NCBI RefSeq assembly: GCF_000737595.1
Contig: NZ_CP006271.1
Span: 2,480,001-2,544,000, forward strand
Reading direction: 5' to 3'
Source: Synechococcus sp. KORDI-52
GTDB taxonomy: Bacteria > Cyanobacteriota > Cyanobacteriia > PCC-6307 > Cyanobiaceae
DNA length: 64,000 bases
Shown here piece by piece: positions 1-64,000 of this stretch. A program made the position numbers and the translations under genes. Within the stretch, counting starts at the first letter, position 1. Each line of letters opens with the position of its first letter. A model generated the notes under the pieces. It worked only from the letters and a program-made list of their open reading frames with translations, was not told where the DNA came from and did no database searches.

Positions 1-587
1 TTCCCACGAAGGATCAGGACCACAGCCATGGGGACCATGCCGAGCATCCCGATCACCGCATGTTCGGTCTGGCCACATTTCTTGTGGCGGACGCCATGAC
101 CTTCGCCGGCTTCTTTGCCGCATACCTCACCTTCAAAGCGGTGAACCCCCTGCCTGATGGAGCCATCTACGAACTGGAGCTGCCCCTCCCCATCCTGAAC
201 ACCATTCTGCTTCTGGTGAGCAGTGCCACCTTCCACAGTGCCGGCCAGGCGATCCGACAGGACGACCACGGTCGCTGTCGACGCTGGCTGTTGATCACAG
301 CGTTCCTCGGCCTGGCCTTTCTGGTGAGTCAGATGGTGGAGTATTTCACGCTTCCCTTCGGCCTCACCGACAACCTCTACGCCAGCACCTTCTTCGCCGC
401 CACGGGATTTCACGGCCTCCACGTCACCCTCGGCGCCCTGATGATCTTGATCGTCTGGTGGCAGACGAGGCAGCCGCAGGGTCGTGTAACTGCAACCGAC
501 CACTTCCCTCTGGAAGCAGCTGAGTTGTATTGGCACTTCGTGGATGGGATCTGGGTGATTCTGTTTGTGATCCTTTATCTGCTCTGA
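1..587 (+). CDS. ctaE: Cytochrome c oxidase subunit III, 5' truncated by window edge
   Basis: This is the C-terminal part of subunit III of the aa3-type terminal oxidase, an integral membrane protein of the respiratory complex. The reading frame is open from base 3, with a His/Asp-rich stretch before the first internal Met at base 60, so the true start lies left of the window. The visible part holds several membrane helices, the motif GFHGLHVTLG and the C-terminal WHFVDGIWVILF motif, both hallmarks of the family. Subunits I and II are expected just upstream but cannot be seen. Confidence 0.93.
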   Translation, partial: PTKDQDHSHGDHAEHPDHRMFGLATFLVADAMTFAGFFAAYLTFKAVNPLPDGAIYELELPLPILNTILLLVSSATFHSAGQAIRQDDHGRCRRWLLITAFLGLAFLVSQMVEYFTLPFGLTDNLYASTFFAATGFHGLHVTLGALMILIVWWQTRQPQGRVTATDHFPLEAAELYWHFVDGIWVILFVILYLL

Positions 588-641
588 TCCCTTGCCTTGA
601 TTGGCGAGCGTGGTCAGAATTCAGTTGAATTAAATCTTGAA

Positions 642-1016
642 ATGCTGGTCGGCAAGGAACTGCTGGACAAGGCCAGGTCGCTCAGCAACCGACCGGAAGA
701 TGACATCGCCCGTGGCTGTGGCTACGTCGGTCCGAGCGGTCGTTTGCTGAAAAAGAGTTTTTATCGGGCCCTTGTGGAGGCCAAAGCAGCCGATCAAGGG
801 TGGCAACTGCCAACAAAAAGCAGCAGCAGCTCCTCCGGCGGCAGCCGGGGTCGCCAGGCCGAATTCCGAACCCGTGTGCATGGCAACGGCAACCTGCTAA
901 TCGGCCACGCCTACACCCGTCGGCTCGGCCTTGAACCTGGCCAGGAGTTCAAGATCGAGCTCCAGCGGGACTCCGGGATGATCGTTCTTCAGCAGATGGA
1001 TCAAGACCAGCCATGA
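642..1016 (+). CDS. cyAbrB-type transcriptional regulator
   Basis: The 124 aa protein matches the cyanobacterial AbrB-like (cyAbrB) group, DNA-binding regulators linked in other cyanobacteria to carbon/nitrogen balance. It has the typical N-terminal block (GKELLDKARSL, RGCGYVGPSGR) and a C-terminal AbrB-like segment (LGLEPGQEFKIEL, residues about 98-110), joined by a Ser/Gly-rich linker. A TTG at 597 would add 15 residues, but ATG 642 fits the family start. Its 3' end overlaps the convergent riboflavin synthase gene by 16 bases. Confidence 0.85.
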   Translation: MLVGKELLDKARSLSNRPEDDIARGCGYVGPSGRLLKKSFYRALVEAKAADQGWQLPTKSSSSSSGGSRGRQAEFRTRVHGNGNLLIGHAYTRRLGLEPGQEFKIELQRDSGMIVLQQMDQDQP

Positions 1017-1654
1017 GCAGCCAGCCAGATTGCTGAGAGATCCTCATCCTTGTTTCGGGCATCAGCAGCCGTAGCGTCCAGCAAACGCTCGGCGTAACGG
1101 GCCAGTTGATCGGCCTCCAGGTTCACGGTGTCCCCGACAGCCAGATGCCTCAGGGTCGTCGCCTCCCAGGTGTGGGGGATGACCGCGAGCCTGAACGTCG
1201 TTCCATCGGCTGAGCACTCGGCCACCGTGAGGCTGATCCCATCCACCGCGATACTGGCCTTCTCACAGACATAACGACCGAATCGGGCTTCCGACCAGCG
1301 GATCGACAGCGACCAGGAGTGGGGGAGGGTTTCCAGGTGAGTGATTTCACCGGTGGCATCCACATGACCGCTCACCAGATGACCACCCAGACGGTCGCTC
1401 AGCCGAAGCGCTGGCTCGAGGTTCACCGCTCCACCACGGTCCGCTTTGCGTCCCAACGTGGTGCGGCGCAGGGTTTCCTCGCTCACATCGGCGCGGAAGC
1501 CATCCGCCATCAGCTCTGCCGCCGTGAGGCAAACGCCATCCACGGCCACGCTGTCGCCCAGGGCCAGGGGAGCAAAGGGAGCACAGCCCCAAACAACCAC
1601 CGCGCCGGCGCGTCGCTCGATTCTTCCCACTGACTGCACCAGCCCCGTGAACAT
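1001..1654 (-). CDS. ribE: Riboflavin synthase, alpha chain
   Basis: This enzyme converts two 6,7-dimethyl-8-ribityllumazine molecules to riboflavin in the cytoplasm. The 217 aa protein begins with the diagnostic MFTGLVQ and has two lumazine-binding barrels: VDGVCLT and SDRLGGHLVSGHVD in the first half, and a second barrel with VDGISLTV. I chose the ATG at 1654 because MFTGLV is the near-invariant N-terminus; the frame is open upstream but that part is not conserved. It is transcribed against cyAbrB and divergently from the nuclease gene at 1704. Confidence 0.95.
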   Translation of the reverse strand: MFTGLVQSVGRIERRAGAVVVWGCAPFAPLALGDSVAVDGVCLTAAELMADGFRADVSEETLRRTTLGRKADRGGAVNLEPALRLSDRLGGHLVSGHVDATGEITHLETLPHSWSLSIRWSEARFGRYVCEKASIAVDGISLTVAECSADGTTFRLAVIPHTWEATTLRHLAVGDTVNLEADQLARYAERLLDATAADARNKDEDLSAIWLAAHGWS

Positions 1655-1703
1655 CGTTCGCAGCGACTCTCTGCCCATAATCGGATAGAGCTGCGCCGCC
1701 GAC

Positions 1704-2252
1704 ATGGTCAAAATGAGCGTCGCCGGAATCGCCCTCGATGCCGCCAGCCGCACACCCATGGTTCTGCTGCGGGATCCAAGTGGCCGACGTCAGGTCCCGA
1801 TCTGGATCGATCAGGCGCAAGCCCACAACATCATGGCCGGACTGCAGGGGGGGGCACCACCACGCCCCCTCAGCCATGACCTGATGGCAGCACTGTTGGT
1901 GGCTGGGGGGCTCGAACTGGAGCGTGTGATCGTCCACGCCATTGAAGACAGCACCTTTCATGCGGTCTTGAAACTGCGACCCGATCAGGACGAAGCCAAG
2001 TTGGCTGAAAACGAAGTGCTGGAACTGATCGAAGTGGATGCCCGACCCAGCGACGCCATTGCGCTGGCGATTCGCACAGGCAGCGGCATCTGGATGCTGG
2101 AAGAGGTGGTGGCGGAAGCCTCGATTCCGGTGGATGCGGAGGCGGACGCGGAAGATCAAAGTGCCTTCAGCCGTTTCGTCGACGACCTCAGCCCTGCGGC
2201 CTTGGTGCGCCATCTGCGCAACCAAGACAGCGAGGCGCCATCAGAGGAGTGA
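1704..2252 (+). CDS. Bifunctional nuclease (BFN) domain protein, DUF151
   Basis: The 182 aa protein has the DUF151/BFN fold along residues about 5-140: a strand-rich start with the motif RRQVPIWI, then RPLSHDLM and the conserved RPSDAIALAIR. Family members have been linked to DNase/RNase activity or stress response, but the cellular role in cyanobacteria is not settled. The acidic C-terminal tail (DAEADAEDQ) is typical. Its stop overlaps the GTG start of the next gene by four bases, so the two are probably co-translated. Confidence 0.85.
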   Translation: MVKMSVAGIALDAASRTPMVLLRDPSGRRQVPIWIDQAQAHNIMAGLQGGAPPRPLSHDLMAALLVAGGLELERVIVHAIEDSTFHAVLKLRPDQDEAKLAENEVLELIEVDARPSDAIALAIRTGSGIWMLEEVVAEASIPVDAEADAEDQSAFSRFVDDLSPAALVRHLRNQDSEAPSEE

Positions 2253-3370
2253 ACACCCGCGCCTTCGGCAGCGGCCGCCCCGTCAGCCTGTTCACCCTCG
2301 GCACGATGCGCGCCCTGAACTCAGCGGCCCAGATGGCCGAGGTGCTTGACGCGGCAGCGGAAGCTGGGATCAATCACCTGGAAACCGCCCCGGCCTACGG
2401 ACCTGCGGAACGTTTTCTAGGAGAGGCCCTTCGCCAGAACTGCCGGACCAGACCTGACCACTGGGTGATCACCAGCAAACTGCTGCCTGGGCTGAGCTTC
2501 GAGAAAGGACAACGCCGCCTTGATCAGATTCTGGAGCGGCTGGGCTGTCCACAGCTCGACAACCTCGCCATCCATGGCATCAACCGGGAGGAGCATCTGG
2601 ACTGGGCCCTGATGGGCGATGGGTCCAAGCTTCTGGACTGGGCCGTCAGCAGTGGCCGCATCAGCCAGGTGGGCTTCAGCAGCCATGGCAGCAACCCGCT
2701 GATCGATCGGGCGCTGCGCAGCCAGCGCTTCAGGTTCTGCAGCCTGCACCTGCATTGGCTGGATCCCCAGCGCCTGCCCCTAGCCCGTTGGGCACTGGAG
2801 CACGGCCTCGGTGTGATGGCAATCTCCCCTGCCGACAAAGGCGGTCGCCTGCAGGCCCCCAGCCCAACACTGGTGGAGGACTGCAGCCCTTTTACCCCCC
2901 TCGAGCTGGCCTACCGGTTCCTGCTGGCTCAGGGCATCAGCACCCTGACCGTTGGCGCCGCGGCTGCGGACGACCTGCAGCTCGCTGCGACGTTGGCGCA
3001 GGAGGATGGGCCCCTCAGCCAGGCCGAGCAACAGGCTCTGATCACGGCAGAAAGGCGGCAGCAGGAACGTCTCGGCCCGGAGCATTGCAAGCAGTGTCAG
3101 GCCTGCGTTCCCTGTCCGAACGAGGTGCCGATCCCCGAACTCCTGCGGCTGCGCAATCTGACCCTGGGCCATGGGCTCTCCGAATTTACGCAGGAGCGCT
3201 ACAACCTGATTGGCCGTGCCGGCCATTGGTGGGAAGAGCACGACGCCTCCGCCTGTGAACGCTGTGGGGAGTGCCTTCCCCGTTGCCCGCATCACTTGCC
3301 CATTCCTGATCTGCTGGGGGACACCCACCAACGCTTGAAGGCCTCACCCCGGCGGCGGCTCTGGAGCTGA
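2249..3370 (+). CDS. Aldo/keto reductase with C-terminal 4Fe-4S ferredoxin-like domain
   Basis: A TIM-barrel aldo/keto reductase (residues about 1-270; ETAPAYG near the N-terminus, then SKLLPG) carries a C-terminal ferredoxin-type region with two Cys clusters, CKQCQACVPC and CERCGECLPRC. This two-domain layout is known in cyanobacteria and suggests NADPH- or ferredoxin-linked reduction of an unknown carbonyl substrate. The GTG start overlaps the preceding stop. The 3' end overlaps the convergent solute-binding lipoprotein gene by 27 bases. The physiological substrate is not predictable. Confidence 0.85.
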   Translation: MNTRAFGSGRPVSLFTLGTMRALNSAAQMAEVLDAAAEAGINHLETAPAYGPAERFLGEALRQNCRTRPDHWVITSKLLPGLSFEKGQRRLDQILERLGCPQLDNLAIHGINREEHLDWALMGDGSKLLDWAVSSGRISQVGFSSHGSNPLIDRALRSQRFRFCSLHLHWLDPQRLPLARWALEHGLGVMAISPADKGGRLQAPSPTLVEDCSPFTPLELAYRFLLAQGISTLTVGAAAADDLQLAATLAQEDGPLSQAEQQALITAERRQQERLGPEHCKQCQACVPCPNEVPIPELLRLRNLTLGHGLSEFTQERYNLIGRAGHWWEEHDASACERCGECLPRCPHHLPIPDLLGDTHQRLKASPRRRLWS

Positions 3371-4357
3371 ATCACGCCAGCGATCTTTCAAGGCGCTCTG
3401 GTCGTAGGGCAACAGCGGTGGCAGGGACCAGCAGCGCGACCAGGTGTCTGCAGACGGAAACAACAGAGGACGCACGCGGGCCGAAAGGGCGTTCTGGTCC
3501 GCCGTCAACTGCGACGACGAGATGGGAGCCCGCCAACCCAACTGCGCCAGGCGGCGACGCAGGGGATCACGCCATCCCTGCTCGACCCAGCTGTGGGGCA
3601 CCGGCTCACGGCTGGCCTTCGGTCGGAGCAGAACGTTCCAGTGCAAGGGGGCACCGGAATCAGGCAGCACCGCCCGAAGTCGGGGATCCCGCCCCAGCAG
3701 AGCGATGCAGCGGCTCAGCGGAAGAACCACAACCTTGGCCTCACCCTTGAGGAGCCAGTTGGTGGCTTGACGGTCGTCATAGGTGAGGGCCTGGCGACGC
3801 AGCGCATGCAAAGCTTGGGCTCCACCCAGATGATCCGCCAGACTCATGACCAGACGGGGGCTGGCGGGCAGCACCACACGCCCTGCCATGGAGGAATCCA
3901 GCAACAAGGGCCACCCCTGCTGGGTCTTGGCGGGGTCATCCCGCAGCAGCATCACCCAGGGGCTGACGGCCAGCGGCAACACCCGATCCTGCAGGGCACC
4001 GAGGTTGGCCAGCAGAACCTTGGCCTGACCATCCAACTGGCTAAGGAGCAGTTCAGAGGCAATGGGCTGCAGAGCGCCTGCTGAATGCGCTTCAAGCCAC
4101 CCATCCCCCATCACCAACACATCGGCACGCGCCTGATCCTCCGGCGTCCAGTCCTGCTGAGCTGGAGCCAGCTTCAGGCGCCAGGGCTTGGGCAAGGCAT
4201 CAGCCCACGGTTTCGGCAAAACCCCAGCCGGGGCCAACAGGGTTGGTGCGGCTGTCGTCGAACGACAGCCGGCCAGCAGCACGGTTCCCGTCGCCCCGAT
4301 CATCTGGAGCACATGGCGCCGGCTTATTGGACCCACCCGCTCACTCCAGACATTCAT
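3344..4357 (-). CDS. Putative Tat-exported solute-binding lipoprotein
   Basis: The 337 aa protein begins with a twin-arginine signal (SRRHVLQMIGATG) ending in a lipobox (LLAGC), so it should be exported by Tat and lipid-anchored outside the plasma membrane. The rest resembles type-2 periplasmic binding proteins of the polyamine/iron class, but no clear ligand residues can be named. ATG 4357 is chosen because it puts the twin-Arg motif at residues 13-14; upstream sequence in frame is Cys/Ser-rich and unlikely. It is the last gene of the topA operon, 10 bases after the CobT-like gene. No permease or ATPase lies beside it. Confidence 0.7.
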   Translation of the reverse strand: MNVWSERVGPISRRHVLQMIGATGTVLLAGCRSTTAAPTLLAPAGVLPKPWADALPKPWRLKLAPAQQDWTPEDQARADVLVMGDGWLEAHSAGALQPIASELLLSQLDGQAKVLLANLGALQDRVLPLAVSPWVMLLRDDPAKTQQGWPLLLDSSMAGRVVLPASPRLVMSLADHLGGAQALHALRRQALTYDDRQATNWLLKGEAKVVVLPLSRCIALLGRDPRLRAVLPDSGAPLHWNVLLRPKASREPVPHSWVEQGWRDPLRRRLAQLGWRAPISSSQLTADQNALSARVRPLLFPSADTWSRCWSLPPLLPYDQSALKDRWRDSAPEPPPG

Positions 4358-4367
4358 GGAATTGACG

Positions 4368-5552
4368 TTACGGGGGGCTGAGCAGCTGCTCCAAGGCACG
4401 CTCACACTCCAGCACCAGGTCGGCACATGAGCATCCCCGCAGCTGGGCGAGCAGCAACAGAGCGCCGGCACCCACCCCCTCTTTCACATAGCCCCGTTCG
4501 TAGTCCCTTAACGGTTGATGAGCACTGCCGCGAAAGCGCACGCCACAGGCCAGGACGGAAAGCTCGGCAGCGATGTGGTGAGCGGTGGCATCCACAAGCC
4601 CACCAAAGGAGGACTGACTCGCGGCCGCCGCACCCTCCTCAGCAAGCCAGCTGGTGGTGCCGATCAGCACCTGGGCCGCTAGGCGATCCCGCTGTCTGGC
4701 GGAAAGGGCCTGCATTGCCAAGGCCAGAACAGCCAGCATCTGGCACCCGCCACCCAGCAACAGCGGTTGTCGCGACGACACAGCCCCCACCAACACCCCT
4801 GCAGTGAAGGCCTGAAAGGGGTCACCAACGGCAGCCAGGATCTGCTCAGCCGCCGGATGCTCCCCGAGGGACGCCCGCTGCAGCCCTTGGGTAACCAGCT
4901 CTTGCTTGAGCTGGTGGGGAGGGTGACGGGCACTGCCGCTGATCAGATGGGCCACCTCCATGCCGAAAGCCGTCAGGACGGCTTGAGCGGTTGTGGTTCC
5001 ACCTGGAACACATTCCGCCAGCACCAAGGGGCGTTGCAACCGCTGCCCCAGCAGCTCTCCCTGCCTCAACAAATACTGCACCCGCGGCAATGGCATCGCC
5101 GCACCACTGGACAGACAAGCCGAGGGGCCTTGATCCAGGGGCTCAATGTCCAGGTGGGGAAAATCGGGTTTCTGGGCCAAACCAAGGGCCACCACCTGCG
5201 GCATCAACTTCAAGCGTCGCGCCGCGACATGGCTAAGCAGGGCGGGGGAAACGCCAGCGGGCAGCGGCGGCAGGGGCCAACGGCGCTGCGCAGCCGGTCC
5301 ATGGATCAGAAGCTCTGCATCAGCCAGGGCCGTATAACGCCGCGAGGCGGCGGTGGAGCCAGCGGCGGAAATTCCTTCATGCTCCGCCGTCCGCGTGGCC
5401 GCCAACACCAGCAACAGATCCACCGGTTGATCGATGGAGGACCAGGGACGCAGTACCGCTGCGTCCAGAACGCTTGCATCGGGACGTCCCAGCTGCTGAC
5501 AACCCTCAGGCAACACCAAGGCTTCAGAGGGGGTCGAGGGCAACGAGTCCAT
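4368..5552 (-). CDS. CobT-like nicotinate-nucleotide phosphoribosyltransferase (archaeal/cyanobacterial type)
   Basis: The 394 aa protein resembles the archaeal/cyanobacterial subgroup of CobT-like proteins, with Gly-rich segments ECVPGGTTTAQAVL, LLGGGCQMLAV and a C-terminal KEGVGAGAL. Classical CobT activates the lower ligand base for cobalamin assembly using nicotinate mononucleotide. Marine Synechococcus are reported to make pseudocobalamin, whose lower ligand is adenine, so an adenine-type role is possible but is inference. Translation from ATG 5552 overlaps the upstream DUF2232 gene by 29 bases. Confidence 0.7.
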   Translation of the reverse strand: MDSLPSTPSEALVLPEGCQQLGRPDASVLDAAVLRPWSSIDQPVDLLLVLAATRTAEHEGISAAGSTAASRRYTALADAELLIHGPAAQRRWPLPPLPAGVSPALLSHVAARRLKLMPQVVALGLAQKPDFPHLDIEPLDQGPSACLSSGAAMPLPRVQYLLRQGELLGQRLQRPLVLAECVPGGTTTAQAVLTAFGMEVAHLISGSARHPPHQLKQELVTQGLQRASLGEHPAAEQILAAVGDPFQAFTAGVLVGAVSSRQPLLLGGGCQMLAVLALAMQALSARQRDRLAAQVLIGTTSWLAEEGAAAASQSSFGGLVDATAHHIAAELSVLACGVRFRGSAHQPLRDYERGYVKEGVGAGALLLLAQLRGCSCADLVLECERALEQLLSPP

Positions 5553-6177
5553 GCAGCAGCCGCGGGGGCTCAGGAATCGGTGATCGAAGACGAGGGAAAA
5601 TCCAGTACGCCAAGGCATGGAGGGAGAGGACGTAGATGACCTCCTGAACGACGACCAGCAGCAGCGCCATCAACTGAACCTGGGTGAGATCCGGTGTGAT
5701 CGGCAGATGCAGTACCGCGATCAAGCGGTCGAGCAGAGCGGAACCGGCCCGGGTGATCACGACCCAGAGGTTTTCTCCCACCAGCAACGAGAGCACGAGA
5801 ACTCGAACCAAAAACCCTGCTGTTCCAAGCAGGACCCCCCCCGACCAGCTCAGCCACCAGCTGAACCCTCGGCACCAGCTCCAGCCCAGCCACAGCGACA
5901 AGAGACCGTAGGGAAAGAGCAGCAGCGGCCCACGCAACGGACCCATCAGCGCCGTAAGCAGAAGCACGGAGAGCAACAGCCCCTCGACACCGGCACGGCT
6001 GCCACGCCGCAACTGCAGCAAGATCAGGGGAAGCGGAAGGGCCAGACGAAAGAGAGCACCACCCACCGGGAGGTAGTAGAGAGCCAACCAGATCAGACCC
6101 GTTGCTGCCGCGAGATACGCCCCTTCAACAAGCCTGAGAGCCTGCTGGCGACTCAACCGGGGGGTCACGTCAGTCAT
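5524..6177 (-). CDS. DUF2232 (YybS-like) membrane protein
   Basis: The 217 aa protein is very hydrophobic, with about six predicted membrane helices (for example ALLLLTALMGPLRGPLLLF-type stretches and a C-terminal VLSLHALAYWIF helix), and looks like cyanobacterial DUF2232 proteins. The function is unknown. The ATG at 6177 overlaps the stop of the upstream lipoprotein gene (ATGA), and the 3' end overlaps the CobT-like gene, so it is embedded in the topA operon. Confidence 0.75.
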   Translation of the reverse strand: MTDVTPRLSRQQALRLVEGAYLAAATGLIWLALYYLPVGGALFRLALPLPLILLQLRRGSRAGVEGLLLSVLLLTALMGPLRGPLLLFPYGLLSLWLGWSWCRGFSWWLSWSGGVLLGTAGFLVRVLVLSLLVGENLWVVITRAGSALLDRLIAVLHLPITPDLTQVQLMALLLVVVQEVIYVLSLHALAYWIFPRLRSPIPEPPRLLHGLVALDPL

Positions 6178-6587
6178 GGTTCGACCCGCTCAATCCGTTC
6201 CACCGCGAAACCAACATCAGCCTCACGCAAGGCGCGGGTGACGGCTTCAGCAGGAGCGGCAGGGTCGGCTCCGGCCAAACGGATGGTGATGCGATAAGGC
6301 TCCTGGGGCTGAGCTTGGGACGGCACTGGCCTCGTCGCTTGCTCCGGCACAGGCTCAAGGGCCTCCTCTGCCTCAGGCTTGGGAGCAGGCTTGGGTACCG
6401 GTTCTAAGGGACGCTCAGCCGTGGGGCTGGCGACTGGTGGGCTTGTCTTCACAGCCGGTATGGGCTCAGCTGCCTGGGCCGGCTTAGCTTCAGGCACCGC
6501 GAAGGATCGTTCCAACTGCTCGGCGACCGGTGTGCCGGCACAGGCCTGCAGGAGCCCCAAAGGCAGCAGCCAAAGCAGACGGGCCAT
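6174..6587 (-). CDS. Proline-rich putative lipoprotein
   Basis: The 137 aa protein starts with a short signal peptide ending in a lipobox (LLQAC, Cys16), followed by a Pro/Ala/Glu-rich spacer (residues about 30-95, repeated P-x-P-x-P) and a small C-terminal domain (RITIRLAGADPAAPAEAV) that may fold. It is not a family I can name. The ATG at 6587 shares one base with the topA stop codon (TGATG), and its own stop overlaps the next start, so it is translationally coupled on both sides. Confidence 0.7.
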   Translation of the reverse strand: MARLLWLLPLGLLQACAGTPVAEQLERSFAVPEAKPAQAAEPIPAVKTSPPVASPTAERPLEPVPKPAPKPEAEEALEPVPEQATRPVPSQAQPQEPYRITIRLAGADPAAPAEAVTRALREADVGFAVERIERVEP

Positions 6588-9286
6588 CAATTACCAGCCG
6601 GCTTGATCACCCGCACCGCACTGGCCCTGAGCCGACCGGTCTTGGTGGTGGCGGGGGTTTTCTTGGCGGCTGGTTTTTTGGCCGCTGGCTTCTTGGCCGC
6701 CGGTTTTTTCGCGGCGGTTTTGCGACCGCCCTTCTTCGATGCTGCCTTGGCGGCAAGCAGTTCAACTGCCTCCTCAAGGGTCACCTCGTCAGCGCCTTTG
6801 CCTTCCGGCAGCGAGGCATTCACCTTGCCCTGTTTGACGTACAGGCCGTAGGGACCGTCATAGACCTGAATGGTTTCATCACTGCCCTCTGGCTTACCGA
6901 GGTCCTTGAGGGCGGTGCGTCCACCTCGGCCGCGTTTGGGCATGGCCAGCAGCTCGAGGGCACGGCTCAACCCCACCGCCAGGACATCGTCATCCCCCTT
7001 GAGGGACCGGTAATCCTTCTCGCCCTTGCCTTTGTCCCAGACGACATAAGGACCAAAGCGGCCGAGACCCGCCTGAATGCGCCCACCATCGGGATGTTCT
7101 CCGAGAAGACGCGGCAAGCGGAGCAGTCCGAGCGCATCCTCCAGGGTGAGATCCTCCGGCTTCTGCCCCTTGGGCAGAGACGCGCGTTTGGGCTTGGGAT
7201 TCTCATCACTCACCTGGCCCCGCTGCACGTAGGGGCCGTACTGACCGAAGAGCAGGTATACCAAATCACCCGTTTCGGGATCCTCACCGATGGCTTCGGG
7301 GCCATCGGCCTTCTGTTTGAGGATCAGTTCGGCCTGCTCTTCATCCAGATCAGCCGGAGTGATCTCCCGGGGCAAGGTGGCCTTGATCAGCTCTTCCTCA
7401 CCGTCGTCGCTGACGCGTTTGGCCTCCAGATAGGCGCCAAAACGGCCGATGCGAACCACGGAGGACAAGCCCTCCAGATCGATAGTGCGGGATGCTCCGG
7501 GGTCAATGTCGCCTTCCCGCTGCTGCACCTGGGTTTCCAGGCCCTCTTCACCCTTGTAGAAGCCCTCCAGGTAAGGCAACCACTGCACCTTGCCGTGGGA
7601 AATTTCATCGAGGGTGTTCTCCATCCGGGCGGTGAAGCTGGTGTCCACCAGTTCGGGGAAGTGCTCCTCGAGCAGCGCCGTCACGGCAAAGGCGGTGAAG
7701 CTTGGGGTCAGGGCATTGCCCAGCAGCGTGGCGTAGCCTCGATCCACGATCGTTCCAATGATCGAGGCGTAGGTGGAGGGACGACCAATTCCCTCCTTTT
7801 CGAGCATCTTCACCAGTGATGCCTCGCTGAAACGTGCCGGCGGCTGGGTCTGATGGCCGAGGGGCTCGACAGTCTTCGGCTCGGGCGCATCGCCAACGCT
7901 CAACGCCGGCAACAACACTTCCTGACCCTCGAGGGCTGCATCGGGATCATCACTCCCCTCCACGTAGGCGCGGAAGAAACCGGGGAAGTCGATGCGCTTG
8001 CCACTGGCCCGGAAACTGGCCTCGCCTGAGCTGAGATCCACCGAGAGCATCGTGAGCCTGGCTTCCGCCATCTGGCTGGCCACGGTGCGCTTCCAGATCA
8101 GCTCATACACCGCCAGATCTCGCCCATCAAGACCGGTCTCACCGGGGGTTCGGAAGCTTTCACCCGACGGACGAATCGCTTCATGGGCCTCCTGGGCATT
8201 GCGGGCTTTGGTGCTGAACTGCCGCAGCCCTTTGCTCAGGTACTCCTTGCCGTAGAGGCTCTCCACGCAGCTGCGCGATGCATTGATCGCCTGATCCGAC
8301 AAGTGAACCGAGTCGGTCCGCATGTAGGTGATGAAACCGCGTTCGTAAAGCCCCTGGGCACAGCGCATGGTTTCCCGTGCTGAAAGCCGCAGCTTGCGAT
8401 TCGCCTCCTGTTGAAGGGTGCTGGTGGTGAAGGGGGGCACCGGCTTGCGCACAGTGGGCTTCTCCTCCACCGCATCCACAGTCCAGGCATTGGATCGCAC
8501 CGCTTCAGCCAACGCGTTGGCCTCGCTCTCGCTGAGCAGTCGCACGGCACTGCCCTTCTTCAGCCCACCGGTGCTCTCGTCGAAATCGTTTCCATTGGCG
8601 ATGCGCTGGCCACCCACATGGGTGAGCTTGGCCTCAAAGGCACTGCCCGACTGCTCGAGCTGAGCCTTAAGGTCCCAGTAACTGCCACTGCGGAAGGCGC
8701 GGCGGGCCCGTTCCCGTTGGACCAGGAGACGAACCGCAACGGACTGCACCCGCCCGGCGGAGAGTCCCCAAGCCACCTTTTTCCAGAGGAGGGGCGAGAG
8801 GGTGTACCCCACAAGGCGGTCCAAAATCCGCCGGGTTTCCTGGGCATGGACGAGCTCCATGTCCAGGTCTCGGGTCTGATCAAGGGCCTTGCCGATGGCC
8901 TCCTTGGTGATCTCGTGAAACACCATGCGCTTCACCGGCACCTTCGGCGCCAACAGCTGGAGCAGGTGCCAACTGATGCTTTCGCCTTCCCGGTCTTCGT
9001 CCGTAGCAAGCAGCAACTGATCCGCACCCTTGAGGGCGTCCTTGAGTTCGCGAACCGTCTTCTTCTTGTCCTTCGGGACCACGTACAGCGGCTCGAAATC
9101 CGCGTCGGTGTTCACACCGAGGTTGGCCCATTTCTGCCCCTTGGCCGATGCCGGAATCTCGCTGGCGTTGTTGGGGAGGTCGCGAACGTGCCCCATGGAG
9201 GCTTCAACTTTGAAACCCTTGGGGAGGAAGCCACGAATGGTCTTGGCCTTCGTGGGGCTCTCAACGATGACGAGGGTGTGCGCCAC
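6587..9286 (-). CDS. topA: DNA topoisomerase I with Lys/Ala-rich tail
   Basis: This type IA topoisomerase relaxes negative supercoils. It is 899 aa with an N-terminal TOPRIM domain ([11 protein letters not shown], residues 5-15; TDEDREGE, 95-102) and the catalytic Tyr321 in FITYMRTDS. Several C-terminal topo-repeat segments follow ([37 protein letters not shown]). The last 50 residues are histone-like, with four KKPAA-type repeats, likely for nonspecific DNA binding. The start is GTG at 9286. It heads a minus-strand operon of five overlapping or closely spaced genes and is divergent from ndhB. Confidence 0.96.
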
Positions 9287-9397
9287 TAGCGGCAGATGAA
9301 CCGTTCCCCCTCTTTATCGCACTGAGCAGCGCTCTGCATGAGCGTCGGCGCGTCAGGCGCCGCTACAGTCGCCGCAGCGCAACGGTTCCAGGCTGCC

Positions 9398-10969
9398 ATG
9401 CCCGACATGGGTGCTTTTCTTCTCGCCACCCAGGCCATGGCTGCCCCTGGTGAGCTGCTGAATCTCTCTCTCAACGCCTCCGCCGTCCTGCCCGAAGCTG
9501 CAGTGCTGCTGGCGATGATCGCCACCCTCCTGGTGGACCTGGCCGGCGAAAAGGTCGCCACACGCTGGGTGCCGCCGATTTGCTACGTCGGCCTGGGGAC
9601 CTCTCTGGTGCTGCTGGCCCTGCAGTGGAACGCCCCCCTGGAACCCTCGTTTCTCGGAGCCTTCCTCGCCGACAACCTGGCGGTGGCCTTCCGGGCTGTG
9701 ATCGCCCTGTCCACGCTTTTGTCGCTGCTGATCAGCTGGCGTTACGCCGAGAAGAGCGGCACACCTGTTGGCGAGTATGCCGCCATCCTTCTCGCCGCCA
9801 CCCTCGGCGCCATGCTCCTTTGCGGGGCAACGGACCTGGTGAGTGTGTTCATCTCGCTGGAAACGCTCTCTGTCGCAAGTTATTTGCTGTCGGGCTACAT
9901 GAAGCGGGACGCCCGCAGTTCCGAAGCAGCTCTCAAATATCTGCTTGTGGGTTCGGCAGCCGCTGCTGTTTTCCTCTACGGCTCCTCCCTGCTGTATGGC
10001 CTGAGCGGCAGCACCAGCCTCGACACCATCGGCCTGGCTCTACAGACCAGCACCACACCCCTGGCCGCTTTGGCCCTGGTGTTCGTCTTGGCCACAGTTG
10101 CCTTCAAGATCGCAGCCGTTCCCTTCCACCAGTGGACGCCTGACGTCTACGAAGGCTCACCAACGCCTGTGGTGGCGTTCCTTTCCGTGGGTTCCAAAGC
10201 AGCCGGATTCGCCCTGGCCCTTCGCATCCTGGTGGGTTGCTTTGGTGCCTTCGACGATCAATGGAAATTGCTCTTCACCGTTCTGGCGGTGTTGAGCATG
10301 ACCCTGGGCAACGTTGTTGCCCTCGCCCAGACCTCGATGAAGCGAATGCTGGCCTACAGCTCGATCGGCCAGGCCGGCTTTGTGATGATCGGCATGGTCT
10401 GCGGCACCGAAGACGGTTTCGCGGCCATGGTTCTGTACATGGCGGCCTACCTGTTCATGAACCTGGGGGCCTTCGCATGCATCATCCTCTTCTCGATCCG
10501 CACGGGAAGCGATCGAATTTCTGATTACGCGGGCCTTTACCAGAAGGATCCCCTTATCACCCTCGGCCTGAGTCTTTGCCTGCTTTCTCTGGGCGGCATT
10601 CCGCCAATGCTGGGTTTCTTTGGAAAGATCTATCTTTTCTTTGCCGGTTGGGCCAATCACCAGTACTTGCTTGTGGTGGTTGGCCTGGTCACCTCAGTGG
10701 TGTCGATCTACTACTACATCTCTGTCATCAAGATGATGGTGGTCAAGGAGCCCCAGGAAGCCTCAGATGTCGTCAAGGCCTACCCGGATGTCAGTTGGTC
10801 GTTGATGGGCATGCAACCCCTGCGTGTGGCTCTGATCGGTTGTGTGGCGATCACCGCCGTTGGAGGCATTCTCTCCAACCCTTTGTTCCAGTGGGCCAAC
10901 ACAGCCGTTGCAGGAACACCACTGCTGCAACAGGCCATCGCACTGACGAGCATGAAAGGCCTTGGTTGA
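9398..10969 (+). CDS. ndhB: NAD(P)H-quinone oxidoreductase subunit 2 (NdhB)
   Basis: NdhB is a proton-pumping membrane subunit of the NDH-1 complex, acting in respiration, cyclic electron flow and CO2 uptake. The 523 aa protein has about 14 membrane helices, the conserved Lys-containing helix ([22 protein letters not shown]) and [12 protein letters not shown] chose ATG 9398 (MPDMG), as in related marine strains; the open frame begins 60 bases earlier. The 111-base gap to topA must hold both promoters. The 3' end overlaps the ATPase gene by eight bases. Confidence 0.95.
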
Positions 10970-11657
10970 GACATCCCACGCAGCTGTTGCCGAACTGCGT
11001 GGGATCAGCAAGGTCTATGGTTCAGGAGATCTTGAAGTCAAGGCCCTTGATCAGTTGAACCTCACCGTCCGGGAGGGTGATTACCTGGCAGTCATGGGTG
11101 CCAGCGGCTCCGGCAAGAGCACAGCGATGAACATCCTTGGTTGCCTGGACCGGCCCACAAGTGGGACCTACCGGCTGAACGACATGGCCGTTGAACAGTT
11201 AGATGACGATGCATTAGCCGACGTTCGAAACGGCTCACTCGGATTTGTCTTTCAGCAGTTCCATCTGCTCGGCCACGCCAGCGCCATGGAGAACGTGATG
11301 CTCCCCATGATCTATGCGGGCGTGCCCAAGAGCGAACGGATCGAGCGAGCCCAAGCTGCACTGAGCAGGGTTGGCCTGGCAAAGCGTCTGGAGAGCAAAC
11401 CCAACCAGCTTTCAGGCGGACAGCAACAGCGGGTGGCCATTGCCAGAGCCATCATCAATCGCCCCAGTCTGTTGTTGGCAGACGAACCCACAGGCGCTCT
11501 GGATTCGAGCACCACCGCCGAAGTGCTTGAACTGTTTGACGAACTGCACCAGCAGGGAATCACCCTCGTCATGGTGACCCATGAAGACGATGTAGCGGCC
11601 CGTGCACAGCGGATTGTGCGGTTCGAGGACGGACGAGTGCTCACGCCAAGGCCATAA
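10962..11657 (+). CDS. ABC transporter ATP-binding protein, LolD/MacB type, orphan
   Basis: The 231 aa ATPase has Walker A (GASGSGKST), the Q-loop ([17 protein letters not shown]), signature LSGGQQQR and Walker B ([12 protein letters not shown]), and fits the MacB/LolD/DevA subgroup that works with FtsX-like permeases. The only start ahead of the conserved domain is TTG 10962, overlapping the ndhB stop; the next in-frame Met is inside the nucleotide-binding fold. No permease gene lies next to it, so its partner must be elsewhere. Confidence 0.87.
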
Positions 11658-11678
11658 TGAAACCATCGGGTCGATGTG

Positions 11679-12068
11679 ATGGAACAGACGGGGCAGACGC
11701 TTCAGATCGCAGTCGTGGAAGACGATCCACGCATTCAACAATTGATCACTGCCGAAATTACAGATGAGGGGCATAACTGCGTGAGCTTCGGATCTGCCGA
11801 AGATTTTCTGGATGCAGCAGAGTCAAACCAGTTTGATCTCGTGCTGCTGGATGTGATGTTGCCGGGCATGGACGGCTTGGCTTGTCTCAAAAAACTGCAA
11901 CTGAAACCTGAGCCCACCTCCCGTTTGAGAGTTGTGATCGTGACAGCTCTCAATGATGCCGAGAAGCGACAAGAAGCGTTGTCCAATGGTGCTGAGGCCT
12001 ACATACTCAAGCCCGATCTGTTCGAACAACTGCCGCATCTGCTCCAGTGGACGCCTCCAATGGACTGA
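11679..12068 (+). CDS. Stand-alone response regulator receiver (REC) protein
   Basis: The 129 aa protein is a single REC domain with the acidic pair EDD (residues 14-16), phosphoacceptor Asp58 in VLLDVMLPG, the Thr in VIVTALN and Lys in YILKPD. There is no output domain, so it probably passes phosphate on or acts by protein contact. A GTG three bases earlier (11676) is an alternative start. Its last 62 bases overlap the 3' end of the convergent histidine kinase gene, and the kinase is a plausible partner. Confidence 0.87.
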   Translation: MEQTGQTLQIAVVEDDPRIQQLITAEITDEGHNCVSFGSAEDFLDAAESNQFDLVLLDVMLPGMDGLACLKKLQLKPEPTSRLRVVIVTALNDAEKRQEALSNGAEAYILKPDLFEQLPHLLQWTPPMD

Positions 12069-13200
12069 TTCTTATCTTTAACCGAACAATGGTTGTCGTT
12101 CCTTCCGAGAAGCGATCTTGATGCAAACTCAGTTGTCCTCCACACCCCTTCACAAGCTCCTGAGCCAGGGAGAGACCTAACCCAGATCCTTCGGACCTGT
12201 GGCCATCCCGGTGAAGCTTGCCGCTAAAAAAGGGTGACAACCACAACTCCAGATCCTCCGGGTCTACTGGGGGTTCAAAGCTCTGACTGGCCAAGTCCAG
12301 AACGAAGTAATCGAGACCATCATTTCCAACGAGGCTGAGCTGGATCGGCATGGTTCGATCGCCGTGATAGCAAGCGTTGTCGAGCAACTGATCCAGGGTG
12401 AGCACCAAGGCCCTTGGATCGACTTGCACCACCACATCGTCTCCGCGTTCCAGGAACTTCACCTCAAGAGTTGGAACCATCTCTCTCGAGCTGTGATACC
12501 AACGCCGGAGCAAAGGCCCCAAGCAGTGATCGCCACAGGCGAGAACATCTTGCTCGACCTCCAGGCGCGTGATGAGAGAGAGGTTGCTCAACAACTTTTG
12601 AATCCGCGACATCTCCTCTCGGGCCATCGTGAGCCTTGAGCTGACTGCTTTCGAGAGGCTCTTCACCCGTGCCATCCGCTGAAGATTCCCTGAGACGATC
12701 GCCAAAGGAGTGCGCAGCTCATGGGTTAGATCGGTCATGAAACGCTGCTGCTGAACCAAAGCCCGTTCTTCAGGGCTGAGATCACGCAATGTCACCAACA
12801 CAAAAGGTGAACGAATCAACTCAACTGGCCGCCAACGCAACAGGTGCACCAGTGATGCTTCCCGATCCGAAACCAGCACCTCACAGCGACATTCTCCAGC
12901 CGTCCGAGGCAGTGGCGTTTGATCATCCAACAGCTGGAGAGCCGCTTTCGCGGAAGCACCCAATGGGATCAGCTTGAGAACATCCGCCAGATTTTGATTC
13001 AAAACCTGTATCGGAACTCCACTGACGAACAGCTCTGCAGAAGCTTGATTGGCCCAATGGATTTTCCTGTGCTCATCAATGATGACCATCGCTTCACTGG
13101 CCGCATCGAAAGCGACCTGAAGCATGCCCATGGACTGCCGCAACTGTGCGATCAGTTGGCTATCCGCCGAGGGGGATGAATTTGAGGCTGGAATGTTCAC
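12007..13200 (-). CDS. PAS-domain sensor histidine kinase
   Basis: The 397 aa protein has an N-terminal PAS domain (residues about 25-140; EAMVIIDEHRKIHWANQ), a HisKA domain with His160 in LTHELRTPL, and a HATPase domain with the N box (LLDNACYHGD) and G box (GSGLGLSLAQEL). There is no signal peptide or membrane helix, so it is a soluble sensor. The start is GTG 13200. It lies 15 bases after the lone PAS protein gene on the same strand, and tail to tail with the REC gene. Confidence 0.9.
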   Translation of the reverse strand: MNIPASNSSPSADSQLIAQLRQSMGMLQVAFDAASEAMVIIDEHRKIHWANQASAELFVSGVPIQVLNQNLADVLKLIPLGASAKAALQLLDDQTPLPRTAGECRCEVLVSDREASLVHLLRWRPVELIRSPFVLVTLRDLSPEERALVQQQRFMTDLTHELRTPLAIVSGNLQRMARVKSLSKAVSSRLTMAREEMSRIQKLLSNLSLITRLEVEQDVLACGDHCLGPLLRRWYHSSREMVPTLEVKFLERGDDVVVQVDPRALVLTLDQLLDNACYHGDRTMPIQLSLVGNDGLDYFVLDLASQSFEPPVDPEDLELWLSPFFSGKLHRDGHRSEGSGLGLSLAQELVKGCGGQLSLHQDRFSEGTTTIVRLKIRISPLEASTGADAAVVRTDRA

Positions 13201-13215
13201 CGCAAGGCCCCCTGC

Positions 13216-13599
13216 TCAGCTTGACGCAAGCAGGGGTCTGAGGGTTGCAGCAAACGACCAGTTGCCATCATCGTGCTTCTCAGCAACGATGAAATGTTCA
13301 CTTTCAATAGCAGTCCCGTTGGAGCAAAAAGTTGCGAGTTTCAACGGGTGATTTAGAACTTTAGAAATCTCCGTCAGTTGAAATCGAGCAAACCCTGCAT
13401 GGTGGGAGTCGCGAAAACTTGGAGGCAGAATCAATCCAAGTGACTGACCAATCAGCGCCTCCTCTGTCCAGCCATAAACCTCTTGAAACCGGCCGTTGAT
13501 TTCTTTGACAATTCCCGATGCATCGGCGCGAACAAACGGGAGGTTCTCCTGCTCGCGCAGAGCATTGATGCGATCCTCTGTCCAGCCGGAGTCAACCAT
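13216..13599 (-). CDS. Single PAS domain protein
   Basis: The 127 aa protein is essentially one PAS domain: LPFVRADASGIVKEINGRFQ at residues 20-39, GWTEEALIGQSL, and a PAC-like end (LATFCSNG, ESEHFIVAEKHDDGNW). It has no catalytic or DNA-binding domain. Placed directly upstream of the PAS histidine kinase, it may supply a sensory or modulating subunit; that is inference. The ligand cannot be read from the sequence, and the typical heme or flavin residues are not evident. Confidence 0.8.
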   Translation of the reverse strand: MVDSGWTEDRINALREQENLPFVRADASGIVKEINGRFQEVYGWTEEALIGQSLGLILPPSFRDSHHAGFARFQLTEISKVLNHPLKLATFCSNGTAIESEHFIVAEKHDDGNWSFAATLRPLLASS

Positions 13600-13685
13600 T
13601 ACAGTGATACCAAAGATTGCAATGCAAGAGTCATAGTGGTGTTATGGCGTTGACGCCTTAGAATGTAACTAGGTTATCAAGTCGG
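13600..13685. promoter_or_regulatory. Divergent intergenic region between PAS/kinase operon and OmpR-type regulator
   Basis: This 86-base gap must carry the promoters of both divergent units. It contains an imperfect palindrome, GGCGTTGACGCC, near 13645, which could be an operator for the regulator at 13686. No clear sigma-70 promoter pair could be assigned. Confidence 0.4.
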
Positions 13686-14414
13686 ATGTCTCTGGAACCC
13701 CAGCCCCGTCTGCGTGTCCTTGTGGTTGATGACGAAGCCAAACTAACTGAGCTACTGAAATTAGAACTTGAAGTTGAGGGGTATGACGTTGACATTTCCA
13801 GTGACGGAGCTAGCGGCCTGATCCGCAGCCGATCAGAGCCCGCCCCAGACTTGATCGTGCTCGATTGGAACTTGCCGGATTTCAACGGCCTCGACATCTG
13901 TCAGCGAATCCGAGCCGGGGGGAGCACCACACCCATCTTGATGCTGACGGGGAATGATGAGATCACAGATCGAGTCAAAGCCCTTGATGCTGGTGTTGAT
14001 GATTATCTGCTCAAGCCCTTTTCAATCGACGAATTGATGGCACGACTTCGTGCCATGCATCGCCGCTCCGAAACATCCTCAGGCTTCAGTGAACAATCAG
14101 ACGTCAAGGACCTTCTCGAGGTCTCGGATCTGAAAATGAACACCGTGACCCGGGATGTGAGTCGTGGGGATCGGGCCATCCGGCTCTCGGTCAAGGAATA
14201 CAACCTGCTCAATTTCCTGATGCGCAGTGCTGGAAGAGTCTTGGAACGTCAGGAAATTATGAAGGGAGTCTGGGGAGAAGATTTTTATGGTGACGACAAC
14301 CTCCTCGACGTGTACATTCGTTACCTGCGACAGAAAGTGGATACAAAAGATGCACCGCCACTCATCCATACTGTCCGCGGTGTTGGATTCATATTGAGGG
14401 AAGAATCAAACTGA
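13686..14414 (+). CDS. OmpR/PhoB-family response regulator
   Basis: The 242 aa protein has an N-terminal REC domain (VVDDE at residues 13-17, phosphoacceptor Asp60, LMLTGND, LLKPF) and a C-terminal winged helix (LSVKEYNLLNFLM, VWGEDFYGDDN, YIRYLRQKVD, IHTVRGVGFIL). It is a two-component transcription factor of the group containing RpaB/NblR-like cyanobacterial regulators, but I do not assign an ortholog. Its position, divergent from the PAS and kinase genes, makes those its likely partners. It ends 10 bases from the convergent peptidase gene. Confidence 0.92.
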   Translation: MSLEPQPRLRVLVVDDEAKLTELLKLELEVEGYDVDISSDGASGLIRSRSEPAPDLIVLDWNLPDFNGLDICQRIRAGGSTTPILMLTGNDEITDRVKALDAGVDDYLLKPFSIDELMARLRAMHRRSETSSGFSEQSDVKDLLEVSDLKMNTVTRDVSRGDRAIRLSVKEYNLLNFLMRSAGRVLERQEIMKGVWGEDFYGDDNLLDVYIRYLRQKVDTKDAPPLIHTVRGVGFILREESN

Positions 14415-14424
14415 CGGATCTGCA

Positions 14425-15318
14425 CTAATCAAGCTGTTTCCGCTCCAGACTCTGCAACACCTGGCCAAGGAGCACTGAGACAGGATCAGTTTCTATGTCC
14501 AAGACAGAAGATGGATCCAGATCGTCGGGATCAATGGCTTGCCATCTATCTTGAGATGGTGTACGTAATTCAAAATGAAGGTGGGGCCCCGTGCTGAGAC
14601 CTGTGCTGCCGACGCGTCCAATCACTTCTCCCTGGCGCACATGCTGGCCCTGGCGCACATAGATCTCTGAAAGATGGCCATAGAGAGTGCGCCGAACTGG
14701 ATCAGCATGCTCCAATTCGACGGCTACGCCATAGCCGCCCGCGAGGCCACTCGTTAAGACCTGTCCCGAGAGAGCAGCCACCACTGGAGTCCCCTCAGGA
14801 GCTGCAAAATCCCGTCCTGCATGCATCAGCCAGCTCCCCAGGATTGGATGCAGACGCCAACCAAACCCACTACTCGTGACGGCCTCACCAGCAACAGGGA
14901 AGAGCAGGCGACGGTCGCCGTTTCCTGGGCTTGGCAGAGGACGCGGCGTTACGGCAAAAACGGATTCCAATTGGAAGGTGCCACCATCACGAGCGAGAAG
15001 CGCTGACACGGGAACACGCAACGGTTGGCGGGAGGGGATCATGCGGACACGGGCCGGAGCGGGTACCCCAGGCGAACGCCTCGCCACACCGGAGGTGCAA
15101 TCCCGACGGGACAGAGCACCACTGCGACAGGCCTCCTCAAAACGGCGCCGGCCCATGGGAACCGCCGAACCACCGCCCTGGAGAAGCCTGCGCTCCTGAG
15201 GTGTGATCACCCGTTGGCGTTCCAGAGCATCGAGAGACTGATCAAAACTTCTCGCTTCCACTGGTGGCGCCAGCATCCAAATCAACGCGAACCAGCTGAG
15301 CACCGGATGAAAAGCCAC
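14425..15318 (-). CDS. Secreted M23 family (LytM-type) metallopeptidase
   Basis: The 297 aa protein has an N-terminal signal peptide (to about residue 22, ending VEARS) and a C-terminal peptidase M23 domain. Zinc ligands are visible in HAGRDFA (HxxxD) and in HLHFEL (HxH), so it should be a catalytically active peptidoglycan endopeptidase acting in the periplasm. The middle segment is Arg-rich and unfamiliar. The start is GTG 15318. It is the last gene of a minus-strand run beginning at vipp1. Confidence 0.87.
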   Translation of the reverse strand: MAFHPVLSWFALIWMLAPPVEARSFDQSLDALERQRVITPQERRLLQGGGSAVPMGRRRFEEACRSGALSRRDCTSGVARRSPGVPAPARVRMIPSRQPLRVPVSALLARDGGTFQLESVFAVTPRPLPSPGNGDRRLLFPVAGEAVTSSGFGWRLHPILGSWLMHAGRDFAAPEGTPVVAALSGQVLTSGLAGGYGVAVELEHADPVRRTLYGHLSEIYVRQGQHVRQGEVIGRVGSTGLSTGPHLHFELRTPSQDRWQAIDPDDLDPSSVLDIETDPVSVLLGQVLQSLERKQLD

Positions 15319-15348
15319 CTAACAAAATCCTATGGAGGATGTCGCTAC

Positions 15349-16074
15349 TCAAGGCCAACGTCGCCAACGTTCAGTCATTGAACCCTGACGCAAGCGAAGC
15401 GCACCATCGTCCTCGAGACCGGAAATTTGCCAGATCTGACCATTCTCCGGATGAACGAGCTGATTGGACCAAAGCCGATCCCGAACACCATCAAGACACC
15501 AGCTCCCATCACCTCCAACGCGGTAACAGTGATCCAAGGCAAGCAGGACCTCCGCCGTCCAATGGATCGGATCGGCAGCCTGCTGCCCTTCAAGCCTGCG
15601 CAGGGCAATGCCCTCGGCAGGGACAGGATTCCGCACATTCAGGCCCAGGCCGACGCGCAGCAAACGCAGCTGGGAGCCCCGCTGCACCACCCCAGGCAGA
15701 AGGCCAGCCAATTTACGGCCGTTCACGAGCAGGTCATTGGGCCATTTGATCTGAACCGCAAGGCCCCGCTGCTCAAGCCGTTGCACCACCGAAAGGGCCA
15801 GCGCCAAGCCGAGCAAGCCGGCCTGAGCGGACCGATGGCTCCGCCAGGGCAATGCAGCACTGATCCAGACACCACCCGGCGGAGACACCCAGGCGCGCCC
15901 CCATTGGCCGACTCCCCGGCGCTGGTGGGTGGCAATCAAGGCACGAGGCCCCGTCAACGAGGGCTGATCGCGCAACCAGGTCCCCAGCAGCTCCTCCGTG
16001 CTGCTGCACACAGGCATGCAACGGATGGTCCAGGGGCGTGACGAGGCACCAGCGAGGCGGCGATACGTCGCCAT
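15349..16074 (-). CDS. birA: Biotin-[acetyl-CoA-carboxylase] ligase
   Basis: BirA attaches biotin to the carrier protein of acetyl-CoA carboxylase. The core motif is present as THQRRGVGQWGRAW followed by SPPGGVWISAALPW, then IKWPNDLLVNGRKLAGLLP with the catalytic Lys. Only the catalytic domain is present and there is no DNA-binding domain, so it is a group I ligase. The frame is open to 16140; I prefer ATG 16074, though ATG 16116 is possible. The longest version would overlap the aminotransferase gene by 17 bases. Confidence 0.85.
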   Translation of the reverse strand: MATYRRLAGASSRPWTIRCMPVCSSTEELLGTWLRDQPSLTGPRALIATHQRRGVGQWGRAWVSPPGGVWISAALPWRSHRSAQAGLLGLALALSVVQRLEQRGLAVQIKWPNDLLVNGRKLAGLLPGVVQRGSQLRLLRVGLGLNVRNPVPAEGIALRRLEGQQAADPIHWTAEVLLALDHCYRVGGDGSWCLDGVRDRLWSNQLVHPENGQIWQISGLEDDGALRLRQGSMTERWRRWP

Positions 16075-16123
16075 CAACCGACCACCACCATGGTGAGGGC
16101 GTCGAAATCGCAGCATCCGTGGA

Positions 16124-17314
16124 TCAGTCATCCATCGCATCCGCGAGACGCGATGCAGCGTTCACCAATTCATGCACCGGCCGCATCAGCGCCATGCGTA
16201 ACCACTGACGACCGCCGCCACCGAAACCAGAGCCAGGGGTCAAGGCGACACCACTGCGCTGAAGCAGTTCCCTGGCGGCATCTTCATCACTCCAACCCCG
16301 ACGATGGGCCGCATCAGGCAAGGGGAACCAGAGGTACATCGCCATCTCTGGACAGGGGACCGACCAACCGCGAGCCCTGAGGGTCTCGACCACACGATCC
16401 CGTCGTTCGCGATAGGTCGGATGCAGTTGCCGCGGCCAATCGGGAAAGCGTTGCAAGGCCTGAATCGCCCCCTGCTGCAGGGCCAGGCTCTGATTGAAAT
16501 CGATGACGGCCTTGGCGCGACGCAGTGCGGCAATCAGTGGTGCAGCACCAACCGCGAAACCGAGTCTGAATCCCCCAAGGCACCAGCCCTTCGAAAGAGA
16601 GAAGAATTCAATGCCGCACTCCCTCCAGTTCGGAGCCTGCAAAAGCGAGGGAGGCTCTCCATCCAGGGCGAGATCCACATAGGGATTGTCGTGAGCGATC
16701 ACCACGTCGTGCCGAGCCGCCATCGCCATGATGCGATTGAGATCCTCCTGATCCCCCACCCGAGCTGAAGGGTTGTGGGGATACCCCAGAACGAATAGCT
16801 TCAATTGCTCCCAAAGCTGGGGGCTGATGGTCGTCAGATCCGGCCGCCAGTCGTTTTCAGGGGAGAGGGCCAGGGCCTTGGTCCGGGCTCCCGCCAGGTG
16901 CAATCCACCGGTATGGGACGGATAACAAGGGTCCAGATGCAAGGCAGCGTCACCGGGATCCAGCACCGTCAGCGGCAGATGGGCGGTTCCTTCCTGGGAT
17001 CCGACCAACAACTGGACCTCATCATCAGGATCCACCGCAACGTCGAAGCGATGGCGACACCAGTCCGCGACGGCGGCATGGAAAGGCCTCAGTCCAGCTT
17101 GCAGGCAATAGGAAGAGCTGCTGGACTCCATGAGCGCTGAGGCCATGGTGTCCAACAACGCCTTGGGCGGCCGAAGATCAGACGATCCGATGGAGAGATC
17201 CACCAGATCCGGACGTGCCGAAGAGGACGCCTCGAGCCGATAAGCGTGCTTGGCAGCATCAACCCGGGCAAAAACAGCATTGCCCAGAGAGGCGAGCCGC
17301 TTAGAGGTTGGCAT
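16124..17314 (-). CDS. PLP-dependent aminotransferase, class I/II
   Basis: The 396 aa enzyme has the fold type I layout: DLSIGSSDLRPP near the N-terminus, GYPHNPSA, HDNPYVDL and the Schiff-base Lys in FFSLSKGWCLGGFRLGF. It resembles the aspartate/LL-diaminopimelate aminotransferase group, but the substrate cannot be settled from sequence. ATG 17314 is chosen because it gives the usual N-terminus (SKRLASLGNAVF) and overlaps the trxA stop by only 14 bases. Confidence 0.82.
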   Translation of the reverse strand: MPTSKRLASLGNAVFARVDAAKHAYRLEASSSARPDLVDLSIGSSDLRPPKALLDTMASALMESSSSSYCLQAGLRPFHAAVADWCRHRFDVAVDPDDEVQLLVGSQEGTAHLPLTVLDPGDAALHLDPCYPSHTGGLHLAGARTKALALSPENDWRPDLTTISPQLWEQLKLFVLGYPHNPSARVGDQEDLNRIMAMAARHDVVIAHDNPYVDLALDGEPPSLLQAPNWRECGIEFFSLSKGWCLGGFRLGFAVGAAPLIAALRRAKAVIDFNQSLALQQGAIQALQRFPDWPRQLHPTYRERRDRVVETLRARGWSVPCPEMAMYLWFPLPDAAHRRGWSDEDAARELLQRSGVALTPGSGFGGGGRQWLRMALMRPVHELVNAASRLADAMDD

Positions 17315-17636
17315 CCAAGAACGACTGCAGCTGCGCCTTGGCGATGGCACCTTCATGCCGCGCCACCACATCACCATTGCGGAAGAGGATCAGCGTTGGA
17401 ATGCCCTGCACCTGATAAGCGTCACGGGTCTGGGGATTGGCATCCACCTCGATTTTCCCAACGCTGAGGCGATCGCCGTAATCGCTCGCCACCCAATCCA
17501 TTAACGGGGCGATCAGTCTGCAGGGGCCACACCACGCAGCCCAGAAATCGACAAGGACCGTGCCGGAAGCCTTGAGGACTTCATGTTCAAAACCAGCGTC
17601 GGTGAAATCGGCAACAGCTCCAGCCAAGGCACTCAA
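17301..17636 (-). CDS. trxA: Thioredoxin
   Basis: The 111 aa protein is a classical thioredoxin with active site WCGPC (Cys36, Cys39), VDFWAAWCGPCR, the cis-Pro motif QGIPTLILF and a C-terminal helix. It reduces protein disulfides in the cytoplasm and could serve photosynthetic redox control. The start is TTG 17636; no ATG precedes the fold. It overlaps the downstream aminotransferase gene and lies 47 bases after vipp1. Confidence 0.92.
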   Translation of the reverse strand: MSALAGAVADFTDAGFEHEVLKASGTVLVDFWAAWCGPCRLIAPLMDWVASDYGDRLSVGKIEVDANPQTRDAYQVQGIPTLILFRNGDVVARHEGAIAKAQLQSFLDANL

Positions 17637-17683
17637 ATGACTGACCCGATCCTATGGAAAGCCGGGTGACGTTCTCGGGTCGA

Positions 17684-18454
17684 TCAGAGCTTGTCGATGG
17701 ATCGCTTCAAATCTTCCAGATCAGCATCCACCTCTTCCACCTGCACCGGCTTCACAGCCTCAGCTGCATCGGATGGAGGCAGAGCAACCGCTTCAGGACC
17801 GCCCTTCAACTGAGCCCGCAAAGCTTCGAGATCGTCATCGACACCACCGCTTTCAAGCGCTGCGAACTGGCTCTCCAGGTCGGATCCGGCCAGCTCAGCC
17901 GCCGCCTGGCCGGTGGCTTCCAGGGCCTCCACCTTGTCCTCCATCCGCTCAAAAGCCGCCATGGCCGAATCGGTGCCGATGTTGCCGACAGCGCTCTGCA
18001 GCTGTTGCTGAGCCTTGGCGGCCTGGGCCCGGGCCTTGAGCATGTCCTTTTTGGTCTTGGCCTCAGCGATTTTTCCTTCGAGGGCAACCAGACTTTTCTT
18101 GAGCGATTCGACCTGCCCTGACTGGGCCAGCACCTGAGCCGTCAATGAAGATGCCGTCTCCTGAAATGTTTTTCGACGGGTCAGGGCTTCCCGCGCTAGG
18201 GATTCCTCTCCTTTTTTCAGGGCCAGTTCGGCCCGCTCGTACCAGGTTTTCGATTGGGCCGCTGCCTGGTCAGCCTGATTCGAGAGGCGCTTCTGGCTTG
18301 CGATCGCAAGAGCCACGGCCTGACGCAACTTGACCAGATCCGCCTGCATGTCCGCAACGGACTGATCGAGGATTTTGGCGGGATCCTCCATGCTGCTGAC
18401 GGCAGCATTGGCGTTGGCGCGCACCAGCCTGCTCAGCCGATCAAAGAAACCCAT
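17684..18454 (-). CDS. vipp1: Vipp1/IM30 (PspA family) thylakoid membrane protein
   Basis: The 256 aa protein is almost all helix and coiled coil, starting with the family N-terminus MGFFDRLSRLVRAN and containing MEDPAKILDQSV. It is about 30 residues longer than bacterial PspA and ends with an extra helix (ADLEDLKRSIDKL), the feature that separates Vipp1 from PspA. Vipp1 forms ring or rod assemblies that protect and build thylakoid membranes. It is the first gene of a minus-strand run and is divergent from the DciA-like gene. Confidence 0.92.
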   Translation of the reverse strand: MGFFDRLSRLVRANANAAVSSMEDPAKILDQSVADMQADLVKLRQAVALAIASQKRLSNQADQAAAQSKTWYERAELALKKGEESLAREALTRRKTFQETASSLTAQVLAQSGQVESLKKSLVALEGKIAEAKTKKDMLKARAQAAKAQQQLQSAVGNIGTDSAMAAFERMEDKVEALEATGQAAAELAGSDLESQFAALESGGVDDDLEALRAQLKGGPEAVALPPSDAAEAVKPVQVEEVDADLEDLKRSIDKL

Positions 18455-18518
18455 GGCTTGGCCTCAGACGCGTTGAGATTAGCGAGGTTTCTGCAAAGGT
18501 TCTGCCTAGGATCGTTCC

Positions 18519-19040
18519 ATGGCGATAGCTCCAGAGTCCCAAAGGCGTCGTCTTCCCGGCCTGGAGCTGCTCCAATCCGCTTCGCCACCACCGGCGGAAC
18601 CTTTGAGCAACTGCCTGAGCGCATTGCAGCGTGAGTGGCGCAGGAATGATCACCTGGCAGCGTTGTGGCAGGACTGGCCCAGGGTTGCAGGAGCACAACT
18701 GGCACCGCACTGCCGCCCCTTATCGCTGCAACGAGGTGTGCTGACCGTTGGTGCGAGCCACCCTCAATGGCGTCAGGCTCTCCTCTACAACCGACCGCAA
18801 CTGATCAGCGCCTTGCATCAGGCTGGTCACGCGGTGCGTGATTTGCGGATCCAGCAACACCACTCCCTTCAATCCCCTGCGCTGGAGAACGAAGCCAGCA
18901 TTTGGTCCAGGCATCCCAGCCGCACCGATGTGCACGGGATGGGAACCTGCCCTGACTGCGGCAGGCCGGCACCCAACGGGGAAATCAAACTCTGGGGGCA
19001 CTGCGGTTTTTGCCACCGCCAGTCTTTGTCTGCGCCCTGA
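18519..19040 (+). CDS. DciA-like (DUF721) protein with C-terminal zinc ribbon
   Basis: Residues about 25-105 match DUF721/DciA, the ancestral loader of the replicative helicase (WPRVAGAQLAPHCRPLSLQRG, then LTVGASHPQWRQAL). The 173 aa protein goes on to a four-Cys motif (CPDCGRPAP then CGFC, residues about 146-168) that looks like a zinc ribbon, which most DciA proteins lack. This suggests a cyanobacterial variant with an added metal-binding tail. It is divergent from vipp1 and convergent with the glycosyltransferase at 19052. Confidence 0.75.
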   Translation: MAIAPESQRRRLPGLELLQSASPPPAEPLSNCLSALQREWRRNDHLAALWQDWPRVAGAQLAPHCRPLSLQRGVLTVGASHPQWRQALLYNRPQLISALHQAGHAVRDLRIQQHHSLQSPALENEASIWSRHPSRTDVHGMGTCPDCGRPAPNGEIKLWGHCGFCHRQSLSAP

Positions 19041-19051
19041 CAGTGGAGAGG

Positions 19052-20881
19052 TCAGAACCTCTCCGGACGCGGCTCACGCCAATCGGCCCTGACGCCGTGG
19101 TCCTGCAGGGTGCGTGCCCGCTGCTCAAGGCGCCCGCGATCCAGACGCCACACCTCGTAGATCCCGATCTGACCCAGCAGCTCAGGCTGCAGGTCGCTCC
19201 AATGATCCCGTTCTGCCGTATCGCGATCGATCAGCACGAGCACGGTGCTGGAGGCATCCGGACGGCCGAGAGGGTATCCCCGCCAACCCTGGCGCTGTTC
19301 ATGGGACAGGCGATCTGCAATGTTGACCAATGCCCCATCGGATTGGCCTTCGTAGAGGATCACCTGCCCCGTGTAGAAGTGCAGCGAGGGCTTCATGGCA
19401 CCAACCATGACCATGGGCTCACCACTGCGCTTTTGAGTGAGCATGAGAGCTGCTGCATCCCGAACCGGGCGCTGACGTAGAAGGTCTGCAAGTTCAGCGA
19501 TGGGGATCAGAACAGTGAGGTGAAATCCCAACAAACAAGCCTGCATGGCCAGCAAGGCCTTGGCTGCGGAACGTCGCTGCAGCAGCAGCAATGTTCCCAG
19601 CGCTGCTGCTGCTGTGAACCACAAGGCAGCTCGTCCCAACAGACCACTGGCCATCAGATCCACCGACAACGTCGGCATCTCCGGATCGTCAATCAAGGGA
19701 ACCCAGAGCGATCCCAGCCACAACCCAGCAGCCAGGCAAGCCATCAGAGCCAGGCAGGCTCCCCAGGCAAGCCTTTGCCAGCGCGATGAACCCACCGTGG
19801 CCTGGGCCACCAACAGGGCAGCCGCAGGAGTGGCGGGCAACCAATAACTGGGAAGTTTGGTGGCTGCAGTGGTGAACAGCAGCAACACCGCCAACAACCA
19901 GCAAGCCGCAAATTGATGCAACGAATGTTCAGGTTCGACCCGTGATCGAGGCACCCGAAGCAATCCCAGCAGCAGGTAAGGGGTGAAGGGCAGCGCAGCC
20001 ACGAGCATCACCGGGCCGAAAAACCACCAGGGCTGCAGGTGATCGTTCACCACTGAGGTGAAGCGTTGAAAGTTGTGGTAGCCAAAAAAGCTGTCCCAGA
20101 AGGGCTGTCCTTCCACCAGCAACTCCAGGGCGTACCAGGGAAGGCTGATCAGAGCGGTGAGCAGCAACCCTGGCAGCGGACGCAGCCGCCGCCAGGGCTG
20201 AACGAGATCCCGTCGCAACGCTCCGAACATCAGCAGAGCGAGACCTGACAGCACCACAGCGACAGGACCCTTGGCCAGCACTGCGAATCCGAGAATCACC
20301 CAGGCTGGCCACCAGGCCACCTCTTGGGGGGCGGCAAAACGCCTCCACTGCAGCAACAGGCTGAGACCCAGGAGGCCAGACAGCAGGGCATCACTCACCG
20401 CGGTGCGGCTCCAGACGAGCACCAGGGGCGAGAAGGCCAACGCCAGCGGTGCAATCAGTGCCGTCAAACGCGGACGCGCATCGCCGGAGAACGGCCAGCG
20501 CAGCACGGTATCGGCGAGGCCAAGCATCAGCCCGACCGTGGCCAGGGCGGAAGGAAGCCGTGCCGCCCAACTGCCGAGAGGATCCCAAACCTCGCGTCCG
20601 GGCAAGGCATAGCCGAACCCCATCAGCCAATACACCAGGGGCGGTTTGTCGTAACGGGGCAAGCCGTTCACCCGAGGCGTCAGCCAGTCGCCGGTGTCAG
20701 CCATGGCTCGCCCGGCTGCGGCAAACAACGGCGGGGTTTCATCCACCACGCCAGTGGATCCCAGACGCCAAAACGTGATGACGAGTCCCAGGGTCAGCAC
20801 AAGCGCCAGCACCTGGCGTCGCTGGCGTCCTGAAACATTGACCGACAAGGGACCCTCAGCTCCTGGGGTTGATGCTGACAT
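19052..20881 (-). CDS. GT-C membrane glycosyltransferase (ArnT/GT39-like)
   Basis: The 609 aa integral membrane protein has an N-terminal acidic loop after the first helix (VVDETPPLFAAAGR), then YDKPPLVYWLMG, typical of the ArnT/PMT family that uses polyprenyl-phosphate sugars. About twelve hydrophobic helices follow, then a soluble C-terminal part. It probably glycosylates an envelope lipid or polysaccharide outside the plasma membrane; the donor and acceptor are unknown. It overlaps the upstream GT4 gene by 26 bases. Confidence 0.82.
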   Translation of the reverse strand: MSASTPGAEGPLSVNVSGRQRRQVLALVLTLGLVITFWRLGSTGVVDETPPLFAAAGRAMADTGDWLTPRVNGLPRYDKPPLVYWLMGFGYALPGREVWDPLGSWAARLPSALATVGLMLGLADTVLRWPFSGDARPRLTALIAPLALAFSPLVLVWSRTAVSDALLSGLLGLSLLLQWRRFAAPQEVAWWPAWVILGFAVLAKGPVAVVLSGLALLMFGALRRDLVQPWRRLRPLPGLLLTALISLPWYALELLVEGQPFWDSFFGYHNFQRFTSVVNDHLQPWWFFGPVMLVAALPFTPYLLLGLLRVPRSRVEPEHSLHQFAACWLLAVLLLFTTAATKLPSYWLPATPAAALLVAQATVGSSRWQRLAWGACLALMACLAAGLWLGSLWVPLIDDPEMPTLSVDLMASGLLGRAALWFTAAAALGTLLLLQRRSAAKALLAMQACLLGFHLTVLIPIAELADLLRQRPVRDAAALMLTQKRSGEPMVMVGAMKPSLHFYTGQVILYEGQSDGALVNIADRLSHEQRQGWRGYPLGRPDASSTVLVLIDRDTAERDHWSDLQPELLGQIGIYEVWRLDRGRLEQRARTLQDHGVRADWREPRPERF

Positions 20882-21965
20882 CCGCCATCAGTCCTGTTCG
20901 AACCCACGATTCAACACGCTGACTGAAAACCTCACAGGAGGCATGCTCCTCAGCCCAGCTGCGGCAGAGGGAGCGCTCGATGCTGCTGACGCGCCGCAGA
21001 GCCTCCGTGAGGGCGAAGACATCGTCGGGCGGCACCAACCAGCCTGTGCGACCCGCACTGATCAGCTCCCCCGGTCCACCCCGGTCGTAGGCGACCACGG
21101 GCACACCACAGGCCAGGGCCTCCACCACCACATTGCCGTAAGCCTCGTTCCACTTCGGTGTGTTGATCAGGGCGCGGCAGCACCCCAGCTCCTGCTGGAG
21201 CTCCTTGGTCGATCGAAAACCACGCCAGTCGATCGTGCCGGCAGGAACAAGCGATTCCACCAGCCGGGCGTAGGCCTCGTCTTCACGGAACCCCCAAACC
21301 AGCAGTTGCTCTCCCAAAGCAGCTGCCGCAGCTGCCGCATCCTCCAGACCCTTTTCAGGAGCGATACGGCCCGCCCAACCCAGGGGCCCATTGGTTGGTC
21401 TCTGAAAGGTGTAATTGCTCAGGTCAAATCCGTTGCCCACAACATTGGCGGGGCCCGGCAAACGGAAATCAGCCGCCTGGCGGTGGGTGTGAAAAGCAAG
21501 GCGACGTGAATCCCAGGCGGCGACGGCTTCGATCACATCGCGCATCACCGAAGCCACATCGCCCATGCTCACGAGGTGAAAGAGCCTGGCGCTGACCCGT
21601 TGCGTCAGCCATAGCGGCAGCCAGTCGTAGCCACCATTGATGACAGCGTCGGCGGTTTGGCCTGCCTCGAGGGCGATCTCCCAAAGCCCCGGCAGAAGAC
21701 CGTTGCGAGGAATCTCGACCGGAGCATGATCGGCAGCATGCTGCCAGCTCGGCTGATTCACACCCTCCACTTCCAGCAGCTCAACGCCGCTGCAGTCGGC
21801 GGGAAGCGTGGAGCCCTTGGCGGCCACAACCGTGAGCCTGTGGCCGCGCCGAACCAACCCCTGCACCAAGGATCGGAGGGTGAGCTCCACACCACCACCC
21901 TCGCCACTGCCGAGGGCACCGATGGGCGTGTTGACGATGACGAGATGAAGTGGTGAATCCGTCAT
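20856..21965 (-). CDS. Glycosyltransferase family 4
   Basis: The 369 aa protein has a GT-B fold: an N-terminal Gly-rich loop (GALGSGEGGGVELTLRSL) and a C-terminal nucleotide-sugar domain with GRIAPEKGLEDA, NEAYGNVVVEALACGVPVVA and DRGGPGELI. The E-x7-E signature of GT4 is visible. It is likely cytoplasmic and builds a surface glycan with the membrane glycosyltransferase downstream. ATG 21965 overlaps the EamA stop by four bases, so the three genes form an operon. Confidence 0.88.
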   Translation of the reverse strand: MTDSPLHLVIVNTPIGALGSGEGGGVELTLRSLVQGLVRRGHRLTVVAAKGSTLPADCSGVELLEVEGVNQPSWQHAADHAPVEIPRNGLLPGLWEIALEAGQTADAVINGGYDWLPLWLTQRVSARLFHLVSMGDVASVMRDVIEAVAAWDSRRLAFHTHRQAADFRLPGPANVVGNGFDLSNYTFQRPTNGPLGWAGRIAPEKGLEDAAAAAAALGEQLLVWGFREDEAYARLVESLVPAGTIDWRGFRSTKELQQELGCCRALINTPKWNEAYGNVVVEALACGVPVVAYDRGGPGELISAGRTGWLVPPDDVFALTEALRRVSSIERSLCRSWAEEHASCEVFSQRVESWVRTGLMADVSINPRS

Positions 21966-22903
21966 GAAGAGGCTTCCGTGATCGGCAGTGGCTCCCAGAA
22001 CCGGCGCCGTTGGCTGACGAAGATCACGGACACAAGCACCAGCACCACACCAATCCACTGGAGCAAATCCAGGCGCTCTCCCAGCAACCAACCGCCGGTG
22101 GCCAAAGCGAAGACCGGAGTCAGGAATCCCAGGCTGCTGAAACTGGTGAGATCGCGCTGATTGGCGAACCAGAAGAACAAGCCGTAGGCCAGAGCACTTC
22201 CAAGCAGGCTCACGTAGACCATCCGAGCCCAGTCCATTGCCGTCCAGGTCAGAGCAGCATCACCCCCCTGCTGGGCATGGACCAAAAGCAGGGGAAGTCC
22301 CCCCAGCACCATGTGCCAGGCCGTCACGGTGACCGGATCGCTGTGGCGTGATGCAAAGCGGATCAACACCGTCCCAGCCGCCATGGCAACGGCAGCGAGC
22401 AACATCAGACCCTCGCCGGGTTGAAACAACTGCTGCACCACCGGAGGATCAGCCAGGAACCACCAGTGCTCCAGCAGCTCTGCGGGGAGGCCGATGCAGA
22501 CGATTCCCACCAAACCAATGGCCAGCCCCATCCAGCCGATGGGATTGATCGACTCCAGAAAAAAAACACGGGCCATCAGAGCAACCAGCAGCGGCTGGCA
22601 ATCGATCAAAACAGAACCGAGACCGGCACCTGTGCCCTCCATCCCCCGCGCCAAAAGACCTTGAAACAAGGTGGCATCCACCAGAGTGAACAGAAGGAAC
22701 CACACCAGATCCCGCGAATCGATCATCAGGCCTCGGCCGGTCCGCTGGCCCCAGAGCAGAAGAGCCAAACCGGCTGGGAGCAGCCGTAACCCAGCGATCA
22801 GCCAAGGGCCGGTGCTCTCGATCAAAGGCGCCATGGCGGTCATGGCGGTTCCCCAGAGCGCGAAGGGCAGCACCATCAGGAACCAGAGTCGCAAGGACGG
22901 CAT
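21962..22903 (-). CDS. EamA-family (DMT) transporter
   Basis: The 313 aa protein has ten predicted membrane helices in two EamA repeats (LPFALWGTAMTAMAPL at the start; DLTSFSSLGFLTPVFALATGGWLLGE in the second repeat). Family members export small metabolites or amino acids; the substrate is not predictable. It is the first gene of the operon with the two glycosyltransferases, and is divergent from sppA. Confidence 0.85.
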   Translation of the reverse strand: MPSLRLWFLMVLPFALWGTAMTAMAPLIESTGPWLIAGLRLLPAGLALLLWGQRTGRGLMIDSRDLVWFLLFTLVDATLFQGLLARGMEGTGAGLGSVLIDCQPLLVALMARVFFLESINPIGWMGLAIGLVGIVCIGLPAELLEHWWFLADPPVVQQLFQPGEGLMLLAAVAMAAGTVLIRFASRHSDPVTVTAWHMVLGGLPLLLVHAQQGGDAALTWTAMDWARMVYVSLLGSALAYGLFFWFANQRDLTSFSSLGFLTPVFALATGGWLLGERLDLLQWIGVVLVLVSVIFVSQRRRFWEPLPITEASS

Positions 22904-22947
22904 GAAGGAGCGCTGGGGTGCTCTTTTTAAGATCTGGAACGGTTCTG

Positions 22948-23769
22948 ATGCGCAACATGATCTGGCCCTGGCGCCGCAAATCCCGACGACGGATGGCGCG
23001 CATCGTTGTTGAAGGCCCCATTACGGGCGCCACCAGGCAGCGGGTGTTGAAAGCTCTGCGGGAGGTAAAGCAGAGGGAATTTCCAGCGTTACTGGTGCGC
23101 ATCGACAGCCCCGGCGGCACGGTTGGAGACAGCCAGGAAATTCATGCAGCCCTGCTGCGGCTCAGGGAGCAGGGCTGTCGCGTGGTGGCCAGCTTCGGCA
23201 ATATTTCTGCCTCCGGAGGCGTCTACATCGGCGTTGCGGCAGAAAAAATTGTTGCCAATCCAGGCACGATCACCGGTTCCATCGGGGTGATCCTGCGGGG
23301 CAACGACCTCTCCAAGGTGTTCGAACGAATAGGAATTCGCTTCGACACGGTGAAAAGTGGTCCGTTCAAGGACATTCTTTCCCCTGATCGCCCGCTCAGC
23401 GATGCAGAACGCTGTCTGCTTCAGGAGCTCATCGACAGCAGCTATGGCCAGTTCGTGGGCGTTGTTGCAAAGGGACGAAACCTTGAGCTGGAGACGGTTA
23501 AGCGCTTCGCCGATGGACGGGTGTTCAGCGGCGAACAGGCCCAGGCCCTGGGTTTGGTGGATGAACTCGGCGACGAAGACCATGCCCGCCGCCTCGCGGC
23601 CCAGCTGGCCGATCTCGATCAGGACGACATCCGTCCGGTCACCCTGGGCAAGCAACGGCGAAAGCTGAGCGGCCTGCTGCCGGGATCCCAGATCCTGCAT
23701 CAACTGCAGCGGCGCCTGTCGATCGAGTTGATGGGCAGCGGTCAGGTGCTCTGGCTGTACCGCCCATGA
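22948..23769 (+). CDS. sppA: Signal peptide peptidase SppA (short form)
   Basis: The 273 aa serine protease of family S49 has RIDSPGGTVGDSQEI, the nucleophile Ser in NISASGGVYI and the Lys of the catalytic dyad region (FDTVKSGPFKDI). It is the short, single-domain form. SppA removes remnant signal peptides in the membrane; cyanobacterial homologs are also linked to light acclimation. ATG 22948 follows a GC-rich leader; an upstream start at 22918 and ATG 22957 are alternatives. Its stop overlaps the aroH start (ATGA). Confidence 0.9.
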   Translation: MRNMIWPWRRKSRRRMARIVVEGPITGATRQRVLKALREVKQREFPALLVRIDSPGGTVGDSQEIHAALLRLREQGCRVVASFGNISASGGVYIGVAAEKIVANPGTITGSIGVILRGNDLSKVFERIGIRFDTVKSGPFKDILSPDRPLSDAERCLLQELIDSSYGQFVGVVAKGRNLELETVKRFADGRVFSGEQAQALGLVDELGDEDHARRLAAQLADLDQDDIRPVTLGKQRRKLSGLLPGSQILHQLQRRLSIELMGSGQVLWLYRP

Positions 23770-24149
23770 CCAGCTCACCCCTCGTCCTGAGAGGCCTGCG
23801 TGGAGCCACCACCTGCATGGACAACAGCATGGAGGCCATCGAGGAGGCGGTCAGTTCCCTGATGGACGCTCTGATGGATCGCAACCATCTGACCCCCGAC
23901 CAACTGGTGTCAGTGACCTTCTCGGTCACGACCGATCTCGACGCCTGCTTTCCGGCCGCCATCGCACGGCGGCGACCCGGCTGGGACGCGGTTGCCCTTC
24001 TGGACTGCCAGCAAATGGCCGTCCAGGGAGATCTTCCCCGCTGCATCCGGGTTCTGGCCCACGCCTGGATTCCTGGGGATCAGACGCCCGTGCATCCCTA
24101 CCAAGGGGAGGCGCAGCGACTGCGACCAGACCGATCTGGTCACAACTGA
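23766..24149 (+). CDS. aroH: Chorismate mutase, AroH type
   Basis: The 127 aa protein is the monofunctional AroH-type enzyme that turns chorismate into prephenate for Phe and Tyr synthesis. The family N-terminus LRGLRGATT, the segment DLDACFPA and the C-terminal block (CIRVLAHAWIP) are present. ATG 23766 overlaps the sppA stop codon, so the two are co-translated, although no functional link is apparent. Confidence 0.9.
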   Translation: MTSSPLVLRGLRGATTCMDNSMEAIEEAVSSLMDALMDRNHLTPDQLVSVTFSVTTDLDACFPAAIARRRPGWDAVALLDCQQMAVQGDLPRCIRVLAHAWIPGDQTPVHPYQGEAQRLRPDRSGHN

Positions 24150-24224
24150 CAGATCAGCCTCCGGCCCCTGAGATCACCGACCTGCGATTGGACTCAGGAG
24201 AATCTCCACATCAAGACGCTTCCT

Positions 24225-24800
24225 ATGGCCCGTTCCACCACCAGACGCTTGCTTGCTGGAGCCGGCACAGCGGCGGCTCTGCTGATTGGCTCAACCCTCA
24301 CCGGACTGCACGACCAGAGTGCCCGCGCACAAGGCACACCGGGGCTGGTGGAATTCCGCTGGGACACGGATCGCGATTACCGCAAGCTGTACTACTACCA
24401 GACCTCAAACCTCGAAAACGACCGATCGGAGTGGTTCCTGACCTTGCGCGAAAAAGACCGCAAGACAGCGATCCTGAAACTAACGGTCACCGTGCCGGAC
24501 TACTTCGACTCCCAGCTCAAACCCCAGCGCATGCGCCTCTGCCGCACAACCGCCGGTGGAATGCTGAGCCGGAGCAAGTGCCTTGAAGAGATCCCTGCCG
24601 TCATCGAAGTCAACGAAGATCAGACAGAGATCGTGGTCTTCCCCGACACTCCGCTGCCCGCAGATGGCGATTACTCGCTCTCGATCAAGTTGTTCAATCC
24701 TCAGGGGAAGCGCATGTATCAGTTCAACGCCTTGGTGCAGGCCCCCGGAGATGTGCCGATGTCCGGCTACCGCGGCAGCTGGCTGATCGACGTGGACTGA
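24225..24800 (+). CDS. Secreted DUF2808 protein
   Basis: The 191 aa protein has a signal peptide (Arg-rich start, cleavage probably after SARA near residue 35) and a DUF2808 domain: FRWDTDRDYRKLYYYQ, LTVTVPDYFDSQLKP, RMRLCR and the C-terminal GSWLIDVD. The family is almost confined to cyanobacteria; its role is unknown, and an envelope location is inferred. It sits 46 bases before rpmH. Confidence 0.85.
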   Translation: MARSTTRRLLAGAGTAAALLIGSTLTGLHDQSARAQGTPGLVEFRWDTDRDYRKLYYYQTSNLENDRSEWFLTLREKDRKTAILKLTVTVPDYFDSQLKPQRMRLCRTTAGGMLSRSKCLEEIPAVIEVNEDQTEIVVFPDTPLPADGDYSLSIKLFNPQGKRMYQFNALVQAPGDVPMSGYRGSWLIDVD

Positions 24801-24846
24801 CTGATAAAATCCCAAATTCAGATCGGCCGGTAGCCAGGAGACGTTC

Positions 24847-24984
24847 ATGACCAAGCGCACCCTCGGAGGAACAAACCGCAAGAGGAAGCGCGTCTCGGGT
24901 TTCCGTGTACGGATGCGTTCCCACACCGGCCGTCGCGTGATCCGCACACGACGCAAGCGCGGTCGCGCCCGCCTCGCAGCCTGA
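24847..24984 (+). CDS. rpmH: 50S ribosomal protein L34
   Basis: This 45-codon gene encodes the basic L34 protein, starting [15 protein letters not shown], with the family core [16 protein letters not shown] and an Arg/Lys-rich end. It is followed by rnpA as in most bacteria. The stop codon TGA (24982-24984) forms the first bases of a perfect 18-bp hairpin described separately. Confidence 0.97.
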
Positions 24985-25021
24985 TGGACGGGATGAATCC
25001 TCTGGATTCATCCCGTCCATC
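24983..25021 (+). terminator. Perfect 18-bp stem hairpin between rpmH and rnpA
   Basis: Bases 24983-25000 (GATGGACGGGATGAATCC) are the exact reverse complement of 25004-25021, with a three-base loop TCT. The stem begins inside the rpmH stop codon. No T-run follows (AGGCTCTTCAGAC), so it is not a standard intrinsic terminator; it may act as an attenuator, a processing site or an mRNA 3'-end stabiliser that sets the L34 to RnpA ratio. Confidence 0.75.
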
Positions 25022-25045
25022 AGGCTCTTCAGACACGATCGGTTG

Positions 25046-25432
25046 ATGGTCCTACCCGCCTCCATGCGATTGCGCGGGCATCGATGCTTCAGCCGTTTGC
25101 ACCGATCCTCCAAGCGCCAGCACGGAACCTTGATGGTTCTGCGCATTGCAGCTGGTGACTCCAATTTGCTTCGCCGGGAGTTGCGGGGCATGGAGCAAAC
25201 GACATGCCGCTGCGCTCTGGTGATCAGCAACAAGGTGAGCAAGCGTTCCGTCAAGCGGAACCGGCTCAGGCGGCTTCTGCATGACCACCTGCGTCGACGT
25301 TTTGAGCTGCGCAATGACCTGGCGGGTCGGTGGTTGTTGATTAGTCTTCGCCCGGAAGCCGCGGAAGCCGAATCAGCACAGTTGCTCGAAGAATGCGACA
25401 GTCTTCTGAGAAGCGCCGGACTGGATCCATGA
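25046..25432 (+). CDS. rnpA: Ribonuclease P protein component
   Basis: RnpA is the protein cofactor of RNase P, which matures tRNA 5' ends. The 128 aa basic protein has the family signature SKRSVKRNRLRRLLHD (the RNR region) and an N-terminal LRGHRCFSRLHR block. ATG 25046 is used; a TTG precedes it. The stop overlaps the next gene's ATG by four bases. Confidence 0.93.
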   Translation: MVLPASMRLRGHRCFSRLHRSSKRQHGTLMVLRIAAGDSNLLRRELRGMEQTTCRCALVISNKVSKRSVKRNRLRRLLHDHLRRRFELRNDLAGRWLLISLRPEAAEAESAQLLEECDSLLRSAGLDP

Positions 25433-25836
25433 CCAGCATTCAGGAAGATGTCCACTACGACGGTGGACCAGCCCGTGGGGATCTGATTTTCAACATCCTG
25501 GTTGGCTTCACACTGATCGGCCTTCCCTTCACCATCGGGGCCGTTGTTCGGGCCCTTTGGCTGCGCTTCCGCATCACCAGTCGCCGCATCTCTGTGACAG
25601 GGGGCTGGATGGGCAAAGACAAAACCCAGGTGGTGTATTCGCAGATCAGCGAGGTACGCACCGTGCCCCGTGGCTTCGGTGCCTGGGGAGACATGGTGTT
25701 GGTGCTCAAGGATGGAGCCAGGCTCGAACTGCGCTCGATGCCTCGATTCCGGGAGGTGGAGGCCTACATCCTCGAACGCATCAGCAGCCGAGCGGCCAAA
25801 GCCCAGGAGAAAACCACTGAAGGTTTCGCCGCCTGA
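25429..25836 (+). CDS. Bacterial PH-domain (bPH2) membrane protein
   Basis: The 135 aa protein has one or two membrane segments ([22 protein letters not shown], written here only as the region at residues 19-40) and then a PH-like domain: [41 protein letters not shown]. It lies between rnpA and yidC, an arrangement typical of cyanobacteria, and overlaps the rnpA stop. The function is unknown; a membrane-biogenesis link is suggested only by the neighbourhood. Confidence 0.8.
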
Positions 25837-25892
25837 GTGCAGCTGTTCATGCACACTGGCCTCACAACGTCCCGCCCCCCCGTTTCTTCAAC

Positions 25893-27023
25893 GTGATCGG
25901 ATACATCTCCGACAACCTGCTGATTCCAATCCTGGACTTCTTCTATGGATTGGTTCCCAGCTATGGCCTGGCCATCGTCGCCCTCACCCTCGTCATCCGG
26001 ATCGCGCTCTACCCCTTGAGCGCAGGTTCAATTCGCAGCGCACGGCGCATGCGCATTGCTCAACCGGTGATTCAGAAACGCCAGGCTGAGATCAAAAGCC
26101 GGTACGCCAACAATCCTCAGAAGCAGCAGGAGGAGCTGGGCAATGTGATGAAGGAATTCGGCAGTCCCTTGGCGGGGTGCCTGCCGCTGCTGGTGCAGAT
26201 GCCGATCCTCTTTGCTTTGTTTGCGACCCTGCGGGGGTCACCGTTCGCTGACGTCCCTTACACCTTGAACATGAAGGTGTTGCCGGCGGACCAGATCGCC
26301 GCCGTTGAACCCAAGCCGTTCAACAGTGCCAGCCATTCCATCTTCATCGGTGAAACCGACCATGTGCCGGTGATCGCCAGCCTGCCGCGGGGCACCAAGA
26401 TCGGCGTTGGCGACAGCGCCACAGTGAACCTTCACACGAAGGACGGCCGCGCTTTCAGCAACGTTCTCACGGATGTTGACAACCCTGGACGCTTTACCCC
26501 CACATGGGCGGTGACCAAAGGCGATGACATCGTCAGCGTCAGTGAGAACGGCACGATCACGGCCCTCGCCGCCGGTGATGCCACTGTTGAAGCCAAGATC
26601 CCTGGCCTGGCAGCCCGCAGTGGCTTCCTGTTCATCAAAGCCCTGGGCCAGGTTGGCTTCTACGCCGACGGTGCCATCAACTGGGACATCGCCATTCTCG
26701 TTGCCGGCTTCGGCATCACCTTGTTCATCTCCCAACTGCTGTCGGGCATGGGCATGCCTGCCAACCCTCAGCAGTCCACGGCCAACAAAATCACTCCGGT
26801 GATGATCACCGGGATGTTTCTGTTCTTCCCCCTACCGGCCGGCGTTCTGCTCTACATGCTGATCGCCAACATCTTCCAAGGTCTGCAGACCTTCATCCTC
26901 ACCAAAGAGGCACTGCCCGACAACCTCCAGAAAATTCTGGACCAGCAAATGGCCCAGAAAACGGTGACGGTTTCCGCCAGCTCAGGAGGCTCACGCCTGC
27001 CCTTTGAACCCAAGAGCAAGTGA
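25893..27023 (+). CDS. yidC: Membrane protein insertase YidC/Oxa1/Alb3 with Ig-like insert
   Basis: YidC inserts proteins into plasma and thylakoid membranes. The 376 aa protein has the first helix ([19 protein letters not shown]), the cytoplasmic coiled region ([21 protein letters not shown]) and [18 protein letters not shown]; the C-terminal helices include [20 protein letters not shown]. Between them, residues about 110-250 form a long hydrophilic loop that includes a segment resembling a bacterial Ig-like (BIG2) domain ([20 protein letters not shown]). The start is GTG 25893. The stop overlaps the next start (GTGA). Confidence 0.93.
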
Positions 27024-27556
27024 TCGAGGCACTGGAGCCTGTTCCCCTCCAGGAGCTCCGTGCCCTCGGCACCGCGAAAGTCTGGGACGTTGAGGGTGAG
27101 CTCGATGAGCTCCCCTCGCTTACACCGGTGCGAGGCCATGTGTCTGCAGAGCACCGCGGCAACGTCCTGGCGGTTCAAGGGAAACTCAACACGATCGTGA
27201 CGCTCTGCTGCGATCGCTGCCTGAACCAGTTCAATCAGAAGCTCAGCTGCACGCCTGCGGAACTGATCTGGCTGGGAGACAAGCAACCCACGGCCGACGA
27301 ACTGGAGCTTTCCGGAGAGGTGGCCGAAATGGAAGGTCTGGTGGATGTTCTCGACCCACGCGGTCAGTTTGACCCCCAGCAATGGGCCTTCGAACAACTC
27401 AACCTGCTGTTGCCCGTCGTCAACCACTGCGGTGACCACTGTCCAGGCCCACCTGGCCTGAATCAGCACCCCGTGATCCCAGACGCCAAGACCGAGGAGG
27501 TGGATCCCCGCTGGCAGGCCTTACAACAGCTCCAGCAGCAGATGGACCAGCCATGA
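27020..27556 (+). CDS. YceD/DUF177 family protein
   Basis: The 178 aa protein matches the YceD family, whose plant and bacterial members affect 23S rRNA and L32 accumulation. The conserved Cys pair (CCDRC, residues about 57-61) and the later CGDHCPG (about 136-142) are visible. The GTG start is inside the yidC stop (GTGA), and the stop overlaps the ycf46 start by four bases. A role in ribosome assembly fits the neighbouring translation genes but is inference. Confidence 0.82.
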
Positions 27557-29043
27557 GCAGTGCCGCCTGGGGGAACCAGATCGACCTTCTGGTGCGTGCG
27601 CGCACTCCCCTGATCTGGGTGCGCAGCAATGAGGAAGCACGGGTGGAGAATCTCCTTGGGGAGGCCGCTCAACGGCTTGCACGCCAGCTGGTCTGCTGGA
27701 ATTTCATTGACGGCATCAGCGGGCCCGTGAATGCCGACGGCCAGGGAAGCCGACAACCGATGGCCATGCTGCAGTGGCTCCAGCAACGGGATGAGGGCAG
27801 CCCCACCCTGCTACTCGCCAAGGATTTTCATCGTTTCTGCGATGACCCCGGTGTGGCCCGGATGCTGCGCAATCTCGAGGCATCCCTGCGCAGCACCCCG
27901 CACACGTTGGTGCTGTGCTGCGGGCAATGGACCCCCCCAGGGGATCTGGAGGAGAGTCTCACGTTGCTGGATCTCCCCCTCCCCGACAACGACGACCTAC
28001 GCCGACTGATCAACAGCATCAGCACCAGCAGCGGCAGTCCCCTGCCAGCTCCAGTCCTGGATGAGCTGGCTCAAGCCTGCAGCGGGCTCAGCGAGATGCG
28101 GGTTCGCCAGGTGGCAGCCCGGGCCCTGGCCCGCCGCGGCCAGTTGGGATCAGAGGACCTGCAGGACGTTCTGGACGAGAAACGCCAGACGATTGCCCGC
28201 AGTGAGGTGCTGGAGTTCTGTCGCAGCGATGCGGGCACAGAAGCCATCGGAGGCCTCGACGGTCTCAAGACCTGGCTGAACCAACGGCACCGAGCCTTCT
28301 CGGAAGATGCGCGGCGTTTCGGACTCCCCCTGCCCCGTGGCGTCCTGCTTGTTGGTCCTCAAGGCACAGGAAAATCACTCACGGCCAAGGCCATCGCCTG
28401 CAGTTGGTCGATGCCCCTGTTGCGTCTGGATGTGGGGCGTCTGTTCGCGGGCCTGGTGGGGGCCAGCGAGGCACGCACGCGCGAGATGATTCAACGGGCT
28501 GAAGCCATGGCGCCCTGCGTGCTCTGGATCGATGAGATCGACAAGGGCTTCGGGGGGGATGGCCGCAGTGACGGCGGCACCAGCCAGCGGGTTCTGGCCA
28601 ACGTGCTCACCTGGATGGCTGAGAAACAGTCACCGGTGTTCGTCGTGGCCACCGCGAACGGCGTTGAAAAGCTGCCACCGGAGCTGCTGCGCAAGGGGCG
28701 TTTCGATGAGATCTTCATGCTCGATCTGCCCAGCAGCGCTGAGCGCCACAGCATTCTTGAACTGCATCTGGAACGGCGACGCCCGGGGCTGAAGCTTCCC
28801 CTGGACACCGTGGTGAGCCGCAGTGAGGGCTTCTCCGGTGCCGAGCTGGAACAGACTGTGATCGAGGCGATGCACTTGGCCTTCGCCGACAACCGAGAGT
28901 TGACGGAGCCGGATCTGATTGGAGCGGCGTCCCAGCTCATCCCCCTCTCCCGTACCGCCAGCGAACAGCTCGAGCGGCTGAAGCAGTGGGCTGCAGGCGG
29001 ACGCGCCCGCCCGGCCTCTGTTGCTGCAGGTAACGAAGCCTGA
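27553..29043 (+). CDS. ycf46: Ycf46-like AAA+ ATPase
   Basis: The 496 aa protein is the cyanobacterial/plastid Ycf46 type AAA+ ATPase. An N-terminal region (about 1-220; RARTPLIWVRSNEEARV) precedes a single AAA module with Walker A GPQGTGKS, Walker B VLWIDEIDK, VATANGVEKLPPELLRKGRFDE and SRSEGFSGAELEQ. In cyanobacteria Ycf46 has been tied to photosynthetic and inorganic-carbon regulation. It is translationally coupled to the DUF177 gene. Confidence 0.9.
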   Translation: MSSAAWGNQIDLLVRARTPLIWVRSNEEARVENLLGEAAQRLARQLVCWNFIDGISGPVNADGQGSRQPMAMLQWLQQRDEGSPTLLLAKDFHRFCDDPGVARMLRNLEASLRSTPHTLVLCCGQWTPPGDLEESLTLLDLPLPDNDDLRRLINSISTSSGSPLPAPVLDELAQACSGLSEMRVRQVAARALARRGQLGSEDLQDVLDEKRQTIARSEVLEFCRSDAGTEAIGGLDGLKTWLNQRHRAFSEDARRFGLPLPRGVLLVGPQGTGKSLTAKAIACSWSMPLLRLDVGRLFAGLVGASEARTREMIQRAEAMAPCVLWIDEIDKGFGGDGRSDGGTSQRVLANVLTWMAEKQSPVFVVATANGVEKLPPELLRKGRFDEIFMLDLPSSAERHSILELHLERRRPGLKLPLDTVVSRSEGFSGAELEQTVIEAMHLAFADNRELTEPDLIGAASQLIPLSRTASEQLERLKQWAAGGRARPASVAAGNEA

Positions 29044-29121
29044 CGCGGCGTAACGAACGCCAGCCTTGAATAAGGCGCTAAGCGGTGCGCTCCCTACGGT
29101 CCGAGCAACAGCAGGATCAAC

Positions 29122-29283
29122 GTGGAGAGCCGCAACGACATCGCCACTCAGCTCTGCGTGGCCTGCCTTGGTGCTGGCGTGATCACGACCATGGCCGTGG
29201 CCCAGGGACAAAGCCCCCTCACCGCCCTTGGCATCACCCTGTTCTCGGGCATAGCCGCGGTGATGGTCGGCCAGGTGCTCTGA
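29122..29283 (+). CDS. Small hydrophobic protein (53 aa)
   Basis: A GTG-initiated 53 aa frame fills the gap between ycf46 and serS. A polar start (ESRNDIATQL) leads to two short hydrophobic segments (CVACLGAGVITTMAVA and ALGITLFSGIAAVMVG), which suggests a small two-helix membrane protein. A purine-rich stretch (AGCAGGATCAAC) upstream could serve as ribosome binding site. The function is unknown. Confidence 0.65.
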   Translation: MESRNDIATQLCVACLGAGVITTMAVAQGQSPLTALGITLFSGIAAVMVGQVL

Positions 29284-29325
29284 AACGGACTGCCATAGGC
29301 TGCCGGCGCTGACGCCCCTGAAACC

Positions 29326-30603
29326 GTGCTCGATCAGCGCCTTGTGCGTGACAACCCCGAAACGATCGCCCAGCAACTGGGGCGTCGAGGTAAGGCTGTT
29401 GATCTGACCCAACTGCAGCTCATTGCGCAGCAGCAGCGCAATCTGGAGCAACAACGCAGCAGCCTGCAGGCGGAGGGCAACCGGATCGGCAAGGAAGTCG
29501 GCCAACGCATCAAGTCGGGCGCTGATCCCAAAGGCGATGAGGTCGCCGAACTTCGCCAACAGGGCAATGCCATCAAGCAGAAGGTGGCGGTGCTGGAGGA
29601 GGAGGAAAAGCAGCTCTCGCGTGAGCTAAAGCAGCAGCTTCTGGGGTTCCCCAACCTGCCCGCTGAAAGCTGCCCTGATGGGAGCAGTGAAGACGACAAC
29701 GTTGAACTGCGCCGCTGGGGAACCCCCAGGGTTGAAAACAACCTGGAGGAGCACTGGCAGATCGCTGAACGGCTGCAGCTGTTCGACACCGAACGCTCCG
29801 TCCGCATTGCGCAGAGCCGTTTCGTCACACTTATGGGGCAAGGGGCACGGCTGGAGCGTGGGCTGATCAATTTCATGCTCGACCTCCACACAAGCAAGGG
29901 TTATCGAGAGGTGCTGCCCCCGGTGCTGGTGAACACCGCCAGCCTCACCGGCTCAGGACAACTGCCCAAGTTCGCCGAGGAAAGCTTCCGTTGCGCGGAA
30001 GACGACCTCTGGCTGACACCGACCGCTGAGGTGCCCGTGACCTCCTTGCACCGGGACGAAATCATCCCGGCAGACCAACTGCCCCTGCGTTACGCCGCCT
30101 ACAGCCCCTGCTTCCGTCGTGAGGCCGGCAGCTACGGCCGCGACACCCGTGGCTTGATTCGCCTGCACCAGTTCAACAAGGTGGAGCTGTACTGGTTTGT
30201 GCATCCCGATCACTCCGAAGAGGCGCACCAGCAGATCACAGCCGATGCAGAAGCGGTGCTTCAGGCACTGGAGCTGCCCTATCGGGTCTTGGACCTCTGC
30301 ACCGCCGACCTCGGCTTTTCCGCCCGCAGGACCTACGACCTCGAGGTCTGGCTGCCGGGGGCTGGGGCTTACCGGGAAATCTCCAGTTGCAGCGTCTGCG
30401 GCGATTTCCAGGCGCGACGGTCCTCCATCCGCACCAAGGAAGGCAAGGCCACGACATTGGTGCACACCCTGAATGGCAGTGGCCTGGCCGTCGGCAGAAC
30501 CATGGCGGCCCTGTTGGAAAACGGCCAGCAACCCGACGGCAGTGTCCTGCTGCCCAAAGCGCTGGTGCCCTACGTCGGCCGCAAGCGGCTCCAGCCAGAA
30601 TGA
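29326..30603 (+). CDS. serS: Seryl-tRNA synthetase
   Basis: The 425 aa class II synthetase charges tRNA-Ser. The N-terminal antiparallel coiled coil that grips the tRNA is at residues about 25-110, followed by motif 2 (CFRREAGSYGRDTRGLIRLH) and motif 3 (NGSGLAVGRTMAALLEN). The start is GTG 29326. It is followed after 24 bases by rseP. Confidence 0.96.
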   Translation: MLDQRLVRDNPETIAQQLGRRGKAVDLTQLQLIAQQQRNLEQQRSSLQAEGNRIGKEVGQRIKSGADPKGDEVAELRQQGNAIKQKVAVLEEEEKQLSRELKQQLLGFPNLPAESCPDGSSEDDNVELRRWGTPRVENNLEEHWQIAERLQLFDTERSVRIAQSRFVTLMGQGARLERGLINFMLDLHTSKGYREVLPPVLVNTASLTGSGQLPKFAEESFRCAEDDLWLTPTAEVPVTSLHRDEIIPADQLPLRYAAYSPCFRREAGSYGRDTRGLIRLHQFNKVELYWFVHPDHSEEAHQQITADAEAVLQALELPYRVLDLCTADLGFSARRTYDLEVWLPGAGAYREISSCSVCGDFQARRSSIRTKEGKATTLVHTLNGSGLAVGRTMAALLENGQQPDGSVLLPKALVPYVGRKRLQPE

Positions 30604-30627
30604 TCCGACTGGACTCCTGACGGACAT

Positions 30628-31710
30628 ATGAACGTGTTGGCCGCCCTTCTGGTGCTCGCCCTGCTGATCGTGGTGCATGAGGCAGGCCATTTTCTTGCTG
30701 CCACGCTCCAGGGCATCCGCGTCAGCGGTTTTTCCATTGGCTTTGGCCCGGCCCTGATCAAGAAGCAACGGCGTGGGGTGACCTACGCCCTGCGGCTGCT
30801 GCCCCTGGGTGGTTTCGTTGCCTTCCCCGACGACGACGAGGAGAGCACGATCCCTGCTGATGATCCGGATCTGCTGCGCAACCGCCCGATCCCCCAGCAG
30901 GCGTTGGTGGTGGCTGCAGGCGTGTTAGCCAACCTGGCCTTGGCCCTGGTGGTGCTGTTCGCTCAGGCAGCGTTTGTCGGCGTGCCCGCCGCGCCGGATC
31001 CTGGGGTTCTGGTGGTTCAGGTGCAACCGGGTGGTGCTGCCGCCCGCTCCGGGCTTCGTGCGGGCGACCAGATCCTCAGCCTGAATGACCAACCCCTTGC
31101 CGCAGGACAACGGGGCGTTGCCACGATGGTGCGGGATGTGAAAGCAGCACCCGAGCAACCCATCCGCGTGGAGCGAAAGCGGGGAGACGCGACGTCCACG
31201 GTTGAACTGATCCCCGACGATCAACAGGGCACAGGAAAAATTGGAGCCCAACTGCAGGCCAACATCAGTGGGGAGATGCGCCCCGTCCGCAATCCCGTTG
31301 AACTGGTTCTCACCACCGGCTCGCAATTCAGCCAAATGCTGGAGCAAACCGTGCGCGGCTACGCCGGTCTCCTGACGAACTTCCGAGCCACGGCAGGCCA
31401 GGTGAGTGGTCCCGTGAAGATCGTTGAGATGGGCGCACAGCTCAGCCAGCAGGGGGGATCCGGGTTGGTGCTCTTCTCAGCCTTGATCTCAATCAATCTG
31501 GCGGTGCTCAATTCACTGCCGCTTCCGCTGCTCGATGGCTGGCAAATGATGATGCTCGCGATTCAGTCCGTTCGGGGTCGTCCGGTGTCGGAGCGGATCC
31601 AGATGGCCTTCGTGCAATCCGGTTTTCTTCTTCTGGTGGGGCTCACGCTTGTGCTGATCGTGCGTGACACCACACAACTGCCGGTGGTGCAGCAATTGAT
31701 GGGTCGCTGA
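30628..31710 (+). CDS. rseP: Site-2 protease (RseP family)
   Basis: This 360 aa intramembrane zinc metalloprotease has HEAGH (His17, Glu18, His21) in the first helix, one PDZ domain (about 115-195; [22 protein letters not shown]) and the C-terminal LPLPLLDGW helix that supplies the Asp ligand. Such proteases cut membrane-bound anti-sigma factors in stress signalling; the substrate here is unknown. It is followed by rpsN after 58 bases. Confidence 0.94.
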
Positions 31711-31768
31711 GGGGGGCGAGGTCGCCCGTGTATCGTTAACGATTCGTTCACTCGCTGCCCTCAGCTGC

Positions 31769-32071
31769 ATGGCCAAAAAGTCGATGATCGCTCGCGATGT
31801 GAAGCGAAAGAAAACGGTTGAGCGCTATGCAGCCAAGCGCGCAGCACTGATGGAAGCCTTCAACGCAGCAGAAGATCCGATGGATCGCCTGGAGATCCAT
31901 CGCAAGATCCAGGCTCTGCCTCGCAACAGCGCACGCATCCGTGTGCGCAACCGCTGCTGGGCCACCGGCAAACCCAGAGGCGTGTATCGCGATTTCGGTC
32001 TCTGCCGTAACCAGCTTCGTGAGCGCGCCCACAAAGGAGAACTGCCAGGCGTGGTCAAGTCCAGCTGGTGA
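31769..32071 (+). CDS. rpsN: 30S ribosomal protein S14
   Basis: The 100 aa protein is the long, zinc-free S14 form, starting [15 protein letters not shown] and ending with the conserved [25 protein letters not shown]. Its basic composition and length match the family. A strong terminator follows 24 bases later, so it ends a transcription unit that may include rseP. Confidence 0.96.
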
Positions 32072-32095
32072 TCAGTCTGTCGCCCTGGCGTCATG

Positions 32096-32121
32096 AGGGG
32101 AGGCTTGGCCTCCCCTTTCTT
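32096..32121 (+). terminator. Intrinsic terminator after rpsN
   Basis: A 9-bp perfect stem (AGGGGAGGC, 32096-32104; GCCTCCCCT, 32108-32116) with loop TTG is followed by TTCTTG. It separates rpsN from pnp. Confidence 0.85.
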
Positions 32122-32177
32122 GTGAAGAGCAGCCATGAAATGTCAGACTTGGGATTGACAAAAGGACATAAGACGTC

Positions 32178-34343
32178 GTGCAAGGACAAACCCAGTCGAT
32201 CTCCTTTGACGGACGCGAGATTCGACTGACCACCGGGCGCTTCGCCCCTCAGGCGGGAGGATCCGTCTTGGTGGAGTGTGGCGACACCGCCGTGCTTGTG
32301 ACCGCAACCCGCTCGGGGGGGCGTGAAGGCATTGATTTTCTGCCGCTGATCTGCGACTACGAAGAGCGGCTTTATGCAGCTGGCCGCATTCCCGGCAGCT
32401 ACATGCGTCGTGAGAGCCGCCCACCCGAACGCGCCACGCTCACGGCTCGACTGATTGATCGCCCCATGCGGCCGCTGTTCCCCAGCTGGCTGCGCGACGA
32501 CCTGCAGGTGGTCGCCACCTGCCTATCCCTCGATGAGCGGGTCCCCGCCGATGTTCTGGCGGTGACGGGCGCATCGATTGCCACGCTGCTCGCGGGCATC
32601 CCCTTCAACGGCCCGATGGCAGCCGTGCGGGTGGGCCTGCTGGGGGATGACTTCGTCCTCAACCCGAGTTACCGGGAAATCGAACGGGGTGATCTCGACC
32701 TGGTGGTCGCCGGCACCCCAGATGGCGTGGTGATGGTCGAGGCCGGTGCCAACCAGCTGCCCGAGCAGGACGTGATCGAGGCGATCGATTTCGGCTACGA
32801 AGCGATCTGCGAACTGATCAAGGCTCAGGAACAGCTGCTCAAGGATCTGGGCATCACCCAGGTGAAGCCGGAGAAGCCTGAAGAAGACAGCACCGTTCCC
32901 GCCTATCTGGAGAAACAGTGCAGCAAAGCGATCAGCGCTGTGCTCAGCAAGTTTGATCAAAGCAAGGAGGAGCGGGACACAGCCCTGGAAACTGTGAAGG
33001 GCGAGGTGTCCGAGACCATCGCGGGTCTTAAAGAAGACCATGCCGTTCGCCAGGCTCTGGCCAGCAGCCCGAAACTGCTCGGCAACAGCTTCAAGGCTCT
33101 GACCAAGACATTGATGCGTCAGCAGATTCTCAAGGACGGCAAGCGTGTTGACGGACGCGGCCTCGACGAGGTGCGTCAGATCAGCGCCATGGCCGGCGTG
33201 CTGCCGCGCCGGGTGCATGGCTCCGGTCTGTTCCAGCGCGGACTGACCCAGGTGCTCTCCACTGCAACGCTGGGCACCCCCAGCGATGCTCAGGAGATGG
33301 ATGATCTCCATCCCAACACCGAGAAGCTATACCTGCACCATTACAACTTCCCGCCCTATTCCGTCGGTGAAACGCGGCCGATGCGCTCCCCCGGTCGACG
33401 TGAGATCGGCCATGGCGCCCTGGCCGAGCGGGCCATTCTTCCAGTACTTCCCGAGAAGGACACCTTCCCTTACGTGGTGCGTGTGGTGAGCGAAGTGCTC
33501 AGCTCCAATGGCTCCACCTCAATGGGTTCCGTCTGCGGCAGCACCCTGTCGCTGATGGATGCCGGTGTGCCGTTGAAGGCCCCGGTGAGTGGCGCTGCCA
33601 TGGGTCTGATCAAGGAAGGTGATGAGGTTCGGATCCTCACCGACATCCAGGGCATCGAGGACTTCCTCGGTGATATGGACTTCAAGGTGGCCGGTAGCGA
33701 AAAGGGCATCACCGCCCTGCAGATGGATATGAAGATCACCGGCCTCTCCGTGAAGACGGTGGCCGAAGCCGTGAATCAAGCGCGCCCGGCACGGCTCCAC
33801 ATCCTCGAGAAGATGCTCGAGGCGATCGACACCCCTCGGGACAACCTGTCTCCCCATGCCCCACGTCTGCTCAGCTTCCGGATTGATCCTGAGCTGATCG
33901 GCACCGTGATCGGCCCCGGTGGACGCACAATTAAAGGCATCACCGAGCGCACCAACACCAAGATCGACATCGAGGACGGTGGCATCGTGACCATCGCCTC
34001 CCACGATGGTGCTGCGGCTGAAGAAGCCCAGAAGATCATCGAAGGCCTAACCCGCAAGGTCAATGAAGGCGAGGTGTTCTCCGGGTCGATCACACGGATC
34101 ATCCCGATCGGAGCCTTCGTGGAGATCCTCCCTGGCAAGGAGGGCATGATCCACATCTCGCAGCTCTCCGAAGCTCGTGTCGAAAAGGTCGAAGACGTGG
34201 TGAAGGTGGGCGACGAGGTGACTGTTCGGGTGCGCGAAATCGACAACCGCGGCCGCATCAACCTCACCCTACGAGGCGTGCCCCAGGCCGGCGACGCCGC
34301 CGAAGTGGAGCCTCAGCCCACCCCGGTGGCACCGCTCAACTGA
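32178..34343 (+). CDS. pnp: Polyribonucleotide nucleotidyltransferase (PNPase)
   Basis: PNPase degrades RNA from the 3' end using phosphate and can add tails. The 721 aa protein has two RNase PH domains (first about 10-145; second about 325-540 with [16 protein letters not shown]), a KH domain ([16 protein letters not shown]) and an S1 domain ([19 protein letters not shown]). The start is GTG 32178. A palindrome lies between its stop and the convergent cysQ stop. Confidence 0.97.
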
Positions 34344-34360
34344 TCAGGTCTCAGACCTGA
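34344..34360. terminator. Short bidirectional hairpin between pnp and cysQ
   Basis: TCAGGTC and GACCTGA form a 7-bp stem around TCA. The loop TCA is the cysQ stop codon on the minus strand, and the pnp stop ends one base before the stem. No T-run is seen on either side, so terminator function is uncertain. Confidence 0.45.
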
Positions 34361-35268
34361 AAGCCGGGATCGATCTCGGCCATGGCCCGCGTCGCACGCT
34401 CTCCGAGCTCGGCGTGGGCTTTTCCATGGCTGGCGATCAGACAGCCGGCCTGACGCACATCGCCGGTGTTGTACGTGAGGTCGGCCTGATCGGCATGGGT
34501 GAAACGACCACCAGCCGCCAGCAGCACCGCCTCCGGAGCAGCCATGTCCCAATCCTTGGGAGCACTCTTGCCAGAGAGGGATACATAGAGGTCAGTTTCA
34601 CCTCTCAGGATCGTGGCCACCTTGAAGCCAACGCTGCCCACGGCTTTGGAACCGCCGAGATTGAGGGCATCAATGAGCTTGACCAAACGGTCGTCGCGGT
34701 GGCTGCGGCTGGCCACCAGGATCAGATCTGAAACCACAGTTCTGTCGCTGAAGCGAACCGGCGACCGCTCACCCTGACGGTCTTCACACCAGGCACCCTC
34801 ACCAACGATGCCGATCCACAGTTCATCGGCTTCCGGCAGAAGCACAACTCCGATCACTGGCCGCTTGTCGCGCACCAGGGCCAGATGAACGGCGTATTCG
34901 CCTGTGCCCTGCAGGAAATCCTTAGTGCCATCAAGGGGATCGAGAATCCACAGCCACTCCGCCGGCAGCGGTTGGCCTTCCGTGAGCTGCTCCTTGGCGG
35001 TCTCCTCGCTGAGCAGCGTCCAGTCGGCCTTGGGGAACGCGGCAGACAGTCCATCGAGCAACCACTTGTTCACGGCCAGATCAGCCGCAGAGACGGGGCC
35101 TTCCCCGCCTTCATCGACACTCAACGCCTTGGGGAAACCATGCGGAGGCTGCTCGCCGCGGGCATAGGCCCGCAGGATGTCGGCGGCACCCCAACTCAAG
35201 CGACGCAATTCCGTCAGCAGAGCCTCCTGGTTCACGCCAGCGGGGAGAACGGCAGAGCTGGGCATCAT
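34351..35268 (-). CDS. cysQ: 3'(2'),5'-bisphosphate nucleotidase (CysQ family)
   Basis: The 305 aa Mg-dependent phosphatase of the inositol monophosphatase superfamily removes phosphate from PAP formed in sulfate assimilation. Metal-binding motifs are LSEETA, the strong signature WILDPLDGTKDFLQG and KDWDMAAPEAVLLAAGG. ATG 35268 (with a second ATG next to it) is chosen; the upstream open frame runs into the divergent rsmI gene. It could also act on inositol-type substrates. Confidence 0.87.
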   Translation of the reverse strand: MMPSSAVLPAGVNQEALLTELRRLSWGAADILRAYARGEQPPHGFPKALSVDEGGEGPVSAADLAVNKWLLDGLSAAFPKADWTLLSEETAKEQLTEGQPLPAEWLWILDPLDGTKDFLQGTGEYAVHLALVRDKRPVIGVVLLPEADELWIGIVGEGAWCEDRQGERSPVRFSDRTVVSDLILVASRSHRDDRLVKLIDALNLGGSKAVGSVGFKVATILRGETDLYVSLSGKSAPKDWDMAAPEAVLLAAGGRFTHADQADLTYNTGDVRQAGCLIASHGKAHAELGERATRAMAEIDPGFQV

Positions 35269-35294
35269 GATCAACAGAGGCGCTCGCCATTGTG

Positions 35295-36152
35295 ATGCAG
35301 CGGGATGAACCAAGCGGCGGCAGCCTTTATCTGGTGGGCACTCCCATTGGTCATCTGGGGGACCTGTCACCACGAGCCCGCGACTTGCTCCGCAGCGTGG
35401 ATGTGATCGCCTGTGAAGACACCCGTCACAGCGGACAGCTTCTCAGCAGTCTTGGAGCGAGCGGCCGCAAGCTGTCCTTTCATCAGCACAACACCCGCAC
35501 CCGCTTGCCCCAACTGCTGGATCTGCTGACCGACGGACAAAGCCTGGCGGTGATCAGTGATGCCGGGCTTCCGGGCATCAGCGACCCCGGTGAAGAGCTG
35601 GTGGCCGCCGCGCACCAAGCAGGCCATCCCGTGATCTGCATTCCTGGCCCCTGCGCCGCCACCACTGCTCTGGTGAGCAGCGGCTTGCCAAGTGGACGTT
35701 TCTGCTTCGAAGGATTTCTGCCGGCCAAAGGCAAGGAGCGGCGGGCACGCCTGGAGGCCATCAGCCATGAACCCCGCACCATGGTGCTGTACGAAGCGCC
35801 GCACCGCCTGATCACGTTGCTCGAGGAACTCCAGCACCACTGCGGAGGAGAGCGTCCCCTGCAGGTGGCACGGGAACTGACCAAACGCCATGAAGAACAA
35901 GTGGGGCCGACAGTGGACCTTGCCCTGCTGCACTTTCAGCAGCACCCGCCCCAAGGGGAATGCACGGTTGTGCTGGGGGGAGCAGCGCCGGAAATCGCAG
36001 AAGAACCTGACGATGATGACTTGCTCAGTCAGCTGCAGGCGTTGCAGGAGGAGGGGGCAAGCGCCAGCGACGCTGCGAGGCAATTGGCCCAGACCACAGG
36101 GCTGTCCAGACGACGGCTGTATGCCCTCTTGCACCAGGGCACGTCAAACTAA
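35295..36152 (+). CDS. rsmI: 16S rRNA (cytidine1402-2'-O)-methyltransferase
   Basis: The 285 aa tetrapyrrole-methylase-fold enzyme modifies C1402 in the ribosomal decoding centre. It starts with the family block GGSLYLVGTPIGHLGDLSPRA, then CEDTRHSGQLL and SDAGLPGISDPGEELV. A GTG precedes the ATG by three bases. It is divergent from cysQ with only 26 bases between, so the promoters overlap. Confidence 0.94.
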   Translation: MQRDEPSGGSLYLVGTPIGHLGDLSPRARDLLRSVDVIACEDTRHSGQLLSSLGASGRKLSFHQHNTRTRLPQLLDLLTDGQSLAVISDAGLPGISDPGEELVAAAHQAGHPVICIPGPCAATTALVSSGLPSGRFCFEGFLPAKGKERRARLEAISHEPRTMVLYEAPHRLITLLEELQHHCGGERPLQVARELTKRHEEQVGPTVDLALLHFQQHPPQGECTVVLGGAAPEIAEEPDDDDLLSQLQALQEEGASASDAARQLAQTTGLSRRRLYALLHQGTSN

Positions 36153-36170
36153 GCGCGTGACGGTTGTGCT

Positions 36171-36407
36171 GTGTTGATTCGCCTTCGTCTTCTGCTGATC
36201 AGCTTCGGCGGTGGCCTGCTGCTGCTGCTGCTGCTCTGCCTTGGAGCGCAGAACCTTCAGGATCGCCACACGATCCAACTCGGGGGGCAGCGCTCGGTGC
36301 CTCTTCCCACGGGTTTTATCGTGGGCGTTGCTCTGGTGATCGGTGTGATCAGTGGCGGAACCGCGACGGCCGTCTTGCTTCCCGATCAGCGCGATCGCTT
36401 CGATTAA
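36171..36407 (+). CDS. Small two-helix membrane protein (78 aa)
   Basis: The protein has two hydrophobic helices: residues about 5-26 (a Leu run, LLLLLLLCLG) and about 46-70 (TGFIVGVALVIGVISGGTA). The layout is like LapA/DUF1049-type small membrane proteins, but the family cannot be named with confidence. The start is GTG 36171, 18 bases after rsmI, so the two are probably co-transcribed. Confidence 0.65.
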   Translation: MLIRLRLLLISFGGGLLLLLLLCLGAQNLQDRHTIQLGGQRSVPLPTGFIVGVALVIGVISGGTATAVLLPDQRDRFD

Positions 36408-36426
36408 GAGCGATCAACTCCGGTGA

Positions 36427-37140
36427 TCAGGCATCAAGCGCAATCAGCGTTCCGTCCAACACCAAGCGAGTGATGCCTCGAGCCAACAGGTAGCTGCTGG
36501 TGCGCTGAAACACAGCCGTATCGGGAACCTTGATCACCCGCTGGCTCCGCCCGCACTGGCGCTTTGCAGCGCGAGGGCTGGCAAACAGGCACAACCCGTG
36601 ACGTTCCTGCTCGGCATCGTCGAGGAGTCCCAACTCGGGAAACTCCTTGAGTGGGCGCGCATCCAGCTCAACCACCTTGTCGACAAGCATGTAGGCGCTG
36701 TCGGGCAGCAGGTCGACACTGAACGGTTGCGCCTGATTCAGGGGACGATCACTGAGCTCACCAACGCCCAGCAAGGGGACAAGCTCCGTGAAGGTTTCTG
36801 TGCTGCCGTTGTCCTCGTCTTCAGCGAGCTCATCATCAGGGTCTTCGCCGAAGTCATCAGCGTCATCAAGGGCCAAGCTGCTGTCATCAGCCTTGATGGA
36901 GTCAGCTTCGGATTCAATCGGCTTGGTGGGTCCTACCTGATGAGCAGCAGCAGCCGATCCCCTGAGGCGACTGGCTTTCAAGGCCGCATAGGCCTCAGCG
37001 GGCATCATTGATTTCACCGTACGGCTGACGGTGTTGGCACTGCAGCCAAAGGAATCGGCCAGAGCAGCTGTTGACTCGCCGGCCTTGTAGCGACCCACCA
37101 GATCCTGTTTTTCGCTGTCGCTGAGACGACGCGGCGTCAT
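36427..37140 (-). CDS. Helix-turn-helix protein with acidic linker
   Basis: The 237 aa protein has an N-terminal helix-turn-helix (about 5-45; LSDSEKQDLVGRYKAGESTA, then FGCSANTVSRTVK) like those in transposase/resolvase-type regulators. An Asp/Glu-rich linker (about 85-115) follows, and then a C-terminal domain with VVELDARPLKEFPELGLL. It resembles a protein conserved among marine picocyanobacteria and is probably DNA-binding, with unknown targets. It ends the core region, upstream of the tRNA-Arg. Confidence 0.65.
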   Translation of the reverse strand: MTPRRLSDSEKQDLVGRYKAGESTAALADSFGCSANTVSRTVKSMMPAEAYAALKASRLRGSAAAAHQVGPTKPIESEADSIKADDSSLALDDADDFGEDPDDELAEDEDNGSTETFTELVPLLGVGELSDRPLNQAQPFSVDLLPDSAYMLVDKVVELDARPLKEFPELGLLDDAEQERHGLCLFASPRAAKRQCGRSQRVIKVPDTAVFQRTSSYLLARGITRLVLDGTLIALDA

Positions 37141-37228
37141 GGATCCCGATCAAGAACAAATCACTTTAGGCGGCTCGAGGAAGCCAAAGCAGCCTTTCCT
37201 GGATCAGCCTGGCAAGATGGTCCAACTA

Positions 37229-37302
37229 GCTCCCTTAGCTCAGCTGGATAGAGCAACTGCCTTCTAAGCAGTCGGTCGATGGTTCGAATCCATCAGGGGG
37301 CG
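37229..37302 (+). tRNA. tRNA-Arg (anticodon TCT)
   Basis: The 74-base cloverleaf has acceptor halves GCTCCCT/AGGGGGC with discriminator G, D arm AGCTCAGCTGGATAGAGC, anticodon stem ACTGC/GCAGT with loop CTTCTAA (anticodon TCT), and T arm GATGGTTCGAATCCATC. The CCA end is not encoded. Its 3' part is copied at 42758-42803, so the gene served as an integration site. Confidence 0.96.
37252..37298 (+). repeat. Left attachment-site copy within tRNA-Arg
   Basis: This part of the tRNA matches 42758-42803: a 12-base block, then one mismatch (C to G in the anticodon), another 12-base block, a small CG-to-A difference, and a final 20-base identical block (ATGGTTCGAATCCATCAGGG). It is the likely integrase core/attL region. 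Confidence 0.8.
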
Positions 37303-37453
37303 TCGCCAAAAAGCCCAGCAATAGCAGGGATTCTTACATCGAGACCAGCCTTGCTGGTTTCCGTTCATTTTGAGGATGTTTGGGCATCTTCCATGCTGTT
37401 TCCGTGCGATCTTCCGTGCAGCTCGATAGTTTCCGTGCACGGCAGTGACGCAC

Positions 37454-37591
37454 ATGCCAAAGGAGCGCGCTGACGCACAGCCTTGGGAGGCGGCACTGAA
37501 GCGTGCGATTAAGACGCAGCACAAATGGGGCTATTCGGTACGACCCATGCGCGGGAAGGTGCAAGTCGAGCGGTTTGGCACATGGCACTAG
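37454..37591 (+). pseudogene. Remnant of N-terminal domain of a phage-type integrase
   Basis: An ATG-initiated 45 aa frame (MPKERADAQPWEAALKRAIK at the start, then WGYSVRPMRGKVQVERF) looks like the N-terminal DNA-binding segment of marine-Synechococcus tyrosine integrases, ending abruptly at TAG. The rest of such a protein is not found downstream in any frame. It lies 150 bases from the tRNA attachment site, where an integrase gene is expected. The homology is from memory of such proteins and needs a search. Confidence 0.5.
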
Positions 37592-37995
37592 TGATTCTTT
37601 TAAAAGACTCACCCCCTAGAGAAACAGCAGACGCCGCCGCACTGATGGGCAAACCACCTGTGCCACCTGTGCCAGATGACTGGGAAGCCAAACGAGATTG
37701 GGCATGGAGGATGAAGGATGAATCCCTTGTGCTGAAAATTCGCGTTATCCAAGCCGCGTATCTCCGCAGGGAAAAATACTCATGTCACATGTGTCTGCAT
37801 GGCGACACCCTGTTTAAGGCCCCCCTGGAGCGAGTTATGCAATCGGATCGCTCACGCTTGCGCGAACTGGAAATACGAGTCGCACACCCTCAGCACTGGA
37901 GCGCTGGCGAACACCGCATGAACATCGAGAACCTGCGCCAATTGCAGTTCCGCCTCAGCGACCAGCCCGAGAAACTTCGCCAACGGGCTAAGTAG
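37582..37995 (+). CDS. Hypothetical protein (island)
   Basis: The 137 aa frame from ATG 37582 (or 98 aa from ATG 37699 at MKDESL) contains PPVPDDWEAKRDWAWRMKDE, a Cys-containing centre (SCHMCLHGD) and a charged C-terminus (ELEIRVAHPQHW, RLSDQPEKLR). No family is recognised. The frame is open further upstream to 37525 but would overlap the integrase remnant. Confidence 0.5.
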   Translation: MALVILLKDSPPRETADAAALMGKPPVPPVPDDWEAKRDWAWRMKDESLVLKIRVIQAAYLRREKYSCHMCLHGDTLFKAPLERVMQSDRSRLRELEIRVAHPQHWSAGEHRMNIENLRQLQFRLSDQPEKLRQRAK

Positions 37996-38096
37996 AAAGA
38001 CTCACGCAGTTGAATCTTGCCGGTCGGTGTCAGTTGGTTTTTGGCGGTAGTTCAAACAGGGCCTCATAGCTAGAACAAATAGGTCGCACAGCAGCT

Positions 38097-38330
38097 ATGT
38101 CAGACCAAGCTTTAATTAGCTTCGCAAGCGCAGTTAAGGAAGATGCAGCATTGAGAGCCATCTGTGCAAGTGACAAATGTGCTGATGTTGACGACCAATG
38201 CGATGTAGCCAAGCAGCATGGCTTTGATGTACATCCACACGATTTTGACAATTACAAAGATGGCTTACTTGTAGAACAAGCGGACGAGGACTTCTTCCTC
38301 AAACCGAAATGGTGGGAAATAGTTTCGTGA
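38097..38330 (+). CDS. Nif11-family peptide
   Basis: The 77 aa protein has the Nif11 layout: MSDQALISFASAVKEDAAL, then VDDQCDVAKQHGFDVHPHDF. Nif11 domains act as leader regions of ribosomally made, modified peptides or as stand-alone small proteins, and are expanded in picocyanobacteria. The usual GG cleavage site is absent; instead the C-terminus is acidic/aromatic (ADEDFFLKPKWWEIVS), a form I associate with stand-alone picocyanobacterial Nif11 proteins. No modifying enzyme gene lies nearby. Confidence 0.7.
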   Translation: MSDQALISFASAVKEDAALRAICASDKCADVDDQCDVAKQHGFDVHPHDFDNYKDGLLVEQADEDFFLKPKWWEIVS

Positions 38331-38421
38331 TTGCCTACAAGTTCAATTAAACAATTTCCCTCGATAGACCTAGAGAAGCAGGGTTCAAATAACCGTGGAC
38401 AACTGATGCGAACTTGCGCGA

Positions 38422-38625
38422 TTGCCGCGCAAAGCACAACAAGTGCATCTGGAGAAAACACGGCCACCGATTTGGATGGTGACTAACCAGTACGAGGGTG
38501 AGGAAACGCCAGCGCCACCTGATGACCTGGCAGTTTTCGAGCCATGGCTTGTATTCAGCTGCGAAGGCGAGCACCCAGAAGGTGACACCGGCCAAGCCAT
38601 CGGCAAACTCTGCCCATTGCAGTGA
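38422..38625 (+). CDS. Small hypothetical protein
   Basis: A 67-codon frame (TTG start, or GTG about 20 bases later) encodes VHLEKTRPPIWMVTNQYEG, then a Pro/Glu-rich, Trp-containing region (DDLAVFEPWLVFSCEGEHPE). The composition is protein-like, but the start is weak and no family is recognised. It could be the tail of a decayed gene. Confidence 0.35.
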   Translation: MPRKAQQVHLEKTRPPIWMVTNQYEGEETPAPPDDLAVFEPWLVFSCEGEHPEGDTGQAIGKLCPLQ

Positions 38626-38633
38626 ATCAGTCT

Positions 38634-38861
38634 CTATCGCGACTCAGAGGCATCTCCCTTGTACTGCCAGCGTTCTAGTCGTCTTAATTCCATGATTTCC
38701 ATTCGTCTTCTATTGGTTTCCATCTCAGCCTCACGTGCTAATTGTTCAAGTTGAGCATTTGTGCGCTTTTGGTAGTTTGAAGATACAAAAGGCATTGGGA
38801 TTAAGCAGATAGATGCGCAGAAACTAAAAACCGATGTGTAAATGGCGCGTGAAAGCGTCAT
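38634..38861 (-). CDS. Small membrane-anchored coiled-coil protein
   Basis: The 75 aa frame has an N-terminal hydrophobic helix (about 5-27; SVFSFCASICLIPMPF) followed by a charged helix (RTNAQLEQLAREAEMETNRR, then EIMELRRLERWQ). It reads as a single-pass protein with a cytoplasmic or periplasmic coiled coil. No family is recognised. It lies 37 bases downstream of the recombinase gene on the same strand. Confidence 0.5.
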   Translation of the reverse strand: MTLSRAIYTSVFSFCASICLIPMPFVSSNYQKRTNAQLEQLAREAEMETNRRRMEIMELRRLERWQYKGDASESR

Positions 38862-38897
38862 CCAACTACACCTATTCGTGTAGTTAGGTAAAGGAGC

Positions 38898-39440
38898 TCA
38901 AGCGAAGGCAGCAGCGGCAGCCTCACGCTGAGCAGGCGTCACTTCGAGATAACGCTGCAGGGCTGACATGGATTTGTGCCCAGACAGCGCCATAACCACC
39001 CGCAAGGGCACTCCAGCATTGTGTGCACTAGTTAGAGCCGAACGGCGAAAACTGTGGCTTAAGACGCCTTCTAAGCCCGATTCAGCGGCGGCCCTTTCAA
39101 GCGCATCCATAAAACTGCACGTACTCAGGCAAGAACCTGCAAATCTGCCTGGAACGAGATAGTCACCAGCCACAGGTTCACGTCCCTGCCGCACTACACA
39201 AGTAGATCTCCAAGAGCACAGGGCTTCCCACAGCTGCGGCGTAACCGGCACCGACCGACTGGCCAGCTTGCCTTTGGTGATTCCGCGCTGGAACGTAACG
39301 GCAGATTCCGAAACCATGTCCCAGGTGAGCAGCGTTGCCTCGCCAATGCGGCAGCCAGTGCGCCGACAAACCTCGGCAGTGATCTGGTGATGCTGCTCAG
39401 GCAGCTTTGAAATCAATAAATCGAGCTCGTCGGTGCCCAT
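38898..39440 (-). CDS. Tyrosine recombinase, catalytic domain only
   Basis: The 180 aa protein holds the full catalytic set of a tyrosine recombinase: Arg31 (CRIGEATLL), Lys56 (ITKGK), His129 and Arg132 (LSHSFRRSALT), His155 (SGHKS) and the nucleophile Tyr164 (LQRYLE). The N-terminal core-binding domain is absent; the frame extends only to a linker-like stretch (SNRHGQSRVM) before a stop. Similar short recombinases are known in marine Synechococcus. ATG 39440 is used, GTG 39443 is possible. It probably mobilised the tRNA-Arg element. Confidence 0.85.
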   Translation of the reverse strand: MGTDELDLLISKLPEQHHQITAEVCRRTGCRIGEATLLTWDMVSESAVTFQRGITKGKLASRSVPVTPQLWEALCSWRSTCVVRQGREPVAGDYLVPGRFAGSCLSTCSFMDALERAAAESGLEGVLSHSFRRSALTSAHNAGVPLRVVMALSGHKSMSALQRYLEVTPAQREAAAAAFA

Positions 39441-39653
39441 CACTCGACTCTGCCCGTGTCGATTGGACTTATAGCCAAGAATTCAGTGCTGGTAAGCCAC
39501 CGCGTCTTATTAGTATTTTACGCGGTGTTCATTCCTTGGGATCACAAGGCATCACGCATCCTTGCTGACCATTTCTTATGCAATTCGCTTCTTAGATGAC
39601 ACTTACTGTTATCAGCTTTGCTGAACACTTAGGGAGTAAGGCTCGGATTTCTG

Positions 39654-39803
39654 ATGTTACGGGTAAACCTCAGGGAACCTTCTCAAACAGCGCCAATTCC
39701 TGACAGACTTAATGTAGCACAGCCGACAGATAAAACACTGGGGAGTATTCAAGAAAGCGCATCTGGTCGAGATGATTACACCCTGGAACACAACAACGAA
39801 TGA
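39654..39803 (+). CDS. Possible small protein (49 aa)
   Basis: An ATG frame encodes MLRVNLREPSQTAPIPDRLN, then KTLGSIQESASGRDDYTLEH. The composition is plausible, but nothing supports expression. The rest of the gap from 39441 to 39771 is AT-rich and shows no other convincing gene. Confidence 0.25.
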   Translation: MLRVNLREPSQTAPIPDRLNVAQPTDKTLGSIQESASGRDDYTLEHNNE

Positions 39804-39993
39804 GTGGCTAGTCCTCTCACGTTGCAACCGGGTGGCAGAACAACTCTTCAGCAGAGATCGACAATCAGCCGATAAACTTGCAAGGCTTGCATGTCAACAC
39901 TGGACAATAGAAGGCATCTCGTCAGAAGAACTTAGGGACCGCAGGACTCCTGGCATGAGTGACAGACGAAGGCTCGCAAATGGAAGCAGCTAA
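39772..39993 (+). CDS. Small hypothetical phage-like protein
   Basis: The 73 aa frame (MITPWNTTTNEWLVLSRCNR, then DKLARLACQHWTIEGISSEE) overlaps the next gene by 35 bases, an arrangement common in phage early or packaging regions. No family is recognised. Confidence 0.4.
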   Translation: MITPWNTTTNEWLVLSRCNRVAEQLFSRDRQSADKLARLACQHWTIEGISSEELRDRRTPGMSDRRRLANGSS

Positions 39994-40443
39994 ACGCCAA
40001 AGGTTTAACCGCTGGAGCGTGATGAGTAACCACGAGATCAACCGCTATGACGCAATCCCGCCGCACATCATCAAGGCGCTGACGCTTTGCGCCAACGGAT
40101 CCACCTGGGCTGATGCGGCAGCTGCTGTTGGCATCAAAGGTCCTTGCCTACGTCGCTGGTATAAAGACCGCAGGCCTGAAGAGTTCATCGAAACGTTGGC
40201 ACGTGAGGACCTAAACGTCGCCAACAATTTGCTGACTTCAGCTGCACCAAGGCTGGCTGATGAACTTATCCAGATTGCGCTGGATCAGAAGGTGAGACCT
40301 ACGCAAGAACGCAAGCAATTAGTGAAAGCCTCAAGATTCTCCGGGAAAATGTTCTCGAGCAGGAGCAACGGAAACAACTACGGGAGATTCGCGAGACGTT
40401 GCAATCCATCGAAGACGGCAGCAAGCAGGCCATTGATGTTTAA
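39959..40443 (+). pseudogene. Terminase-small-subunit-like HTH gene, frameshifted
   Basis: The first frame encodes IIKALTLCANGSTWADAAAA, a helix-turn-helix (VGIKGPCLRRWYKD) and a long helix (AREDLNVANNLL, then APRLADELIQIALDQ). At about 40288 the natural continuation moves to another frame: ETYARTQAISESLKILRENV, then REIRETLQSIEDGS and stop TAA at 40441. The joined product resembles HTH or terminase-small-subunit proteins of cyanobacterial prophage remnants. The loss of one base around CAGAAGG explains the break. No slippery heptamer is present. Confidence 0.6.
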
Positions 40444-40509
40444 CTCTGCGATGTAATCATGTGAAAAGAAAAGCCCCAGATCATTGGGAGCCGAGGCTTG
40501 ATCTTTTAT

Positions 40510-41019
40510 CTAATAGAAGCTCCAACGATGGTGATACTTCGGTCGCATGTGGCTGTATGACGGCATCCTCGAATAAGTCGGCCTTCTTGTGTATGAGGAC
40601 CGTCTGTAATGAAAAGGTCTATGACCCGTTAAGTAACTTCCAGTGATCTGTTTGGGAAGTATGAGACCGTCGCGTGGGTCATCTGTCTTCAAGATAATAT
40701 CTTCGATGGTGAAGTCACTTGTGTCATCATGATGTCCATTGCTCTTGATATTGACATCCTGGCCCCTAGAAACAAAATCAGCCGGGGGAGGACTGTAGGC
40801 ACCACGGAAACCACCTACTGAACCTCCTGATGTTCGATTGACAGGCTTCGCGGTTAAAACTTTCCTGACAGGATCAGCAACAGCTTGAATTGCACGATGT
40901 GGCTTTCTAATAGTGGCTTTTGTTCCTGCTACTGGATCACATAACCAACAAGCTTCTGCTGGTTGAGGCAACCCAGATATCGATATACCAGCAAGCACAA
41001 GACCAAGAAGAAGTTTCAT
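40510..41019 (-). CDS. Secreted protein with Tyr/Arg/His-rich C-terminus
   Basis: The 169 aa protein has a signal peptide (cleavage probably after AEA near residue 23), a Cys pair just behind it (CWLC), a Ser/Gly linker (TSGGSVGGFRGAYSPPP) and a C-terminus of Tyr, Arg, His and Ser repeats (RRSSYTRRPTYSRMPSYSH). It is probably exported; the aromatic/basic tail might bind polysaccharide or DNA, but that is a guess. No family is recognised. Confidence 0.6.
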   Translation of the reverse strand: MKLLLGLVLAGISISGLPQPAEACWLCDPVAGTKATIRKPHRAIQAVADPVRKVLTAKPVNRTSGGSVGGFRGAYSPPPADFVSRGQDVNIKSNGHHDDTSDFTIEDIILKTDDPRDGLILPKQITGSYLTGHRPFHYRRSSYTRRPTYSRMPSYSHMRPKYHHRWSFY

Positions 41020-41190
41020 TGTTGGGCCGCCAAATATGAGGACCTTTACAGAATTACCTAGATGTACTCGGTCTTGATTGATTCAGGTCATGCACTGCTG
41101 TGATCTTGGTCACGCTAATTCACTTCATCCATGATCAATGCATGTCTGTCGTTATTGCAGATGGCTATCTAGCCAGGAGTCTTCTGCTGT

Positions 41191-41558
41191 TTGATTCATG
41201 GTTGGCGCTCCAACTTCCGTGCACTGAACCCAGCGGTGGCGCAGCAAGCCGAAATGCTGCTGGGTGGTCCGTTGAGCTTGGCGCTGCAAGCCGCAATGGA
41301 TGCAAGCGAAACCCTCTCGGTTGACTGGACCGCGAACTCTCGATTCGGCGCCCTGCGCTGCACGAGCAGCTGCGCCAGGAAGCAATGCAACGTGCCATCG
41401 ACCAAATCGGCGAGAACCGCAAAGCAGAAGCCGAACGCAGGGCTGCCAACACCCCAACACCCGCACTGTTGGCTGAGCAGCTGCATCGGTCAAAGCAGCA
41501 GGCGATTTACGAGCTGAGGGGCAACACTCACCCGCTGGACCGACGCAATGATGTTTGA
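41191..41558 (+). pseudogene. Degenerate phage-like gene
   Basis: A first segment (ALNPAVAQQAEMLLGGPLSL, bases about 41215-41310) appears to continue, after a frame change near 41325, into RPALHEQLRQEAMQRAIDQI, then ENRKAEAERRAANTPTPALL and ELRGNTHPLDRRNDV, ending at TGA 41556. The second frame could also be a separate gene starting at ATG 41385 (57 aa). Its end overlaps the ATG of the next gene. Confidence 0.4.
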
Positions 41559-41715
41559 GAAAGCCGTCAACCGCCTTGCGGCTAGTTGGCACGTTCACCT
41601 GCCAAAAGCAGACGTACTCGCCTCAGCCCAGCGAAAGCGCTACCTGCGGCTGGAACGGGAGCGGTTGCTGACGTCCGCTGGCAAGCCAGTAGCAAGTGAT
41701 GCGCTGACCCGTTGA
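41548..41715 (+). CDS. Small basic protein (55 aa) containing repeat copy 1
   Basis: The frame MMFEKAVNRLAASWHVHLPK, then RKRYLRLERERLLTSAG overlaps the preceding stop (AATGATGTTTGA), an arrangement typical of coupled phage genes. Its Arg-rich segment is encoded by a 41-bp sequence that recurs exactly at 42165. The function is unknown. Confidence 0.45.
   Translation: MMFEKAVNRLAASWHVHLPKADVLASAQRKRYLRLERERLLTSAGKPVASDALTR
41635..41675 (+). repeat. 41-bp direct repeat, copy 1
   Basis: Starts AAGCGCTACCTGCGGCTGGA and ends GCTGACGTC; identical to 42165-42205, with weaker similarity upstream. It lies in the same coding frame as the KRYLRLERERLLTS segment in both copies. Confidence 0.9.
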
Positions 41716-41975
41716 GCCCAGACGTACGACTGCATTGCTCGCAGTTGATTTGCAACGCTGAGATCGGCGAGGTCACCTCTGGAAGAGCAGTGGCTTCGTT
41801 CGCAAAAAAAATGCTCCAATTACGGAGCGAGAACGTAATGCCGTGGAAATCCCACATCACCCGGCCTAATCACCACATTTGTGGCGTTGTGTCGATGATA
41901 GTCGAATGGTTTTGTATCCGCTAGGCACTAGATGGAGCAGTTTATGGGGGTTACTTTAGGAACCCCCATCACCCG

Positions 41976-42001
41976 GCCTGTCCCAGTGACAGGCTTTTTT
42001 G
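41976..42001 (+). terminator. Intrinsic terminator in the element
   Basis: A 7-bp stem GCCTGTC/GACAGGC with loop CCAGT is followed by six T. A second palindrome just upstream (ATGGGGGTT and AACCCCCAT, 41944-41969) may add strength. It would end transcription of the 41.2-41.7 kb genes. Confidence 0.75.
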
Positions 42002-42098
42002 TTGGCGAAACACCACAGCTGGCGGTGGGGACCAAGTAACTCTTCAAGCCGCTTCAGGAGCCCAGCCAGCCTCAGTACGCCACGTTGGCGCCCAGAGC

Positions 42099-42467
42099 TT
42101 GCATCTCTTCTTGAGGTGGGTCGCCCTGCGCCACCTGGCATTGTCTGTGGTTGAAGCCCAACACAAGCGCTACCTGCGGCTGGAACGGGAGCGGTTGCTG
42201 ACGTCGGTGGGGACTGCGACTGATGAGCGTTTAGTGGAACGCTCAGTAGGTGAGGCTTCCAGATGCCTAGAGCAGCTCAAAGTTGCAGCTCAAATCTTTG
42301 ATACCCCTAAACAAAACCGGTCCTTCAAGCCTGTAGATCGACAGCACCTCACCTGCGATATCTGGTTCAGTGTGTGGAAAGGGGGGTGGCTGTTGAACAT
42401 CAATGCGATAACGGTGTGCTGTGGTGATTCTCCAGACTTCAGGCTCATCCTCCAACCAGAGGACTGA
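42099..42467 (+). CDS. Hypothetical protein carrying repeat copy 2, possibly decayed
   Basis: The 122-codon frame (TTG start) contains VALRHLALSVVEAQHKRYLR, in which the KRYLRLERERLLTS part duplicates the protein at 41548. It then runs into SVGEASRCLEQLKVAAQIF and a Trp/Cys-containing end. It may be a partial duplicate fused to unrelated sequence. It is convergent with the small lipoprotein gene, 9 bases apart. Confidence 0.35.
   Translation: MHLFLRWVALRHLALSVVEAQHKRYLRLERERLLTSVGTATDERLVERSVGEASRCLEQLKVAAQIFDTPKQNRSFKPVDRQHLTCDIWFSVWKGGWLLNINAITVCCGDSPDFRLILQPED
42165..42205 (+). repeat. 41-bp direct repeat, copy 2
   Basis: Exact copy of 41635-41675, 530 bases downstream, in the same orientation. 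It marks an internal duplication of the element. Confidence 0.9.
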
Positions 42468-42476
42468 CGCGTGTTC

Positions 42477-42629
42477 TCAGGCAGATTCAAGATTGACCGT
42501 CGCTGAGATCACTGGTTCCTTCGTGTTGGCAAAGCAAGCCATTTGAAAGGACTTGCCAGACCTCAGGATGGGATCGCCGCTACAGCTGGCGAGCACGAGT
42601 AGGGGCAGAAGCAGGAACAGTCGTTTCAT
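42477..42629 (-). CDS. Small lipoprotein (50 aa)
   Basis: ATG 42629 opens a 50 aa frame with a Lys/Arg start, a Leu-rich signal (KRLFLLLPLLVLASC) and lipobox LASC, then SGDPILRSGKS and CFANTKEPV. This is a classic tiny bacterial lipoprotein. It has a single additional Cys after the anchor. The function is unknown. Confidence 0.65.
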   Translation of the reverse strand: MKRLFLLLPLLVLASCSGDPILRSGKSFQMACFANTKEPVISATVNLESA

Positions 42630-42757
42630 ATTCCAAGTTTGGGTCTAGTCCAGGGACTGGCGGCTTCGTGCAACTACTGGAAACAACGAGCAGGGCTGAG
42701 ATCAATCTTCCGTGCAAACACAAAAAATTGGCTGAAATCCCTTGCCGAGAAGCGGCA

Positions 42758-42803
42758 AGCAACTGCCTTGTAAGCAGTCGGTAATGGTTCGAATCCATCA
42801 GGG
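42758..42803 (+). repeat. Right attachment-site copy (tRNA-Arg 3' fragment)
   Basis: It matches 37252-37298 of the tRNA-Arg gene in three identical blocks of 12, 12 and 20 bases. The upstream sequence has no D arm or acceptor strand, so it is a fragment, not a tRNA. Here the anticodon loop reads CTTGTAA. It is the likely attR, giving an element of about 5.5 kb. Confidence 0.8.
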
Positions 42804-43162
42804 AGCGGCTCAAAAGGCCACGCAAGCCATGCGTCGTGCAAGTGTGCCGAATGCTGACTGCGGGTCGCACCAGAAGCTCAGCCGGCAAGATGGCCAACGC
42901 ACCCCAAAATTTTGCAGACAGCGACGATTGCTGCATGATCAGTTGAAGACTCGATGTTTTGAGGCACTCGACCATGGGCAATCAGATGAGAAGCAAACCT
43001 CAAATACTCGATTCAATTCGGACCATTTGAATGAAGATGGAATACATCTTTTTTGTTATGCCTTCATGTCGACTTTGTAGCTCCTTGACGTTCGCCTGAA
43101 CTCGTACTGGACGAAGAACCTGAAAAATTTTCTACCACAAAAGAGGAATCATGCCCAATCAA
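42804..43162. other. Gene-poor stretch after attR
   Basis: Reading frames here are short and lack protein-like composition on both strands. I see no gene in it. Confidence 0.5.
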
Positions 43163-43650
43163 TCAAAAGCGCTCATCACTCCTATCAACCTTTGCTTTTA
43201 GAGCTTCGATCTCCTTGCGTAGGTCATCTTCGGCTGAGCCCTCAGCATCGTAAGCACGGGCTCCTCGGAACATCAATCCACCACCCGAGGCAATCATCAC
43301 AATGAAAGCAATGAGTTGCCAAAGAGTTGTAGAGCGGAACTCAATCTGAATACTGCTCAAAACTCCCGCCAATAATGCAGCAAGGGATGCCCAGATGAGC
43401 AGATTCGCCCAACGCCGATATGTTCCCGCAAAAAGCATGCAGACACCTATGCCCAGAGGCACCATGAGCAGGCCCATCCCTGATGTACCGAACAGGAATG
43501 AGAGCCCCCCCATCCCCCGCGATAGCCGGAGATCCACTCGCTTCTAACGAGAACTTGATTGGAAAGCAAAAATCCTCCTGCGCCAAACAAGCATGCACCC
43601 ACCAAAAATTGACTGAAATCTCCAAATGCATTTGTGCGGGGCATGGGCAT
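43163..43650 (-). pseudogene. Small membrane protein, frameshifted at a poly-G tract
   Basis: From ATG 43650 the frame reads FGDFSQFLVGACLFGAGGFL, LSNQVLVRSEWISGYRG and then loses sense. The continuation in another frame is GGLSFLFGTSGMGLLMVPLG, then RRWANLLIWASLAALLAGVL, STTLWQLIAFIVMIASGGGL and a charged end (RKEIEALKAKV). Together they give about 160 aa with four membrane helices, like a known family of small bacterial membrane proteins. The break falls at G5-AT-G7 (minus strand; C runs at 43505-43511 and 43514-43518). It could be mutation, sequencing error or phase variation. Confidence 0.6.
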
Positions 43651-44066
43651 GGAGCTGCTATGGCAAGGATTGCCGTCAAGGCATCAACTGGCAACTGTGA
43701 TGACACGATCTCTTAGCAGCAAGAGCCTGCCAAGGGCCAATGTCGAGCCCCGGGAACCCCATCAAATCGCTTCACATGCTTGGAGCACGGACAGCAAGAC
43801 TCAGCGGGGGAAGCAAATGATGCGCCGTATGGACCAGCCCCATGCCAGTGCCAAGGCCTGAACTATCAGCCTTGATCGAAGCGCAAGAACACCAACAGCC
43901 AGATCACCGTCGGCACGATCTGAGCCATTTAAAAAACTGGGGAAGGGTCACGAATCAGCCCGTCAATCGGTCCGCTTTTCATGCATTTATCAGCGAACAT
44001 CCTTAATAGAAAAGATTAATCACGTCAATAGAACAGGAAAGAAAACACAAAACCCAAAGGGGTCAA
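43651..44066. other. Intergenic stretch without recognisable gene
   Basis: Only short frames are present, including a 20-codon hydrophobic minus-strand frame near 43870-43930 (MAQIVPTVIWLLVFLRF), which is too short to call. The sequence turns AT-rich from about 43960. Confidence 0.5.
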
Positions 44067-44309
44067 ATGAGTTCATTGCCTGCAAATCAGGCGATCAAAA
44101 TAGCAAAAGTCGCACTCAAAAACAGATTAACTGATCAGCGAAATAGGGAGTTTGGCAAAATCTCAGAGCAGATTCCAGGAATATCAGAGTTAACAGTATC
44201 AAGGACAAATGCCTTTCAGCACTCTTGCAAATGGCATATCTTGCCAGTCAATATCAATATTCAACGTCCCATTCAGAGCGACTTTCTTTCAATAACTTCT
44301 GTCAGATGA
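44067..44309 (+). CDS. Small hypothetical protein
   Basis: The 80 aa frame begins after a purine-rich AAAGGGGTCAA and reads MSSLPANQAIKIAKVALKNR, then REFGKISEQIPGISELTVSR, which looks protein-like. The last third runs into the 3' end of mscL on the other strand and is less convincing. No family is recognised. Confidence 0.4.
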   Translation: MSSLPANQAIKIAKVALKNRLTDQRNREFGKISEQIPGISELTVSRTNAFQHSCKWHILPVNINIQRPIQSDFLSITSVR

Positions 44310-44656
44310 GCCATGGCAGCAGCAAGCTGCGCCTGCGGATCCGGCTGCGCTTCCTCAATCACCTGCTTTTTGCGTTTCGCAGCTTCAATAGATTGGACGA
44401 TCACAAAACACACAAAGGCAATCGCAATAAAGTTAATAAGAGCAACCAGCACAAGGCCGGCGGGCAACTCTGCGATTGAACTCACATTAGCTTTTTCCAA
44501 GGCCGGCTCCAATGCATTTGTCATGACCAAGGTCACAACTGAATTCACAACCTCCTTAAATGCGCCAGCAATAATCACAGCAATTGCCAGATCAACAACA
44601 TTGCCCTTACTGATGAAAGCTTTGAAAGCAGAAATAAACGAGAGCGGTCTTGACAT
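44273..44656 (-). CDS. mscL: Large-conductance mechanosensitive channel MscL
   Basis: The 127 aa channel releases solutes under hypo-osmotic shock. The start (FKAFISKGNVVDLAIAVIIA) contains the family N-terminus and pore-lining helix. The second helix is LVALINFIAIAFVCFVIVQS, followed by a basic cluster (AAKRKK) and the C-terminal helical bundle (LAAAMAHLTEVIERK). The periplasmic loop is short. It sits in an AT-rich zone without related neighbours. Confidence 0.92.
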   Translation of the reverse strand: MSRPLSFISAFKAFISKGNVVDLAIAVIIAGAFKEVVNSVVTLVMTNALEPALEKANVSSIAELPAGLVLVALINFIAIAFVCFVIVQSIEAAKRKKQVIEEAQPDPQAQLAAAMAHLTEVIERKSL

Positions 44657-44712
44657 TGCGATGGTTTATAAACTGATCACTTATAGCTGCAAGACCAGTT
44701 CTCAGCAACTTC

Positions 44713-44943
44713 TCACACTCCAGCCCTGAGTGGAAACGATGGAAACGATGGGAACGTCATCGATCGATGAAGGAGAGGTATTGCATCCGCAAACATGATG
44801 CAGTGGCCCTCTGCTATCGAGATTAAGCATTTATACTCTTTTGCCATCAAGCCCAAAGAAGCGCTCACCCACCCACCACACAATTCAATCAAGAACAGAC
44901 ACAGGACCACAAAAACGAGCAGAAAGCTCTCCAGCTCACCCAT
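44713..44943 (-). CDS. Possible small membrane protein
   Basis: The 76-codon frame starts MGELESFLLVFVVLCLFLIE, a good single membrane helix, but the rest is low in sense and its end runs through a 9-base tandem repeat (TGGAAACGA, 44731-44756). It may be a real short protein with a decayed end or a chance frame. Confidence 0.3.
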   Translation of the reverse strand: MGELESFLLVFVVLCLFLIELCGGWVSASLGLMAKEYKCLISIAEGHCIMFADAIPLLHRSMTFPSFPSFPLRAGV

Positions 44944-45025
44944 TTCTCAGCTATTTCTCACACAGCACTCATCCAGCATAAAAAGGATTGAAGAGAATTG
45001 AAGAAGAGACGAGTGAGACAGGTTC

Positions 45026-45211
45026 TTGACCTCTACAAAATTAGTTGCACAACGGGTCGCAACAGCCTACGCACAATACAAAGTTCACCCATGCATGGCG
45101 AACAAAGTCGCGCTCAATTCAAGCCTTGACATCTTGGCAAGTCTCTTTGATGAATGCGATGAAAACATTGAAACATCCAGCACTACGGAAGATTTCGGCC
45201 TTAATTTTTAA
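45026..45211 (+). CDS. Small protein, member 1 of a paralogous pair
   Basis: The 61 aa frame (TTG start) reads LVAQRVATAYAQYKVHPCMA, then LNSSLDILASLFDECDENIE. It shares a pattern with the protein at 45775: A-x-AY-x2-Y-x2-HP, N, L-x3-L-x2-L-x2-LF. The pairing supports a real protein despite AT-rich, ORF-poor surroundings. It is probably a short helical hairpin; the function is unknown. Confidence 0.5.
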   Translation: MTSTKLVAQRVATAYAQYKVHPCMANKVALNSSLDILASLFDECDENIETSSTTEDFGLNF

Positions 45212-45774
45212 TTTACATTTTAGCAGCACAGCTAGCAGCTGAGCTGCAGTATTAACTATTTAGCTTAAAATCGAAGGTTTAATCACATTACACTTGATTC
45301 TCTACACATTTGATGCAAACTGAGCTCTTTTTTGCAGCCAAATCGATAAGCTAATCTTTTTAAAATCTTGAATAATTACAATTTTTGGCTTGCACAACCA
45401 ATATTCTAATTGAGCAGAAATTCCCCGAGAACCGACACACAAAATCGTATATGTGACAACAAGCATCTAAATCACCCACTCAAATACGCTTATGCTGGCC
45501 ACAGTCAACTTAAAATATTGTCACACGTAATAACAAAATCTTGTTACTCTCATTGATCCAAAATTAAATTCCATGGCTAGCAGCCCTTCGCCAAGAAGAA
45601 CTCCCAAGACGAGCTTTGGACGCCAGCAGGTCTAACTAAATTGACCCTCACAAGAAGATTCACTCCTGAAATTAAGATCAAAATCCTATCTTTTTACTAT
45701 TCGAATCTAATAAATCTCTCAGGCAATGCACACGCATAACAAGTAATATTTAGAAGTGACAAAAGTCCTGCGTT
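45212..45774. other. AT-rich stretch without recognisable gene
   Basis: This 563-base stretch is clearly AT-rich compared with the flanks and has no frame with protein-like sense. It could hold untranslated leader or small RNA sequences, but no hairpin with a T-run was clear enough to call. Confidence 0.5.
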
Positions 45775-45933
45775 GTGTCTAAGAAATCAATCAAATTAAA
45801 AATAAAAGAATTGGCAGCAGCTTACATCCGTTACAGGCATCACCCCTCCCTCGAAAACAACAAAACCCTTATAGCCAGACTAGAACACCTTGAGAAACTT
45901 TTTACAAGGCAAGAAAACAAGAATAAAAAATAA
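45775..45933 (+). CDS. Small basic protein, member 2 of a paralogous pair
   Basis: A GTG-initiated 52 aa frame reads KIKELAAAYIRYRHHPSLEN, then TLIARLEHLEKLFTRQENKN. Over about 40 residues it aligns without gaps to the protein at 45026, sharing AY, Y, HP, N and the Leu/Phe heptad-like positions. No family is recognised. Confidence 0.5.
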   Translation: MSKKSIKLKIKELAAAYIRYRHHPSLENNKTLIARLEHLEKLFTRQENKNKK

Positions 45934-46425
45934 AATCCATCCACGTGAATGCAGTCAGACTTAAAAATATAACGACAACCTGGGCTAAAATAAACAATAC
46001 GATTAACATCTAAGCTGAACCAAGATCAACCTCAATCACTTTTTGACCTAGAAGAAACAGGAAATACAATTGGCACAGCATTTGCGCTTTGTAGCTTGTT
46101 GGTCTTCACCCAAGCGAGCGGGAGCCAAAAAACTACTTCAATCCTACATTCTAATTACAAGCTACATGCAAAAAGGGAAGAAGGGTAGGTAATATCAAAA
46201 TCCTTGCATCAAGTCCAAGCCAAATCTGGTCGAGAATCAATTCATCATGAACACAATCTCCTGTGAAGTCGTTGTCGGGCAACATGCATTAGAGATCTGC
46301 CAATACAGATCCGAAGCAGATTGAATGAAAACTTCTTCATCATTCACGATAAAGATTTGGTGGGGAGCACCAATAAGGCCGCAGTCTGAGGAAATCGCTC
46401 GATACAAGCACACAAAGTCCTGAAT
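45934..46425. other. AT-rich stretch with an open frame lacking a usual start
   Basis: A 57-codon open frame (CTG 46015 to TAG 46186) encodes NQDQPQSLFDLEETGNTIGT, then AFALCSLLVFTQASG, with one hydrophobic helix. No ATG, GTG or TTG precedes it before an in-frame stop, so it is not called as a gene. The remainder shows nothing recognisable. Confidence 0.4.
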
Positions 46426-46476
46426 ATGTCTCTTTTGCTACCCCGAATCGTCAACAAACGGAGCCATAACACAAAG

Positions 46477-46719
46477 ATGGCGCAAACCAATCTTATGACT
46501 CAAGCAGAGCTGATTGTGCAGACCCCCCGAGGCTCATCCATTCAAAGAACCAAAGATGGCCAATTTCTAGTGTGCAATGCAGAGAACCAGTGCAATCTCA
46601 CCCACAGCCTTTATCTTGCTGAGGAAGAACTCTCGGGAATGGAGCACGGTTTCACATTCCCCTACGCAACAAATTTCCGTAACAGCACATTGCCGGCAGA
46701 CCTCATCGACTCCGAATAG
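46477..46719 (+). CDS. Small hypothetical protein
   Basis: From ATG 46477 the 80 aa frame reads MAQTNLMTQAELIVQTPRGS, then QRTKDGQFLVCNAENQC and an acidic end. The frame is open to 46426. Two Cys occur six apart. No family is recognised. Confidence 0.5.
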   Translation: MAQTNLMTQAELIVQTPRGSSIQRTKDGQFLVCNAENQCNLTHSLYLAEEELSGMEHGFTFPYATNFRNSTLPADLIDSE

Positions 46720-46813
46720 AGACATCAACGTTCCATCACCGAGGAGTCACAAAGCTAGGACCCATAAGTCGTTTACCTCCAGGCAGCTTGCTTCAAGCGT
46801 CAGACACGGTTAC

Positions 46814-46984
46814 ATGGATTTCACGCAGCAACTTGGCGGAATGCCGGAGCTTCTCAAGCGTCAAATTGACCGCCTCGAAACCGCCATCGAGCTTTCGACA
46901 GACTGGCTTGAAATTCAATATCTGATGGTTGAGCTTGACCAGCTCAAAGCGCTCTATGAGGAGATGAAATCTGAGGCCGCTTAA
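46814..46984 (+). CDS. Small helical protein (56 aa)
   Basis: The frame from ATG 46814 reads MDFTQQLGGMPELLKRQIDR, LETAIELSTDWLEIQYLMVE and ends LKALYEEMKSEAA. Leu spacing suggests a helical hairpin or coiled coil. A minus-strand frame over the same bases is a shadow. The function is unknown. Confidence 0.55.
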   Translation: MDFTQQLGGMPELLKRQIDRLETAIELSTDWLEIQYLMVELDQLKALYEEMKSEAA

Positions 46985-47067
46985 GCCAGAGAAGGGCATG
47001 TCCACTCAGCCATGGCAGTCCCATGAGTCATCTTCAGCGAATTGGTTGCCTTGCTGAGGTAAGACAC

Positions 47068-47253
47068 ATGAACGACAAGCAGTGCACGGCACTTGTGCGC
47101 CTGCAGCGGGTTCTGGCCGTGGCCAAGGCAAACAAAAACCAGCTCTTCATCCAGAACATCGAGAGGGAGATCGCAGCTTTACAACGTGGCGATTGCTCTC
47201 CGCTCATCGAGAAGTACCTCTCGAAGGATGAAAAGGCTTGGATGCAGCTTTGA
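47068..47253 (+). CDS. Small helical protein (61 aa)
   Basis: ATG 47068 follows a GAGG motif by eight bases, favouring it over ATG 47023. The protein reads MNDKQCTALVRLQRVLAVAK, then QLFIQNIEREIAALQRGD and LIEKYLSKDEKAW. It is probably all helix. No family is recognised. Confidence 0.55.
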   Translation: MNDKQCTALVRLQRVLAVAKANKNQLFIQNIEREIAALQRGDCSPLIEKYLSKDEKAWMQL

Positions 47254-47423
47254 GGGACCCGACCAATCGCAAGGTTGTTCTCTGTAGTGTGTTGAACTCC
47301 AGACTGAGCGCCTGGGAGAGCTTGAGAGCCACAGCCCCTTTCCTAAAGTTTTGGTGACTTCCCCCCGACGGCCCGTTCCAAGGCAACGTCTCCTCCTGTG
47401 AGCGCTGACTGGAACGCCAACCA

Positions 47424-47588
47424 ATGACTGACCGTACCCTCGAAATCACAACAGCATTGCGAGAGGCCCATCTACAGCAGCTTGAAGCCTCTCTCGCCTC
47501 CAAAGCGGCGAAGAAACCGGCAGGGACGAACGAAACGACCAGCTTTCTCGAAACGACTGCAGACAAGGCTCCAGCCATCGGGCACTGA
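47424..47588 (+). CDS. Small Ala-rich protein (54 aa)
   Basis: The frame MTDRTLEITTALREAHLQQL, then EASLASKAAKKPAGTNETTS has clean protein-like composition and a good ATG. The longer minus-strand frame through the same bases is Ser/Arg-rich and looks like a shadow. No family is recognised. Confidence 0.5.
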   Translation: MTDRTLEITTALREAHLQQLEASLASKAAKKPAGTNETTSFLETTADKAPAIGH

Positions 47589-48053
47589 AATACCACCGGG
47601 CGTTTCAAACTCATGATCAATCGTCTACAACATCAATCCGGGGTAGCTGAGTCGCTATGACGTTGTAGCTTTGAGGCCAAAGCGAAGTGAATCGAGATTG
47701 GGGGAGTCCAAGGCAGACGGAACTCCGAATCAACAGATCCAAAAGGCAGGCTGGAGTTCTGGACCCTGATTCAACAGTCCCTTGAAGGAGTTGGCTGGTT
47801 TCCTCGGCAGCATTCAGTCATCCGTCACCCTGTTCCCTAAGAGACAACCACCCAACATCACGAGCAAGACGGATCGACCCTCTCTCTTGTGAGGTGATGG
47901 TTGAACAATGCATGACGAGCAAGCGGGGTCGCATCAAACAACGCGCAACATCACTGTCACTGGTCTTCACGCTCACTTTTGAATCAAACAAGGAGAAATC
48001 TTTGAATGATGCATCCCTTGAACCATTGACTCACCTGCATCCACAACTCGGGA
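47589..48053. other. Intergenic stretch without recognisable gene
   Basis: No convincing gene, tRNA or terminator is seen. A plus-strand frame from 47894 runs into the DUF3288-like gene on the other strand and is His/Pro-rich there, a shadow signature. Confidence 0.5.
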
Positions 48054-48371
48054 TCAAGTTTCAGCATCCTCAACATCCGCCCCGGATCCAACACCCTCCA
48101 CCACCGGATCCTGTCCCGGACGCCAGCCGCTGTTCCAGATCTCTCGAACCTTGATGTTCAGATCATCACGCGACAACCCCCACAGCGTAAGACACTTCTC
48201 TAGATCGTCCCGAATATCGTCAGCCCCAGGGAATTCCGCATATCGCGAAAATAATGCAGCGATGATGGTCATCTGCTGCGGCCCTGGCTCACCATCGTGA
48301 CCCAATACAGCATCGATCTGGTCACGATCGATGGCGTAGAGGGGGTGAGTTTGCTGAGGATCGTCAGTCAT
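48054..48371 (-). CDS. DUF3288-like protein
   Basis: The 105 aa protein fits the small cyanobacterial DUF3288 family: DPQQTHPLYAIDRDQIDAVL, then RYAEFPGADDIRDDLEKCLT and WGLSRDDLNIKVREIW. These blocks match my memory of the family (HPLY-x-IDR, FPGA-x-DI, WGL). The function is unknown. It ends with an acidic Gly/Val tail. Confidence 0.65.
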   Translation of the reverse strand: MTDDPQQTHPLYAIDRDQIDAVLGHDGEPGPQQMTIIAALFSRYAEFPGADDIRDDLEKCLTLWGLSRDDLNIKVREIWNSGWRPGQDPVVEGVGSGADVEDAET

Positions 48372-48458
48372 CCTTCAATCATGCCCCAGAAGGCGATCAA
48401 ACAAGCAGATCAGATTGGGGCTGTGATCAATGCGCCATCTCCAAGCCTGAAAACACTT

Positions 48459-48650
48459 TCAATCAAGTTCCCAGCACTCAGAACCGCGACTGGTCAGCAG
48501 GCAAACAACATGCTTCTCTTCGCTGATCAGGCGATAGGTATGCCCATCAGCATCACTACGGGCACGTGCATGCCAAAACGCATGGTCTCTGGACGCATGC
48601 TCAGCACGATCGGACCAACCATCGACTGTCAGCTCTTGAACCGAAAACAT
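48459..48650 (-). CDS. Small hypothetical protein (63 aa)
   Basis: The frame MFSVQELTVDGWSDRAEHAS, then RSDADGHTYRLISEEKHVVC has the look of small one-domain proteins found in cyanobacteria (strand-turn-strand, then helix). The overlapping longer plus-strand frame is rejected as a shadow. No family is named. Confidence 0.5.
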   Translation of the reverse strand: MFSVQELTVDGWSDRAEHASRDHAFWHARARSDADGHTYRLISEEKHVVCLLTSRGSECWELD

Positions 48651-48745
48651 GGGCTTGGTTCGGACTGAACAAAGGCTCGAGGGGCACGCGGGGTCTGTGC
48701 AGGATTAACAGAAACATGTTGGGATCAGTTGATCGGATGTTGTAA

Positions 48746-49066
48746 TCAGCGTAAAGCCGAGATTCTGTCGACGCTGGAACCAACTTCCTCAATGGAAAGA
48801 TGCTCAGCCGCGGCATCATTCCGAAGACGATAGAGAAAGCCATTCACCCACGCCGTCTCTTTATTGTTCACCTCGTGACCACGGTCTACAAAATCCGGCT
48901 GCTGATGCAAAAGATAAAGAAGAATGGTCAGAACATCCTCCTGGGAAAGATTTTCAGGATCAATCGATGGCCATTGCTCTCTGACATCGAGATAAGACAG
49001 TGATCCTGGGGTCACGAGATCAAAGCGCACTGTCAGCTCGGCAGGGGATGTGGGCCATCCAAACAA
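48746..49066 (-). CDS. Hypothetical protein
   Basis: The 106-codon frame reads VRFDLVTPGSLSYLDVREQW, then SQEDVLTILLYLLHQQPDFV and an acidic end; it is protein-like throughout. The TTG start at 49066 lies in the T-tract of the upstream terminator, so a later start (GTG near 49026) is more likely. No family is recognised. Confidence 0.5.
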   Translation of the reverse strand: MFGWPTSPAELTVRFDLVTPGSLSYLDVREQWPSIDPENLSQEDVLTILLYLLHQQPDFVDRGHEVNNKETAWVNGFLYRLRNDAAAEHLSIEEVGSSVDRISALR

Positions 49067-49087
49067 AAAGCCCCGCCGAAGCGGGGC
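49065..49087 (-). terminator. Intrinsic terminator after DUF4278-like gene
   Basis: Read on the minus strand: stem GCCCCGC/GCGGGGC with loop TTCG (C-UUCG-G type), followed by TTTTTG. It ends the gene at 49112-49318. Confidence 0.85.
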
Positions 49088-49111
49088 CTCATCACCTGAA
49101 TGAAACAGGGA

Positions 49112-49318
49112 TCACAGCCAATTGGCACGCATGGCCTCATAGGTCACCCCTCGGTATTTCAACTGAGTTGAGGCCACCTTCCCTTTCGCCAGTTTGGCGG
49201 GAGACAGATGCGCGGAGGTGTAGTCACTGGATTCAGATCCGCGAGCAGCGGCCTTTTTGGACGTGTTGCGGAGCTGCTGACGCAGCTCACGCTCTTTCAA
49301 GAGCTGAAGAGCATTCAT
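49112..49318 (-). CDS. DUF4278-like small protein
   Basis: From ATG 49318 the 68 aa protein begins with a charged helix (LQLLKERELRQQLRNTSKK) and ends with LKYRGVTYEAMRANWL, whose YRGVTY is the DUF4278 signature of cyanobacteria. The frame is open upstream to 49405, but the ATG starts a sensible N-terminus. It is followed by its own terminator. Confidence 0.65.
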   Translation of the reverse strand: MNALQLLKERELRQQLRNTSKKAAARGSESSDYTSAHLSPAKLAKGKVASTQLKYRGVTYEAMRANWL

Positions 49319-49658
49319 GGTGTTCCTCGTAGAAAGCTCAGGCCCCGTTCCATGCCCTGAGTCGAACTGCGCTTCGCCATGCGGCGAAGTGAACGTCTGT
49401 AGCAACTGCTACCTCTTCAACATAAGCGAAGCAAGGCCTTGTGCGCTGTTCGTGCTGTTACAGCATGGGAGCAATCAAATCGAATTCCGGCAGAGCACCC
49501 ACCCAACACGAGCGGTTGGTGACTGGAGTTCACTTCAAAGCGAAAGAAGCGCTGACTGTTCCCGAACCAGAGGGGGCGTTGCAGCCAAATTTCAGCATCA
49601 AGCTTGAGCAGAGCGATGGACAAGAGCCACGGTGTTGTGCAAGGGCAGAACACAACCG
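49319..49658. other. Intergenic stretch without recognisable gene
   Basis: It must include the promoter of the DUF4278-like gene. Frames on both strands are rich in Cys/Ser/Arg and look like chance. Nothing else is recognised. Confidence 0.5.
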
Positions 49659-49775
49659 ATGGCCGACGCGGTGAGAGCGCACCGCATAAGGCTGAGCCGA
49701 ACAACGTCAGAGCGTCACGCCGAAGCTGCTCGTCAGGCTCTGTCGTTAGTCATGAAACATCCTGTCAGAGCTTAA
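49659..49775 (+). CDS. Possible very small protein (38 aa)
   Basis: The ATG frame MADAVRAHRIRLSRTTSERH, then AEAARQALSLVMKHPVRA has a helical, protein-like composition. It is short and unsupported by family. Confidence 0.3.
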   Translation: MADAVRAHRIRLSRTTSERHAEAARQALSLVMKHPVRA

Positions 49776-49867
49776 AAACCAGGCCCGGCATCAATGCAAC
49801 AAATCGTGCATTGGACCACTGACACCAAGCTCAGAACTCCCTATCACCTGAAAAAGGTGAATTGACC

Positions 49868-50164
49868 ATGCTGACCACCTCAACACGATTGAAACTGCAA
49901 AACATCTGCAGCCGCCTCGCCCAAGGTGAATTCGTATCCCTTCAGGAACGTGTCTACTTGCAAAAATTTGCTGAACGCGATCGCAGCGTGAGCACGTGGG
50001 TGAGCAGAGCGCAGCGTTTTCAAAGGGAAGGCATGCAACAAGGACTCGACGGTTTGATGGCTGACCTTGACCTGGGGCAACGTCACCCAGATGACCCTGA
50101 GCATCCAGAAGATGATCTCGGCGACTGGTTCAGCAATGCCTCTCCTTGGCTGCGTCGCGACTGA
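49868..50164 (+). CDS. Conserved hypothetical protein (98 aa)
   Basis: The protein reads LQNICSRLAQGEFVSLQERV, then YLQKFAERDRSVSTWVSRAQ and an acidic end DDLGDWFSNASPWLRRD. This pattern resembles a small protein shared by marine picocyanobacteria. ATG 49868 is used; a TTG is six bases upstream. The function is unknown. It is convergent with the next gene, 6 bases apart. Confidence 0.6.
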   Translation: MLTTSTRLKLQNICSRLAQGEFVSLQERVYLQKFAERDRSVSTWVSRAQRFQREGMQQGLDGLMADLDLGQRHPDDPEHPEDDLGDWFSNASPWLRRD

Positions 50165-50170
50165 GGAGGA

Positions 50171-50464
50171 TCAGCTGGGATCCTCGAGGCAGCCGAAATG
50201 ATCCACGGCAACCTCGTGAAGCGTCTTCAACGATTCAAGAACAGCCAAGCGTTGCTGAGCCTGAGCCAACATCGGCTTGCCGTGGGGAACGCATGACTCG
50301 ATGAGTGATGCCGCTTCAGAAGCTTCAGCCTTCACCCAACCGGTGCAACGCTCCAGTCGGGTCGTGAGGTCACCCTCCCGCAAAGCGCCCGAATAGTTCG
50401 GCCCCGCAAAGACGTTCAGAAGTGTCGCCAGTGCGTCCCTGGCCTGCCCACGGTTCACCGTCAT
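50171..50464 (-). CDS. Small hypothetical protein (97 aa)
   Basis: From ATG 50464 the protein reads MTVNRGQARDALATLLNVFA, then LTTRLERCTGWVKAEASEAA and AQAQQRLAVLESLKTLHEVA, and is probably all helical. No family is recognised. The start is preferred over the open extension to 50521, which is Ser/Arg-rich. Confidence 0.55.
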   Translation of the reverse strand: MTVNRGQARDALATLLNVFAGPNYSGALREGDLTTRLERCTGWVKAEASEAASLIESCVPHGKPMLAQAQQRLAVLESLKTLHEVAVDHFGCLEDPS

Positions 50465-51024
50465 GGAGCTTGTGGAATACGGATCCAGGCTGACAGAACG
50501 GCTACAAAAAAGCCGCCTCAACGGGCGGCCGGGTGATGGGGATATCCACAGCTTACCTGAACGATCCAGTGATCGCAGGCCATCTGAAGAGAAAGGGGAG
50601 CACGAAGCAACCGCGACTATTCCACCAAGCTGTGGAGAAAGGTGCGCGGGTTGCCAGCCCCAGAACGCCGCCCGCTAGATGTGGCGGATGTGCTGCAGAA
50701 ACTTGCCGAACGGCACTACGGTTGGTTTCTGGCCAAGAGATGAGGATCACGCGGCTTAACCTCCGGGCTTGGGTGTCTTTTGTGTATGGGTTGTAGAAGA
50801 CAATCCAGCTGATGCTGAAAACTCTGAAGTCCACGTAACAGTTGAAGCAATGGAGCAAAGGGTTGTGTTTCAAACCATTCCACTCAACGAAGTGCCCTGG
50901 CTTGAAAATCGCGTTGTCATGGACACCTCCCCGAGACGTTCTCTCATAGCTCTTTCAAATAGACTGGGGAGCAATTAAGCCAGGTCCCGTAGGTTCCATT
51001 CTTCCAACACAACATCCATCCAAC
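50465..51024. other. Stretch with only short possible frames
   Basis: A 33-codon frame at 50642-50743 (PERRPLDVADVLQKLAERHY, then GWFLAKR) has protein-like sense, and a TTG frame at 50769-50978 has an acidic product (EDNPADAENSEVHVTVEAME). Both may be real or remnants; neither is supported enough to call. Confidence 0.35.
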
Positions 51025-51300
51025 ATGCGCACCCTCCTCGGATTGCTGATGCTTTCGATTGTTCCCAGTGTCTCGTCAGGCTCACATGCACAGGAACTGG
51101 GTCGTTGTGAACCCTCCGAGGCGGTGAAGATCATCGACGGTGCGCTGGTGGAGGGAAAATCGCTGGAGCAAGCCATGGAGTTGATGATTAAAGCAAAAGT
51201 ATTTGATGGATCGAAAGCCTGCATCACATTCATTCGGGAAACCTCAATGACCCTGCGCGATCCCTACCCAAGAGCTTTCAAATCGCTGTGGATGAATTAG
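51025..51300 (+). CDS. Small secreted protein (91 aa)
   Basis: A signal peptide (MRTLLGLLMLSIVPSVSSG, cleavage probably after HAQ near residue 23) precedes a small domain with two Cys (LGRCEPSEAVKII and SKACITFIRE) that could form a disulfide. It is probably periplasmic. No family is recognised. Confidence 0.65.
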   Translation: MRTLLGLLMLSIVPSVSSGSHAQELGRCEPSEAVKIIDGALVEGKSLEQAMELMIKAKVFDGSKACITFIRETSMTLRDPYPRAFKSLWMN

Positions 51301-51601
51301 ATGTGAATACCAATTAGTATTCGTATCGGAACAATTAACCTAAAACATTAAAAAGATCATTCGAATGTTTGCATTCGGCAAAGAAGGTCAGGTGCCAGAA
51401 AGCAATTCAAATGTTAAGTCCATGCCCCTCATCCGACATTGAGCCTTGGCCGGTTTGAATCATCACCACCAAAAGAGGCCAGCTGAACTAACTCACGTCT
51501 CTTCGTCAGTTCCAGTTGGTGTCGGTTTGGCTGAGAACCTGGCATAAAGGCAGCGGTGCACGAGCAAACCCGACATCATCAGATCAAGATCTTGGTCAAA
51601 T
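51301..51601. other. Intergenic stretch before SPFH gene
   Basis: AT-rich at first; it contains a 25-codon ATG frame at 51365-51442, too short to call. It should include the promoter of the SPFH-DUF389 pair. Confidence 0.45.
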
Positions 51602-52396
51602 ATGCAGACCCCACGACGGATCAACGATCCCGCTAACAGTCTCGCTGTGCTGGCTGCCATTGCTCTTAGCACCTTGCTGCTGTTGGGGCAGGCCCTGTTC
51701 ATAGTCCCAGCCGGCAAGGTGGCCGTGGTGACCACGTTGGGCAAGGTAAGCGGAGGGTCGCGACTGCCCGGCCTGAATCTCAAGGTGCCATTCATTCAAT
51801 CGGTGTACCCATTTGATGTACGCACCCAGGTGAAACCGGAGGAATTTGCAACCCTCACCAAAGACCTTCAGGTCATTGAGGCCACCGCAACGGTGAAATA
51901 CGCCGTCCGCCCCAACGAGGCCGGTCGGATCTACAGAACCATTGCTGGCAACGACCGTGAGATCTACCCCCGCATCATCCAACCCTCCTTGCTGAAAGCA
52001 CTGAAGTCGGTGTTCTCCCAGTACGAACTTGTCACCATCGCCACGGAATGGAACGACATCTCGGCATTGGTGGAGAGAACGGTCGCTGAAGAACTCGACA
52101 AATTTGATTACGTGGAAGTGCGTGGGCTGGATCTCACAGGCCTGCAGATCGCCGAGGAATATCGCGCCGCCATTGAACAGAAGCAGATTGCTGAGCAGCA
52201 GCTACTTCGTGCACAGACGGAAGTCAAGATCGCTGAACAGGAGGCCCTTCGTTACGACACGCTCAACCGCAGCCTGGATGATCAGGTGCTCTACAAACTG
52301 TTCCTCGACAAATGGGATGGACAAACGGAAGTTGTTCCGGCACTTCCGGGCAGCAGTGGCAGCACGCCTCCAGTAATTGTGGGACGACGCAGCTGA
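51602..52396 (+). CDS. SPFH/prohibitin-family membrane protein
   Basis: The 264 aa protein has one N-terminal membrane helix (residues about 14-36) followed by an SPFH domain: VPAGKVAVVTTLGKV, LPGLNLKVPFIQSVYPFDV, then ATATVKYAV. A coiled-coil segment rich in Glu, Ala and Gln follows (AEEYRAAIEQKQIAEQQLLR). Prohibitins form large rings that scaffold membrane proteases or transporters. Its end lies at, or overlaps, the start of the DUF389 gene, so the two are likely co-expressed. Confidence 0.88.
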   Translation: MQTPRRINDPANSLAVLAAIALSTLLLLGQALFIVPAGKVAVVTTLGKVSGGSRLPGLNLKVPFIQSVYPFDVRTQVKPEEFATLTKDLQVIEATATVKYAVRPNEAGRIYRTIAGNDREIYPRIIQPSLLKALKSVFSQYELVTIATEWNDISALVERTVAEELDKFDYVEVRGLDLTGLQIAEEYRAAIEQKQIAEQQLLRAQTEVKIAEQEALRYDTLNRSLDDQVLYKLFLDKWDGQTEVVPALPGSSGSTPPVIVGRRS

Positions 52397-52409
52397 TGGG
52401 ACGACAGCC

Positions 52410-53630
52410 GTGGTTGTTGACCAACAATCGCTTCTCGAAGACAAGGCTCGTCTGGATGAACTGCTCCGCAGTTACGACGGCGAAGCAAGACTGAACGAAT
52501 CATTCATCGTTCTCACAATTGGCGCCAGCCTGATCGCCAGCTTGGGATTAGTGGCCAACAACACTGCCGTGGTGATTGGTGCCATGGTTGTTGCACCCTG
52601 GATTCTGCCGCTACGGGTGGCTGTTTTCGCTGTTCTTGTGGGGCGATCGAGGCTGCTCCTCCGTTCGCTGCGCACCCTGGCAGCGGGAGCAGGTATCACC
52701 TTGACTCTCTCACTGGCATTGGGCTGGATCGCTGGCAGTCAAGGAGTGCTCGAAGTGGAGGTCTTGCCGGAGATTGCAGCACGGCTGAAGCCGAATATCT
52801 TCGATTTAGGGATTGCCTTGGCAGCGGGTGCCGTCGCGACCTATGCCAAGGTCAATCCTGGTGCCGTGAGTTCCATGGCCGGCACAGCAATCGCTGTGGC
52901 CTTAGTACCTCCTGTGTGCGCGATGGGATTGATGCTCTCCGCCTCAAACATCGGCGATGCACAAGGGGCTGCGCTGCTTTACGCCACCAACCTCCTGGGA
53001 ATTCTGATTGGAGGGATCACAGTTCTGGCGATTCGTGAGCCATACTTCCGCGACAAACTCAAACGACGTAGGCACTCCCGGCTGCCCGTGTTGTTGGCTC
53101 TGGGACTGGCTGTCCTTGTAAGCCGAAATCTGTATGAAAGGTATGAGCAATACAAGTTCAAAGTGAAACGGGAGGTCAGTCAAAAAAGAATTGAATCAAG
53201 CATCAGCACCTACTTGAAGAATCAGACGTTGACCTTTGGTGCTAACGAATCCTTAGAGCTTGAAAAAATCGTTTTCGACTGGCCCGATCTATGGGAACAA
53301 AATCGAGCCCCGACCTTCCAGGTGGTGGTGCGGTCTATCGACCCGACATTACCGAGTTACAAGCAAGTTCAACACATTCAAGACACGATCAACCAAAGAC
53401 TTGCAGGGCAATACCCTGGCCTTGAACTACAGATGCAGGTGCAACGCATCAATGTAAGTGTGGTGAAGGGCGATAGGGTGAATGAAAGAGTTGATCTCCA
53501 AGAGATTCTCAACGAAGCCGATATAACTCCAGCACATGAGGAATTGAACGTGGACAAACTTGAGGGCAAGCTTGAAGGTGAACTTCAAGATTTGATCGAA
53601 ACAAAGACTTGCTTGAAGCAGGATTGTTAG
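52410..53630 (+). CDS. DUF389 membrane protein
   Basis: The 406 aa protein has an N-terminal polar stretch, then a DUF389 membrane domain: FIVLTIGASLIASLGLVANN, then NTAVVIGAMVVAPWILPL (hallmark), and GTAIAVALVPPVCAMGL. A long hydrophilic C-terminal domain follows (about 230-406). The family is of unknown function and is suspected in transport. The start is uncertain: GTG 52410 gives no overlap, TTG 52377 would overlap the SPFH gene by 20 bases. Confidence 0.85.
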   Translation: MVVDQQSLLEDKARLDELLRSYDGEARLNESFIVLTIGASLIASLGLVANNTAVVIGAMVVAPWILPLRVAVFAVLVGRSRLLLRSLRTLAAGAGITLTLSLALGWIAGSQGVLEVEVLPEIAARLKPNIFDLGIALAAGAVATYAKVNPGAVSSMAGTAIAVALVPPVCAMGLMLSASNIGDAQGAALLYATNLLGILIGGITVLAIREPYFRDKLKRRRHSRLPVLLALGLAVLVSRNLYERYEQYKFKVKREVSQKRIESSISTYLKNQTLTFGANESLELEKIVFDWPDLWEQNRAPTFQVVVRSIDPTLPSYKQVQHIQDTINQRLAGQYPGLELQMQVQRINVSVVKGDRVNERVDLQEILNEADITPAHEELNVDKLEGKLEGELQDLIETKTCLKQDC

Positions 53631-54123
53631 ATCAGCTTTTTTGCGGGCAAGAGTGCAAGAAAATATATGCTGGCCATATGCCTATCAACCTAGTAACCAA
53701 GCTCATCAACGACAAAAAACAGATCCCCACATTGATCTAGAGGGCTTGAGAAAGCCAACCTGGGCAAAGACAACCAAAAATGGAATGAATGAGGCAAGGA
53801 CGCCCCGTCAACCATCGCCACAGGTGGTGGGAATGATGATCTACGTGCCCGTGTCTTTTCAATCACTTCTTGACAAGGAAGTTTTGCACTACCCCGCGGT
53901 CATGTTGTATCGGTGCTAGCGGTCAAAGTGTTCCTCAGGCAGGCTGCTGAAGTGCAGACGAAAACATGGCATTACGCAGAGAACATCCGACCAAGGGGCA
54001 TGGTCTGGACGGTTGAATCTCAGCAGCGATGGATCTCCCCAGACGTCTGCGTTGACTGCGGGCGGCGTCATGGGGTGATGACTGCTGCGGTCATCGTGGC
54101 GCTGCTGCTTGCTTTCACAACAA
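53631..54123. other. Intergenic stretch between DUF389 and psbA
   Basis: Frames on both strands are short. A 51-codon minus-strand ATG frame near 53921-54076 and a 44-codon plus-strand frame near 53785-53919 exist, but neither is convincing. No RNA gene is recognised. Confidence 0.45.
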
Positions 54124-54149
54124 AAAGCCCCCTCCGAGGAGGGGGCTTT
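54124..54149 (-). terminator. Intrinsic terminator of psbA
   Basis: A perfect 12-bp palindrome (AAAGCCCCCTCC/GGAGGGGGCTTT) with a two-base centre is followed on the minus strand by a T-run (CTTTTTG). It lies 57 bases past the psbA stop. Confidence 0.9.
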
Positions 54150-54206
54150 CCGATTCAGTTGATCTGAATCGTTTTGCTGTTCAGATGTGAACAGGTTGAT
54201 TCCAGA

Positions 54207-55286
54207 TCAACCGATGACAGGAGCCTGCAGAGCCACAGGAGTGGACTCAGCAGCAGCCAGGTCGAGGGGGAAGTTGTGAGCGTTGCGCTCGTGCATCACT
54301 TCCATGCCGAGGTTGGCGCGGTTCAGCACATCAGCCCAGGTGTTCAGGACACGGCCCTGACCATCAAGGATGGATTGGTTGAAGTTGAAACCGTTCAGGT
54401 TGAAAGCCATGGTGCTGACGCCCAGGGCAGTGAACCAGATGCCAACGACAGGCCAGGCAGCCAGGAAGAAGTGAAGGCTGCGGCTGTTGTTGAAGGAGGC
54501 GTATTGGAAGATCAGGCGACCGAAGTAACCGTGGGCAGCCACGATGTTGTAGGTCTCTTCCTCTTGGCCGAACTTGTAGCCGTAGTTCTGGGACTCGCTC
54601 TCGGTGGTTTCACGCACCAGGGAGGAGGTCACCAGGGAGCCGTGCATGGCGGAGAACAGGGATCCACCGAACACACCTGCGACACCCAGCATGTGGAAGG
54701 GGTGCATCAGGATGTTGTGCTCAGCCTGGAACACCAACATGAAGTTGAAGGTGCCAGAGATGCCCAGGGGCATGCCGTCAGAGAAGGAACCCTGACCGAA
54801 GGGGTAAACCAGGAACACTGCAGAAGCAGCAGCCACAGGTGCGCTGTAAGCAACGCAGATCCAGGGGCGCATGCCGAGGCGGTAGGAGAGTTCCCACTCG
54901 CGACCCATGTAGCAGAAGATGCCGATCAGGAAGTGGAAGACAACCAGCTGGTAAGGACCGCCGTTGTACAGCCACTCATCGAGAGAAGCAGCTTCCCAGA
55001 TGGGATAGAAGTGCAGGCCGATGGCGTTGGAGGAAGGAACAACAGCACCGGAGATGATGTTGTTGCCGTAGATCAGAGAGCCAGCGACAGGCTCACGGAT
55101 GCCGTCGATGTCAACCGGAGGAGCGGCAACGAAAGCAACGATGAAGCAGATCGTGGCAGCCAGCAGGGTGGGGATCATCAAGACACCGAACCAACCGACG
55201 TAGAGACGGTTGTTGGTGGAGGTGACCCACTCACAGAAGGCCTGCCAGCTGGAAGCGCCGGAGCGCTGCTGGAGGGTGGTGGTCAT
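54207..55286 (-). CDS. psbA: Photosystem II D1 protein, Glu130 (high-light) form
   Basis: D1 is the reaction-centre core of photosystem II. The 359 aa protein has all key residues: Glu130 ([16 protein letters not shown]), Tyr161 (YZ), Asp170, Glu189, His190 (LVFQAEH) and the C-terminal processing site after Ala344 ([18 protein letters not shown]). Glu at 130 marks the D1:2-type isoform, favoured at high light, rather than the Gln130 D1:1 form. It is a single gene here with its own leader and terminator; marine Synechococcus usually carry several psbA copies. Confidence 0.98.
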
Positions 55287-55302
55287 GAGAACGGAAAGAA
55301 AT

Positions 55303-55344
55303 GTTCCCGAAGGAACGGTTTAAGGAAGGGCAGGAGAGCCCTGC
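55303..55344 (-). promoter_or_regulatory. Structured psbA leader (two hairpins)
   Basis: Read on the minus strand, GTTCC-TTCG-GGAAC (55316-55303) is a 5-bp stem with a C(UUCG)G tetraloop about 16 bases before the ATG. Upstream, GGCAGG-GCTCT-CCTGCC (55344-55328) forms a second stem. Such leaders may set psbA mRNA stability or translation in response to light. No ribosome binding site of the usual strength is evident. Confidence 0.6.
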
Positions 55345-55490
55345 CTCTAGGCAATGTAACGGAAGTTTGCGCTGTGTGTCCACAGATTGCGAAATCAACG
55401 CCAAAGCCCGTTGCGCCGGGAAAACCAGGCTTCCGAAAGACTTAAGATTCATGCGACTCATCAGGGCGATCTTTGGTTCTGATTCGCTGG

Positions 55491-55619
55491 ATGCAATCTG
55501 GTCATCGCCTGGAGGAGACCGTTCCCCTGGCCAAGGCCCGTCACAGGCGCATGGAGCTCGAAGCTCAGGGTGCCACGGTGTATTGGAGCGAACGTCTGGC
55601 CTTGGGCCAGCCCTGCTGA
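55491..55619 (+). CDS. Small basic protein (42 aa)
   Basis: The frame from ATG 55491 reads MQSGHRLEETVPLAKARHRR, then MELEAQGATVYWSERLALG. A TTG at 55473 would add a hydrophobic start (VLIRW). The pattern resembles a small protein seen in marine Synechococcus, but I cannot name it. It lies 27 bases before a lipoprotein gene. Confidence 0.5.
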   Translation: MQSGHRLEETVPLAKARHRRMELEAQGATVYWSERLALGQPC

Positions 55620-55646
55620 GAGGCTGGGGCCAATTGGAACGGGCCC

Positions 55647-55979
55647 ATGCAGCGTTTGATTCAACTGCTTTGCCTTGGGGTTGCCTCCCTTGGCCTGACC
55701 AGTTGTGGCCTGGTGACCTCCGGCGATGACCAACCAAAGCCCTACACAAGAGCATCGCTTGACCAGCTGGAACAACGGCTCAACCAACTGGAACAGGAGC
55801 TTCAACAGCTGAAGACTCCCGCCGGCAACGCCGACAGCAAAACACCGGCTGGTCCCCTTCGCTCCCTCACGCTGCGGATCGGCACCGAGGACGACCGCCT
55901 GCGGATGTACTGGGCCGACGGGCAGACGAGCGACCTGATCTGCTCACAGGAAGGGAAAGGAGTATGGGCCTGTGGTTAG
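55647..55979 (+). CDS. Lipoprotein with coiled coil (110 aa)
   Basis: A signal with lipobox (LGLTSC, Cys20) precedes a Leu/Gln heptad helix ([20 protein letters not shown]) and a C-terminal strand-rich part ([20 protein letters not shown], then [13 protein letters not shown]) with two Cys. It is likely anchored in the envelope; the function is unknown. It overlaps the convergent aspartoacylase-like gene by four bases. Confidence 0.75.
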
Positions 55980-56896
55980 GCCGCACGGATCAGCTGCTGC
56001 AAAGCCTGCAGCCAGGTGACCTCAACGGGCCAGACCTCCCGGCGCGTGAGCGAAAAGGCAATGCTTTTTTCGGCGTAGGCTGCTTCGTTCAAAAACACGG
56101 GGATCTCACCTGCAACCCACTCCTCACCACGATCACTTCCGTCTGCAGCGCGGAACATTGCCTGGGCTGGGTCGATGTCATGCCAGTCACGCCCCTGCAG
56201 TTCGGGATGAATCAGAGCCTGCGGCTCACCGTTGTCTGATTTCGGAAGATCGCGACTCCCCAGATGGCGATGCACCACAAGAGCATCCGGAAGCCGAGCT
56301 TCCCCCTGAAGTGCATGTTCCAAGGACCTCAAACACATTTGCAAGCCAAGTCGGGTCTGCTCAACGATCCGGGCATTAAGAACACCCTGAGGAACGGGGC
56401 CCACCTCGATCACCAGTCCGCAGGGCCAGGATTCCACGAGGAATCCGGTCTGTTCGGGGTCCGCTTCATGCAGATAGATCGGCAGACCGAGAGCCCCCTG
56501 CACCAAAGCGGCGAAGGCGAGATCAGCGGGCCGACGCCCATACACAACGAGTGAGTTGCCCATGGCCGCTGTGGTGCTGTGCAGATCAATGACCACCGCA
56601 CAAGGATTCTCCCCGTCAGCTCCGTGCAACCGAAGAAGTTCGCGGGCACGTTGAAACTCCAATCCCGAGGTCTCACACTCCACAAGATCCGGCAGGAAGC
56701 AGCGGTTGAGGTCGCGGTCGATGTATCGGCGGCGACGGCGAAACGCCTCGGGGTTGCCGATCACCTTCTGCACCGGCAGCCCAGCCGCATCAATCAGCAC
56801 AGGGTTGGCTCGCCATTGCTGGAGCAGCCATGGTGCATTGACCTCATTTCCATGGGTGCCGGCCACCACCAGAACGCCGGAGCTGGTCATGGACAT
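55976..56896 (-). CDS. Aspartoacylase-like zinc hydrolase (AspA/AstE family)
   Basis: The 306 aa protein has the zinc and substrate motifs of the aspartoacylase/succinylglutamate desuccinylase family: [13 protein letters not shown] (His and Glu ligands), [20 protein letters not shown] and the second His in [12 protein letters not shown]. Aspartoacylase cleaves N-acetylaspartate; the physiological substrate in picocyanobacteria is unknown. ATG 56896 or 56890 fit the family start; the open frame to 57061 belongs to the divergent gene region. Confidence 0.85.
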
Positions 56897-56960
56897 CAGT
56901 GCACAGTGTGCTGAATGAAGCATGACTGCCGGCGAGGATGAATCCGTTCCAAACCGCGCC

Positions 56961-57935
56961 ATGTCGATTCCACCTGTCGTGGTTACAGCCGCCCGCCTCG
57001 GCTGGCGATGGCAATGGCAGCGGCTCATGGGTGGACTGGGGCCAGCGGATGGCGCCGGCAATTACATCCGTCCGACCAGCGATCCGCTGACCCCGCCGGC
57101 CCTGAATCCCGAGGAGCTGCTGCAACGCAGCGCAGGACAACGGCCGATGCTGGTGATCGGGCGCAGTTGCCCCTGGGCGCATCGCACATGGTTGGTGCAT
57201 CAGCTGCGCCATCTGCATGACAGCGTCACCCTCGTGATGGCACGGGCGGATCACAACGCCGGCCGCTGGGCCCTCACCCCAGCCTGGGAGGAATGCGAGA
57301 CGCTGCTGGAGCTGTACAGACATTGCGGTGCTCCACCCTCCTACCGGGCCACCGTTCCTGTGCTGGTGGATCCCAAAACGCGCACCCTGCTGGGCAATGA
57401 CAGTGCTCCACTGGTGGATCTGTTGAACCGCTGGCCCCAAAGAGGCTCAGCGCCTGAACTCGCACCGCCGGAGTCGACCGACAAGATCGAATCCTGGCAG
57501 CAGCTGCTGCAACCAGCAGTCAACGATGGTGTGTACCGCTGTGGTTTCGCCCGCAACCAAGCGGCCTACGACCGTGCTGAAGCAGCCCTCTTTGCCGCAC
57601 TGGGTGCAGTGGAGCAAAGCCTGGAGAGCAACGGCCCCTGGTTGTGCGGCGCCTCACTGACTCTGGCGGACGTGCGGCTGTTCCCCACACTGATCCGCTG
57701 GGAGCTGGTCTATGCCCCCCTGTTCGGCTGCAGTCGACGGCCCCTCTGGCACTACCCGAACCTCTGGGACTGGCGTCAACGCTTGTATGCCTTGCCAGGC
57801 GTGGCGGACACCTGCGACGGAGACGCCTGGCGACACGACTATTTCGGTGCCTTGTTCCCCCTCAATCCTGGTGGCATCGTTCCAGCCGGTCCAAACCTGA
57901 GCACACTGGTGAACAGCAAGGCGGCGTCGGGATGA
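56961..57935 (+). CDS. Glutathione S-transferase family protein (Ecm4/omega-like)
   Basis: The 324 aa protein has a thioredoxin-like N-terminal part with catalytic CPWAHR (Cys at about residue 70), then a helical C-terminal domain ([20 protein letters not shown]). CPWAHR is typical of glutathionyl-hydroquinone reductases, which remove glutathione from quinones. ATG 56922 is an alternative start. Its stop overlaps the next ATG (ATGA). Confidence 0.85.
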
Positions 57936-58570
57936 CCAGCGCGGATCCAACCTTTGACGGTGTGTATGGCAGTTACACCATCACCGCTGGCGATCGCAGC
58001 GAGGTGCGCCGCTACCGCATCGCCCTGTTGGTGGCCGGGCTCGCGATGAGCCTTGGCCTGCTGCACTGGTGGCAGCTCGGCGGCAGCTGGGCCTGGATCT
58101 GGGTCGTGCCCATGGCCGCAGCCTTGGGTCTTGCCTTGCAGTGGATTCACATCTACCTGCGGCCGCTCCACCGCGCTCTGCAACTGTTCTGGCTGCTGGG
58201 CTGCCTGGGATGGGCGGTCTTGCTGCTGAGCGCCGGCCCTACCGAAGCGCTCCATGTCCTTCAGGAGCAGCCGCTGTGGATCCTGGCGGTGGGCCCGCTG
58301 TTTGCCGCCATGGCCGGCATCGGGTTCAAGGAGTTCTTCTGTTTCCAGCGGCCGGAAGCCATCGGCCTCACCCTGCTGCTGCCGCTGGGGCTGCTGGGAC
58401 GGCTGCTGGGCCTAATCAACCTCACCGCTGCCATGACGCTGCTGGGCGCAGCGGCTCTGCTGCTGGTGCTGCTTGCCCTGCGCAAATTCGGCATGGAGGC
58501 GGCAGCAGATGTGGGCGATAAGAGTGTGTTTGCTTATCTGGACGGTCAATTGCCCGCAGGCACGCCGTGA
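57932..58570 (+). CDS. DUF2301 membrane protein
   Basis: The 212 aa protein has about six or seven membrane helices after a polar start (DGVYGSYTITAGDRSEVRRY) and the motif GIGFKEFFCFQRPEAIGLTL, which fits DUF2301. The function is unknown. It is coupled to the glutathione transferase gene upstream and overlaps the ABC-F start by four bases. Confidence 0.8.
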   Translation: MTSADPTFDGVYGSYTITAGDRSEVRRYRIALLVAGLAMSLGLLHWWQLGGSWAWIWVVPMAAALGLALQWIHIYLRPLHRALQLFWLLGCLGWAVLLLSAGPTEALHVLQEQPLWILAVGPLFAAMAGIGFKEFFCFQRPEAIGLTLLLPLGLLGRLLGLINLTAAMTLLGAAALLLVLLALRKFGMEAAADVGDKSVFAYLDGQLPAGTP

Positions 58571-60468
58571 GTCTGATCAGCCTGGTGGGTGCGGCCAAGG
58601 ATTTCGGCATCCGCACCCTCTTCTCCGACCTTGACCTCCATATCGGGGACGGCGAACGGCTAGGGCTGATCGGGCCCAATGGTGCTGGTAAATCCACCCT
58701 GTTGAAGATTCTGGCCGGGAAGGAACCTCTCGGCGAGGGGGAACGCCGCTGCTCGCCACGGCTTCGGGTGGAGCTGGTGGGTCAGGAAAGCCGCATCACT
58801 CCCGGACTCACAGTGCTGGAGCAGGTGCTTGAAGGCTGTGGTGCCAAACGGGATCTACTGGTGCGCTTCAGCGCCCTCAGCGACGCCATTGCGGAAGATC
58901 CCAACAACGAAGCGCTGATGGCGGAGCTGGGTCAGCTCAGCCAACGCATGGATGAGGAGGAGGCCTGGAGCCTGGAGCAGCAATGCCGGGAAGTGCTGCA
59001 GAAACTCGGCATCAGCGATCTCCAGCGCCCGGTCGACGACCTATCCGGCGGTTACCGCAAACGGGTGGGCCTGGCGTCAGCCCTGGTGGCCTGCCCGGAT
59101 GTGCTGTTGCTGGATGAGCCCACCAACCATCTCGATGCCGCGGCCGTGGAATGGCTGCAAAGCTGGCTGGACCGCTACCCCGGCGCCCTGGTGTTGGTCA
59201 CCCACGACCGCTACGTGCTCGATCGGGTGACGCGACGGATGGTGGAGGTGGACCGAGGCCAGGCCCGCACCTATCAGGGCAACTACAGCACCTTTCTGCA
59301 GCACAAAGCGGAAGAAGAGGCCTCAGAAGCAGCCTCAGCGGCCAAGTTCAAAAGCGTGCTGCGCCGCGAATTGGCGTGGCTGCGCCAGGGCCCCAAGGCC
59401 CGCAGCACCAAACAGAAGGCACGGCTGCAACGCATCGAAGCGATGCGCGAGCAGAAACCCAATCAGGCCAAGGCGAAGCTGGAGATGACCGGCATCAGCC
59501 GGCGCATCGGCAAACAGGTGATTGAAGCGGAAGCGGTTGGCGTCACCACCGATGGCAGCCAGGGCGGTCGCCCACTCCTCGATGGCTTCAGCTACAGCTT
59601 CAGCCCGGAAGACCGCATCGGCATCATCGGCCCCAACGGCAGCGGCAAATCCACCCTGCTAGATCTCATCGCCGGACGGCGCCAGCCCACCCACGGCAGC
59701 CTGCTGCTTGGGGAGACCGTGCACATCGGCTACCTGGACCAGCACACCGAAGCCTTCAACGAAGGCAAGGGGCTCGATCGCAAAGTGATCGAGTTCGTGG
59801 AAGAAGCCGCAAGCCGGATTGATCTGGGGGGTGAACAGGTGACCGCATCCCAGCTTCTGGAACGCTTTTTGTTTCCACCGGCCCAGCAGCACAGCCCCTT
59901 GGCCAAGCTCTCGGGAGGCGAACGCCGACGCCTCACCCTCTGCCGGATGCTGATCCAGGCGCCCAACGTGTTGCTGTTGGACGAACCCACCAATGATCTG
60001 GATGTTCAGACCCTCAGCGTTCTCGAAGACTTCCTCGAAGACTTCCGGGGCTGCGTGATCGTTGTTTCCCACGACCGCTACTTCCTCGATCGCACCGTTG
60101 ATCGTCTGTTCTGTTTCGACCAAGGACGGCTCAATCGCTTTGAAGGGAACTACAGCGGTTTTCTGGAACAGCAACGCCAGGAGGAACGCAGCCAGACCCA
60201 GGCGAGCAAACCCTCCACACCAAAACCAGAGCACAGCCGCGAGACCAAGCGCGACGGTCCGCGGCGTCGCACCTTCAAGGAAAACAAGGAGCTTGCGGCT
60301 CTTGATCAACAGCTGCCTGAACTGGAGTTGCAGAAGGAGGACCTGGAACAGCAGATGACCCAGGAGGGTGCTGACATGGCCAAGCTGAGCCTTGATCTGG
60401 CTGATCTGATCTCCCGCATCGAACAGGCCGAAGAACGCTGGCTGGAACTCAGTGAATTGGCGCCCTGA
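58567..60468 (+). CDS. ABC-F family ATPase (Uup-like)
   Basis: The 633 aa protein has two ABC modules without membrane parts: Walker A GPNGAGKST and GPNGSGKST, signatures LSGGYRKR and LSGGERRR, Walker B LLLDEPTNHLD and LLLDEPTNDLD. A charged linker separates them (RQGPKARSTKQKARLQR), and a C-terminal coiled coil follows (about 560-633), as in Uup. ABC-F proteins act on ribosomes, and Uup-like ones also affect DNA branch structures. The start is GTG 58567, overlapping DUF2301. Confidence 0.9.
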   Translation: MSLISLVGAAKDFGIRTLFSDLDLHIGDGERLGLIGPNGAGKSTLLKILAGKEPLGEGERRCSPRLRVELVGQESRITPGLTVLEQVLEGCGAKRDLLVRFSALSDAIAEDPNNEALMAELGQLSQRMDEEEAWSLEQQCREVLQKLGISDLQRPVDDLSGGYRKRVGLASALVACPDVLLLDEPTNHLDAAAVEWLQSWLDRYPGALVLVTHDRYVLDRVTRRMVEVDRGQARTYQGNYSTFLQHKAEEEASEAASAAKFKSVLRRELAWLRQGPKARSTKQKARLQRIEAMREQKPNQAKAKLEMTGISRRIGKQVIEAEAVGVTTDGSQGGRPLLDGFSYSFSPEDRIGIIGPNGSGKSTLLDLIAGRRQPTHGSLLLGETVHIGYLDQHTEAFNEGKGLDRKVIEFVEEAASRIDLGGEQVTASQLLERFLFPPAQQHSPLAKLSGGERRRLTLCRMLIQAPNVLLLDEPTNDLDVQTLSVLEDFLEDFRGCVIVVSHDRYFLDRTVDRLFCFDQGRLNRFEGNYSGFLEQQRQEERSQTQASKPSTPKPEHSRETKRDGPRRRTFKENKELAALDQQLPELELQKEDLEQQMTQEGADMAKLSLDLADLISRIEQAEERWLELSELAP

Positions 60469-60606
60469 TCAACGGTCAGGGCCGGTGGCTGTAGCCACAA
60501 CTACCCCTGCTTCAGATCGACGTTGTCAGATGGTCATGGGGCGGGATTCCACCACTCCAAAACCGATGAATCGCCGTAATGTGCAGCGAGGCCACGGTCT
60601 GAATTC

Positions 60607-60825
60607 ATGAAGTCCATCGACGAGCACATCCAGAAGGATCAATCGGAAATCGAAGCTGCAAAAGCAGCTGGAGACGAGGCCAAGGTTCGTCATCTCACCG
60701 ATGAACTGAAGTCGCTGGAGGAATACAAGGAGCACCACCCCGGCGACAACCACGACCCCACCTCCCTTGAGCTGCATTGCGAGGCCAATCCCGATGCCGA
60801 GGAGTGCCGCGTCTACGACGACTGA
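60607..60825 (+). CDS. CP12-domain protein
   Basis: CP12 proteins bind GAPDH and phosphoribulokinase to switch the Calvin cycle off in the dark. The 72 aa protein has a helical start (DEHIQKDQSEIEAAKAAGDE) and the C-terminal CP12 Cys pair with the motif CEANPDAEECRVYDD. The N-terminal Cys pair is missing, a variant found in picocyanobacteria, so only one disulfide can form. Confidence 0.88.
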   Translation: MKSIDEHIQKDQSEIEAAKAAGDEAKVRHLTDELKSLEEYKEHHPGDNHDPTSLELHCEANPDAEECRVYDD

Positions 60826-60855
60826 GCCAACCAACGCGGATAACCCAACGAGGGC

Positions 60856-61038
60856 TCAGTAGTCCTCGTTGTAATCGGAGGGGCTGCCTGTCAGGCTGCA
60901 GACGACAGCCTCTTCTTTACGCATCGCCTTCACTTCAGCGATCGGGCGTCCCATGCGTTGAAGCACAGCAACATCCTCTTTCGTTTGGCACCGGGCAATC
61001 AGGTCGCCCTTGTTGTCCAGACAGGTGTAGAAAGTCAT
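60856..61038 (-). CDS. Small conserved hypothetical protein (60 aa)
   Basis: The frame MTFYTCLDNKGDLIARCQTK, then EDVAVLQRMGRPIAEVKAMR reads as a compact alpha/beta protein with three Cys and an acidic end (SDYNEDY). It is probably conserved among marine Synechococcus, though I cannot name it. It is convergent with CP12, 30 bases apart. Confidence 0.65.
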   Translation of the reverse strand: MTFYTCLDNKGDLIARCQTKEDVAVLQRMGRPIAEVKAMRKEEAVVCSLTGSPSDYNEDY

Positions 61039-61130
61039 GTCAGGGGAGAGACATTCCCGTTATGGCTCTCCTGCAATCAGCTCACAAGCTTCGATGTTGC
61101 TGATCTCATGAAGATTTCTGGAGCATCGGC

Positions 61131-62120
61131 TTACACCCCGAGCTCGGCCCAGGTTTCGCTCAGCAATTGATCGAGGTTGGTTCCCATCGCGGCGGAAATG
61201 CACATCACAGGACGACCACTCGCCGCTTCGAGGTCTTGCCGCAACGTGGGGAGATCCACCTCTGACACCAATTCCTGCTTGTTGATCACCAACAGACGTG
61301 GTCGATCAACAAGACCATGGCCATAGGCCTCCAGCTCCTGCTGAACGATCTTCAGGTCAGCCACGGGATCCTCGGATCCGGCGTCCACAAGGTGGATCAG
61401 CAGACGTGTGCGTTCGATATGACGCAGAAAATCGTGGCCAAGGCCGGCCCCCTGGGCGGCCCCTTCAATCAAGCCTGGAATGTCTGCGAAAACGGTTCCA
61501 TCTCCACTGGGACGGCGCACCACACCAAGATTGGGAACCAAGGTGGTGAAGGGGTAATCGGCAATTTTGGGTCGCGCTGCCGACAGCACGGCGATCAGGG
61601 TGCTCTTGCCGGCATTGGGAAGACCGATGATGCCCACTTCAGCCAGCAACTTGAGTTCCAGCTGCAGGGGCCATTCCTCACCCTCACGGCCCTCGGTGAA
61701 TTTCTCCGGCGCGCGGTTGCGGTTGCTCAGGTAATGGGCGTTGCCAAGACCACCCCGCCCACCGAAGGCAACGGTGAGACGTTCACCCGGCGCGGTGAGG
61801 TCGCCAAGAAGGATGCCGGTGCTCAGATGACGTACCTCCGTACCGCAAGGCACCTTGATCACCAGATCTTTCCCTGATGCACCGGTGCATTTGTTCGGGC
61901 CACCGCGTCGCCCATCATCAGCAGCGAACAGGCGTTTGTATTTGAAATCGAGCAGGGTTTGCAGGTTGCTGTCGGCCTCGAGAACCACTGGAGCCCCACA
62001 ACCGCCGTCACCTCCGGAGGGGCCTCCAGCGGGCACATACTTTTCACGGCGAAATGCAGCGATGCCATCACCGCCGCGCCCGCCTCGGACCGTGATCCGT
62101 GCCTGATCGATGAACTGCAC
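61131..62120 (-). CDS. obgE: GTPase ObgE/CgtA
   Basis: Obg is an essential GTPase in ribosome assembly and stress control. The 329 aa protein has the Gly-rich Obg domain ([18 protein letters not shown]), then the G domain: [10 protein letters not shown] (G1), DIPGLIEGA (G3) and NKQE (G4). The C-terminal OCT extension is absent, as in many cyanobacteria. The start is GTG 62120. Confidence 0.96.
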
Positions 62121-62178
62121 GGTGCTGCCGGCTCAATCCAATCCATAACCCTAAGATTCAGCCGCTGCAGCTCTGTCG

Positions 62179-63357
62179 TTGGCCGGCGTCCGTTTCGAAG
62201 ACCTCAGCAAGACCTACCCAGGACGCGGCGGCGGAGCTCCCGTCGAGGTGATTCGACAGTTGAATCTGACGATCAACGATGGCGAGTTCTTGGTGCTGGT
62301 CGGCCCCTCCGGTTGTGGCAAAAGCACCTTGCTGCGACTGCTCGCCGGTCTCGACCATCCCACCAGCGGCGAGATCAGGATCGGCACCAGGCCCATCAGC
62401 GATGTGCCGCCGGCCCGCCGCAACGTCGCCATGGTGTTCCAAAGCTATGCGCTCTATCCGCATCTCAGCGTGCGGGACAACCTCAGCTTCGGACTGCGCA
62501 GAAGCCAGGCAAGATCCACACTCCAACGGATTCAGGATCAAGGCTGCCGGACCACACGAGCTTTACCGGCGCCGCTTCGGGTGCGGTCCGTCAGAGAAGA
62601 ACGCATCGAAGCCCGGGTGAACACTGTTGCCAGATCTCTGGAACTCACTGAATTGCTCGATCGAAGGCCAAAGGAACTGTCCGGCGGTCAAAAACAACGG
62701 GTCGCCCTCGGACGCGCCATGGCGCGCAATCCTGAGGTGTTCTTGATGGATGAACCGCTCAGCAATCTCGACGCCAAACTCAGAACGAGCACGCGCCAGA
62801 AAATCGTCGAGCTGCAGCGAGAACTGGGAACAACGACGGTTTATGTGACCCACGACCAAGTAGAAGCGATGACCATGGGCGACCGCATCGCGGTGTTAAA
62901 CCAAGGGCGCTTGCAACAACTGGGAACACCAATGGAGTTGTACAGGTGGCCCTCCAACATCTTCGTGGCCCAGTTCATTGGCAGCCCCGCGATGAGCTTG
63001 TTGCCCGTCACGGTGGGACCCCATGCAACCCTCATTTTGGGGAGCAAGCGCATTCAGGTTGAAGGTGAAATGGTTGAGCCCTTACTTCAACGAGAAGGCC
63101 AACACCTCACCGCAGGATTGAGGCCTGAACACTGGCATCTGGCACCAGCAACGAACAGGAATGTCCAAGCCGAGGTGAGCCATTGCGAGCGTCTGGGCAA
63201 TGAGCAGATCCTCACCTGTCGGCTCCTGGATGGTGATCAACTCATCCAAGTCAGAGGTTCAGCGGAGATCAACATCAACCCCGGCGATGCCATCCACCTC
63301 GACCCTGACCCCACAGGCTGGCGGTTGTTTGAGGCGGATGGAGAAGCGATCCGTTAA
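62179..63357 (+). CDS. ABC transporter ATP-binding protein, MalK/UgpC type, orphan
   Basis: The 392 aa protein has Walker A (GPSGCGKST), Q-loop (FQSYALYPHLSVRDN), signature LSGGQKQR, Walker B (VFLMDEPLSNLDAKLR) and a C-terminal TOBE regulatory domain (about 260-390). It belongs to the group that powers sugar or compatible-solute uptake; a glucosylglycerol-type role is possible. After NLSFGLRR an extra basic stretch of about 30 residues (residues about 105-138) precedes the normal helix. The start is TTG 62179. No permease lies nearby. Confidence 0.87.
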   Translation: MAGVRFEDLSKTYPGRGGGAPVEVIRQLNLTINDGEFLVLVGPSGCGKSTLLRLLAGLDHPTSGEIRIGTRPISDVPPARRNVAMVFQSYALYPHLSVRDNLSFGLRRSQARSTLQRIQDQGCRTTRALPAPLRVRSVREERIEARVNTVARSLELTELLDRRPKELSGGQKQRVALGRAMARNPEVFLMDEPLSNLDAKLRTSTRQKIVELQRELGTTTVYVTHDQVEAMTMGDRIAVLNQGRLQQLGTPMELYRWPSNIFVAQFIGSPAMSLLPVTVGPHATLILGSKRIQVEGEMVEPLLQREGQHLTAGLRPEHWHLAPATNRNVQAEVSHCERLGNEQILTCRLLDGDQLIQVRGSAEININPGDAIHLDPDPTGWRLFEADGEAIR

Positions 63358-63379
63358 CCACTGAAGCGGCTGAATCACC

Positions 63380-64000
63380 TCAGCGCACCCAGACAACGCT
63401 GCAGCCTGGTCCGCCGTCCCCCTGATCAGCATCGGTCACCCGTTCCACGTAGGGCACCGTGTCCAGCCAGGCGCGCAGGCCGCGCTTGAGCTTTCCCGTG
63501 CCAATGCCATGGATCACCCAAACCGGGCCATTGGCATTGCGCAGGCATTCCTCAACCGCCGCTTCAGCCTCATGCACCCGCATGCCCCGCACATCAAGGG
63601 TGTTGCGACTGGTGCGCACCTGTGCACCACCGCCACCGGCTGAACGGGCTTGCACCTTCACCACCGGCTTTGGAGGCGGCTCGGGCTTACGCCCATCCAG
63701 GCTTTCCACCGCCGTCAGTTCCACCGTGGTGCGCATCACCCCGCAACGGACCGTCAGCTGAAGGCCGTCATCGGTGATGGCCAACACATCTGCAGCCTTG
63801 CCGAGGGCCAGCAAGCGCACGCGATCGCCCACTGCCGGACGCCAGCCTGGCTTGGGTGCCCGCCGTTCAGGGGTGGGACGGTGATGGTCCTCCAGGCTGC
63901 GCAACCGTTGCCCAGCCCGCCGCGCGGTTTCCCCATCCGCGCGCTCATCCCGCAGACGGCGAATCAACGTGCGAACTTCCTTCTGGCCCTGACGGATCGA
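63380..64000 (-). CDS. mutS2: MutS2 C-terminal part, 5' end outside window
   Basis: The visible 206 codons are the C-terminal part of MutS2, a recombination and ribosome-quality-control ATPase. They hold a basic linker, a small beta domain (PAVGDRVRLLALGKAADVLA) and a C-terminal Smr endonuclease domain (NTLDVRGMRVHEAEAAVEEC, and HGIGTGKLKRGLRAWL). The frame is open to the right edge (SIRQGQKEVRT), so the start lies beyond. It is convergent with the ABC gene. Confidence 0.9.
   Translation of the reverse strand, partial: SIRQGQKEVRTLIRRLRDERADGETARRAGQRLRSLEDHHRPTPERRAPKPGWRPAVGDRVRLLALGKAADVLAITDDGLQLTVRCGVMRTTVELTAVESLDGRKPEPPPKPVVKVQARSAGGGGAQVRTSRNTLDVRGMRVHEAEAAVEECLRNANGPVWVIHGIGTGKLKRGLRAWLDTVPYVERVTDADQGDGGPGCSVVWVR

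Follow-up and report, generated by a model that had tools for sequence, protein, structure and literature searches.

A decayed, apparently satellite-like element at tRNA-Arg(TCT) of Synechococcus sp. KORDI-52 and a small tyrosine recombinase with a putative dif-like site

Introduction

In the closed, 2.57-Mb genome of Synechococcus sp. KORDI-52, the 3′ half of a tRNA-Arg(TCT) gene recurs about 5.5 kb downstream of the gene itself, with a tyrosine recombinase encoded in between. The locus thus raises the question of whether the two copies mark the ends of a mobile element and, if so, which recombinase made them. A preliminary description had taken the copies as attL and attR of a small decayed integrative element and the enclosed recombinase as their maker. 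Here, we analysed the 64,000-nucleotide stretch containing the locus (G000:C1:2480001-2544000; hereafter the window) together with related genomes. Our overall reading, to which we assign a probability of about 0.85, is that a phage-satellite-like element was inserted at the tRNA-Arg gene by a separate 414-aa integrase and has since decayed, the small recombinase being a distinct system that acts on a palindrome.

Results

The element ends and the empty site

The boundaries of the locus are defined by the following features.

37229..37302, + strand: tRNA-Arg(TCT), intact (ARAGORN), the target gene that the element would have regenerated
37252..37302, + strand: attL core, from the anticodon stem-loop through the tRNA 3′ end; the identity block common to the downstream copies
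42645..42757, + strand: right end of the element, including one arm-type repeat (TTCCGTGCA) at 42708-42716; 87–89% identical to the right ends of G003 and of both G029 units
42758..42807, + strand: attR, the displaced tRNA 3′ half, decayed, with four differences; matches the tRNA in blocks of 12, 12 and 20 bases
42808..46411, no strand: segment specific to this genome, with mscL and others, separating attR from the conserved host flank; the element of relatives does not include it

The recurrence of the tRNA 3′ half in three blocks, described previously, was confirmed at 42758-42807. The anticodon-stem part of the tRNA has exactly two occurrences in the window, where shuffled sequences lead one to expect 0.00, and a blastn search of the whole genome aligned the gene with its 3′ copy at 86% identity over 70 bp (E ~1e-14). 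A possible third fragment beyond attR, near 46.2–46.8 kb, was rejected, its alignment scores being no better than those of shuffles.

The same element is present at the same tRNA in two genomes of the same genus, G003 and G029, the latter carrying two units in tandem. Both ends match: in blastn of the island against the syntenic loci, the ~275 bp immediately downstream of the tRNA and the ~150 bp leading up to the 3′ copy are common to G003, G029 and the window at 85–93% identity. The 3′ copy of G003 and that of the first G029 unit are 100% identical to the tRNA over 54–55 bp, and downstream copies with 100% identity over 51–55 bp were found in G003, G029, G005, G020, G014 and G009. Moreover, comparison of G003 with three plain-site genomes revealed a precise empty site, the DNA past the 3′ copy of G003 aligning with the sequence that immediately follows the tRNA in G033 (92%), G010 (85%) and G025 (84%). 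A fragment standing at this spot as an ancient feature in strains lacking the element would have spoken against mobility; no second tRNA fragment was found in the examined stretches of these three genomes. From the conserved ends and the empty-site alignments, the two copies are therefore read as attL and attR of an element inserted at the tRNA, as proposed in the preliminary description, and a small decayed, tRNA-integrated element flanked by these sites is strongly supported by the sequence comparisons. A second tRNA fragment lies downstream of this tRNA in at least 15 of 31 genomes (fetched stretches; a lower bound, as some contigs end within the stretch), and tRNA-Arg(TCT) is therefore a hotspot.

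The right flank of the element in the window does not itself reproduce the empty-site comparison. It had been expected that a strain lacking the element would have the tRNA directly before the sequence after 42804. This expectation fails for this genome, the stretch 42808-46411 being found in no close relative searched: the genomes of the genus that were searched yielded nothing matching it, and two distant genomes gave short hits only. Relatives align with the window again at 46412-46787; a search of this genome for the host gene located after the tRNA in relatives gave no match. The right flank was therefore rearranged later.

A fossil of the cognate integrase and its arm-type repeats

The assignment of the enclosed recombinase as the maker of the two copies was not upheld, a remnant of a different integrase being found directly beside the tRNA.

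37359..37439, + strand: five left arm-type repeats, at 37359 (TTCCGTTCA), 37389 (TTCCATGCT), 37400 (TTCCGTGCG), and 37412 and 37431 (both TTCCGTGCA); two intact; same five positions in G003, G029 and G027
37454..37579, + strand: fossil of the cognate 414-aa integrase, its first ~42 codons, the predicted arm-binding part; tblastn identity to the G003 integrase of 97.6% over residues 1–41 and 95% over 1–42

The integrase adjoining the tRNA is an intact 414-aa protein in G003 and G029, and a 409-aa protein, 62% identical, in Synechococcus sp. AG-683-C23 (G027; same genus), where the intact element measures ~10 kb. After integrase residue 42, the window jumps to sequence located far downstream in the related elements. 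Thus, the layout of a tRNA island, in which an intact tRNA at one end faces the same way as a displaced 3′ fragment at the opposite end, is present, and the cognate integrase lies inside it in G003, G029 and G027, with only the fossil in the window. The 414-aa protein was not detected by Pfam and was called an integrase by PHROGs; its model has three domains, a β-sheet one at the N terminus, a helical one and a catalytic one, and matches lambda integrase over 380 columns.

The arm-type repeats beside the integrase are direct repeats, five on the left and one on the right near the right end of the element, and three of the six are intact in the window. In G003 and G029, the repeats stand at the same five offsets from the tRNA and read TTCCGTGCA, with one left copy reading TTCCGTGCT, and in G027 all six of the same positions read TTGCGTGCA, a C to G switch throughout. 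A 61% identical integrase in another genus (G262) follows a tRNA-Arg 3′ fragment starting at the anticodon loop and is accompanied by TTGCGTGC-type repeats at similar spacing. These comparisons suggest that the arm-type sites have evolved together with the integrase. An internal TTCCGTGCA at 41215 was weighed as a remnant end and set aside as a probable chance occurrence.

Gene content and decay

The remaining contents of the element in the window, apart from the small recombinase and its palindrome, are as follows.

38097..38330, + strand: Nif11-like peptide, 77 aa, cargo (PF07862, E=1.3e-4)
38395..38625, + strand: small conserved element protein of a 76-aa family (tblastn 47% to L016:12781-13011)
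39772..39993, + strand: 84-aa family protein of the recombinase–TerS module (tblastn 71% over residues 1–68)
39980..40443, + strand: terminase-small-subunit-like (TerS-like) gene in two frames, frameshifted near 40297 (intact G003 ortholog versus phrog_7344, E=4.9e-5)
41635..41675, + strand: 41-bp repeat, copy 1; also in related elements
42165..42205, + strand: 41-bp repeat, copy 2; also in related elements

Intact copies run in the order integrase, Xis-like gene, primase/helicase (DUF3987 or D5 type), small recombinase, 84-aa gene, TerS-like gene and variable cargo, the small recombinase pointing away from the 84-aa and TerS-like genes. The integrase, excisionase/regulator and primase genes, which together characterise phage satellites, are all present in G003, G029 and G027 and deleted in the window; judged from these genes, the intact element is satellite-like. 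The assignment to TerS is weak to modest, a fold search having given weak matches to TerS and phBC6A51, none under 1e-3; 23 of the 201 genomes of the family encode a homolog of the TerS-like protein. No relatives of the integrase or the TerS-like protein were found in viral contigs, nor of the latter in phages. Packaging of the element by a helper phage may be envisaged; searches of phage and viral collections revealed no close relative and no helper phage.

Several contents had been listed in the preliminary description. The 41-bp repeat was seen directly at both positions, and the phage-like genes are represented by the frameshifted TerS-like gene. The Nif11 peptide does match PF07862, though weakly, its score of 22.6 bits falling short of the 23.8-bit cut-off. 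That first reading had not included the 28-bp palindrome described below, the arm-type repeats or the fossil of the integrase.

The window copy has lost the integrase (bar its ~42 codons), Xis and primase by deletion, its TerS-like gene is frameshifted, and the small recombinase lacks a start, the codon having been lost in a gap of ~17 bp in the alignment with the frame otherwise open. The pN/pS values of this recombinase are 0.25–0.29 versus 0.15 for the G003–G029 pair; its private changes number 20 nonsynonymous and 19 synonymous, and by these estimates it shows weaker constraint. Judged from its remaining genes, the window copy is dead, and its own integrase can no longer excise it.

A small recombinase with a dif-like palindrome

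38898..39470 (ORF 38898-39443), − strand: small tyrosine recombinase of the catalytic domain only, start codon lost (PF00589, E=1.6e-19); orthologs ~90% identical
39499..39526, − strand: 28-bp dif-like palindrome, ACCGCGTAAAA-TACTAA-TAAGACGCGGT, upstream of the recombinase gene; putative core site of the small recombinase

The tyrosine recombinase between the tRNA copies does possess, as had been stated, all catalytic residues (R, K, H, R, H and Y); indeed, R42, K67, H140, R143, H166 and Y175 are invariant in 31 aligned sequences of its family. Members of this family are mostly 182–203 aa long (~190 aa) and consist of the catalytic domain only. No arm-binding or core-binding domain was found in the small recombinase, which accordingly does not have the Xer-type architecture of core-binding plus catalytic domains. 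Simple tyrosine recombinases are built of these two domains according to a survey (PMC8138268), and a catalytic-only family is therefore unusual. The small-recombinase module also occurs in elements beside tRNA-Ser(TGA), tRNA-Pro(TGG), tRNA-Arg(CCT) and tRNA-Ala(GGC), and the small recombinase therefore does not set the integration site. Searches against phages returned only distant recombinases, of at most 32% identity among the matches listed, and those against viral contigs a single match of 23%.

The palindrome lies 30–80 bp upstream of the recombinase start, in a divergent intergenic region, and was found just upstream of the gene in 10 of 11 close family members, the exception being G280, where no such palindrome was detected. 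It has an 11-6-11 layout with fixed arms, AT-rich inner arms and a variable centre; the close members read ACCGCGTAAAATNNNNATAAGACGCGGT or nearly so and differ in their centres. In more distant members (G074, G260, G256 and G201), the outer arms differ but still form a palindrome, likewise of 28 bp. The outer 7 bp match perfectly in 6 of 11 upstream regions, versus 0.9% of shuffles, and the outer-arm match score is 6 or 7 in 10 of 11. Within 34 genus genomes, the palindrome occurs once per element and nowhere else, and it was absent from viral contigs. This layout of 11-bp arms on either side of a 6-bp centre, next to a recombinase gene, is also that of Xer/dif systems: dif sites are 28 bp long with the same subdivision, and in the XerS system the recombinase gene is adjacent to its site (PMC5357621).

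Between the two G029 elements, the sequence from the palindrome centre to the recombinase stop codon is identical, but the 60 bp just left of the centre are only ~70% alike. This single case is suggestive of an exchange in the palindrome centre. An invertible segment at the small recombinase was also considered and discarded, the flanks aligning in one orientation in every element compared, with no sign of flipping.

Discussion

The observations may be combined in the following scheme. A lambda-type integrase of 414 aa would have inserted a satellite-like element into tRNA-Arg(TCT), binding arm-type repeats (TTCCGTGCA), five of them on the left and one on the right, with the exchange placed in the anticodon loop by the identity blocks. 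The attP of the element would have restored the tRNA, the displaced 3′ half becoming attR at 42758. Decay would have comprised a large deletion taking the integrase beyond 42 codons, Xis and primase, a frameshift in the TerS-like gene and loss of the start codon of the small recombinase. This ~190-aa recombinase would never have been the tRNA integrase and would act on the single 28-bp, 11-6-11 palindrome upstream of its gene, where an exchange would probably resolve multimers of the excised, replicating satellite or swap modules. Cre/lox and Xer/cer likewise resolve plasmid multimers.

Other origins of the two tRNA copies have very little to commend them. That the downstream fragment arose by chance or by an ancient duplication with no tie to mobility might be argued from its identity of just 86% in this genome, but the perfect 51–55-bp copies, the precise empty sites and the element ends conserved on both sides in relatives reduce the probability of this reading virtually to nil, and the G003/G033 comparison has already refuted it. 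It is very improbable that the recombinase at 38898-39443, although located between the repeats with every catalytic residue in place, was the element integrase and maker of the att sites, since intact relatives carry the separate 414-aa integrase touching the same tRNA, with its arm repeats, and since the small-recombinase module, devoid of arm-binding and core-binding domains, is found beside the four other tRNA genes.

The role of the palindrome leaves more room for debate. It could be a transcriptional operator or a 5′-UTR hairpin of the recombinase gene with no crossover in it: such a role would suit a sequence located 30–80 bp ahead of the start codon between divergent genes, and covarying arms are also compatible with an RNA stem or a repressor site. 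The fixed 28-bp length, the AT-rich inner arms and the freely varying centre are, however, traits of 11-6-11 sites, and it is in the palindrome centre that the identity of the two G029 elements ends, so that we consider the regulatory role a credible though unlikely alternative. A second integration system, in which the palindrome would be an attP rather than a site of resolution, seems quite improbable; an attP usually adjoins its integrase gene, but the palindrome is single-copy per element, and searches for an attL/attR pair, allowing up to 2 mismatches in the genus genomes and up to 6 in the fetched loci, found none. We thus favour the small recombinase as a system of its own with the palindrome as its site. 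In its fullest form, which we put forward at even odds, this is a minimal Cre/lox-like system in which ~190-aa catalytic-only recombinases, borne on satellite-like elements of marine picocyanobacteria beside a TerS-like gene and each having one private 28-bp dif-like site with covarying arms and a free centre, monomerise satellite genomes or swap modules between co-resident satellites. No description of a recombinase-with-palindrome module was found in the literature searched.

FimB and FimE are catalytic-domain recombinases of ~200 aa, which invert a promoter by acting on a pair of inverted sites. The small recombinase resembles them in size and domain, but with one palindrome per element. 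The tycheposons of Prochlorococcus, reported by Hackl and colleagues in 2023, are said to be tRNA-borne elements of picocyanobacteria. The likenesses appear to extend to the picocyanobacterial host, the tRNA, the tyrosine recombinase, satellite-like genes and an integrase too divergent for Pfam; the present element is likewise tRNA-borne, picocyanobacterial and equipped with a tyrosine recombinase, and on this basis its membership among the tycheposons is plausible.

Like Islander-type tRNA genomic islands (PMC4383910), the element has a regenerated tRNA, a displaced 3′ fragment at the far end, an integrase next to the tRNA, a presumed anticodon-type exchange and, in G029, tandem units; unlike them, its window copy has lost the cognate integrase and retains a recombinase of a different kind. 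It shares the integrase, an excisionase-like gene and a DUF3987 primase/helicase with PICMI, and terS is named as a packaging gene for other families of satellites (PMC10803314). It differs from the PICI/PICMI satellites in the added catalytic-domain-only recombinase with a private palindrome and in its hosts, and no helper phage is known here. XerS/difSL, XerH/difH and XerA/dif (PMC5357621) similarly pair one recombinase with a palindromic site of two ~11-bp arms, but the present recombinase lacks a core-binding domain, has ~190 aa versus 356 aa for XerS, and resides on a mobile element. Picocyanobacterial integrases at tRNA-Phe/Cys (PMC10187409) share the host group and the tRNA association, with a different tRNA.

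The att-flanked wreck itself is ordinary, a tRNA element of a known kind. Its relatives provide a defined integrase/attP pair whose arm-type repeats appear to have changed together between lineages, and an unusual, minimal recombinase with a single palindrome rides apparently satellite-like elements of picocyanobacteria at several tRNA genes. If the palindrome is indeed the site of this recombinase, the system would offer researchers a very small site-specific recombinase and would give satellites a concrete means of remaining monomers or exchanging modules.

Flanking sequence and cargo

The 3.6-kb segment to the right of the element (window 42808–46411) was absent from all close relatives searched, and occupies the place where, in other strains, a host gene lies 3' of the tRNA. 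Small ORFs are found in this segment alongside the following gene:

44273–44656, mscL

Among the related elements, that of G003, a same-genus genome, carries a PAP/fibrillin-family gene (plastid-lipid-associated protein; L016:12175–12768), an odd cargo for a satellite-like element. In G029, another same-genus genome, a long ORF immediately follows the first att copy (L017:7901–8671); it gave zero matches in Pfam and PHROGs, and looked terminase-like as judged only by eye.

Other recombinases and shared repeats

The same tRNA-Arg is also used by other integrase lineages (fetched loci L030, L031, and L037), in whose islands the integrase is located at the far end rather than next to the tRNA. 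Within the genome from which the window comes, a 79% copy of window 38657–38891 was found in a second island (L049:7215–7454; G000:C1:1462214–1462453), near a recombinase with a 215-aa frame and tRNA-Pro/tRNA-Lys genes. More distant members of the small-recombinase family (L140, L141, L143, and L144) have a common 25-bp palindrome, GTTGCTC...GAGCAAC, just upstream, the centres of which differ among them, as with the other palindromes of the family.

The 41-bp repeat (window 41635–41675 and 42165–42205) is also present in G003, in both G029 units, and in other related elements, and is therefore a component of the element family, not a local accident.
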